DNA of 37,580 nt from Aneurinibacillus thermoaerophilus. Its GTDB lineage: Bacteria > Bacillota > Bacilli > Aneurinibacillales > Aneurinibacillaceae. The stretch's first letter is position 1, and each line of letters opens with the position of its first letter. The stretch is from NCBI RefSeq assembly GCF_900099925.1, contig NZ_FNDE01000035.1, forward strand, positions 1 through 37,580, read 5' to 3'. The position numbers were made by a program, and so were the translations under genes. Shown here one piece after another: positions 1-37,580 of this stretch. The notes beneath the pieces were generated by a model that saw only the letters and a program-made list of their open reading frames with translations, was not told the DNA's origin and did no database searches.

Positions 1-185
1 AGCTGGGTAGCCATGTGCGGACGGGATAAGCGCTGAAAGCATCTAAGCGTGAAGCCCCCCTCAAGATGAGATTTCCCACAGCGTAAGCTGGTAAGACCCC
101 TTATAGATGATGAGGTGGATAGGTTCGAGGTGGAAGCGTGGCAACACGTGGAGCTGACGAATACTAATCGGTCGAGGGCTTAACC
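1..185 (+). rRNA. rrl: 23S ribosomal RNA, 3' end (partial)
   Basis: This is the last ~185 nt of a 23S rRNA gene; the rest lies upstream of the window. It is recognised from the highly conserved domain VI end, including the stretch around 150-185 that finishes with GGTCGAGGGCTTAACC, the usual 3' terminus in Bacillales. The sequence just after it (about 205-240) resembles the spacer that normally leads to 5S in this group, but no 5S rRNA follows: a terminator begins about 60 nt later. The exact mature end is uncertain by a few bases. Confidence 0.95.
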
Positions 186-247
186 AAAGATAGACTGGAT
201 ATCCTGTGCGTCATGTTTCTTCTGATTCAGTTTTCAAGGTATAATAG

Positions 248-295
248 AAAAACCCCCTTATCCAATCCAATTGCAAGCTGGATAAGGGGGTTTTT
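248..295. terminator. Bidirectional intrinsic terminator after rrn
   Basis: A perfect 16-bp stem (arms 249-264 and 279-294) encloses a 14-nt loop. It has a T run on its 3' side and an A run on its 5' side, so it can stop both the rRNA transcript and the convergent minus-strand gene ending at 312. Confidence 0.93.
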
Positions 296-311
296 GTTAC
301 TAAGGGAACGT

Positions 312-869
312 TTATGTAGAATACAAACCGATTCCCTGTCGCTCATATTTAATAACGTACGATTTTTTTTCGTTTTTCCATTTCTGTATACGTAATACTG
401 TAACGATCCGAGGTATACTAAGCGTAATATGGTAACTGAGCATTAAAAAGCCGTATTGTACGCTCCACCATGCTGTAACCAACAAGCTGACAGCCGTGCC
501 GATAGAGAAAAACATCCACTCAATTTGCTGGTAATTGGAGATGGATAAAGGTAATTTTGTCCTCCATCCGCCCCAAGGAGATAAAAACCCATCAATGTGC
601 CAACACATTGGAAGCGATGAGACAAAGCAGTAAAGGAAGAATGAAATTCCCTGAAGTATCCATATGATTATAAAATATCCAAAGGAATATAATAGGTGCT
701 GGCTTGTAGCATTAAAGTATCGTTCGGCGACAAAAAGCAGGAAAAATATAAGTAAGGCCTGTAAAATCATCATGGACGGCTTCCAACGGTAGCGGTAATG
801 AAGGGTATGGCTGTAGATTGTTGACTTTTCCTTTTCCAGTCTTCCTTTATCATTTTTTTCCTGTATCAA
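312..869 (-). CDS. Hypothetical integral membrane protein
   Basis: This is a 185-residue protein on the minus strand, convergent with the rRNA operon. I do not recognise the family. The first ~32 residues are basic and polar. Hydrophobic segments follow at about 33-52, 59-88 and 116-150 (the last two long enough for one or two helices each), and the end is a basic cytosolic-looking tail. Between segments two and three lies a Trp/Gly-rich loop (SPWGGW). The start chosen is TTG at 869-867, preceded by AAGGAAGG about 10 nt upstream. An internal Met pair at residues 33-34, at the start of the first helix, is a possible alternative start. It is separated from the divergent gene at 957 by under 90 bp and looks more AT-rich than the genes beyond 2000, which fits an accessory gene. 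No function can be inferred beyond membrane location. Confidence 0.6.
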   Translation of the reverse strand: MIQEKNDKGRLEKEKSTIYSHTLHYRYRWKPSMMILQALLIFFLLFVAERYFNATSQHLLYSFGYFIIIWILQGISFFLYCFVSSLPMCWHIDGFLSPWGGWRTKLPLSISNYQQIEWMFFSIGTAVSLLVTAWWSVQYGFLMLSYHITLSIPRIVTVLRIQKWKNEKKSYVIKYERQGIGLYST

Positions 870-956
870 TTCTTAATACCTTCCTTAAATAATGTACAAA
901 TTCTTGCTGAAGATAAGCAGGCTACTATTTTCTTTATCGGAAAAGGAGTGGGGATT

Positions 957-1727
957 TTGTATGATAAAATAGACCCCGAGATTATTGTACCTTTAGCTAC
1001 CCCTGACGGTATTAAGGCCATCATTTTAGGAGTAAAAAGTATTCGTCCAAAAGAAGTAACACGGTTGCGACGTTCTTTAAGCAGAATGAATGTGCCTTTG
1101 CTTATGATGCCGGTTAAAGAGGCCCAAGTAGTAAAAAATGTATATTGTTTTTATCGCCTTGGTCTTTTGCAGGAAACGGAATTATATCAGCACTGCCAAG
1201 AACACGGGGCTGATTTTATTATGGTGCGCAGGGCTTTGGGGTTAGATCCCGCTATTGGACAGACAAGGGAACAGGAGAATGGAGAGTTGATTCTTAATTG
1301 GTTATTGAAGACCGCTTCCTTATTTTTTGCTTTTCGAATTGAGCGTGATTTTAACAAAAAAAGTGTTGGAAACGTTTCGTTAGGTGTCTGGGGAAATGCG
1401 GAGACTCCATTCGTGTATGAAGCGGTTACATCCTTACACTTCTTAGGGGCTGATATTCATTTATTTTCTATGCATGATGAAGATAAAGACGACATGAAAT
1501 TTCCCTGTATTTTGTATCAGGACAAATGGAGGGCGCTTCAAGGAGTCGATGCGCTTATCATTTTAGAAAAACAGCAAGCTTTCGTTTCGATACCTGTTAA
1601 AGAATGGTATATAAGAAGAAGTTTGATGAAACAAAACATTGTAATTGATGTTTGTAATTTATATGAGCCGGAGGAAATGGAGCAAATAGGGTATCAATAT
1701 ATTAGTTTTGGCCGTTTTTATGTATAA
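957..1727 (+). CDS. UDP-glucose/GDP-mannose dehydrogenase-family protein lacking the NAD domain
   Basis: This 256-residue protein aligns by eye with the back half of UDP-glucose 6-dehydrogenases such as TuaD. Residues ~50-130 match the central helical dimerisation domain (KEAQVVKN for the usual ESAEMIKY, then GADFIMVRRALGLDPAIG). Residues ~136-256 match the C-terminal UDP-binding domain, ending in IDVCNLYEPEEMEQIGY and ISFGR. Two parts are missing: the N-terminal Rossmann domain that binds NAD (about 165 residues in full-length enzymes) and the GFGGSCFPKD-type loop with the catalytic cysteine. The reading frame is intact, so it is not an obvious pseudogene, but dehydrogenase activity is very unlikely. 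The TTG at 957 is preferred because AAAGGAG (942-948) lies 8 nt upstream; an in-frame GTG at 948 overlaps that ribosome site. Its stop codon overlaps the -35 of the gin promoter. A UDP-sugar-binding or regulatory role is only a guess. Confidence 0.72.
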   Translation: MYDKIDPEIIVPLATPDGIKAIILGVKSIRPKEVTRLRRSLSRMNVPLLMMPVKEAQVVKNVYCFYRLGLLQETELYQHCQEHGADFIMVRRALGLDPAIGQTREQENGELILNWLLKTASLFFAFRIERDFNKKSVGNVSLGVWGNAETPFVYEAVTSLHFLGADIHLFSMHDEDKDDMKFPCILYQDKWRALQGVDALIILEKQQAFVSIPVKEWYIRRSLMKQNIVIDVCNLYEPEEMEQIGYQYISFGRFYV

Positions 1728-1751
1728 AAATAAAAAGAATAGGGAAAAATA
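1722..1751 (+). promoter_or_regulatory. Candidate sigma-F promoter of gin
   Basis: GTATA (1722-1726) and GGGAAAAATA (1742-1751) are separated by exactly 15 bp. They match the sigma-F consensus (GYWTA, N15-16, GGnRAnAnTw) at every defined base. gin (csfB) is sigma-F-dependent in B. subtilis, so the match is in the expected place. The -35 overlaps the stop codon of the preceding gene. Confidence 0.72.
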
Positions 1752-1778
1752 GCTGAAAAAAGATGAAGGTGATAATTG

Positions 1779-1964
1779 ATGACGGAGCAGGAAGACCATA
1801 GCTGCATTGTATGTGGTCATGAGGAAGAACGAGGAATCTTTATTTTTCGATCATTTGTCTGCCATCGGTGTGAACAGGAGATCATAAAAACAGATGCTTC
1901 CGAAGATAGATATCATTTTTTTATTCGTCAAATGCGAAGAATATGGTTGAAACAAAACGCGTAA
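1779..1964 (+). CDS. gin: Anti-sigma-G factor Gin (CsfB)
   Basis: This small 61-residue protein has two CxxC pairs (C9/C12 and C28/C31) in the spacing typical of Gin, the zinc-containing anti-sigma factor that holds sigma-G (and sigma-E in the mother cell) inactive until the proper stage of sporulation. Length and position match B. subtilis csfB, which lies just after an rrn operon and before xpaC/yaaN/yaaO. The start is ATG 1779 with GAAGGTGAT upstream; a TTG directly before it at 1776 is possible but less likely. A good sigma-F promoter precedes it and a terminator follows at once, so it is a monocistronic forespore gene. Confidence 0.88.
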   Translation: MTEQEDHSCIVCGHEEERGIFIFRSFVCHRCEQEIIKTDASEDRYHFFIRQMRRIWLKQNA

Positions 1965-1965
1965 G

Positions 1966-1995
1966 CCCTTCTTGAAATCAAGGAGGGTTTCTTTT
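1966..1995 (+). terminator. Intrinsic terminator of gin
   Basis: A 10-bp stem (1966-1975 with 1978-1987, one G-U pair) with a very short loop is followed by a T-rich run. It starts 2 nt after the gin stop codon. Confidence 0.82.
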
Positions 1996-2029
1996 ATGGT
2001 GAGAATTGGGACAGACGAAGGGGGAAATC

Positions 2030-3502
2030 ATGATGAACCATACAATTGCGCCGCTATACGCAGCGCTTTGCGCATACGAGAGAAACAGGCATATATCACT
2101 GCACGTACCCGGACATAAAGATGGGAACGTATTTGATAAGGAAGCGGACAATCATTTCTACTCCATTTTAAAAATAGACGCAACAGAAGTGAGCGGGCTT
2201 GATGATCTTCACCATCCTGCCGAAGTTATTGCCGAGGCACAGGAGATGGCTGCGGATGCTTTCGGTGCCGCTGAAACATTTTTTCTTATCGGAGGCTCCA
2301 CGGCGGGCAATCTTGCCGCTGCTCTTACGCTATGTGCTCCTGGAGATACGATCCTTGTCCAGCGCAATGCTCATAAATCGATCTTTAATGGTTTGTTGCT
2401 GGCTGGCGCGCGCCCGGTGTTTATTACGCCTTATACTGAACCGGATACACAGGTAGCGACAGGAATCAGTGCAACACATGTAAAAGTAGCCCTTAAGAAA
2501 TATCCGAGTGCCAAAGCGGTCTGGATTACCAATCCTAATTATTACGGTATGGGACAAAATGTGGCAGAAATTGCGGAAGCTTGCCATCAAGCGGGAATCC
2601 CGCTCATTGTAGATGAAGCGCATGGTGCCCACTTTAGTCAGGCATTGAATGTTCCAGATTCTGCTTTAAAAGCAGGAGCTGATTTGGTCGTTCAATCAAC
2701 GCATAAAATGCTTCCTGCCATGACTATGGCGTCCATGCTGCACATACAGGGAACCCGCATTCCACGAGAAAAATTGAAACGGGTACTTTCAATGATACAG
2801 TCAAGTAGCCCTTCGTATCCGTTGATGGCTTCGCTGGATGTGGCACGCCGCTATCTTGTGACAAAAGGAAGGAAACAATTAGTCGCTACAGTAGAAAAGC
2901 TTGAACAAGCTCGGCTCGATCTTACTAGGAAACTTGAGTATCTTTTTATCTGGTCCGAAATAGATGGGAAAACGGTATATACTCGTGACCCGTTAAAATG
3001 GGTGCTGACAAGCCGCCATTTTAACGTTACCGGGTACCAGTTACTTGAATGGCTGGAGGAAATGGGGATTGTAGCTGAGATGGCAGATCTGCGTAATGTT
3101 GTCCTTGTTTTTCCCATTCATAATGAGGTGACTCAAATAGAAAAGGTCATAAACGCCGTTTTGCAACTTGAAAAGAAGCTGGCTAACATGCCGGGAGAAA
3201 GACGGACACGGAACCGTACCAACGCTTTTTTTACGAGACCTGGGCGATTGGTTAAGCCATCGATCTCTTTGCAGGAAGCCTTCCATTTCCATAAAAAACG
3301 CGTGCCGCTTGAACAAGCCATTGGATGGTGCAGCGCGGAAATGGTCATTCCTTACCCGCCTGGTGTTCCGCTGCTTGTACCCGGGGAAAAAATTACCGAA
3401 GAACATGTTAATATCATACAGGAGATAAAATGGGCAGGAGGGTATTTTCAGGGGACGTCCGATGAAACAGTAGAGGAAATCTTTGTACTGGTCAGCCTGT
3501 AG
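2030..3502 (+). CDS. YaaO-like PLP-dependent Orn/Lys/Arg decarboxylase family protein
   Basis: This 490-residue fold-type I PLP enzyme belongs to the Orn/Lys/Arg decarboxylase family. Visible marks are the N-terminal HVPGHKDG, the DEAHGAHF segment whose Asp contacts the PLP ring nitrogen, the SSTHK-like STHKMLPA segment with the Schiff-base lysine, and a C-terminal domain ending in the family-typical PPGVPLLVPGE. Length is close to B. subtilis YaaO (~480), which sits at the same place between gin and tmk. The substrate of YaaO-type proteins is not settled, so I do not name an amino acid. The ATG at 2030 is chosen because AAGGGGG lies 5 nt before it; an in-frame TTG at 2006 would add 8 residues without a ribosome site. 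No terminator is seen before tmk, 47 bp downstream. Confidence 0.88.
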   Translation: MMNHTIAPLYAALCAYERNRHISLHVPGHKDGNVFDKEADNHFYSILKIDATEVSGLDDLHHPAEVIAEAQEMAADAFGAAETFFLIGGSTAGNLAAALTLCAPGDTILVQRNAHKSIFNGLLLAGARPVFITPYTEPDTQVATGISATHVKVALKKYPSAKAVWITNPNYYGMGQNVAEIAEACHQAGIPLIVDEAHGAHFSQALNVPDSALKAGADLVVQSTHKMLPAMTMASMLHIQGTRIPREKLKRVLSMIQSSSPSYPLMASLDVARRYLVTKGRKQLVATVEKLEQARLDLTRKLEYLFIWSEIDGKTVYTRDPLKWVLTSRHFNVTGYQLLEWLEEMGIVAEMADLRNVVLVFPIHNEVTQIEKVINAVLQLEKKLANMPGERRTRNRTNAFFTRPGRLVKPSISLQEAFHFHKKRVPLEQAIGWCSAEMVIPYPPGVPLLVPGEKITEEHVNIIQEIKWAGGYFQGTSDETVEEIFVLVSL

Positions 3503-3549
3503 TTTTTTGTATATGATAACATCATACGAAATAAGGGAGGAGTGCGCCG

Positions 3550-4191
3550 TTGAAGGGTTGCTTTGTCACATTTGAAGGGGCTGACGGAGCGGGCAAGACT
3601 ACACAAATTAAGCTATTGTACGAGTTTCTCCGTGAACAGGGCCACAATGTTCTACTGACCCGGGAGCCTGGGGGCACAGGCATTAGCGACAGCATCCGGG
3701 CGCTGCTCTTAGATCCGAAAAACAGCGAGATGAGGCACCAAACTGAAGTGTTGTTATATGCTGCGTCGCGGGCTCAGCATGTCCGTGAAAAAATTATTCC
3801 GGCGCTGGAAGAAGGAAAAATTGTATTATGTGATCGATTCGTTGATGCCAGTCTAGCGTATCAAGGCTACGGCCTTGGGCTGCCGCTGGAAGAAATCATA
3901 AATATTAACCAGTTTGCTACTGGTGGATTGACACCGGATATAACGTATTTTTTGGATCTACCAGCAGAGATTAGCCGCGAGCGTTTAAAGCAGCGTTTTG
4001 CAGCTTATAAGGGACCGGATCGTATTGAAAGTAAACCGGCTGAATATCATCAAAAAGTAAGACAAGGGTTTGCGGAAATCTGTCGTAAATACGCGGATAG
4101 AATTGTAAAAATCAACGCGGCGCGCAGCATTGAGACAATACAGAAAGAAGTGCGCGATCATTTTCTACATTATCTGACAAATAGACAGTAA
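3550..4191 (+). CDS. tmk: Thymidylate kinase
   Basis: This 213-residue enzyme phosphorylates dTMP to dTDP with ATP in the cytoplasm, a required step of dTTP supply. The P-loop GADGAGKTT is near the N-terminus (residues ~9-17), followed by the REPGGT substrate segment. The LCDRF (DR) motif with DASLAYQG lies at about 96-110, and an Arg-rich LID region (ERLKQR) around 148. Length matches the ~212-residue family norm. The start is TTG 3550 with AAGGGAGGAG 8 nt upstream. It heads the conserved cluster tmk-yaaR-holB-ricT-yabA. In B. subtilis the c-di-AMP receptor gene darA (yaaQ) follows tmk; here it is absent and yaaR comes next. Confidence 0.96.
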   Translation: MKGCFVTFEGADGAGKTTQIKLLYEFLREQGHNVLLTREPGGTGISDSIRALLLDPKNSEMRHQTEVLLYAASRAQHVREKIIPALEEGKIVLCDRFVDASLAYQGYGLGLPLEEIININQFATGGLTPDITYFLDLPAEISRERLKQRFAAYKGPDRIESKPAEYHQKVRQGFAEICRKYADRIVKINAARSIETIQKEVRDHFLHYLTNRQ

Positions 4192-4270
4192 CGCTTTCCC
4201 TTTTCACAATAGGCCAGCGGAAAAAGCTGATTTAGTAGTAACAAATAAAGTAAAGAAAAGGGTGGATTTC

Positions 4271-4714
4271 ATGCGAATTGGGGAAAATATGCCGCTCGAC
4301 AAAATACAGGGGGTTGAACCGAAGCAGAAGGTGTTGCCTCAGTATTACGTCGAATTTGACGAGGTTATGCAGTTCCAAAGCGGACAATTGGACATAGAGA
4401 AATTCAACAGACTCATCGAAAAAATTGACAGGCAGGGAGAGCGGTTAGCCCGTTCCCGCACGATTAAAGATTTGAAAGAATATAAAGCGCTTGTCAAAAG
4501 CTTTATGGAAGAGGTGGTCAAACACGGGGTCGCGTTGGAAGAACGCCACGGTTTTAACCGTCGCGGCCGCAGCAAGGTATATAAAATGATTACCGAGGTT
4601 GATAAAAAGCTTACGGAAGTAACGGATGCCGTATTGAAAAAAGAGAAGAAGAGTATCAGCATTTTAGATACAATAGGCGAAATTCGGGGCCTGCTTATTA
4701 ATATGTACATGTAA
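4271..4714 (+). CDS. yaaR: YaaR family protein (DUF327)
   Basis: This 147-residue soluble, charged and mostly helical protein is identified by its YaaR-type features and by position between tmk and holB. The sequence has the family's central stretch (KALVKSFMEEVVKHGVALEE) and the RRGRSKVYKMITEVDKKL segment. Length is almost identical to B. subtilis YaaR (~146). The molecular role of the family is not established. ATG 4271 is chosen with AAGGGTGG upstream; an in-frame GTG at 4262 lies within that ribosome site. holB follows 33 bp later. Confidence 0.85.
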   Translation: MRIGENMPLDKIQGVEPKQKVLPQYYVEFDEVMQFQSGQLDIEKFNRLIEKIDRQGERLARSRTIKDLKEYKALVKSFMEEVVKHGVALEERHGFNRRGRSKVYKMITEVDKKLTEVTDAVLKKEKKSISILDTIGEIRGLLINMYM

Positions 4715-4747
4715 GCAAACCAAACGAAAGAAGTGTGGATTGGTACC

Positions 4748-5725
4748 ATGTGGAGCGAGTTTCCAGCGCAAAAACAGGTCGCTGAACTATTACATCGCAG
4801 CCTAAAACATAATCGTTTATCGCACGCATATTTGTTCTCTGGCCCTAAAGGGGCGGGCAAAAAGAAAGTGGCTAAACATTTCGCCAAGGCTATTTTTTGT
4901 CTGAAGCAGAATGGAGATAGTTGCGGCATATGCAAAAATTGCCGTTTGATTGAAGAAAAAAATCATTTTGACGTCCATTGGATTGAACCGGAGAGAAACA
5001 TCATTCGAATTAAGCAAGTTGAGGACTTGCAGAAAAAATTCTCCTACAGGGCGGCAGAGTCCAGCCATAAAGTATATATTATGGATGAAGCCGACAAAAT
5101 GAACCAGGAAGCCACCAACAGACTGCTGAAATTTCTCGAAGAACCTCCGCAGGGGGTTGTTGCCATTCTATTAACCAGTCGAATACAGGATATTCTTCCT
5201 ACTATTCTTTCCCGCTGTCAGATTATTACATTTGCAGCTCCCTCGCCTGAAATCATTGCCAAAGAACTCGAGCAAGCGGGCGTAAAGCCTGGTCTGGCTC
5301 GCGCTGCAGCGCAGCTCGCCAACGATGTTGAAGAGGCACGTAGACTTTGTGAAACAGAATCGTTTGCGCAGTTGAGAAGCCTAGTGATACAATTAAGTGA
5401 GGACATCCTTGAAAGGGGCACATATGCCCTTGTCACCATTCATGATAAGTTTCTCAAACAAGAGAAGGCGACTGACAAAATCGACCTGTTTCTTGATTTG
5501 TTTTTGCTCTGGTTTCGTGATTTGTTGTTTTTTTCACTGGGAAAAGAATCCCAGATTACGAATAAAGATCAGATGGAGCCCATTCAGAAACAGGCACTGC
5601 GTATGAGTCAGCGTAGACTTGTGGATGGAATGGGGACAATCCTGGTAACAAAAAACAGGCTTACGCATTATGCGAACCTGCAGTTATCCTTGGAAGATAT
5701 GGTGCTTCGTCTGCAGGAGGGATAA
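4748..5725 (+). CDS. holB: DNA polymerase III subunit delta prime
   Basis: This 325-residue AAA+ clamp-loader subunit helps load the beta sliding clamp at the replication fork. It shows HNRLSHAYLFSGPKGAGKKK (a Walker A with Lys where Ser/Thr is usual, in keeping with a non-hydrolysing delta-prime subunit). It also has the zinc-module cysteines (FC...SCGICKNC), MDEADKMNQEATNRLLKFLE (Walker B-like and following helix), EEPP, and TILSRCQ (sensor/SRC arginine motif). ATG 4748 is the favoured start because MWSEFPAQKQ aligns with the family N-terminus; a GTG at 4733 would add five residues, and neither has a strong ribosome site. ricT begins 4 nt after the stop, so the two are probably co-translated. 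Confidence 0.93.
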   Translation: MWSEFPAQKQVAELLHRSLKHNRLSHAYLFSGPKGAGKKKVAKHFAKAIFCLKQNGDSCGICKNCRLIEEKNHFDVHWIEPERNIIRIKQVEDLQKKFSYRAAESSHKVYIMDEADKMNQEATNRLLKFLEEPPQGVVAILLTSRIQDILPTILSRCQIITFAAPSPEIIAKELEQAGVKPGLARAAAQLANDVEEARRLCETESFAQLRSLVIQLSEDILERGTYALVTIHDKFLKQEKATDKIDLFLDLFLLWFRDLLFFSLGKESQITNKDQMEPIQKQALRMSQRRLVDGMGTILVTKNRLTHYANLQLSLEDMVLRLQEG

Positions 5726-5729
5726 CATT

Positions 5730-6542
5730 TTGTTTGATGTTGTAGGTGTCCGCTTTAAAAAAGCGGGGAAGATATATTATTTTGATCCTGGTGATTTCTC
5801 GATTGAAATCAACGATTTTGTGATTGTGGAGACCGCGCGAGGCGTGGAGTATGGGCAGGTGGTTATCGGGCGTAAGCAGGTGGACGAAAATGATGTTGTC
5901 CTACCACTGAAAAAAGTATTGCGCATTGCTGATGAGCAGGACCGTTTTCAGGTGGAAGAAAACAAGCGGCTGGCAAAGGAAGCGTTTGGCATCTGTCAGG
6001 AGAAGATTGCTGCGCACAACCTAGAAATGAAGCTGGTCGATGTGGAATATACGTTTGACAAGAACAAAATCATCTTCTACTTTACGGCAGAAGGACGTGT
6101 CGATTTTCGTGAACTCGTCAAAGATTTAGCCGCTATTTTCCGCACGCGTATTGAGCTCCGCCAGATTGGTGTTCGTGATGAAGCGAAGATGCTTGGCGGA
6201 ATAGGGCCTTGTGGTCGCATTCTCTGCTGCTCCACGTTTCTCGGCGATTTCGAACCGGTGTCCATCAAGATGGCGAAAGACCAGAATTTGTCGCTGAATC
6301 CTGCGAAGATTTCCGGTTTGTGTGGACGGCTTATGTGCTGTCTCAAATATGAAAGCGATAACTATGAGAGCGCGAAAGAAGAGCTTCCGGACATAGGAAA
6401 AGAAGTGGTGACAGCGATGGGGTATGGTCGTGTTGTCGGTCTTAACATCTTGGAGAAAAAAGTTCAGGTGGATCTATATGAAGCGGAGCGAATTATGGAA
6501 CTGCCTTTTGAAGAGATTAGCGTAGTGGAGAAGGTGCAGTAG
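5730..6542 (+). CDS. ricT: RicT / YaaT, PSP1-domain regulatory iron-sulfur protein
   Basis: This 270-residue protein of the PSP1 family corresponds to B. subtilis YaaT/RicT (~275). With RicA and RicF, RicT forms the Fe-S-containing Y-complex that stimulates RNase Y mRNA maturation and affects Spo0A phosphorylation and sporulation. The Cys-rich motifs CGRILCC (around residue 165) and CGRLMCC (around 200), which contribute cluster ligands, are intact. TTG 5730 is chosen because AGGAGG (5715-5720) is 9 nt upstream and the protein then starts FDVVGVRF, as expected. Longer in-frame versions run back into holB. yabA follows after 21 bp. Confidence 0.92.
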   Translation: MFDVVGVRFKKAGKIYYFDPGDFSIEINDFVIVETARGVEYGQVVIGRKQVDENDVVLPLKKVLRIADEQDRFQVEENKRLAKEAFGICQEKIAAHNLEMKLVDVEYTFDKNKIIFYFTAEGRVDFRELVKDLAAIFRTRIELRQIGVRDEAKMLGGIGPCGRILCCSTFLGDFEPVSIKMAKDQNLSLNPAKISGLCGRLMCCLKYESDNYESAKEELPDIGKEVVTAMGYGRVVGLNILEKKVQVDLYEAERIMELPFEEISVVEKVQ

Positions 6543-6563
6543 AGAACAACTGAGGTGGGGATT

Positions 6564-6938
6564 GTGAACAAACAAAGCATGTTTCACCAGCTCGCTTTGA
6601 TTGAGGAAAAGGTCGGAGGGCTATACGAGGAGATCGGCCACTTGAAGAACGCGATGCTGGAGCTTATGGAAGAAAATAAAAATCTCTTGCTCGAGAATCA
6701 ACACCTTAGGGAGCGGTTGCAGCAGCGGGAAATCGAACTGGAAAAGAAGGAAAAGCTCCAGAGCAGTGTCATAAAGACGCGAAAGGATAAAAAGAAAAGG
6801 TTGGTTGTCGGTGAAGGATATGATAACCTGGCACGTTTGTACCAGGAAGGTTTCCATATCTGCAACGTGCATTACGGAAGTGTACGCACGGATGGAGATT
6901 GCTTGTTTTGCCTAGCTTTTTTAAATAAACAAGGATAA
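6564..6938 (+). CDS. yabA: Replication initiation control protein YabA
   Basis: This 124-residue protein binds DnaA and DnaN and limits replication initiation. An N-terminal leucine-zipper-like coiled coil (about residues 8-60) forms the tetramer. A basic linker follows, and then the conserved C-terminal zinc domain from ~87 ([19 protein letters not shown], then the CLFC pair). The GTG at 6564 is preferred: TGAGGTG lies just upstream and the start MNKQSMF aligns with B. subtilis MDKKELF. An in-frame GTG at 6555 lies inside that ribosome site. It is the last gene of the tmk cluster, since a strong terminator follows within 4 nt of the stop. Confidence 0.94.
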
Positions 6939-6941
6939 CGG

Positions 6942-6973
6942 AAACGACCCGAGTTGTACGCGGGTCGTTTTTT
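6942..6973 (+). terminator. Intrinsic terminator after yabA
   Basis: A 10-bp perfect stem (6942-6951 with 6961-6970) and 9-nt loop run into six or more T residues. Confidence 0.9.
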
Positions 6974-7038
6974 AAACACTTTTCATTTTTGGCGAGCATA
7001 AGCCTCCGAATTTTTCTCATTCATAGAAAGGAACTCTT

Positions 7039-7797
7039 ATGGTAGAAAATGTAAGGTTGTATTCGGATGAACGAATTGATGATTTGCTAACCAAAGATAT
7101 GAAAATTATTCAGAGTAAACAAGTATTCTGCTTTTCGCTTGATGCCGTGCTGCTGGCCCGCTTTGCTTCTCTTCCGATAAAAAGGGGTCGGATTATTGAT
7201 TTATGTACCGGCAACGGCGTCATTCCTCTGTTGTTAAGCGTGCGTACAGAATGTCCGATTGATGCCGTAGAGATACAAGAGAGGCTTTACGATATGGCGA
7301 AGCGCAACGTGGCGCTGAATGGGTTAGAAGACAGAATTACAATTTATCATGGGGATGTAAAAGAGGCACTCACATTTCTGCGGAATGGGAGTTATGACGC
7401 CCTGACATGTAATCCACCGTATATGCCGGTTGTTGGTGGGGAGAAAAATAAAAGCAGCCATGTAGCAATCGCACGCCATGAAATCTTACTGACGCTTGAA
7501 GAAGTGATTCGCATAAGCAGCAAGCTAGTTCGCCCAGGCGGCAAAGTAGCATATGTACACCGTGCCGGACGTTTGGGAGATTTAATGACGTTGATGCGTA
7601 AATACCGTATCGAACCGAAACGGATTCGGCTCGTCTATCCAAAACCAGGGATGGAAGCCAACATGGTATTAATTGAAGGAATTCGGGACGGAAAACCTGA
7701 TGTAAAAGTACTTCCACCATTGATCGTTTATAAAGAGAACGGGGAATACTGTGACGAAATTCATTCGATTTATTATGGCGACAGGAAGGAGGAGTAG
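7039..7797 (+). CDS. trmN6: tRNA1(Val) (adenine(37)-N6)-methyltransferase
   Basis: This 252-residue class I SAM-dependent methyltransferase, ortholog of B. subtilis YabB, is predicted to methylate N6 of A37 in tRNA-Val. It shows the SAM-binding IDLCTGNGVIPLLL (residues ~55-68), the acidic end of motif II (DAVEIQ), and the catalytic NPPYMP (~130), typical of amino-methylating enzymes. The start ATG 7039 has AAAGGAAC 6 nt upstream. It is followed 2 nt later by rsmI. In B. subtilis a small GIY-YIG gene (yazA) lies between the two; here it is absent. Confidence 0.92.
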   Translation: MVENVRLYSDERIDDLLTKDMKIIQSKQVFCFSLDAVLLARFASLPIKRGRIIDLCTGNGVIPLLLSVRTECPIDAVEIQERLYDMAKRNVALNGLEDRITIYHGDVKEALTFLRNGSYDALTCNPPYMPVVGGEKNKSSHVAIARHEILLTLEEVIRISSKLVRPGGKVAYVHRAGRLGDLMTLMRKYRIEPKRIRLVYPKPGMEANMVLIEGIRDGKPDVKVLPPLIVYKENGEYCDEIHSIYYGDRKEE

Positions 7798-7799
7798 GT

Positions 7800-8690
7800 A
7801 TGTTTGTACAGAAAAGCTTTGCTTCCGGCGATCATGACGGAAAGGGCAAGCTATATCTTGTAGCAACTCCTATAGGCAATATGGATGATATGACCATTCG
7901 TGCCATTCGCGTGCTTCAGGAAGTGGATATTATCGCAGCGGAGGACACCCGGCAGACACGCAAGTTGCTTAACCATTTTGAAATTGGGACGCGACTTATT
8001 AGTTATCATGAACATAATAAAGCAGCTAGTGGGCCGGAAATTATTCGCTTATTAAAAATAGGAAAATCGATAGCGCTTGTAAGCGACGCTGGGCTTCCGG
8101 CGATCTCAGATCCGGGGCAAGAGTTGGTTCGAGATGCGGTTGACGAATCCATTCCTGTAATCCCCGTACCGGGAGCAAACGCCGGGCTGTCCGCGTTGAT
8201 TGCCTCCGGACTGTCGACAGATCGTTTTTTGTTCCGTGGTTTTCTTCCGCGTGATAACAAGGAGCGCCGGAAGGAACTAGAGCGACTTCGTTCATATCCA
8301 GAAACGCTTATTTTCTATGAAGCGCCGCACCGTATCATTAAAACTTTGGCTGAAATAAGGGAAGTGCTTGGTGAACGCAAAGTGGCGCTAGGGAGAGAAT
8401 TAACGAAGCGCTATGAAGAATTTGTGCGGGGAGAGATAATGGAAGTGCTTGATTTTCTGAACGAGCAGGAGGAAATCCGCGGCGAATTTACCGTTATCGT
8501 AGAAGGAAATGAAGGAGAACAGGGAGCAGGCCAGTTAGAGCAATGGTGGCAAGGACTCGACATTGTATCCCATGTAGATGTTTATATTGAAAAAGGGTTG
8601 ACGAAGAAGGAGGCGCTGAAGCAAACAGCAGAAGAACGTGGACTTCCTAAGCGGGAAGTGTACAACGCTTATCATCAGAAAGAAAAATAA
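7800..8690 (+). CDS. rsmI: 16S rRNA (cytidine(1402)-2'-O)-methyltransferase
   Basis: This 296-residue member of the tetrapyrrole-methylase (SAM-MT class III) fold 2'-O-methylates C1402 in the decoding centre of 16S rRNA. Family marks are LYLVATPIGNMDDMTIRA near the N-terminus, AAEDTRQTRKLL, LISYHEHN, SDAGLPAISDPGQELV (the SAM-binding loop) and FYEAPHRI. The length is typical (~290). The ATG at 7800 follows a good AGGAAGGAGGAG site lying within the end of trmN6, so the two genes are translationally linked. Confidence 0.95.
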   Translation: MFVQKSFASGDHDGKGKLYLVATPIGNMDDMTIRAIRVLQEVDIIAAEDTRQTRKLLNHFEIGTRLISYHEHNKAASGPEIIRLLKIGKSIALVSDAGLPAISDPGQELVRDAVDESIPVIPVPGANAGLSALIASGLSTDRFLFRGFLPRDNKERRKELERLRSYPETLIFYEAPHRIIKTLAEIREVLGERKVALGRELTKRYEEFVRGEIMEVLDFLNEQEEIRGEFTVIVEGNEGEQGAGQLEQWWQGLDIVSHVDVYIEKGLTKKEALKQTAEERGLPKREVYNAYHQKEK

Positions 8691-8719
8691 GCTTCCCGAT
8701 TGTTAGGAAGCTTATTTTT
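8683..8719. terminator. Bidirectional terminator between rsmI and abrB
   Basis: The stem AATAAGCTTCC/GGAAGCTTATT is extended by A and T runs on its two sides. It overlaps the rsmI stop codon and ends 12 bp from the abrB stop, so it serves both converging genes. Confidence 0.92.
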
Positions 8720-8730
8720 CTTCATTTATG

Positions 8731-8979
8731 TTATGCTTTTTGCGTGGGTATTTCAGATATGCAGGAACCACAGATAATTTTTCCTTTGTACGTTATCGTA
8801 TTTTCTGTGCTTCCACAGAAGATGCAGGCTGGCTCGTATTTTTTTAACATGATGCGTTCGCCGTCAACATAAATTTCAAGAGCGTCTTTTTCTCCAATAC
8901 CCAATGTACGACGGAGTTCGATTGGAATTACGACACGACCTAATTCATCTACTTTTCTTACAATACCAGTTGATTTCAT
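8731..8979 (-). CDS. abrB: Transition-state regulator AbrB (zinc-tail variant)
   Basis: This 82-residue AbrB is a DNA-binding regulator that represses post-exponential genes. The N-terminal swapped-hairpin DNA-binding domain (residues 1-48, STGIVRKVDELGRVVIPIEL) is nearly identical to B. subtilis AbrB. The C-terminal half differs: where B. subtilis has a helical multimerisation tail, this one has two CxxC pairs (C52/C55 and C70/C73), suggesting a small zinc ribbon. The start ATG at 8979 has GAGGAG about 10 nt upstream. It diverges from metG. Upstream there is a sigma-A promoter followed by tandem Spo0A boxes in the B. subtilis arrangement, so repression by Spo0A~P is likely conserved. Confidence 0.95.
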   Translation of the reverse strand: MKSTGIVRKVDELGRVVIPIELRRTLGIGEKDALEIYVDGERIMLKKYEPACIFCGSTENTITYKGKIICGSCISEIPTQKA

Positions 8980-9027
8980 GTTTACTATATCTCCTCTCGT
9001 AATTACCCGAATTTATTCATTATTTTT

Positions 9028-9089
9028 ATCGTCAAAATTCGACATACTTTCTTTATCACTATCCTAACAGCATTTTTCGATGAGGTCAA
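9028..9089 (-). promoter_or_regulatory. abrB promoter with downstream tandem Spo0A boxes
   Basis: On the minus strand, TTGACC (9089-9084) and TAGGAT (9066-9061) are 17 bp apart. About 10-15 nt past the expected start lie TGTCGAA (9044-9038) and TGACGAT (9034-9028), 10 bp apart. This matches the two 0A boxes that let Spo0A~P repress abrB in B. subtilis. Confidence 0.75.
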
Positions 9090-9370
9090 CCATTTACTGG
9101 GATTATACTATAAAAAAATCTCAATATATGTAAAAAAATACTAATAAAGGAAATATAGTGTTTAAAATGTAATATATGTATAAAATATATAACAGTATAT
9201 AAGACTGAATTTATTTTAAATTTATACCTTATTTTAAAATAATACAAAAATATTCTGTGAAATAGATAAATCTTGATGCAGATTTTTCGACAAAAACACA
9301 AACACTCGTAGTTATTAATTCGACAAAAAAGGGAATAAAAGGATAATATAGTGAGGGATTAACATAAGAC
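9090..9370. other. AT-rich abrB-metG intergenic segment with two perfect Spo0A boxes
   Basis: This non-coding stretch is strikingly AT-rich, especially 9105-9250, where runs of alternating A/T dominate. It has no plausible gene. It contains TTCGACAAAAA at 9286-9296 and again at 9319-9329; each is a perfect 0A box (TTTTTGTCGAA) on the minus strand, and the two are 33 bp apart, about three helical turns. Low-complexity AT DNA like this is also typical of AbrB-bound regions, but no AbrB consensus can be read directly. Confidence 0.65.
9319..9347 (+). promoter_or_regulatory. Candidate promoter with -35 inside a Spo0A box
   Basis: TTCGAC (9319-9324) and GATAAT (9342-9347) are 17 bp apart and read toward metG. 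The -35 coincides with the second perfect 0A box. This overlap is typical of promoters activated by Spo0A~P, but each hexamer alone is only a moderate sigma-A match. Confidence 0.4.
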
Positions 9371-9399
9371 TTGACGAAGACTGACAGGTAAGGTATAGA
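9371..9399 (+). promoter_or_regulatory. metG promoter (sigma-A)
   Basis: TTGACG (9371-9376) and TATAGA (9394-9399) are separated by 17 bp. The predicted start near 9406 leaves a short lead before the T-box Stem I. Confidence 0.75.
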
Positions 9400-9437
9400 A
9401 TAAAAGGAAAAGGAAATCATATATTATGGATAATATA

Positions 9438-9690
9438 TGCAAAACGATGATGGGAAGAGTAATCGCGTGTACTTTTTACAGAGAGCCGGGATGGGTGGAA
9501 ACCGGTAAAAGGAGCGGGATGAAGATGGCCCCGGAGTTTTTGCTTTCGAGCGCATGATGCGTTAGGGGGCAACGTTTCCCGCGTTACGGGATTGAGCCTG
9601 TCTTCTTTTGACTGGAAAGCTAGGAAGACAGGGAATTTGGGTGGTACCACGAGAGCTTCTCGTCCCATATGGGGATGGGGAGCCTTTTTT
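9438..9690 (+). promoter_or_regulatory. T-box leader controlling metG
   Basis: This is a tRNA-sensing T-box riboswitch. It shows the Stem I start with the AAGAGTA (K-turn/AG) region at about 9454-9462, the AGAGAGCCGG apical side near 9480, and a 3' specifier region. The near-invariant T-box GGGTGGTACCACG (9639-9651) pairs with the tRNA acceptor end and forms the antiterminator. A G/C-rich hairpin ending in six Ts (terminator, about 9655-9690) follows. A candidate Met specifier AUG is at 9519-9521 in GCGGGATGAAG. Uncharged tRNA-Met would be expected to allow read-through into metG. Confidence 0.93.
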
Positions 9691-9757
9691 CATAGAAAGC
9701 GAGCGGGCAGTGCTCGCAAGTTTTCTTCCTCATTTTTTTGGTGAAAGGATGAGTAAG

Positions 9758-11743
9758 ATGAGTAAACCAACGTATTACATTACATCACCGATTTATTACC
9801 CGAGCAATACGCTTCATATCGGAAATGCTTATACGACAATCGCCTGCGACGCGCTGGCCCGTTATAAGCGTTTACGTGGATACGACGTGTTTTATCTCAC
9901 AGGCACGGACGAGCATGGACAGAAGCTGCAGCAACGCGCCGCGCAGGAAGACAAGCAACCGTTGGAATTTATTGATCCGATTGTTGATTGGATTAAGGAC
10001 TTATGGGAACGCCTTGATATTTCCTATGACGATTTCATTCGTACTACCCAGAAGCGTCATAAAGATGCCGTGCAGAAGATCTTCCAAAAGCTTGTTGATA
10101 AAGGCGATATCTACCTAGGCGAATACGAAGGTTACTACTGTGTGCCTTGTGAAGCGTTTTGGACGGAGCATCAGTCGAAAAAGGATGGAGAACATATTTG
10201 TCCAGATTGTGGACGCCCAATTTCGCTTGTGAAAGAAAAAAGTTATTTCTTTCGTATGTCGAAATACCAAGATCGGCTTTTGAAATACATCGAAGAGCAT
10301 CCGGAGTTTATTCAGCCAGAGTCCCGCCGCAATGAGATGGTAAATAACTTCCTTAAGCCGGGTCTGGAAGACTTGAGCGTATCCCGCACATCATTCGACT
10401 GGGGCATTAAGTTGCCGAACGACCCTGAGCACGTTATCTATGTCTGGATTGATGCGCTGACGAACTATATTACCGCGCTAGGATATATGAGCGAAGATGA
10501 CACGAAATTTAACAAATATTGGCCGGCTGATGTCCATATGATCGGTAAGGACATTCTTCGCTTTCACACGATTTATTGGCCAATTATTCTAATGGCGCTT
10601 GACTTGCCATTACCGAAGAAGGTATTTGGTCATGGTTGGCTGCTTATGCCAGATGGAAAAATGTCGAAATCGAAAGGCAATGTTATCGATCCAAAATTTT
10701 TGATCGAACGTTACGGTTCCGACTCGATTCGCTACTTCCTGTTGCGTGAAATTCCGTTCGGTCAAGATGGCGTATTCACGCCGGAAGCATTTATCCAGCG
10801 TTTGAACTTTGATCTAGCGAATGACCTTGGCAATTTGGTGAGCCGGACGGTAGCGATGATTGAGAAATATTTTGAAGGCGTGCTTCCGGCTCCGACCGCG
10901 CCGGAAATGGTGGATGAAAACCTGCGCAATGTGGCGCGTCAAGCAGTTACTGGTCTCGAAGAGCACATGGACGAAATGCGGTTTGGCGGTGCGTTGAACA
11001 GCCTATGGGATCTGGTGAGCCGCACAAATAAATATATTGATGAAACAACGCCATGGGTGCTGGCAAAAGATGAAGCCAATAAAGAACGCCTTGGTACAGT
11101 TATGTACAATCTGGCGGAAAGCATTCGTATTATTTCTATTGCTTTGCAACCGTTTATGACACATGCACCGCGCAAAATTTGGGCGCAGCTGGGTATTACG
11201 GGAAATGAAGATATTACAAGCTGGGAGTCGGCAAAAGAGTGGGGAGCGCTTCCGGCCGGCATAAAAGTAAACAAGGGTGATGCGTTATTCCCACGCCTTG
11301 ATCTGGAAAAAGAAATTGCCGTTATTGATGAGACAACGGCAGCAGCGCGTAAACAGGCGGAAGAAAATAAGAAAAAGAAGGAACAGGCGCAAGCTAAAAC
11401 AGAAGAGAAGCCAGCCGTACCCGAAATCAATATCGATGACTTTATGAAAGTGGAATTACGCGTGGCGCAGGTTATCGAAGCGGAAAAAATTCCGAAAGCA
11501 GATAAATTGTTGAAGCTGCAACTGGATCTCGGCTATGAAAAACGCCAGGTCGTATCCGGTATTGCCAAGCATTACAGTCCGGAAGACCTTATCGGCAAGA
11601 AAGTGATCTGCGTCACTAACCTTAAACCGGTAAAGCTGCGTGGTGAAATGTCGAATGGAATGATTTTGGCCGCATCTGAAGGAGACAAACTCACTCTTGC
11701 GACCGTTCCTGACAGCATGCCGAACGGGGCGATTGTAAAATAG
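9758..11743 (+). CDS. metG: Methionine--tRNA ligase
   Basis: This 661-residue class I aminoacyl-tRNA synthetase charges tRNA-Met. The N-terminal catalytic Rossmann domain carries YYPSNTLHIGNAY (HIGH signature with Asn in the last position). A zinc knuckle has two CxxC pairs (CVPC and CPDC, residues ~127-150). WIDALTNY and KMSKSKGN (KMSKS loop, ~300) follow, then the anticodon-binding helical domain, and a C-terminal EMAP/Trbp111-like tRNA-binding domain (~555-661) joined by a Lys/Glu-rich linker. This layout matches B. subtilis MetS (~664). ATG 9758 is chosen because AAAGGA is 8 nt upstream; an in-frame ATG at 9749 lies inside the ribosome site. tatD follows after 29 bp with no terminator. 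Confidence 0.97.
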   Translation: MSKPTYYITSPIYYPSNTLHIGNAYTTIACDALARYKRLRGYDVFYLTGTDEHGQKLQQRAAQEDKQPLEFIDPIVDWIKDLWERLDISYDDFIRTTQKRHKDAVQKIFQKLVDKGDIYLGEYEGYYCVPCEAFWTEHQSKKDGEHICPDCGRPISLVKEKSYFFRMSKYQDRLLKYIEEHPEFIQPESRRNEMVNNFLKPGLEDLSVSRTSFDWGIKLPNDPEHVIYVWIDALTNYITALGYMSEDDTKFNKYWPADVHMIGKDILRFHTIYWPIILMALDLPLPKKVFGHGWLLMPDGKMSKSKGNVIDPKFLIERYGSDSIRYFLLREIPFGQDGVFTPEAFIQRLNFDLANDLGNLVSRTVAMIEKYFEGVLPAPTAPEMVDENLRNVARQAVTGLEEHMDEMRFGGALNSLWDLVSRTNKYIDETTPWVLAKDEANKERLGTVMYNLAESIRIISIALQPFMTHAPRKIWAQLGITGNEDITSWESAKEWGALPAGIKVNKGDALFPRLDLEKEIAVIDETTAAARKQAEENKKKKEQAQAKTEEKPAVPEINIDDFMKVELRVAQVIEAEKIPKADKLLKLQLDLGYEKRQVVSGIAKHYSPEDLIGKKVICVTNLKPVKLRGEMSNGMILAASEGDKLTLATVPDSMPNGAIVK

Positions 11744-11772
11744 GTGTCTGGACCCAAAAGGAGGCTGTTATA

Positions 11773-12546
11773 GTGCTGTTTGATACACACGCCCATTTGA
11801 ATGATGAGAAATTCAATGAAGATAGGGATGCCACAATTACCCGTGCACGGGAAAGCGGTGTTTCTTACATTTGCAATATCGGGTACAACCGGGAGACGAT
11901 TCGTACGTCTCTCGAGTTGGCCCATAAATATGACTTTATCTACACTGCCATTGGCTGGCACCCTCAGGATGCCAAAACGTTGACAGATGAAGATCTTGAA
12001 TGGATTGAGAACTTGGCACGCGAAGAGGAAAAAGTGGTAGCTATCGGCGAAATTGGGCTGGACTATTATTGGGATACATCACCGAAAGATGTGCAGCAGG
12101 AAGTATTCCGCAAGCAGATTCGCCTTGCCAAAAAATTGCAGCTTCCAATCATTATTCATGATCGGGAAGCGCATCAGGATATTGTTCATATTTTGCGTGA
12201 GGAAAAAGCGGAAGAAGTAGGCGGGATTATGCACTGCTTTTCTGGTAGCTCAGAAATGGCCCGGCAATGCATAGATATGAATTTCTACATTTCGCTTGGT
12301 GGGCCGGTTACGTTCAAAAATGCTAAGAAGCCAAAAGAAGTGGCGGAATGGGTGCCGCTTGACCGGCTATTGATTGAAACGGACTGTCCGTATTTAACGC
12401 CGGAACCATACCGCGGCAAGCGCAATGAGAGTGGATATGTACGGTATGTCGCCGAAAAAATCGCAGAGATCAAAAATATTTCTTTCGAAGAATTAGCTCA
12501 AATTACGACAGAAAATGCTAAAAAATTATTCCATATTCAGGAATAG
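11773..12546 (+). CDS. tatD: TatD family metal-dependent DNase
   Basis: This 257-residue TIM-barrel metal-dependent hydrolase has all the usual motifs: DTHAHLND (first metal pair), GEIGLDYYWD (bridging Glu), IIHDREA and MHCFSG (His ligands), and IETDCPYLTPEP (catalytic Asp). TatD proteins are 3'-5' DNA/RNA exonucleases implicated in repair of oxidative damage. It corresponds to B. subtilis YabD, also just after metS. The GTG start at 11773 has AAAAGGAGG 9 nt upstream. It probably shares the metG transcript and therefore T-box control. Confidence 0.92.
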   Translation: MLFDTHAHLNDEKFNEDRDATITRARESGVSYICNIGYNRETIRTSLELAHKYDFIYTAIGWHPQDAKTLTDEDLEWIENLAREEEKVVAIGEIGLDYYWDTSPKDVQQEVFRKQIRLAKKLQLPIIIHDREAHQDIVHILREEKAEEVGGIMHCFSGSSEMARQCIDMNFYISLGGPVTFKNAKKPKEVAEWVPLDRLLIETDCPYLTPEPYRGKRNESGYVRYVAEKIAEIKNISFEELAQITTENAKKLFHIQE

Positions 12547-12583
12547 TCGAAGCATTTCTAAGATTTTCTGCCTCAAGTATATC

Positions 12584-12706
12584 AACGGTTGAGAGATTTT
12601 TTTGGGTCTTTTATCCCATTGAAATTCTGCAAGATTTGTAGAACCTCATGTAAAAAACTGGTTTGACAAATTTTCAGAGGATCGTCTACAATGACTCTCA
12701 ACCGTT
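12584..12706. repeat. 12-bp perfect inverted repeat bracketing the yabE promoter
   Basis: AACGGTTGAGAG (12584-12595) recurs as its reverse complement CTCTCAACCGTT at 12695-12706. The arms are 99 bp apart. The promoter at 12663-12692 lies between them and the downstream arm covers the predicted transcription start. Confidence 0.7.
12663..12692 (+). promoter_or_regulatory. yabE promoter (sigma-A type)
   Basis: Consensus TTGACA (12663-12668) and TACAAT (12687-12692) are 18 bp apart. The start would fall near 12699, giving a leader of about 25 nt. Confidence 0.72.
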
Positions 12707-12724
12707 TAAGGAGGCAGATAGACT

Positions 12725-13789
12725 TTGGAACAAAATCATATTCAGTTGGATTTTTGGAAGAATCGTATGTGGATTCTTCTGGCCGCTGTTGCGATGATTG
12801 TTATCGTAAGTCTTGTGTTTTTGTTTAATTCATGGAAAACAAAGAAGATTACTTTCATAAATGATGGCAAAGTAATGACCGTAAAAACCAAATCTAAAAC
12901 GTTGGGAGATTTTCTGGCTGAGAAAGGGATAACGCCGGGGAAGTTCGATGAATTGAATTTCGGAATGGAGACGGTGTTGACGGATGGTATGGAGGTAAAA
13001 TACATACCGGCAAGAAAAGTAACAATTAACGTAGCGGGTCAGAAGAAGCAAGTGATGACGGTAAAACGCCAGGTCAAAGATATTCTGGCGGAACAAAAAA
13101 TCAGGCTTGGGCCGCTGGACAGAGTAGAACCGGCGTCTGGTCAGGCTGTAAAAGAGAACCAAACAGTGACGGTCACAAGAATCACCAAGAAGATCGTGAA
13201 CAATGAGAAAACGGTAGCCTTCAGTACAAAAGAGCGTAAGGATAACACAATGCCGCAGGGAGAGCGAAAAGTTATCCAACAAGGCCAGCAGGGAAAAATT
13301 TTGGAACGGTATGAGGTTGTTTATGTCAATGGCAAGCTGGCTTCTAAGAAGCTTGTCGATTCCGAGGTGCTGCGCGACTGGAAAGACCATATCGTAGCCG
13401 TTGGAACGATGCGGATGATAGCTGCGTCACGTAGTGGCTCTAGACTGGAGGGAGGAGACTTTACTCCACGCAGAACGCTGCGCGTTAGAATGACTGCATA
13501 TTCGCCGCATGCATCTTCAACCGGCAAGAATCCGGGCGATGCGGGATACGCGATTACCGCCACGGGAGCGACCGCGGAAGAGGGAAGAACCATTGCAGTA
13601 GACCCGGATGTCGTACCTCTTGGCTGGTGGGTTTATATTGAAGGGTACGGTTTTCGTAAAGCTGAAGACACTGGGGGCGCTATCAAAGGCAACCGTATGG
13701 ATTTGTTTTTTGAATCCGAACAGGAAGCCCAAGACTTTGGCGTCCAGTACAAAACGGTGCATGTTATCGGTCCTAAAAAACCAAATTAA
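12725..13789 (+). CDS. yabE: YabE-like cell-wall-remodelling protein (DUF348-G5-3D domains)
   Basis: This 354-residue secreted or membrane-anchored protein resembles B. subtilis YabE (~437) and the Sps/resuscitation-factor group of stationary-phase wall proteins. An N-terminal hydrophobic segment (residues ~14-35) acts as an anchor or signal. DUF348-type repeats follow (~39-80 and ~95-140), then a G5 domain (~152-232) and a C-terminal 3D domain (~257-352). The 3D domain keeps the three acidic residues expected of the MltA/Rpf-like fold (in VDPDVVPLG, AEDTGG and NRMDLFF). TTG 12725 is chosen with AAGGAGG about 10 nt upstream. A terminator follows the gene. Confidence 0.9.
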   Translation: MEQNHIQLDFWKNRMWILLAAVAMIVIVSLVFLFNSWKTKKITFINDGKVMTVKTKSKTLGDFLAEKGITPGKFDELNFGMETVLTDGMEVKYIPARKVTINVAGQKKQVMTVKRQVKDILAEQKIRLGPLDRVEPASGQAVKENQTVTVTRITKKIVNNEKTVAFSTKERKDNTMPQGERKVIQQGQQGKILERYEVVYVNGKLASKKLVDSEVLRDWKDHIVAVGTMRMIAASRSGSRLEGGDFTPRRTLRVRMTAYSPHASSTGKNPGDAGYAITATGATAEEGRTIAVDPDVVPLGWWVYIEGYGFRKAEDTGGAIKGNRMDLFFESEQEAQDFGVQYKTVHVIGPKKPN

Positions 13790-13803
13790 TTGTATGATAC
13801 AAG

Positions 13804-13835
13804 CAGGGGAAAACGGGTTTTTCCCTGTCTTTTTT
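13804..13835 (+). terminator. Intrinsic terminator after yabE
   Basis: The stem CAGGGGAAAA/TTTTTCCCTG (13804-13813 with 13818-13827, one G-U pair), with loop CGGG, is followed by a T run ending at 13835. Confidence 0.82.
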
Positions 13836-13854
13836 GTGAAAAGAGGAAATAGAT

Positions 13855-15290
<1,436 letters not shown>

Positions 15291-15296
15291 AAGGCG

Positions 15297-15323
15297 AACC
15301 CTTTTTCCCGGCAAGCATACGAT
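15297..15323 (+). promoter_or_regulatory. Candidate sigma-K promoter of yabG
   Basis: AAC (15297-15299) lies 16 bp before CATACGAT (15316-15323), fitting the sigma-K pattern (AC, N16, CATAnnnT). yabG is sigma-K-dependent in B. subtilis. The -10 sits in the loop of the hairpin, and transcription would start near 15330, after the 5' arm. Confidence 0.55.
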
Positions 15324-15344
15324 GTGAGGAAAAGGGGGTTTTTT
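15297..15344 (+). terminator. ksgA terminator-like hairpin overlapping the yabG ribosome site
   Basis: The 5' arm AACCCTTTTTCC (15297-15308) can pair with GGAAAAGGGGGTT (15328-15340; two G-U pairs and one bulge), followed by Ts up to 15344. It has the form of an intrinsic terminator. Its 3' arm contains AAAAGGGGG (15330-15338), the only ribosome site for yabG, so read-through RNA would also have that site paired. Confidence 0.65.
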
Positions 15345-16217
15345 ATGTTTCCCAGTCAGAAATTGCGTGTCGGGGATATTGTGGCTCGGAAGTCGCACGG
15401 ATGTGATTTATTGTTTCAAATTGTTGATATTAATCAGGAAAAAGGCACATGCTCGCTCATTGGTTTGGATTACCGTCTGATGGCAGATGCACCGCTCAGC
15501 GATCTTGTAAAGGTAACAGAAGAGGAAATCGCAAAAATACGGAGCAAATCTGAGCAGAAACATATTGAAGCAATGCGAATGATTGAGCAAGAACGACGCT
15601 CTGCACGTGAGAGGAATATGTGGCGCCAGGTAAATTATATAAAGGAAATGGGTGGTTCATTTGATTGGCCGGGCAAAGTGCTTCATGTTGATGGAGACAA
15701 AAATTATTTGAAGAAATGTTTAACTGTATATGAGCAATTAAAAGTACCTGCTGTCGGCTATCATATTCCAGAAAAAGATTTCCCTCAACAAATTATTTCT
15801 ATGCTGGAAAAGCACCAGCCGGATATTTTGGTGCTAACCGGACATGATGCTTTACAGAGCAAGCGCGGGCCGGCGGATGATTTGAATAGCTACCGTAATT
15901 CCAAATATTTTGTCCAGGCGGTAGAAAAAGCTCGGATGTTTCAGCAGGGCAAAGACAGCCTTATCATCTTCGCGGGAGCTTGCCAGTCCTATTTTGAAGC
16001 TATTTTAAACGCGGGCGCCAATTTTGCCAGTTCACCCAAGCGTATTAACATCCATACTCTCGATCCTGTATACATAGCCGAAAAGGTGGCGTATACATCG
16101 ATTCAGCAATCCGTAAACATATTTGAGATGGTCAAGAATACGATTACCGGAATCGAGGGTGTAGGAGGTATCGAAACAAAAGGTTGCTTTCGTTTCGGGA
16201 TTCCGAAGCCGCATTAA
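15345..16217 (+). CDS. yabG: Sporulation-specific coat protease YabG
   Basis: This 290-residue protein has exactly the B. subtilis YabG length. YabG is a cysteine-type protease made in the mother cell that trims coat proteins and helps coat cross-linking. Family features seen are LRVGDIVARKSHGCDLLF at the start, the VLTGHDAL segment and the GACQSYFEAILNAGANFASSP stretch with a conserved Cys, plus HTLDPVYIAEKVAY. The start ATG 15345 follows AAAAGGGGG by 6 nt; an in-frame ATG at 15324 would place that ribosome site inside the gene. It is monocistronic: veg has its own promoters downstream. Confidence 0.93.
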   Translation: MFPSQKLRVGDIVARKSHGCDLLFQIVDINQEKGTCSLIGLDYRLMADAPLSDLVKVTEEEIAKIRSKSEQKHIEAMRMIEQERRSARERNMWRQVNYIKEMGGSFDWPGKVLHVDGDKNYLKKCLTVYEQLKVPAVGYHIPEKDFPQQIISMLEKHQPDILVLTGHDALQSKRGPADDLNSYRNSKYFVQAVEKARMFQQGKDSLIIFAGACQSYFEAILNAGANFASSPKRINIHTLDPVYIAEKVAYTSIQQSVNIFEMVKNTITGIEGVGGIETKGCFRFGIPKPH

Positions 16218-16264
16218 CACTCCATACGCCTGAAATTATAGGATTATTGGGTCGTTAGCGTCCA

Positions 16265-16300
16265 TCTTTCATCCCACGATGAAAACCGTGGGATGAAAGA
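16265..16300. repeat. 14-bp perfect inverted repeat between yabG and veg
   Basis: TCTTTCATCCCACG (16265-16278) and its exact reverse complement (16287-16300) flank an 8-nt loop. There is no T run directly after it. A second weak hairpin (TGCTTTATAAAGCA, 16307-16320) and a T-rich tract at 16326-16341 follow, so the pair could end yabG transcription. The CCCACG...CGTGGG core also resembles the hairpins at IS200/IS605-type element ends and TnpB guide RNAs. No transposase or TnpB gene is present. Confidence 0.6.
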
Positions 16301-16381
16301 AAGCGTTGCTTTATAAAGCACAACCTTTTTCTTATTTTTTTGATTTTTAAGATTTATAAGCGCTTTCTTGATAAAAAATTG

Positions 16382-16411
16382 TTGACAGCTTTTCTGTAGT
16401 CTTGCTATAAT
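16382..16411 (+). promoter_or_regulatory. veg upstream promoter
   Basis: Consensus TTGACA (16382-16387) and TATAAT (16406-16411) are 18 bp apart. Confidence 0.7.
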
Positions 16412-16422
16412 TTTCAATTTAT

Positions 16423-16451
16423 TTGACATACTATAATGGTGGTGATATACT
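16423..16451 (+). promoter_or_regulatory. veg proximal promoter
   Basis: TTGACA (16423-16428), 17 bp, TATACT (16446-16451), then ATATAGTGAGGTGG leading to the start codon. The layout closely matches the strong B. subtilis veg promoter. With the upstream promoter it forms a tandem pair. Confidence 0.82.
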
Positions 16452-16473
16452 TACATATAGTGAGGTGGTCTGA

Positions 16474-16746
16474 ATGGCGAGAAATACGTTACACGATATA
16501 AAACGTAGTTTAGATAATCACATTGGAGAACGGATTTTACTCCGTGCCAATGGCGGACGTCGTAAGACCGTGGAAAGAACGGGTGTACTGGAAGAAACAT
16601 ACCCGTCAGTGTTTATTGTGAAGTTGGATGAGGACAAACATGCTTTTGAGCGTGTGTCATACAGTTATGCGGATGTGCTTACAGAGACGGTGGAACTTAC
16701 CATTTGCCGTAACAATGAACATATTCGCATTTCGCTTGAACAGTAA
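16474..16746 (+). CDS. veg: Veg protein
   Basis: This 90-residue protein is almost the same as B. subtilis Veg (~86), a highly expressed small protein linked to biofilm matrix gene stimulation. The conserved core ([24 protein letters not shown]) is intact. ATG 16474 has GAGGTGG about 6 nt upstream. It is monocistronic between a tandem sigma-A promoter pair and a terminator. Confidence 0.95.
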
Positions 16747-16749
16747 TAT

Positions 16750-16779
16750 ACAGTAGGATTTTATATCCTGCTGTTTTTT
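16750..16779 (+). terminator. Intrinsic terminator of veg
   Basis: A stem of about 9 bp (ACAGTAGGAT with ATCCTGCTGT, one G-U pair) and a short loop are followed by six Ts. Confidence 0.88.
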
Positions 16780-16834
16780 ATTTTGCTTTCTTACGTATAC
16801 TATGCGTACGGGAAATAAAGGGGGCTGTATGTAC

Positions 16835-17020
16835 ATGGCACGCAGACGAGGGATTATGTCGGACAGACTCAAGTATGAGTTGGCTAAAGACCTTGGATTT
16901 TATGAAACGGTTCAGCGGGAGGGCTGGGGCGGCATCACGACCCGCGACGCGGGGAATATGGTGAAGCGGGCCATCCAGCTGGCCGAAGAAGCGCTTGCAA
17001 AACAGAATCCCGGCAAATAA
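16835..17020 (+). CDS. sspF: Alpha/beta-type small acid-soluble spore protein, SspF-like
   Basis: This is a ~61-residue protein closely resembling B. subtilis SspF ([22 protein letters not shown]). It carries the alpha/beta-SASP helices, including [14 protein letters not shown] and the [19 protein letters not shown] segment with the GPR-type and DNA-binding residues. Such proteins coat and protect spore DNA. ATG 16835 matches the family N-terminus; ATG 16829 in the same frame is 6 nt earlier and slightly closer to the AAAGGGGG site, so either may be used. A possible sigma-G -10 (TATACTA, 16796-16802) is present but its -35 is poor. The position between veg and ispE is as in B. subtilis. Confidence 0.92.
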
Positions 17021-17035
17021 CATTTTTCCCGACCA

Positions 17036-17060
17036 AGGCCAGGCAATGTATGCCTGGCCT
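17036..17060 (+). terminator. Terminator-like hairpin after the SASP gene
   Basis: A perfect 10-bp G/C-rich stem (17036-17045 with 17051-17060), 5-nt loop. The trailing T run is weak (CTTCATATT). Confidence 0.75.
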
Positions 17061-17085
17061 CTTCATATTATGCGTATTATATTGC

Positions 17086-17121
17086 TTCCACGTGGAAAAG
17101 GGAAGCGATTAATGCTAAAAT
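17086..17121 (+). promoter_or_regulatory. Candidate ispE promoter overlapping a palindrome
   Basis: TGGAAA (17093-17098) and TAAAAT (17116-17121) are 17 bp apart, a moderate sigma-A match. The -35 overlaps the perfect 12-bp palindrome TTCCACGTGGAA (17086-17097), which could be a protein-binding site. A close variant of the surrounding 19 bp occurs at 28842-28860. Confidence 0.4.
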
Positions 17122-17153
17122 AAGCAAAGCATAAAGTGGAAGGGAAGAAAGAA

Positions 17154-18032
17154 TTGGTGAACGATGTTTACCTTATGATAAAAGCTCCGGCAAAAATTAA
17201 TTTAACGCTGGATGTATTGGCAAAGCGTCCGGACGGCTACCATGAGATTGAAATGGTAATGACGACAATCGACTTAGCCGATCGATTGACCATTTACCCG
17301 CGGAAGGAAGACAAAATTACGCTTGATTGTAACGTAAGCTACTTGCCTCTTGATGAGAGAAATCATGTATACCAGGCAGCCCGGCTGGTAAAAGAACGTT
17401 TTGGCATTAAGCGTGGGGTTCATATTTATATTGACAAGCAGATTCCGATTGCAGCTGGCCTTGCGGGCGGAAGCAGCGATGCGGCAGCTACTATCAAAGG
17501 ATTGAATCGCTTGTGGAATCTGAATATGAGCATGGCGGAGATGGCCGAGCTAGGCTCGCATATTGGTTCTGATGTTTCTTTTTGCGTGTATGGAGGAACT
17601 GCATTGGCACGTGGGCGAGGCGAGAAAATTGAACCGTTGCCGTGTCTGCCCCCTTGCTGGGTCATTTTAGCAAAGCCGCCTATTGGTGTATCAACCGCAG
17701 AAGTGTACGGAGCATTACGGGTGGAGGAACTGAAAGAAAGGCGAAAGTCCAGTGAAATGATTGCGGCGATTCGTCAGGGGGATTTTGTCGGTGTATGTCG
17801 CGCGTTGAACAATCATTTAGAAGCAGTGACGCTGAAAATGCATCCTCAGGTACGTCAGATTAAAGAAAGAATGTATCGTTTTGGTGCAGATGGTGTTTTA
17901 ATGTCGGGAAGCGGTCCAACGGTGTTTGCGCTGACGGAGCATGAATCGCGCATGAACCGGGTTTATAATGGACTGCGTGGTTTTTGTAAGGAGGTATATG
18001 CCGTGCGTATTTTAGGAGAAAATAACGGGTAG
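17154..18032 (+). CDS. ispE: 4-(cytidine 5'-diphospho)-2-C-methyl-D-erythritol kinase
   Basis: This ~292-residue GHMP-family kinase is a step of the MEP isoprenoid pathway, phosphorylating CDP-methylerythritol. It shows [12 protein letters not shown] and [19 protein letters not shown] at the start, the GHMP ATP-binding loop [16 protein letters not shown] (residue ~100), [13 protein letters not shown], and the C-terminal [13 protein letters not shown]. The start is uncertain. TTG 17154 and GTG 17157 follow AAGGGAAG at fair spacing, GTG 17136 is also in frame, and ATG 17175 would match the B. subtilis N-terminus but lacks a ribosome site. purR follows with its own promoter. Confidence 0.94.
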
Positions 18033-18035
18033 CAC

Positions 18036-18086
18036 TTGCGTAAATCCGTACATAAGTGGTATATTCACTTCATAATATTCGGTTTT
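18036..18086 (+). promoter_or_regulatory. purR promoter with two PurBox-like sites
   Basis: TTGCGT (18036-18041) and TATATT (18060-18065) are 18 bp apart. AAATCCGTACATA (18042-18054) matches the PurBox AWWWCCGAACWWT at 11 of 13, and AATATTCGGTTTT (18074-18086) is its inverted form at 12 of 13. Paired inverted PurBoxes are how PurR operators are built in B. subtilis, so autoregulation is plausible. Confidence 0.5.
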
Positions 18087-18108
18087 TAATACGGAGGAGC
18101 GTACGTAG

Positions 18109-18936
18109 ATGAAAAAGTTAAGGAGAAGTGCACGGCTGGTAGATATGACGCAGCACTTGCTGGCTCGTCCCCATAAATTAATTCCGCTAACTTTTTTCGC
18201 GGATCAATACGGAGCTGCAAAATCATCAATTAGCGAGGATTTGTCAATCATTAAAGAATTGTTTGAGTTAGAAGGAGTCGGACTGCTAAAGACAGTTGCA
18301 GGAGCAGCGGGCGGAGTGAAGTACATTCCGATGATGAACGCTACGGAAGCACGAACTGTTGTAGAGGATTTGTGCGAAATGCTGAAAAGTCCGGGCCGTT
18401 TGCTGCCAGGTGGCTATCTTTACATGGCTGATTTGCTAGGGGAGCCGGAAGCATTGTCCAAAATTGGTAAAGTATTTGCTTCCGTTTTCGCGGAAGCGGA
18501 GGCCAATTATGTGATGACAGTGGAAACAAAAGGAATTCCACTGGCATATGCCACAGCACATTACTTAAACATTCCGGTTGTGATTGTACGCCGTTATAGC
18601 AAGGTGACTGACGGCTCCGTAGTAAGTATTAACTATGTATCCGGTTCAAGCAAACGCATTCAGACGATGTCTCTTGCCCGCCGTGGATTGCCTGAGCATT
18701 CTAAAGTTCTCATTATTGACGACTTCATGAAGGCTGGTGGCACCATTCGGGGAATGATGGATTTGTTGGAAGAATTTAAGGCTGAAGTAGTAGGTGTTGG
18801 CATTTTTATGGAGACGGCTAATGTAAAAGAGCGTTTGGTGGATGATTATATTTCGCTGCTGCGGATGACGGAAGTAGATGTGCGCGATAAAGAAATTCGT
18901 CTTGAATTAGGAAATTATTTTAAAAAAGAAATATGA
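18109..18936 (+). CDS. purR: Purine operon repressor PurR
   Basis: This 275-residue regulator has an N-terminal winged-helix DNA-binding domain (residues ~1-75, RRSARLVDMTQHLLARPHKL) joined to a phosphoribosyltransferase-like effector domain. The latter contains the PRPP-binding motif VLIIDDFMKAGGT (residues ~200-212). PRPP binding relieves repression of purine genes. The length is close to that of B. subtilis PurR (285). ATG 18109 has GGAGGAG about 10 nt upstream. ridA starts 21 bp after the stop with no terminator, so they are co-transcribed, as in B. subtilis purR-yabJ. Confidence 0.95.
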   Translation: MKKLRRSARLVDMTQHLLARPHKLIPLTFFADQYGAAKSSISEDLSIIKELFELEGVGLLKTVAGAAGGVKYIPMMNATEARTVVEDLCEMLKSPGRLLPGGYLYMADLLGEPEALSKIGKVFASVFAEAEANYVMTVETKGIPLAYATAHYLNIPVVIVRRYSKVTDGSVVSINYVSGSSKRIQTMSLARRGLPEHSKVLIIDDFMKAGGTIRGMMDLLEEFKAEVVGVGIFMETANVKERLVDDYISLLRMTEVDVRDKEIRLELGNYFKKEI

Positions 18937-18957
18937 ATGAATGTTGGAGGGATCTTC

Positions 18958-19329
18958 ATGGAACAAATTTCTACTAATCAAGCTCCAGCGGCCATTGGCC
19001 CTTATTCTCAAGCCGTGAAGGTAGGAAACTTTATTTATACGTCAGGCCAAATTCCGTTAACACCCGAAGGCGAATTAGTAACAGGTGACATTGTAGCCCA
19101 AACGCATCAAGTATTCGCTAATCTGAAGGCTGTGCTGGCGGCAGCTGGCGCTACGTTGAATAATGTAGTAAAGGTAACCGTTTTTGTGAAAGACATGAAC
19201 GACTTTGCCACTATTAACGAAATTTATGCAGAATACTTCGGCGAGCATCGTCCAGCTCGTTCTCTCGTTCAAGTAGCACGGTTGCCAAAGGATGTTTCCC
19301 TAGAAATTGAAATGATAGCAGCAGTATAA
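18958..19329 (+). CDS. ridA: RidA family enamine/imine deaminase
   Basis: This 123-residue YjgF/YER057c/UK114 family protein (B. subtilis YabJ) hydrolyses reactive 2-aminoacrylate-type enamines from PLP enzymes and is functionally linked to purine regulation. It keeps the signature PYSQAV near the N-terminus, RPARS with the catalytic Arg (~residue 102) and the C-terminal EIEMIA with the conserved Glu. ATG 18958 has TTGGAGGG upstream; a farther in-frame ATG at 18937 would add seven residues and cover that site. Confidence 0.95.
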
Positions 19330-19397
19330 GATAAATAACATGTCAATAGGGTAAAATGCTGAAATTGTAAAAAACTTAAAAAATTTTTGTGGATATA

Positions 19398-19425
19398 GAA
19401 GGATTTTTTTCCACCTTTGTTGAAT
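19398..19425 (+). promoter_or_regulatory. spoVG promoter (sigma-H)
   Basis: GAAGGATTT (19398-19406), 12 bp, then GTTGAAT (19419-19425) is a perfect match to the sigma-H consensus (RnAGGAwWW, N11-12, RnnGAAT). B. subtilis spoVG is a classic sigma-H gene. The DNA upstream is very AT-rich, as at the AbrB-repressed B. subtilis promoter. Confidence 0.85.
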
Positions 19426-19471
19426 TACAGTTATCAAGCTTCTGATAATTGGTAAAAGGTGGTGAGCAGAC

Positions 19472-19762
19472 ATGGAAGTGACGGACGTAAGACTTCGTCG
19501 CGTAAACACGGATGGTCGCATGAAAGCGATTTGCTCAATTACGATTGACAATGAGTTTGTTGTGCATGACATTCGTGTTATCGACGGAAACAACGGTATG
19601 TTTGTGGCCATGCCGAGCAAACGTACTCCAGAAGGAGAATTTCGCGACATCGCGCATCCTATCTCTTCGTCTACTCGCGAGAAAATTCAAGCTGCCGTAT
19701 TGGCTGAATATGAGCGTGTAGGGAATAATAATACAGAAGAACTCGTGGAAGAAGGAGCTTAA
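19472..19762 (+). CDS. spoVG: SpoVG, regulator of septation and RNA-binding protein
   Basis: This 96-residue protein is essentially collinear with B. subtilis SpoVG (97): [31 protein letters not shown] and the [14 protein letters not shown] segment. It has roles in the asymmetric septum and in binding nucleic acids. ATG 19472 follows AAAGGTGGTGAG by about 8 nt. It is a single-gene unit between a sigma-H promoter and a terminator. Confidence 0.96.
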
Positions 19763-19774
19763 TTTTATGGTTTC

Positions 19775-19804
19775 AAAGGGGCCTTGCAGAGAGGGGCCCT
19801 TTTT
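19775..19804 (+). terminator. Intrinsic terminator of spoVG
   Basis: AAAGGG pairs with CCCTTT and an inner CC with GG, with one G-G mismatch in the stem; a T run follows (to 19804). Confidence 0.78.
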
Positions 19805-19950
19805 CTTGTGGTATAGGAAAGTATATGTTTGGAAACTGGTAATCCCCCAGGAAAACAAATAGGTTGCAGAGGCAAGATAGGTACGACTACTCGCCTATTC
19901 CTTGAAAGGAAAAGGACGGGCTTGTTTTTGTCCCTCTTTTTCTCTGTATC

Positions 19951-19979
19951 TTGAAATAGGAAAGCAATTAAGATATAGT
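19951..19979 (+). promoter_or_regulatory. glmU promoter (sigma-A)
   Basis: TTGAAA (19951-19956), 17 bp, TATAGT (19974-19979). The rest of the ~250-bp spoVG-glmU gap (19805-19950) contains imperfect short stems but nothing I can name. Confidence 0.65.
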
Positions 19980-20011
19980 CATTGTGGAACTTATCAAAAT
20001 GGGAGGATACC

Positions 20012-21376
20012 ATGTCGGATAAATTTGCGGTTGTATTAGCTGCTGGTCAAGGAACACGAATGAAGTCGAAGCTGTACAAGGTACTGCATCCCGTTTGCGG
20101 TAAGCCAATGGTTCAGCATGTAGTTGACAGCCTTAAAGAGCTGGACATGGCTCGTATCGTTGTCGTGGTGGGGCATGGAGCTGACAAAGTAAAGGAACAG
20201 CTGGGAAATGCAGTTGAGTATGCAATGCAGGAAGAACAGCTGGGAACCGCTCACGCCGTGATGCAGGTAGCTCCAATTTTAAAAGGAAAAAAAGGAACGA
20301 CGCTTGTTCTGTCCGGTGACGAGCCGCTAATCAGCTCTGAAACACTTTCTGCTCTGGTAGCTCATCATGAGGCAAAACAGGCTGCCGGAACAATTTTAAC
20401 CAGAATTATGGACAACCCTACGGGCTATGGCCGCATTATTCGCGGTGAGGACGGGGCTGTGGAACGAATTGTCGAGCAAAAGGACGCGAATGAAGAGGAA
20501 CAGCGCGTGAGAGAGATCAATACGGGCACGTATTGTTTTGATAATGAAAAGCTGTTTTCCGCTCTTGAGAAAGTTGATAATAATAATACGCAAGGCGAGT
20601 ACTACCTAACCGATGTAATCGAGATCCTTAAAAAACAAGGCGAGCGTATTGAAGCATCTGTAACGGAAGAAATAACCATTGGTGTTAATGATCGGGTAGC
20701 GCTCGCAAAGGCGGAAGCGCTTATGCGAGAGCGCATTCTTACTAAACACATGAGAGAAGGCGTTACCATCATCGATCCATCCAGCACATATATTGAAACG
20801 GATGTGGTGATTGGGCGCGATTCTGTGATTTACCCGGGTACGTTGATTGGCGCTGGCACCGTTATCGGTGAGGAATGTATAATTGGTCCGCATAGTCAAT
20901 TGAAGAACTGCCAGGTGGGCGACCGCGTGGAAATTAAGCACTCTGTGCTGATGGATAGTCGCGTGGACAGCGATGCCACGGTGGGTCCGTTTGCATATAT
21001 TCGCCCGCATTCCCATATTGGTGAAGGGGCGAAAGTGGGTGATTTTGTCGAAATTAAGAATACGTCTCTGGGCAAAGGAAGTAAAGTTTCCCATCTTACG
21101 TACTTAGGTGACGCCGAAATCGGAGAGAATGTAAATGTTGGTTGCGGTACCGTTACAGTAAACTACGATGGTGTAAACAAGTACAAAACGATTGTTAAAG
21201 ATCGTTCGTTCATTGGATGCAACGTAAATCTTGTAGCGCCGGTAACGGTAGGCGAAGGCGCGTATATAGCGGCGGGCTCCACAGTTACGACAGACGTTCC
21301 GGATGGGGCGCTGGCAATTGCCCGCGAACGCCAGATTAATAAAGAAGATTACGCAAAGAAAATTATAAAGAAATAA
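20012..21376 (+). CDS. glmU: Bifunctional UDP-N-acetylglucosamine diphosphorylase/glucosamine-1-phosphate N-acetyltransferase
   Basis: This 454-residue enzyme carries out the last two steps to UDP-GlcNAc, the precursor for peptidoglycan and teichoic acids. The N-terminal uridyltransferase domain (residues 1-~230) opens with [11 protein letters not shown] and contains the GDEPL metal site. The C-terminal left-handed beta-helix (~250-454) has hexapeptide repeats ([29 protein letters not shown]) forming the acetyltransferase site. ATG 20012 has GGGAGG 5 nt upstream; the in-frame GTG or TTG codons before it lack this site. prs follows after 31 bp. Confidence 0.97.
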
Positions 21377-21407
21377 GTTATGAAAGGTATGGAGGTTTAA
21401 CAGGAGT

Positions 21408-22358
21408 ATGGCGAATTATCGCGACCCAAAGTTAAAGGTATTTACTTGTAATTCTAATCCGGCTTTGGCGAAAGAAATCGTAGATCATATTGGTCTTCCA
21501 ATGGGAAATGCGCAAGTTGTTCATTTTAGCGACGGTGAAGTACAGATTAAACTGAATGAGAGTGTACGTGGTGCTGACGTATTTGTCATTCAATCCACCT
21601 GCGCGCCCGTAAACGAACATGTGATGGAACTTCTTGTTATGGTGGACGCGCTGAAGCGTGCTTCAGCAAAGAGTATCAACGTGGTCATGCCTTATTATGG
21701 ATATGCCCGTCAAGATCGCAAAGCGCGGGCGCGTGACCCGATTACGGCAAAATTAGTGGCGAATTTGATTGAAACGGCCGGAGCGCACCGCGTGATTACA
21801 ATGGACCTCCATGCCACGCAGATTCAGGGATTTTTTGATATTCCAGTGGATCATCTGCTTGGGGTGCCGATCCTTGCTAAGCATTTTATTGAGAAAAAAC
21901 TGGAAGATATCGTTGTTGTATCTCCAGACCATGGTGGTGTGACGCGTGCGAGAAAACTTGCTGAGCGTCTAGAGGCACCAATCGCCATCATTGACAAACG
22001 CCGCCCGGAACCGAACGTAGCGGAAGTAATGAATATTGTCGGTAATATTGAAGGTCGTACAGCAATTATTATCGATGACATCATTGATACAGCAGGAACC
22101 ATTACGCTGGCGGCGAACGCTTTGATGGAAGCGGGAGCCAAAGCGGTATATGCTTGCTGTACGCATCCGGTATTATCTGGCCCGGCCATTGAGCGCATTC
22201 AAAATTCCAGCATTAAAGAACTGATTGTAACGAACACAATCCCGCTTGGATCTGAAAAGCAAATCGATAAAATTAAAGTACTATCTGTAGCACCGATTAT
22301 CGGAGAAGCGATCATTCGCGTACACGAAGAATTATCGGTAAGCAAGCTGTTCGATTAA
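21408..22358 (+). CDS. prs: Ribose-phosphate pyrophosphokinase
   Basis: This 316-residue class I PRPP synthetase makes PRPP from ribose 5-phosphate and ATP, feeding purine, pyrimidine, histidine and tryptophan synthesis. It has the YARQDRK loop, the [15 protein letters not shown] segment, the catalytic Lys/Arg in GGVTRARK, and the PRPP-binding [12 protein letters not shown] (residues ~222-233). The length equals that of B. subtilis Prs (317). ATG 21408 has GGAGG about 12 nt upstream and AGGAG immediately before. It is co-transcribed with glmU. PRPP is the effector of PurR encoded nearby. Confidence 0.97.
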
Positions 22359-22450
22359 TTTTTTCCTTGTTTTGTGATTGATCCCTTCTTTTATTGGGTA
22401 AGGTAGATAATGATATTGCTATGAACCTTACAATAGGAGGGGATAATAAT

Positions 22451-23104
22451 ATGGCAATGGAATTGAAAGCTCAAAAAAGGAAATTGGGATCGCACTCGAT
22501 TCTAACAGAGTTACGCGGCAAAGGCCAAATTCCTGCCGTCTTATACGGAGATGGTAAGGAGAGTGAGCCGATTGCGGTTGAAGAACGTGAATTTATCCAG
22601 ATTGCTAATCGTCAGGGATTACATCACGTCATCAAGCTAAATGTAGATGGAATTTCTTACAATGTCATGGTTAAAGACGTACAGAGCGACCCAATTAAAA
22701 ATAAAGTGCTCCATTTGGATTTCAACAAGATAAATATGAACGAAAAAATTGACACCACCGTGGTGGTTGTCCTCGAAGGAGAGGCCGAAGGCGTAAAGAA
22801 CGGCGGCGTCTTACAGCATATGTTGCGTGAGCTAACGATCAGTTGCTTGCCTAGCGAAATTCCGGATAAAATTACCTTTAATGTTGAACATTTGCAAATT
22901 GGCGATTCGGTGACGGTAAGCGATCTTACTGTCCCAGATGGTATCGAAGTGAAGCATGAAGGTGATGAAGTGGTGCTGAGTATTGTGCCGTCGCAGGCTC
23001 AGCCAACAGACATAGCCGCTGAAGAAGCCGAAGCGGACGCAGGAGCGGCGGATAGAACCGATGCAGAGAATAGCTCCGGCGACACGGCGCCGGATAGAGG
23101 ATAA
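22451..23104 (+). CDS. ctc: 50S ribosomal protein L25 (general stress protein Ctc)
   Basis: This 217-residue two-domain bL25 protein binds 5S rRNA. The N-terminal L25 domain (residues 1-~90) starts with MELKAQKRKLGSHS and contains IPAVLYGDGKE. The C-terminal TL5-like beta domain (~95-185) follows, and then an Ala/Glu/Asp-rich tail of ~25 residues that looks disordered. It is slightly longer than B. subtilis Ctc (~204). ATG 22451 has AGGAGGGG 8 nt upstream. I do not see the sigma-B promoter known for ctc in B. subtilis. A 7-bp inverted repeat (GTAAGGT at 22398, ACCTTAC at 22425) lies just before the ribosome site. Confidence 0.94.
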   Translation: MAMELKAQKRKLGSHSILTELRGKGQIPAVLYGDGKESEPIAVEEREFIQIANRQGLHHVIKLNVDGISYNVMVKDVQSDPIKNKVLHLDFNKINMNEKIDTTVVVVLEGEAEGVKNGGVLQHMLRELTISCLPSEIPDKITFNVEHLQIGDSVTVSDLTVPDGIEVKHEGDEVVLSIVPSQAQPTDIAAEEAEADAGAADRTDAENSSGDTAPDRG

Positions 23105-23111
23105 ACGTTGC

Positions 23112-23148
23112 GAAAAAGCGTAACCGGTCGGTTGCGCTTTTTCAATGT
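23112..23148 (+). terminator. Intrinsic terminator of ctc
   Basis: A 14-bp stem (23112-23125 with 23130-23143, one T-G pair) encloses the tetraloop GGTC. Its 3' arm ends in a T run. Confidence 0.85.
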
Positions 23149-23170
23149 TATAAAATAAGGGGAGAATGGT

Positions 23171-23731
23171 ATGAAAATAATCGTGGGGTTGGGAAATCCG
23201 GGCCAGCAGTATGAAATGACCAGACATAATGTTGGCTTTTGGGCCGTTGATCTTCTTGCGGAAGCGTGGGATATTCCGTTAAGAGAAGGAAAGTTCAAAG
23301 GATTGATTGGCGAAGGCAGGGTCGGAGGCGAGAAAGTGCTTCTTGTCAAGCCCTTAACATATATGAACTTGTCCGGCGAATGTGTTGGTTCGCTTATAAG
23401 TTTTTACAAGGTTGATCCAAAGGAAAGTTTGTTGGTGATTTATGATGATCTCGACTTACCATGCGGGAAAATTCGTCTGCGTACCAAAGGAAGTTCAGGC
23501 GGACATAACGGGATGAAATCGTTGATTGCTCATCTGGGCACAGAAGAGTTCAAGCGTATTAAAATTGGTATCGGACGCCCTGCCCCAGGAAGAAAAGTCG
23601 CAGACTATGTGCTTTCCACATTTCCACCAGAGGAACTGGCCGAAGTGCAGGAAGCGGTTAAGAAATCAGCGGAAGCGGCGAAAACATGGATGGGTATGTC
23701 ATTTTTGCGCGTGATGAATCAATTCAATTAA
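23171..23731 (+). CDS. pth: Peptidyl-tRNA hydrolase (SpoVC)
   Basis: This 186-residue essential esterase recycles tRNA from peptidyl-tRNA drop-off products. The signature residues are present: GLGNPGQQYEMTRHNVGF with Asn and the catalytic His (~residue 20), KPLTYMNLSGE (Asn for tRNA binding) and the DDLDLPCGKIRLR motif with the catalytic Asp, followed by GGHNGMKS. The length equals that of B. subtilis SpoVC (188). ATG 23171 has AAGGGGAG 8 nt upstream. fin follows with its own sigma-F-type promoter. Confidence 0.96.
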   Translation: MKIIVGLGNPGQQYEMTRHNVGFWAVDLLAEAWDIPLREGKFKGLIGEGRVGGEKVLLVKPLTYMNLSGECVGSLISFYKVDPKESLLVIYDDLDLPCGKIRLRTKGSSGGHNGMKSLIAHLGTEEFKRIKIGIGRPAPGRKVADYVLSTFPPEELAEVQEAVKKSAEAAKTWMGMSFLRVMNQFN

Positions 23732-23749
23732 TGAATCTATAAATGCACT

Positions 23750-23779
23750 GTATGTCACACTTACCTTCTGGAAAGAATA
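23750..23779 (+). promoter_or_regulatory. Candidate sigma-F promoter of fin
   Basis: GTATG (23750-23754), 15 bp, GGAAAGAATA (23770-23779). The -10 fits the sigma-F pattern at every defined base and the -35 at four of five. It has the same geometry as the gin promoter at 1722-1751. Confidence 0.6.
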
Positions 23780-23814
23780 AGAATGAGCATATCGTATTTC
23801 CGGGAGGCATAAAT

Positions 23815-24036
23815 ATGAAGATACGATACATTTGTCCGCATTGCGGTATGTTGTATGCGGCCATCGACCATCCCGAAGCAACAGAAGAGCGCCTGGGGTT
23901 TCATTCCTTGACCCCCGATGAGAGGAAACATATAATTAGCTATGAAGCAAACGGGGATATTGTGGTAAGCATAACATGTGAATATTGTAGTGAAGCCATC
24001 CACCGTTATCCTGAGCTTACGTATCCTTTGCAATAA
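23815..24036 (+). CDS. fin: Anti-sigma-F factor Fin
   Basis: This 73-residue zinc protein is the counterpart of B. subtilis Fin/YabK (76), which binds sigma-F and promotes the switch to sigma-G in the forespore. It has two CxxC pairs (C7/C10, C55/C58) and the family core LGFHSLTPDERK..ISYEANGDI. ATG 23815 has GGGAGG about 8 nt upstream, whereas an upstream in-frame ATG at 23743 falls within the promoter region. It lies between pth and mfd, as in B. subtilis. Confidence 0.93.
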   Translation: MKIRYICPHCGMLYAAIDHPEATEERLGFHSLTPDERKHIISYEANGDIVVSITCEYCSEAIHRYPELTYPLQ

Positions 24037-24046
24037 AGCAGACAGG

Positions 24047-24076
24047 GCCTTGGCTTTTGCGCTAAGGCTTATTTTT
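24047..24076 (+). terminator. Intrinsic terminator of fin
   Basis: GCCTTGGC/GCTAAGGC stem (24047-24054 with 24061-24068, one G-U pair), then TTATTTTT. Confidence 0.8.
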
Positions 24077-24123
24077 GCATTGATTTTATTTGTAATTTCT
24101 TATAAGGAGAGGAGGAAGGGTGA

Positions 24124-27100
24124 TTGCAGGGTCTGGTAGAAAGATTTAAGCGTGACAGCGAATTCGAGGCGATTGTGGAAAGCTTCGAAAAAGGGTTGCG
24201 CGAACAGTTAGCATCCGGGTTAAGTAACTCGGCCCGTCAGATATTTTATGCCGCACTTTATCAGAAAATGGAGCAACCTCTGGTAATTGTGACGCACAAT
24301 ATGTTCCAGGCTCAGAAAGTATATGATGATATGAGCCAGTTGATTTCCCCTGATGAGCTATGGCTGTATCCGGCTAATGAAATGGTTATCTCAGAAGTAT
24401 CCATTTCTAGCCCGGAGACGCTTAGCCAGCGAATTGAAGTATTGAACGCTCTTTCCGCAGGAAAAAAAGGCGTGCTTATTGTTCCATATGCCGGAGTGCG
24501 CCGTTCGGTCGTGCCTGTAGATGAGTGGAGGCAAGCCCAGTGTTCCATTAAAGTTGGAAGCGAAATTGAATTGGATAGTTTTCTAGCAAAGATGGTAGCG
24601 CTTGGATATGAGCGGGTAGAAATGGTAGAAGCGCGTGGCGAGATTAGCGTTCGTGGGGGAATTATCGATATTTTCCCCGTATACACGGCAAATCCGGTTC
24701 GGATCGAATTGTTTGATGCGGAGGTTGACTCTATCCGGACATTTGATATTTCCACCCAGCGTTCCATTGAAAATTTATCCGAAGTGGTTATCGGCCCAAC
24801 CCGGGAGGTCTTTGGCGATAAAGCGGTGTTTAACCGAGCGGCGGAAAGGCTTGAAGAGCATATGAGCCGTGCATTGCCCAAGGTAAAAGACATTCAGGCG
24901 AGAGAGAAAATTTTGGAAAAAGTCGGATGGGAGATTGAACAGCTTCGTCAGGGTCATTCATTTACGGGAATCTATAAATATATTTCTTTTCTTTATCGGA
25001 CAAATGAAACACTGATAGATTATATGTCATGTTCTCCGCTTGTCGTGATTGATGAGCCTTCCCGTATTGTAGAGGCGGCCGCTCAATTGGAAAAAGATGA
25101 AGCAGAATGGAAGACGACATTAATACAGCAAGGGGAATTTCTTCCTGATATTGAATTATCTCATTCACTGGAAGACATTATTGCGCCGAAAAAATGGAAG
25201 ATTCTTCATGCCTCACTTTTTTTGCGTCAGGTGCCGAAAACGAATCCACAGAACGTTGTGAACTTTAACTGTAAAGCGATGCAGAATTTCCACGGTCAGA
25301 TGAATGTGCTTAAAACGGAAATGGAACGTTGGAAGAAAGCCAAGGCCACCGTAGTATTCTGCGCGGCAGATGAAGAACGGGCGCGCCGTTTGGAGCGCGT
25401 ATTTCATGACTATGATATTGAAGCGGATATTATCCTTTCACCGGAAAAAGCGCTGGAAAGTGGAAGACCGGTTATTACCCTTGGCAATCTGCAAAGCGGA
25501 TTTGAACTTCCGATGCTGCACCTCGTAGTGATTACAGAAACCGAAGTGTTTACCCAGAAGCAGCGCAAAGCAGCAAAGACGCGGAAAAATTTGAGCAATG
25601 CTGAGCGCATTAAAAGCTACACAGAGCTTCGGGTTGGAGATTATGTTGTGCACGTAAATCATGGTATCGGAAAATATTTGGGGATTGAAACGCTTAAAAT
25701 TAATGGTATTCATAAAGATTATCTTCATATTAAATATGCTGGCAATGATAAGCTATATGTTCCGATTGAACAAATCGATCAGGTACAAAAGTACATCGGC
25801 AGTGAAGAAAAAGAGCCGAAAGTATACAAATTGGGCGGAAGTGATTGGAAAAAAGTTAAGAGTAAAGTCCGCGCTTCTGTGCAGGATATTGCCCAGGACT
25901 TGATTCGTTTGTATGCGGAGCGTCAGCAGGCAAGAGGATACGCCTTTAGCAAAGATGGAGAAGAGATGCGTGAATTCGAAGCGATGTTCCCTTATGAGGA
26001 GACGGAGGATCAGCTTAGGGCGATTCGTGAAATTAAAGAAGATATGGAGAAGCCGCGTCCCATGGATCGTTTGCTTTGCGGTGATGTTGGCTATGGGAAA
26101 ACAGAAGTGGCTATTCGCGCCGCATTTAAGGCCGTCATGGATGGAAAACAGGTAGCTGTGCTTGTTCCAACGACGATCCTCGCTCAGCAACATTATGAGA
26201 CGTTCCGGGAAAGATTTGCCGATTACCCGGTTAACATCGCAGTTATTAGTCGGTTCCGTACCCGGAAAGAGCAGAACCAGACGATCAAGGGATTAAAAGA
26301 CGGAACGGTTGATATTATCATCGGTACGCATCGTTTGTTGTCTAAAGACGTGGCATTCAAAGATTTAGGCCTGCTTATTGTCGATGAAGAACAGCGTTTT
26401 GGTGTTACACACAAGGAAAAGTTGAAGAAGTTAAAGACAAATGTGGATGTTTTGACATTGACAGCGACTCCGATTCCGCGTACACTGCACATGTCGATGC
26501 TTGGCGTGAGGGATCTGTCGATCATTGAGACGCCGCCGGAAAACCGTTTCCCGGTACAGACATACGTTATGGAATACAGCGGTGCGCTTGTACGGGAAGC
26601 CATTGAACGCGAATTAGCGCGTGAAGGACAGGTTTATTTCCTTTATAACCAAGTTCAGGGTATTGAACAGATGGCAGACCAAATTCGCCTGCTTGTTCCG
26701 GAAGCGCGAGTGGTGGTTGCCCATGGTCAGATGAGTGAAACGGAACTTGAATCTGTCATGTTGAGTTTTTTGGAGGGCGAGGCCGATGTCCTTGTCAGCA
26801 CAACCATTATTGAGACAGGTGTGGACATTCCAAATGTAAATACGCTTATTGTAACAAATGCTGACCGTATGGGACTGTCACAACTGTATCAGTTGCGCGG
26901 GCGTGTGGGTCGCTCCAATCGGATTGCGTATGCATACTTCACATACCAGCGTGATAAGGTGTTGAATGAGGTTGCAGAAAAGCGTTTGCAAGCGATTAAA
27001 GAGTTTACGGAACTAGGCTCTGGGTTTAAAATCGCGATGCGTGACCTGTCTATTCGTGGCGCGGGGAACTTGCTTGGAGCGGAGCAACACGGCTTCATTG

Positions 27101-27681
27101 CATCCGTTGGTTTTGATTTGTACAGTCAGATGCTGAAGGATGCGATTGAGGAACTGAAAGGTGAGCCGAAGAAAGAGGAAGAAGTGCATCCGGAGATTAA
27201 TTTGACGATCGATGCATTTATTCCGTCCGACTATATTCAGGACGGAAAGCAGAAAATCGAGATGTACAAGAAGTTCGCGGCCGTTTCTTCTTTTGAAGAA
27301 ATTGATGAATTAACAGAAGAACTGGAGGATCGCTTTGGTGATATTCCGCAAAGCGTTCGGAATTTGTTGCTGGTGTCCAAACTGCGCGTGCATGCGAGAA
27401 AACATCGTATTGTGGAGATCAGCCAAAAGGGAGATACGATTCAACTTGTCTTCCACGAAGATCAGAGTACTAAAGTGGATTGGGGTGACCTCTACGAAAT
27501 TAAGGGGCCTCTTCTGCGGAGAATTACGCCCTCGCGTCAAGGGCAACAGGTTGTGGTCGGCATAAAGGTCAAAGGGCTAAATCATGAAGAAAGTATTGAG
27601 CTTGTGGAGAATTTCCTCATGCAATTCGATGAATTAAAAAAGAAACAAGAAGGCGAGGCAGTAGCTGATGTGGCCAACTAA
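24124..27681 (+). CDS. mfd: Transcription-repair coupling factor Mfd
   Basis: This 1185-residue ATP-dependent translocase removes RNA polymerase stalled at DNA damage and recruits UvrA. Regions in order are the UvrB-like N-terminal module (~1-340), the RNA-polymerase-interacting domain (~495-565, starting LRVGDYVVHVNHGIGKYLG), and the RecG-like motor with Walker A GDVGYGKTE (~652) and the DEEQRFG box (~753). Helicase motifs follow to ~960 (QLRGRVGRS), then the C-terminal TRCF domain (~1030-1150). The length is near the B. subtilis 1177. TTG 24124 is chosen with AGGAGAGGAGG 8 nt upstream. The last 14 nt overlap the next gene. Confidence 0.97.
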   Translation: MQGLVERFKRDSEFEAIVESFEKGLREQLASGLSNSARQIFYAALYQKMEQPLVIVTHNMFQAQKVYDDMSQLISPDELWLYPANEMVISEVSISSPETLSQRIEVLNALSAGKKGVLIVPYAGVRRSVVPVDEWRQAQCSIKVGSEIELDSFLAKMVALGYERVEMVEARGEISVRGGIIDIFPVYTANPVRIELFDAEVDSIRTFDISTQRSIENLSEVVIGPTREVFGDKAVFNRAAERLEEHMSRALPKVKDIQAREKILEKVGWEIEQLRQGHSFTGIYKYISFLYRTNETLIDYMSCSPLVVIDEPSRIVEAAAQLEKDEAEWKTTLIQQGEFLPDIELSHSLEDIIAPKKWKILHASLFLRQVPKTNPQNVVNFNCKAMQNFHGQMNVLKTEMERWKKAKATVVFCAADEERARRLERVFHDYDIEADIILSPEKALESGRPVITLGNLQSGFELPMLHLVVITETEVFTQKQRKAAKTRKNLSNAERIKSYTELRVGDYVVHVNHGIGKYLGIETLKINGIHKDYLHIKYAGNDKLYVPIEQIDQVQKYIGSEEKEPKVYKLGGSDWKKVKSKVRASVQDIAQDLIRLYAERQQARGYAFSKDGEEMREFEAMFPYEETEDQLRAIREIKEDMEKPRPMDRLLCGDVGYGKTEVAIRAAFKAVMDGKQVAVLVPTTILAQQHYETFRERFADYPVNIAVISRFRTRKEQNQTIKGLKDGTVDIIIGTHRLLSKDVAFKDLGLLIVDEEQRFGVTHKEKLKKLKTNVDVLTLTATPIPRTLHMSMLGVRDLSIIETPPENRFPVQTYVMEYSGALVREAIERELAREGQVYFLYNQVQGIEQMADQIRLLVPEARVVVAHGQMSETELESVMLSFLEGEADVLVSTTIIETGVDIPNVNTLIVTNADRMGLSQLYQLRGRVGRSNRIAYAYFTYQRDKVLNEVAEKRLQAIKEFTELGSGFKIAMRDLSIRGAGNLLGAEQHGFIASVGFDLYSQMLKDAIEELKGEPKKEEEVHPEINLTIDAFIPSDYIQDGKQKIEMYKKFAAVSSFEEIDELTEELEDRFGDIPQSVRNLLLVSKLRVHARKHRIVEISQKGDTIQLVFHEDQSTKVDWGDLYEIKGPLLRRITPSRQGQQVVVGIKVKGLNHEESIELVENFLMQFDELKKKQEGEAVADVAN

Positions 27682-28747
27682 AACGTACGGGAGGTTGATT
27701 GCGGTAGGCGTTCTGACACTAACTGTACTTGCAGGATGCGGAAAGAACGACCCCGTTGTCGCCAAATATGACAACAACAAAGAAATTACGGAATCGGCAT
27801 ATAAGAATTACGTAGAAGTGATCAAAGCCATTGATCCGGGTATGGCGGGGGTGATTGACGCGGGAGATAAAGAAGCGTTGACATCAGTGCTTCATTACCA
27901 GATCATGAGCAGGCATATTGCTGATCAGGTGAAAGAGACTGATGAAATGAAAAAAGAAGCGAACCAGAATTTTTCTCAATTTGAGGAATTTGCTAAGCAG
28001 CAACTTGCACAATCGGAGAAAATGGATCAGTTCTACGCCAATCACAAAGTAACGGAAGAAGAGTTGAAGGATTTTTTCCTTGATCAGGTAAAAATGATTT
28101 CTTATTTTTCCAAAGATATTAAGGAAGAAGACAAGAAAAAGGAATATGAACAGGCAAAAAAATTGGGATACCTAACCCAGGTAGATGTACGCCATATTCT
28201 GATTGGCACGGACAAACGCTCTAAAGCGGAAGCGAAGAAAAAAGCGGAAGAGCTTGTGAAGCAGCTGCGAAATGGTGCGAATTTTGCCAAACTGGCGAAG
28301 GAAAATACGGACGATCCGGGCAGTAAAGAGACAGGCGGTCTATATCAATATCCGATGCCTGATGGGACTACCTTAGAGCAGACGGCAGAGCCGTACAAAA
28401 GGGCGGCCATGACGCTACCACTCAACAAAATCAGCGATCCGATTGAAACGAAATTCGGATATCATATCATGCGTGTTGAAAAGCGAAAAGTGCGGACATA
28501 TGATGAAGTGAAAAAAGATATTACCTACATGCTAGCGCAGAAAAAAGAGGGTGAATTCTTAACGACAAAAGTAAAAAGTATCATCAAGGAAGAAAAAATT
28601 CCGGCATCCATGATTAAAGAGCAGCCGAAACAGTCTGCCCCAAGTGCACCGGGACAGCCAGGTCAGCCTGTGCCGAGCACGCCTGCACCGAATGAACAAC
28701 CGGCTCCGGTGCAACCGAATGGCGACCAGACATCCCAGAATAAATAA
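27668..28747 (+). CDS. PrsA-like peptidyl-prolyl isomerase lipoprotein
   Basis: This 359-residue exported foldase has a lipoprotein signal peptide with a lipobox LAGC (Cys24). A SurA/PrsA-like helical N-domain (~25-165) follows, then one parvulin (PpiC) domain (~170-275: VDVRHILIGTD, NFAKLAKENTDDPGSKETGG, KFGYHIMRVEKR). A helical segment and a Pro/Gln-rich tail (~325-359) that looks unstructured end the protein. It would sit on the outer face of the membrane and assist folding of secreted proteins. It overlaps mfd by 14 nt and has no clear ribosome site, so coupling to mfd translation is likely. B. subtilis has no such gene between mfd and spoVT. I leave the symbol blank because a dedicated prsA may exist elsewhere. 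Confidence 0.9.
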   Translation: MWPTKTYGRLIAVGVLTLTVLAGCGKNDPVVAKYDNNKEITESAYKNYVEVIKAIDPGMAGVIDAGDKEALTSVLHYQIMSRHIADQVKETDEMKKEANQNFSQFEEFAKQQLAQSEKMDQFYANHKVTEEELKDFFLDQVKMISYFSKDIKEEDKKKEYEQAKKLGYLTQVDVRHILIGTDKRSKAEAKKKAEELVKQLRNGANFAKLAKENTDDPGSKETGGLYQYPMPDGTTLEQTAEPYKRAAMTLPLNKISDPIETKFGYHIMRVEKRKVRTYDEVKKDITYMLAQKKEGEFLTTKVKSIIKEEKIPASMIKEQPKQSAPSAPGQPGQPVPSTPAPNEQPAPVQPNGDQTSQNK

Positions 28748-28761
28748 TTCTTTACACTCAG

Positions 28762-28786
28762 GCCTTGCGAATTCGCAAGGCTTTTT
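28762..28786 (+). terminator. Intrinsic terminator after the PPIase gene
   Basis: A perfect 20-nt palindrome (GCCTTGCGAA/TTCGCAAGGC) at 28762-28781, followed by five Ts. Confidence 0.88.
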
Positions 28787-28900
28787 CTTATTGTATAAGA
28801 AGTATATTCTGCTTTACAGTGATAAAGCGACATGTGCTTTCTTTCCATGTGGAAAAAGGACTAGGCATAATCCCGCGAGTTTTTCTTGAGGAATACAGGT

Positions 28901-29020
28901 ATGCGGATTGAACAAGAGATGGTGAATATTCTCCCGTCAGGAGATAAATACTACAAGCAAGCTAATCATATGTTGCAGTCATTTAACCACTTTAAGAAAG
29001 CGAGGCATCAAGAATTATGA
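28901..29020 (+). CDS. Possible 39-codon ORF overlapping the spoVT start
   Basis: ATG 28901 has GAGGA 9 nt upstream (TTGAGGAATACAGGT) and opens a 39-residue frame, mostly polar and basic toward its end. Its TGA (29018-29020) overlaps the spoVT ATG as ATGA, the usual geometry of translational coupling. I do not recognise the peptide. The spoVT sigma-G promoter lies inside this frame, so only transcripts from farther upstream could translate it. It may be chance or a leader ORF. Confidence 0.3.
   Translation: MRIEQEMVNILPSGDKYYKQANHMLQSFNHFKKARHQEL
28923..28953 (+). promoter_or_regulatory. spoVT promoter (sigma-G)
   Basis: TGAATA (28923-28928), 18 bp, AATACTA (28947-28953; consensus CATACTA). 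spoVT is sigma-G-dependent in B. subtilis. The predicted start is near 28960. Confidence 0.75.
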
Positions 29021-29559
29021 AGGCAACTGGTATTGTGCGCCGAATCGATGATCTAGGGCGTGTGGTAATTCCGAAAGAAATTCGCCGTACGCTCCGCATT
29101 CGCGAAGGTGATCCGCTGGAGATTTTCGTCGACCGTGATGGAGAAGTGATTCTGAAAAAGTATTCGCCGATTGGAGAACTCGGTGACTTCGCCAAAGAAT
29201 ACGCTGATTCGTTGTATGAAAGTACGAGTCATATTACGCTAATCAGTGACCGCGACACCGTTATAGCTGTATCTGGCGCTTCCAAGAAAGAATACTTGGA
29301 CAAGCCGATTGGTGAAATTGTGGAAACCTGCATGGAAGAACGGCGCTTACATCTGCAAACGAACGCAGGCGAATATGAGATCATTCGTGACCATGAAGAA
29401 CAGTATTCTTCGTATGTCATCGCTCCGATTATTGCCGGCGGTGATCCGATTGGCTCCGTCATTCTTCTGACGAAAAGTGATCAGGCCAAGATGGGCGACC
29501 TAGAAGTGAAGCTGGTTGAAACCGCAGCCGGTTTTCTGGCAAAGCAAATGGAGCAATAG
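29017..29559 (+). CDS. spoVT: Stage V sporulation protein T
   Basis: This 180-residue forespore regulator modulates sigma-G genes. The N-terminal AbrB-type DNA-binding domain (residues 1-~50, ATGIVRRIDDLGRVVIPKEI) closely resembles the AbrB encoded at 8731-8979. A GAF-like C-terminal domain (~56-178) follows. The length matches B. subtilis SpoVT (178). ATG 29017 has only a modest ribosome site (GAGG, 12 nt upstream), which may matter given the short ORF overlapping its start. A long terminator hairpin follows. Confidence 0.96.
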   Translation: MKATGIVRRIDDLGRVVIPKEIRRTLRIREGDPLEIFVDRDGEVILKKYSPIGELGDFAKEYADSLYESTSHITLISDRDTVIAVSGASKKEYLDKPIGEIVETCMEERRLHLQTNAGEYEIIRDHEEQYSSYVIAPIIAGGDPIGSVILLTKSDQAKMGDLEVKLVETAAGFLAKQMEQ

Positions 29560-29579
29560 GAGAAGTATTAGGAATGTGG

Positions 29580-29618
29580 AAAGCTCCCTGGCAAAATATT
29601 TTGCCAGAGAGCTTTTTT
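29580..29618 (+). terminator. Intrinsic terminator of spoVT
   Basis: A long near-perfect hairpin (AAGCTCCCTGGCAAAAT with ATTTTGCCAGAGAGCTT, one mismatch) is followed by six Ts. Confidence 0.92.
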
Positions 29619-29700
29619 ATTGTAAGGAAAGTTCGCCCTCTATCCGGCATAAGCTATTTCAGGAGGGCAAGCTTGACAGGCCCCGCTCTGACGTTTTTTT

Positions 29701-29710
29701 GTGATATAAT
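29701..29710 (+). promoter_or_regulatory. Candidate extended -10 promoter of the SpoVB-like gene
   Basis: TGATATAAT (29702-29710) is an extended -10. A TTGACA at 29673-29678 is 26 bp upstream, too far to act as a normal -35. Confidence 0.45.
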
Positions 29711-29745
29711 ATCCGAGAATTTACTGGGAAAAGAGAGGGAAATCT

Positions 29746-31377
29746 ATGTCTAAGACTCAGGGAGCCTCTTTTTTGAAAGGAGCTGCCATACTGGGAGCGG
29801 GAGCGCTATTATCAAAGATGCTTGGCGTTGTGTATCGCATTCCGTACCAGAACATTACAGGCGACCTTGGTTATTACGTGTATACTCAGGTATATCCGTT
29901 ATATAGCGCGCTCCTTATCCTTGCAACGGCTGGATTCCCGATTGCCATTTCAAAATTTGTGGCTGAAAAGCTTGCGGTTGGCGATGTGTACGGAGCGCGC
30001 AAAATTTTTCGTGTATCTGCGGGTGTATTGACGCTAACTGGTTTTTTGTTTTTCCTTCTGCTTTGGTTTGGGGCACCGGCGCTGGCACAGTTCATGAAAG
30101 ATGAAAAGTTAGTCATGCCGATTCGAAGCGTATCGTTTGCTCTGCTTATTGTACCGGTAATGGCGGCAATGCGAGGATATTTTCAAGGCCATCATAACAT
30201 GGTGCCGACCGCCGTTTCACAGATTGGCGAACAGTTCGTGCGGGTGGCTACCATTATTGTCTTATCTTACTGGTTTATGAAGACGACCGGAGATGTGTAC
30301 CTTGCCGGTGCAGGTGCCGTATTTGGTGCGGTAACAGGAGCATTTTTCGCGTTTATTCTTATGCTGGTTTTCTGGCAACGTAACCAGAGCGTGCAGCGGC
30401 AGGTTTGGGAAAGCGCAGGGAAGCATTCATACAGGAAGGAAACGGTTGGAGAAATCGTACGTAAATTATTTTATTACGCAATTCCGATATGCCTTGGTTC
30501 CCTTGTGCTTCCGCTGATGCAGCTTTCTGATTCATTTACTGTTGTCAGCATGTTGATGCGGGGAGGAAATACGGCGGAAGCGGCGTATCAGTTAAAAGGA
30601 GTTTTTGATCGCGGCCAGCCGCTTGTGCAGTTTGCCGCCTTCTTTGCCACAGCACTTTCCCTGTCGCTTGTCCCGGCAATTGCCGAAGCGCAGGCGCTTA
30701 GGCAACACCATTTGATCGCTGCGCGTACGGAGCTGGCGCTTCGCTTGACTTTTTTATTTGGCTTGCCAGCTTCCCTCGGTTTGGCTATTGTTGCCGGTCC
30801 AGTAAATGTAATGCTGTATGAGAATGGAAATGGAACATTGACATTAATGGTACTTTCGTTTACAACCATTTTCTCAACGCTCGGCATTACATCAGCTGGA
30901 ATCCTACAGGGGATGGGTGAGGTAACCCTTCCGGTGCGCAATTTGTTTATTGGCGTGGTCATCAAACTTCTATTAAATATTTTGCTGATTCCACTTTTCG
31001 GGATTACCGGTGCGGCGCTTGCCACCGTATTTTCTCATATTGTTGCTACGATTCTTAATTTATGCGCGGTATCTCGTTTTACAGGCGCAAGATTCGGGCT
31101 TCGTTCCTTCTTTGCTAAACCATTTTTGGCGGTCACGGTGATGGGGCTTGCTGTATTTGTTGCCCGGCAGGCAGCGGAACGCGGACTGGCAGGCGTGTTT
31201 GATTCTGAACGACTGTATTTTACCGTAGTAAGTCTGATCGCCGTTAGTGCGGGTGTTATTATGTATGCTATCGCCCTGCTCTTATCGGGAACGGTACGAC
31301 GCGCCGATTTAGCAAGCACGGAAGCGGGCAGAAAAATCATTCCGCTGTTGTTAAAATTGCGGCTTCTGCATGATTAA
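29746..31377 (+). CDS. SpoVB/YabM-like polysaccharide or lipid flippase
   Basis: This 543-residue integral membrane protein of the MOP superfamily (MurJ/SpoVB/Wzx type) has about 14 predicted membrane helices. It starts with a short basic N-terminus and the typical SFLKGAAILGAGALLSKMLGVVYRIPY. The motif GYYVYTQVYPLYSALLILATAGFPIAIS resembles SpoVB. Such proteins flip lipid-linked sugars; B. subtilis YabM at this locus is a SpoVB relative of unproven substrate. ATG 29746 has AGAGAGG upstream. yabN follows after 22 bp without a terminator. Confidence 0.9.
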   Translation: MSKTQGASFLKGAAILGAGALLSKMLGVVYRIPYQNITGDLGYYVYTQVYPLYSALLILATAGFPIAISKFVAEKLAVGDVYGARKIFRVSAGVLTLTGFLFFLLLWFGAPALAQFMKDEKLVMPIRSVSFALLIVPVMAAMRGYFQGHHNMVPTAVSQIGEQFVRVATIIVLSYWFMKTTGDVYLAGAGAVFGAVTGAFFAFILMLVFWQRNQSVQRQVWESAGKHSYRKETVGEIVRKLFYYAIPICLGSLVLPLMQLSDSFTVVSMLMRGGNTAEAAYQLKGVFDRGQPLVQFAAFFATALSLSLVPAIAEAQALRQHHLIAARTELALRLTFLFGLPASLGLAIVAGPVNVMLYENGNGTLTLMVLSFTTIFSTLGITSAGILQGMGEVTLPVRNLFIGVVIKLLLNILLIPLFGITGAALATVFSHIVATILNLCAVSRFTGARFGLRSFFAKPFLAVTVMGLAVFVARQAAERGLAGVFDSERLYFTVVSLIAVSAGVIMYAIALLLSGTVRRADLASTEAGRKIIPLLLKLRLLHD

Positions 31378-31399
31378 TTAACGAAAGGGGACGAAACCA

Positions 31400-32872
31400 T
31401 TGAACAAAATTACAGTTATCGGACTCGGCGCGGGAAATCTGGAAGGACTTCCTCTTGGGATTTACCGCATGTTAAAGCAGGCGCAACATCTGTATATCCG
31501 TACAGAAAAACATCCTGTAGTCGCCGAACTTGCCGTGGAAGGCATTCTATACGAAAGTTTTGATGAAGTATACGAAGCGCATGACCAATTTTCGGACGTG
31601 TACGAAGAAATCAGCAAACGCTTGCTTGAGCTTGCGACGAAAAAAGGAAACATTACATACGCCGTACCCGGTCATCCGTTGGTGGCGGAGCGTACAGTGC
31701 AACTTTTGTTGGCGAAAGGGAAAGAACGTGGGATCGAGATTGAAATTAAAGGCGGGCAAAGTTTTCTTGAACCGGTATTTTCTGCGCTTAAGGTGGATCC
31801 GGTAGAAGGCTTTTCCTTGTTGGACGCGACCGATTTGCGCGACTACCATATCCAGCCTAAGATGCATCATTTGATTTGTCAGGTATATGACGCGTTTGTC
31901 GCTTCTGATGTAAAATTAACGTTAATGGAAGTATATCCGGACGATTTTCCGGTTACCGTCGTGACCGCCGCAGGTGTTGCCGGGCAAGAGAAAATTACGA
32001 CCGTCCCATTGTATGAATTGGATCGCCTGAACGAGTACAGCAATTTGACAATCGTTTATGTTCCACCGACGGAAGAGGATCAGACGTTAAACCGCCAGTT
32101 CTGGCGGTTACGGGAAATCGTTGCTATTCTGCGCAGTCCGGAAGGATGTCCGTGGGATCGGGAGCAGACTCACCAATCCATTCGGAAAAACTTAATTGAA
32201 GAAACGTATGAAGTGCTTGAGACGATCGACGATAATGACCCGGAAGCGCTGTGCGAGGAAATGGGCGACTTGCTGCTGCAAATTATGCTTCACTCACAGA
32301 TGGCAGAAGAAGACGGGTATTTTACGGTTCGAGACGTTATTGAAGATTTAAATAAAAAGTTGATCCGCCGTCATCCGCATGTATTTGGAAACTCTGAAGC
32401 GGAGAATGCGGAAGAAGCGCTGCAAAATTGGAAGGATATCAAAGAAAAAGAAAAAAGAGAAAAAGGGAAAGAAGTAGCATCTCTGCTTGATGGGGTGCCG
32501 CGTGATTTGCCTGCCCTTTATAAGGCGTATAAGTACCAGAAGAAAGCGGCAGAGGTTGGATTTGATTGGGACAAGCTTTCCGATGTTCTGGATAAGGTAA
32601 AAGAAGAGTTAGAGGAATTGAATGAGGCACAGACGCTGGAACACCGTCGGGAAGAGCTGGGCGATTTGTTGTTTGTCATTGTGAACGTAGCTCGCTTTAT
32701 GAAGATTGACCCGGAAGAAGCGCTTGCGTTGACAAACAAGAAGTTTTACTCTCGTTTCTCGTATATTGAGGAAAAACTACGGGAAGCAGGCAAAACGTTT
32801 GCCGATACCACGCTAGAAGAAATGGAAAGCTGGTGGCAGGAAGCGAAAACAAAGAAGAAAGAGGGGATATAG
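31400..32872 (+). CDS. yabN: YabN: tetrapyrrole-methylase-like domain fused to MazG NTP pyrophosphohydrolase
   Basis: This 490-residue fusion has an N-terminal SAM-methylase (tetrapyrrole methylase) fold (~1-225: ITVIGLGAGNLEGLPLG, YAVPGHPLVAERT) and two MazG-type modules (~250-490). In the first module, CPWDREQTHQSIRKNLIEETYE and the EEMGDLLLQ metal-binding pair (EExxE/ExxD) are intact. The second has the matching EELGDLLFVIVNVAR. MazG hydrolyses non-canonical NTPs to NMPs. The role of the methylase half is unknown. TTG 31400 follows AAAGGGG by 9 nt. rqcP starts directly after the stop codon, so the two are coupled. Confidence 0.94.
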   Translation: MNKITVIGLGAGNLEGLPLGIYRMLKQAQHLYIRTEKHPVVAELAVEGILYESFDEVYEAHDQFSDVYEEISKRLLELATKKGNITYAVPGHPLVAERTVQLLLAKGKERGIEIEIKGGQSFLEPVFSALKVDPVEGFSLLDATDLRDYHIQPKMHHLICQVYDAFVASDVKLTLMEVYPDDFPVTVVTAAGVAGQEKITTVPLYELDRLNEYSNLTIVYVPPTEEDQTLNRQFWRLREIVAILRSPEGCPWDREQTHQSIRKNLIEETYEVLETIDDNDPEALCEEMGDLLLQIMLHSQMAEEDGYFTVRDVIEDLNKKLIRRHPHVFGNSEAENAEEALQNWKDIKEKEKREKGKEVASLLDGVPRDLPALYKAYKYQKKAAEVGFDWDKLSDVLDKVKEELEELNEAQTLEHRREELGDLLFVIVNVARFMKIDPEEALALTNKKFYSRFSYIEEKLREAGKTFADTTLEEMESWWQEAKTKKKEGI

Positions 32873-33166
32873 ATGCGGTTGGATAAATTCTTAAAAGTTT
32901 CTCGGTTAGTCAAACGTCGCACGCTGGCGAAAGAAGTGTGTGATCAAGGCCGGGTCACTTTGAACGGTCAAGTGGCCAAATCAAGCTCTGCTGTCAAAGT
33001 GGGGGATGAGTTAACCATTCGTTACGGCAACAAGCTCATCACTGTCAAAATCGAAAAAATCCTCGATACAACTAAAAAAGACGAGGCAGCCACAATGTAT
33101 ACATTAATTAATGAAGAATATCTTCCCCGCGATAACCGGGAAGAAACCGATATTTCTATTTGGTGA
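32873..33166 (+). CDS. rqcP: RqcP, S4-domain ribosome quality control factor
   Basis: This 97-residue S4 RNA-binding-domain protein (residues 1-~65: MRLDKFLKVSRLVKRRTLAKE, then GRVTLNGQVAKSS) is the counterpart of B. subtilis YabO/RqcP (86). It binds 50S subunits carrying peptidyl-tRNA and, with RqcH, drives alanine tailing of stalled chains. The C-terminus is about 11 residues longer than in B. subtilis and acidic. ATG 32873 immediately follows the yabN TAG, with GAGGGG upstream. Confidence 0.94.
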   Translation: MRLDKFLKVSRLVKRRTLAKEVCDQGRVTLNGQVAKSSSAVKVGDELTIRYGNKLITVKIEKILDTTKKDEAATMYTLINEEYLPRDNREETDISIW

Positions 33167-33199
33167 CTTCATTGATGATCTGTAATTGGCGAAAAGGAT

Positions 33200-33263
33200 A
33201 GCGAGGGAGCATGAGCTGGGTTTCTTTTTCCTGCCCAGCGTCCATGCTTCCTCGCTTTCTTTG
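33200..33263 (+). terminator. Long intrinsic terminator after rqcP
   Basis: An outer stem of 14 bp (33200-33213 with 33243-33256, one G-U pair) and an inner stem GCTGGG/CCCAGC enclose a T-rich loop. TTTCTTT follows. Confidence 0.85.
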
Positions 33264-33317
33264 TTCTAATTATGGCTTGCCCTCCATAGGATGGTATAAA
33301 AAGGAGGGTGGGTCGAG

Positions 33318-33608
33318 ATGATGGAAACGAATCCGAAGAAGACAATTCGTCACGAACTTGTGATGGTTAATCGCAAAAAACTCGATATAACAGGCGTGCT
33401 CAAGGTAGAAAGTTTCGATCATGAAGAATTCCTGCTCCAGACAGAGGCGGGGTTTCTTACGATAAAAGGGAAAAATTTGCATATGAAGAATTTAAGCCTT
33501 GAGACGGGACAGGTATCGATTGAAGGACTGGTCTTTGCGATGGAGTATATCGATGAATCTTATCAGGGAGAAAAAGCCAGAGGACTATTTGGCCGGATTT
33601 TTAAGTGA
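33318..33608 (+). CDS. yabP: Sporulation protein YabP
   Basis: This 96-residue protein matches B. subtilis YabP (~100), a mother-cell sporulation protein of unknown mechanism. Family features are HELVMVNRKKLDITGVLKVESFD and the TIKGKNLHMKNLSLETGQVSIEG core. ATG 33318 (or 33321, in frame) has AAGGAGGG upstream. A sigma-E promoter is expected from B. subtilis; the best -10 here is CATAGGAT (33285-33292), but the -35 is poor. The stop overlaps the yabQ GTG start (GTGA). Confidence 0.93.
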   Translation: MMETNPKKTIRHELVMVNRKKLDITGVLKVESFDHEEFLLQTEAGFLTIKGKNLHMKNLSLETGQVSIEGLVFAMEYIDESYQGEKARGLFGRIFK

Positions 33609-34183
33609 CGCTTACCGGACAGGCAGTGACGATGATGTCAATGGTGTTGTGCGGACTGGCCATGGGCATACTATATGATACATACCGGACAATGGAGCGG
33701 AAGTGCCGTCTTGCCCGTTGGCTGGTATGGCTTTGCGACTTTTTATTCTGGATAAGTTGTATATTTCTTGTATTCGGTACACTCTTGCGCGTCAATGAAG
33801 GGATTGTAAGAATTTATATTTTCCTTGGTCTTGCCGTAGGTGTGGTATTATATTTTCTTCTATTTCAGCGTACGTATCTATACATTTTGAACAAGCTTAT
33901 CTTTTTTTCTTTATGGCTTTACCGGGTCACACTTCGCACCGGATATTATCTGCTGGTCGCTCCGGTTCTTTTTTTGTATCGTATCCTGCTATCGACGGCA
34001 CTTTTGCTGTTCTCTGTTATTTTCAGAATAGGAAAATGGATTTTGCTGCCATTTAGATTTTTAGGGCATAAGCTGTGGGGGTGGATGTGGCACTTTCTAC
34101 AAAAACCGCTAGGAAGAGTAAGAGAAAAGGCAAGAAAAAGGTGGCAAGCCTTGACGAGTTGGATAAAAGGTAAGAAAATGTAA
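33605..34183 (+). CDS. yabQ: Spore cortex biosynthesis protein YabQ
   Basis: This 192-residue membrane protein is needed for cortex formation in B. subtilis. It has hydrophobic helices at about 8-22, 38-60, 67-85 and 93-145. The family core GLAMGILYDTYR near the N-terminus is intact. The C-terminal ~40 residues are strongly basic. GTG 33605 overlaps the yabP stop by four bases, so yabP and yabQ are translationally coupled. Confidence 0.92.
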   Translation: MTLTGQAVTMMSMVLCGLAMGILYDTYRTMERKCRLARWLVWLCDFLFWISCIFLVFGTLLRVNEGIVRIYIFLGLAVGVVLYFLLFQRTYLYILNKLIFFSLWLYRVTLRTGYYLLVAPVLFLYRILLSTALLLFSVIFRIGKWILLPFRFLGHKLWGWMWHFLQKPLGRVREKARKRWQALTSWIKGKKM

Positions 34184-34210
34184 AATAATCAATCAAGAAA
34201 GGTGAACGAT

Positions 34211-34534
34211 ATGCAGAAACCGCAATCTTTGCCACCAAACTACGGACGGAAGCGCCGCATGCGTCTTTTGCAGATTATTGTCATTTTGTTTTTGTCATGG
34301 GCTGGATATACGTATTATTCACAAAGCCAACAATTGAATGCAAAACAACGTGAGCTTGTGGATTTACAGCGTCAGGTGGCTGAAGTACAGCAAGAGCAGA
34401 AACAGCTCGAATTACAGGTAAAAAGAATGTATGATAAGGATTATATTAGTGAACTGGCGAGGAAAAATTTCTTTTTTTCCAAAGAGGGAGAGATTATTTT
34501 CATAACCCCGGATGAGAAAAAGAAAAACCAGTAG
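34211..34534 (+). CDS. divIC: Cell division protein DivIC (FtsB-like)
   Basis: This 107-residue bitopic septum protein has a basic cytoplasmic N-terminus, one membrane helix (~21-38) and an extracellular coiled coil (~41-78, NAKQRELVDLQRQVAEVQQE). It then has the conserved DKDYISELARKNFFFSKEGE segment. It forms the FtsL-DivIB-DivIC complex at midcell and the sporulation septum. ATG 34211 has AAAGGTG upstream; the in-frame GTG at 34202 lies inside that site. The S1-domain gene yabR, present between divIC and spoIIE in B. subtilis, is not here. Confidence 0.95.
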   Translation: MQKPQSLPPNYGRKRRMRLLQIIVILFLSWAGYTYYSQSQQLNAKQRELVDLQRQVAEVQQEQKQLELQVKRMYDKDYISELARKNFFFSKEGEIIFITPDEKKKNQ

Positions 34535-34536
34535 TG

Positions 34537-34582
34537 GCGCGGACGAAGGAGCTTTTCGCTCCTTTTTTTACGCGCTTTTTTT
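34537..34582 (+). terminator. Intrinsic terminator of divIC
   Basis: Inner stem AAGGAGC/GCTCCTT with a 5-nt loop, outer GCGCG/CGCGC, then a long T run. Confidence 0.85.
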
Positions 34583-34605
34583 CTTTTCACCACGTTCGCA
34601 AGAAA

Positions 34606-34703
34606 ATCGACACTTGTGTGAAAATTCGGCGTTAGTTGTCGGAATTTTTTTAAATCCTATCTTCCAATTTTGACAAAATTTAATTTCAGAATGTGCTTAT
34701 AAT
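34606..34703 (+). promoter_or_regulatory. spoIIE promoter, Spo0A-type with 22-bp spacer
   Basis: TTGACA (34670-34675) and TATAAT (34698-34703) are consensus hexamers but 22 bp apart, the hallmark of Spo0A~P-activated sigma-A promoters such as B. subtilis spoIIG and spoIIE. TTTTGACAAAA (34668-34678), a perfect minus-strand 0A box, overlaps the -35. Further 0A-like sites are TTGTCGGAA (34636-34644) and ATCGACA (34606-34612). Confidence 0.78.
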
Positions 34704-34739
34704 GGGAATCACAAAAATTAGATTAGGTGGTGCTTATGT

Positions 34740-37199
34740 ATGATGCAGAACAAATCGATGGCGATAGCGGGGGGGATGACCGCTCCGGTTGGGAAGGCGG
34801 GAAAAAAAGGTGGAAAATGGTTATACGCAGTATCGTACCAGTGGAGCCTGCTCCATTTGCTGATGGGTTTTTTATTGGGAAGAGCGGTCATTTTTCAGGA
34901 ACTTTCTCCGTTTGCTATTCCTTTTTTCGCGGTGATGTACTTTTTAAAGAAAAATCGGCTGCTTCTTGTTATGTTTTCGGTTATGGCTGGAAGCGCAATG
35001 CAGTCGATAAGTATCGCTTCAGCAAATTTTTTGGGGATGGCCATGGTGCTCGTCATACTGAGCCTATTGGAGAAAGGCAGAAGGATAGAGTTGAACTATG
35101 CTCCGTTGGTTTCATTTCTCGCGGTCCTCCTCAGCAATATGGCGGTTGACTATATCATGAACCAATTGACTTGGCACACGTTATTTATGAACGGTGTAGC
35201 GGCGGTACTCGGCTTGATTTTAACTCTTATTTTCGTGCAGGCGATCCCGATTGTGACTACGAAGCGTAGTCAGCAGCATTTGCAGACAGAGGAAATCATT
35301 TGTCTAATTATTCTTTTGGCATCCGTGATGACGGGAACGGTTGGCTGGATTGTGCAGGATGTATCAGTCGATAATGTGCTTGCGCGCTATCTTGTTCTAT
35401 TATTCGCCGCCGTGGGTGGAGGAACGGTGGGTGCCGCTGTTGGTGTAGTAACCGGGCTTGTACTTAGCCTGGCTAACATAGATGCAGTTTATCAAATCAG
35501 CTTACTAGCATTTTCTGGCTTGCTGGCTGGTTTGCTTCGTGAAGGTAGAAAAGTAATGGTGGCGCTTGGCCTTCTTATCGGTTCTGCGATTTTGACCATA
35601 TATGTAGGCGAACAGCGGGAAATTTTGCAATCTTCGCTGGAAACATTCGCAGCTGTGCTGTTTTTTTTGATTACACCGCGCTTTGTGCTCGATAAAATCG
35701 CAACGTTTATTCCAGGCACGGAAGAAAATGCGTTTTCACAGCAGCAATACTTAAGAAAGGTGCGTGATGTAACAGCTGGTAAAATGGAGCAGTTTGCACA
35801 GCTTTTCACTAAGCTGTCCGAGACCTTTGCTGGTCCCGATTTGGCGAAGCCAGATGAAGCGTTACAGAAAGATTATTTTTTAAGCGAGGTGACGAAAACG
35901 ACGTGCCAGCGCTGCTGGAAAAAAGATCAGTGCTGGAGCCGGGATTTCGATAATACGTATGAAGCATTAACTCAGATGGTACACGCTATGAAACAGGAAG
36001 GTGGAGTAAACCTGAATGAAATGCCGAAAGAATGGTTGCGCAAATGCGTGAAGCAGGATCGTGTTTTGAGTAGTATGGAGCAGGAGTACATGCGCTGGCA
36101 AACGCAGCTGCATTTAAAGCAGCAAATTGCTGAAAGCCGACGGCTTGTGGCCGAGCAGCTGGCGGGAGTATCGCGTGTGATGCAAAATTTTGCTCAAGAA
36201 ATCCAAAAAGAAGGCATCCACCTTCATGTGCAGGAACAGCAGATTTTAAGCGCATTAGAAGGAGTAGGGTTGTCCATACGAAACGTCGATATTGTGAATC
36301 TGGAAGAAGGGAAGGTAGATATTGAAATTACGCAGCCGTCATGCCAGGGCAGAGATGAATGCTCAAAGATTATCGCGCCGCTGTTAACCGATATTCTGGG
36401 AGAAAAAATTACGGTAAAAAATAAAAACTGTCAAGCGTTTGAAGATGGCCTGTGCCACATGTGCCTAGGTTCGGCACAAGATTTTGAAATCGATACCGGC
36501 GTGGCTGGCGCCGCAAAAGGAGGACAACTGCTATCCGGCGATTGCTTTAAAATTATGGAGTTTGGCAGCGGCAAAATGGCATTGGCGATAAGCGATGGTA
36601 TGGGCAATGGAGAAAGGGCATATGTAGAAAGTTCTTCTACGCTGGAACTGTTGCAACAATTGCTCGAATCCGGCATGGAAGAAACATTAAGCATTAAATC
36701 CGTGAATACGGTTCTTTCGCTTCGATCTCCTGACGAAATATTCGCCACGGTAGATCTTGCCTTGATTGACCAGCATACTGGACAGGCAAAATTTATCAAA
36801 ACCGGCTCCACTCCAAGCTTTATTAAGCGCGGCAAAGAAGTGATTTCGATTTCGGCTAATAATTTACCGATTGGCATTATTGATGACATTGACGTCGACG
36901 TCGTGAGTTGTCAATTAAAACCGGGGGATTTGCTCATTATGATGACAGACGGTATCTACGAAGCGCCGCGTGTCGAAAATAAAAACTTGTGGATGAAACG
37001 GAAAATTTCTGAACTGAAAACCAATGACCCGCAAGAGGTCGCGGATTGCCTGCTCGAATTGGTTATCCGACACCATTATGGCGAGATTCATGACGATATG
37101 ACAGTAATGGTGGCTAAGATTGACCATTATATGCTCCCGTGGGCAACGATTCCTGTACCAAACGCCCCGAAAATTGATCGCCCACGTTATGTCAGCTAA
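34740..37199 (+). CDS. spoIIE: Stage II sporulation protein E, PP2C phosphatase
   Basis: This 819-residue membrane phosphatase dephosphorylates SpoIIAA to release sigma-F in the forespore and also interacts with FtsZ. The N-terminal region (~30-320) has about ten membrane helices. The central regulatory/FtsZ-binding region has a Cys cluster (TTCQRCWKKDQCW, ~385). The C-terminal PP2C domain (~595-805) keeps the metal-binding aspartates in LAISDGMGNGE, MMTDGIYEA and HDDMTVM. The length is close to the B. subtilis 827. ATG 34740 follows AGGTGG by 10 nt; an out-of-frame ATG at 34736 opens only a 140-residue shadow frame. Confidence 0.97.
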   Translation: MMQNKSMAIAGGMTAPVGKAGKKGGKWLYAVSYQWSLLHLLMGFLLGRAVIFQELSPFAIPFFAVMYFLKKNRLLLVMFSVMAGSAMQSISIASANFLGMAMVLVILSLLEKGRRIELNYAPLVSFLAVLLSNMAVDYIMNQLTWHTLFMNGVAAVLGLILTLIFVQAIPIVTTKRSQQHLQTEEIICLIILLASVMTGTVGWIVQDVSVDNVLARYLVLLFAAVGGGTVGAAVGVVTGLVLSLANIDAVYQISLLAFSGLLAGLLREGRKVMVALGLLIGSAILTIYVGEQREILQSSLETFAAVLFFLITPRFVLDKIATFIPGTEENAFSQQQYLRKVRDVTAGKMEQFAQLFTKLSETFAGPDLAKPDEALQKDYFLSEVTKTTCQRCWKKDQCWSRDFDNTYEALTQMVHAMKQEGGVNLNEMPKEWLRKCVKQDRVLSSMEQEYMRWQTQLHLKQQIAESRRLVAEQLAGVSRVMQNFAQEIQKEGIHLHVQEQQILSALEGVGLSIRNVDIVNLEEGKVDIEITQPSCQGRDECSKIIAPLLTDILGEKITVKNKNCQAFEDGLCHMCLGSAQDFEIDTGVAGAAKGGQLLSGDCFKIMEFGSGKMALAISDGMGNGERAYVESSSTLELLQQLLESGMEETLSIKSVNTVLSLRSPDEIFATVDLALIDQHTGQAKFIKTGSTPSFIKRGKEVISISANNLPIGIIDDIDVDVVSCQLKPGDLLIMMTDGIYEAPRVENKNLWMKRKISELKTNDPQEVADCLLELVIRHHYGEIHDDMTVMVAKIDHYMLPWATIPVPNAPKIDRPRYVS

Positions 37200-37214
37200 G
37201 AAAAAATGGCGCCT

Positions 37215-37261
37215 GCCCTGTCCGGACATAGTCGGATTGTTGGGACAGGGCTGTTTTTTTT
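37215..37261 (+). terminator. Intrinsic terminator of spoIIE
   Basis: GCCCTGTCC (37215-37223) pairs with GGACAGGGC (37243-37251) around a 19-nt loop; a run of eight Ts follows. Confidence 0.88.
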
Positions 37262-37411
37262 GTTATAGTGAGCGTTTTGCAAAATAGCAATTTTCACCGA
37301 AAGTGAAAAAGCGAATACGATACTAAAGTTGATTTTACTTTATTTTTTAAAGTTGCTTCCTGATTTAAAAGCTGTTCAAGGACATACGGGCAGAATTTTT
37401 TGTTCTACTTT

Positions 37412-37580
37412 TTATGCACAACGTTGGCGTACAGACGCTTTAGACATAGCCAAGGCTGAAGCAAGTAAAATACAGAGGTTCAGAAAAACTTGCGTTTTTA
37501 CTTTTTGAATACCACGGATATGAAGTTGATTTACCGTTAGATTTTCTTTGAGTCTGGCAAAAACGCGTTCTACGCTTGTT
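37412..37580 (-). mobile_element. Insertion sequence, transposase C-terminus (partial)
   Basis: The minus strand encodes the last 55 residues of a DDE-type transposase, open to the right edge of the window. The end includes TSVERVFARLKE, which has the spacing of the catalytic-Glu helix of IS4/IS5-like (DDE_Tnp_1) transposases. RGIQKVKTQVFLNLCILLASALA follows, then the stop codon at 37414-37412. The IS boundary must lie between about 37262 and 37411, since the spoIIE terminator is at 37215-37261. That gap holds TTTTGCAAAA and a TTTTCAC/GTGAAAA hairpin (about 37292-37310), but the terminal repeat cannot be fixed without the other end. Confidence 0.75.

Follow-up and report, generated by a model that had tools for sequence, protein, structure and literature searches.

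The repression of abrB by Spo0A~P is a textbook switch that releases the genes for sporulation, biofilm formation and competence. The window analyzed here, a stretch of 37,580 nt from Aneurinibacillus thermoaerophilus (NZ_FNDE01000035.1 of GCF_900099925.1, positions 1–37,580 of the forward strand), carries abrB on the minus strand and metG on the plus strand as divergent genes. A preliminary description of this DNA had noticed, besides tandem Spo0A boxes at abrB, two further exact boxes nearer to metG. It proposed that they bring metG, and probably tatD, under Spo0A or, alternatively, that they act on abrB from a distance. The question is which of the two genes these remote boxes serve, and how.

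The intergenic region between abrB and metG

The gap between the two genes contains, in order, the proximal operator, the inferred abrB promoter, remote boxes 1 and 2, the metG promoter and the T-box (Table 1). The N-terminal domain of AbrB matches the AbrB chains 1z0r and 1yfb (E ~1e-23), and the closest named relatives of MetG are found in Aneurinibacillus danicus (91% identity) and A. aneurinilyticus (89%). Spo0A is encoded in this genome, as indicated by its DNA-binding domain (PF08769, G000:C43:9431-9742, E 2.8e-45). At the contig edge, window positions 1-187 are the 3' end of a 23S rRNA gene (RF02541).

Table 1. Features of the abrB–metG region in the window
Feature	Position	Strand	Remarks
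abrB CDS	8734..8979	(-)	ORF 8731-8979 including stop
Proximal Spo0A operator of abrB (predicted)	9028..9044	(-)	Exact TGTCGAA box (plus-strand TTCGACA) 9038-9044, degenerate tandem partner ATCGTCA 9028-9034; downstream of inferred abrB promoter
Inferred abrB promoter	9061..9089	(-)	-35 TTGACC 9084-9089, -10 TAGGAT 9061-9066, spacer 17; sequence reading
Remote Spo0A box 1, TTTTTGTCGAA (predicted)	9286..9296	(-)	248 bp from proximal operator box
Remote Spo0A box 2, TTTTTGTCGAA (predicted)	9319..9329	(-)	281 bp from proximal operator box
metG promoter, conserved	9371..9399	(+)	-35 TTGACG 9371-9376, -10 TATAGA 9394-9399, 17-bp spacer
T-box leader of metG	9438..9670	(+)	RF00230, 112.4 bits (gathering 93), E 2.9e-24
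metG, methionyl-tRNA synthetase	9758..11743	(+)	Open frame

The 0A box consensus consists of a TGTCGAA core with a flanking T run, and both are exact at the two remote boxes. These boxes were confirmed as exact copies of TTTTTGTCGAA separated by 33 bp, start to start, and the window holds no other exact copy. The tandem 0A boxes described at abrB are also present, one exact and one degenerate. The whole genome contains 12 exact copies of the 11-mer compared with 14 of a reversed control word, so that the word is not enriched genome-wide; the chance expectation for two of the 12 copies falling within 44 bp is ~0.002 per genome (66 pairs x 88 / 3.66 Mb). Inspection by eye revealed no degenerate tandem partner beside either remote box, and no obvious sporulation target gene, among translated frames, at the other ten copies.

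The preliminary description had made its proposal depend on conservation among close relatives, and this was found. Both boxes, 31-33 bp apart, are kept in 8 of the 11 family members, namely all seven members of the genus (7/7) and one more genome, while three members of the window's own family are without an exact remote box. The proximal TTCGACA is exact at the aligned place in 10/11 family members, the sequence of L011 being TTCTACA. The block round the -35 of the inferred abrB promoter is conserved within the genus, and its counterpart in family f23 is TTGACA-17-TATGAT.

Several other elements were observed in these intergenic regions. In two Aneurinibacillus loci (L006 and L007) a hairpin, AAAGCCGA...TCGGCTTT in L006, separates remote box 2 from the metG promoter and could be the terminator of a small transcript. 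Upstream of metG in Bacillus loci such as L154 (G201) and L374 (G556), where no T-box antiterminator motif was seen by pattern, there is a GC-rich hairpin with a T run behind it (CTCTCGTCC...GGGCGGG(A/G)GCTTTTT). It may be what is left of a former T-box, or a leader of another kind. The abrB–metG regions of f23 have a GGATAAAAATTACTGG-like stretch on the abrB side of the remote boxes, kept in part of the aligned genomes, and a similar TTTACTGGGA block adjoins the abrB promoter in Aneurinibacillus. These stretches are possibly the site of another regulator.

Remote boxes upstream of abrB across the Bacilli

A remote box was defined as an exact TGTCGAA or TTCGACA, on either strand, 150-300 bp upstream of the proximal operator box. 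For the discovery set, abrB upstream regions were obtained from 121 genomes; the 99 with an exact TTCGACA no more than 110 bp from abrB were retained and the 22 without an exact proximal box were left out. Loci were drawn from larger collections of places (80 of ~155 listed places; 26 loci and 80 regions; 28 loci), and G098, G108 and G134, from a batch of 35 genomes, are without a locus. The discovery set is also without G114, the locus of which is incomplete, and G015, in which abrB was missed by pattern. A further set of 134 genomes was then used for a prediction that had been fixed before its sequences were read; 127 of them had an exact proximal box and were used, and 7 without one were left out. 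Of the 41 families in the further set, 8 also occur in the discovery set, so that the genomes of the further set are fresh and its lineages partly overlap.

A remote box was found in 65/99 discovery genomes, where 629 permuted 7-mers averaged 1.29 genomes and the top-scoring permuted word overlaps the Spo0A motif itself. G015 has abrB next to metG and a proximal box but lacks a remote one, and its inclusion makes the discovery count 65/100. The further set gave 108/127 genomes, with an average of 1.6 for permuted 7-mers, and 81/100 outside Paenibacillaceae. At the family level, one or more genomes with a remote box were found in 44/59 families that have a proximal box. When the discovery genomes were split by gene arrangement, the box was present in 59/79 with metG divergent from abrB and in 6/20 with abrB apart. 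An exact remote box is absent from 34/99 discovery and 19/127 further genomes. Spo0A was found in all 50 genomes tested for it, most of them chosen for the absence of a remote box; since all 50 have Spo0A, there is no contrast between the presence of the box and that of the regulator.

The layout of the boxes varies among lineages. Aneurinibacillus has a direct pair 31-33 bp apart, family f23 an inverted pair 19-22 bp apart in 24/25 genomes, and other families have one box or an array.

The genus of Bacillus subtilis is the one that includes G027, in which the N-terminal stretch of AbrB matches the structures 1z0r and 1yfb; 39/39 of its further genomes have a remote box, at 213-236 bp. In G556, which we take to be B. 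subtilis 168, the exact remote box, at contig positions 45,420-45,426, lies 229 bp from the proximal one. The remote site has the abrB-strand sequence TGTCGAA-TTT-TGTCGTA and is a tandem with the same 10-bp pitch as the proximal operator. Deletion of the proximal box alone relieves abrB repression in B. subtilis, according to the part of PMC9160880 that was available, so the remote site is not sufficient for repression.

Distance and helical phase

A restricted distance from the main operator and helical phasing are criteria for an auxiliary looping operator. The first was evident in the 226 genomes, the box profile of which contained 14 boxes at 25-150 bp, 334 at 150-300 bp and 20 at 300-700 bp, the last range being covered by fewer genomes and including some coding stretches.

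Helical phase was analyzed by scanning periods of 8-14 bp in the distances that separate the proximal box from boxes of the same orientation, with values merged family by family. The best period was 10.45 bp in the discovery set (R 0.45, n=38; phase 8.12 bp) and again 10.45 bp in the further set (R 0.25, n=81; phase 7.96 bp), with a concentration toward the discovery phase in the latter (p 0.001). The first box per genome gave p 0.00125. For the last box alone, the one nearest metG, the signal in the further set was weak (V-test p 0.023, uniform p 0.14, best period 9.65), and period scans with one box per genome in the discovery set were not significant (p 0.15-0.20). For boxes on the opposite strand, the discovery set lacked a period close to 10.5 (p 0.26), and the further set had its best period at 10.65 (p 0.004). 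The phase was lost when distances were taken to the abrB start codon, R being 0.085 compared with 0.30 to the operator at 10.5 bp. A null in which each family was shifted at random reached the observed value in 0.6% of trials (p 0.006). Spacings between neighbouring same-strand remote boxes were 10-12, 19-23 or 30-33 bp in 73/76 cases. The predicted mode of 217-222 bp was weakly reproduced, the fullest 5-bp bin of the further set being 215-219 with 9/81.

As judged from these sequences, the remote boxes are likely to be in helical phase with the abrB operator. The phasing is of moderate strength, some variants of the test not being significant, and comes from related genomes whose kinship was only roughly handled.

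Association of the boxes with abrB

In Paenibacillaceae, metG was absent within 1.5 kb upstream of abrB in 32/32 genomes, and the remote box was present in all 30 whose proximal box is exact and in the usual orientation (27/27 in the further and 3/3 in the discovery set). Within the further set, the check on metG as a neighbour covered Paenibacillaceae. Only 3/17 genomes outside Paenibacillaceae with abrB apart from metG have a remote box, indicating that the feature can be lost; in L195, the one of these that was read, a reading frame starts close upstream and perhaps covers the remote box. The promoters of abrB paralogs served as a control. None of 21 had a box 200-360 bp from the start codon and 5/21 had one box at 111-127 bp; 2/23 paralog loci that were not oriented were left out.

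By position, the boxes are associated with abrB rather than with metG. Of the two options in the preliminary description, the second, a remote action on abrB, has the better support, as both the distance and the phase to the abrB operator are kept across many families.

A predicted auxiliary operator of abrB

The two boxes are probably an auxiliary, remote Spo0A operator of abrB that strengthens its repression, plausibly through a DNA loop. Spo0A~P would occupy two places, the proximal tandem operator, a short way downstream of where abrB transcription starts, and the remote boxes, ~250-280 bp away and beyond the abrB promoter. As sporulation begins, the remote sites would make the repression of abrB stronger or sharper. 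This would most likely come about by a contact between Spo0A~P molecules at both ends that folds the promoter into a loop of ~24-27 helical turns; in a weaker version, the remote boxes would raise the local concentration of Spo0A~P with no defined loop. The occupancy of the remote boxes by Spo0A~P, abrB as their target and the formation of a loop are what we infer from the arrangement of the sites. Given the distance band, the phase and the proposal of a Spo0A tetramer and DNA loop in the part of PMC12090719 available, the simplest account would be that an auxiliary operator and the proximal one cooperate, plausibly by looping.

Alternative explanations

The possibility was considered that one array serves both divergent genes, Spo0A~P repressing abrB and tuning its neighbour, which is metG in many Bacilli and a gene for an HD-domain protein in at least one Paenibacillaceae locus. 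The array does sit between the two promoters in the layouts examined, and three lineages show an orderly spacing between it and the metG -35. In 24 f23 genomes the metG -35 is 41-137 bp from the remote box. In L250, the only Paenibacillaceae locus of this kind in which frames were read, the remote box is ~85 bp upstream of the neighbour gene, presumably the one for the HD-domain protein. However, pooled phase tests relative to metG were not significant (p 0.18 and 0.70), and the divergent gene varies while the position relative to abrB stays the same, which makes such a shared function rather unlikely.

A loop-free action of the remote boxes on abrB, in which they would serve as a reservoir of Spo0A~P, block transcription that arrives from upstream or keep the divergent promoters apart, is unlikely. 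The moderate phase signal would fit such an action, as would the need for the proximal operator in repression (PMC9160880, available part). It is opposed by the helical phase to the operator, which recurred in the further genomes and was lost for the start codon, and by the avoidance of distances below 150 bp, as a stiff loop would require.

Control of metG, and of tatD, by Spo0A~P bound upstream of the metG promoter and activating or repressing it in addition to the T-box is improbable. Its strongest form in the preliminary description was a second metG promoter, TTCGAC/GATAAT, with its -35 on the nearer box. The two hexamers are indeed on the plus strand at 9319-9324 and 9342-9347 with a 17-bp spacer, and the T-box leader downstream was confirmed; the promoter itself found no support and was judged not to be real. 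Among the eight family members with the box, the GATAAT -10 is unique to this genome, and no similar -10 was seen at spacers of 16-18 bp from the nearer box in the other seven. Furthermore, another metG promoter, TTGACG/T-N17-TATAGA, is invariant in 11/11 family members. Promoters of the spoIIG and spoIIE type are sigma-A promoters that are activated by Spo0A and overlap a 0A box; a conserved -10 properly spaced from the box, which defines them, was not seen in this family at spacers of 16-18 bp. Because the -10 is not conserved and the other metG promoter is invariant, an input to metG and tatD through a promoter on the nearer box is unsupported.

Some positions are compatible with a possible additional effect on metG. 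The nearer box lies 50-52 or 61-63 bp upstream of the metG -35, two classes one helical turn apart, in 8 members of the window's family, and 79-85 bp from it in 29 Bacillus genomes that match the promoter pattern. An exact box was also found within 1 kb upstream, in sequence that is part coding, of 5/20 metG genes with abrB at least 1.5 kb away or on another contig; the 20 are what is left of 22 after removal of G015 and G038, which have abrB beside metG, and one of them had 507 bases only. One of these, G031 (L090), has two TGTCGAA boxes 9 bp apart, at -102 and -93 from metG with abrB ~2 kb off, and a direct Spo0A input to metG is possible there. Against a general control of metG, the boxes are kept in Paenibacillaceae, with no metG inside 1.5 kb, and also in lineages for which a pattern search showed no T-box motif. 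Where the two genes are coupled, box distances to the metG start codon scatter with an SD of ~160 bp, compared with 30 bp for those to the abrB operator, and show no 10.5-bp phase.

Chance matches in AT-rich DNA, with which the lack of genome-wide enrichment of the 11-mer would agree, can be dismissed on the genome counts relative to permuted words and the 0/21 paralog promoters.

Relation to known systems and significance

LacI, GalR, AraC and DeoR use auxiliary operators with DNA looping. The predicted abrB arrangement resembles theirs in having a second operator at a restricted distance, helical phasing and sites that flank the promoter. It differs in that Spo0A is a response regulator, for which a tetramer and loop have only been proposed, and for the spo0A promoter (PMC12090719, available part). 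In the passages available from that 2025 modelling paper, the LacI-like tetramer with DNA looping is said to need more evidence, EMSA data are fitted better with four Spo0A~P on each box than with two, and the proximal boxes of abrB are reported to act by a roadblock-type mechanism.

The known abrB operator of B. subtilis shares with the window the motif, the gene and a proximal tandem box downstream of the promoter, as inferred in the window. However, the available parts of PMC12090719, PMC9160880 and PMC4366234 make no mention of remote boxes at 150-300 bp. The 0A1-0A4 boxes of the B. subtilis spo0A promoter are similar in being several and in having joint, non-additive effects (PMC12090719, available part), and differ in gene and arrangement. 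The metG gene of the window resembles other metG genes under T-box control in its leader, and its sigma-A-like promoter is invariant in the family, but no evidence ties the 0A boxes to the T-box system.

No description of a remote Spo0A site at abrB was found in the literature searched, which consisted of titles, openings of abstracts and passages from mostly open-access sources, so that earlier notice is possible. Auxiliary operators are known as a kind; their use by Spo0A at abrB would be new. More tentatively, Spo0A~P might be a DNA-bridging repressor, with an ancestral remote operator at abrB, its best-known target, ~15-28 turns upstream and in phase, that perhaps closes a loop round the promoter and sharpens the threshold of commitment to stationary-phase development across the Bacilli. 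If the remote sites do act on abrB, the accepted map of the abrB promoter would cover just part of its control region, and reporter fusions without the remote box would miss part of the abrB response. Whether Spo0A~P bridges DNA as a tetramer could also be tested directly at the remote operator.
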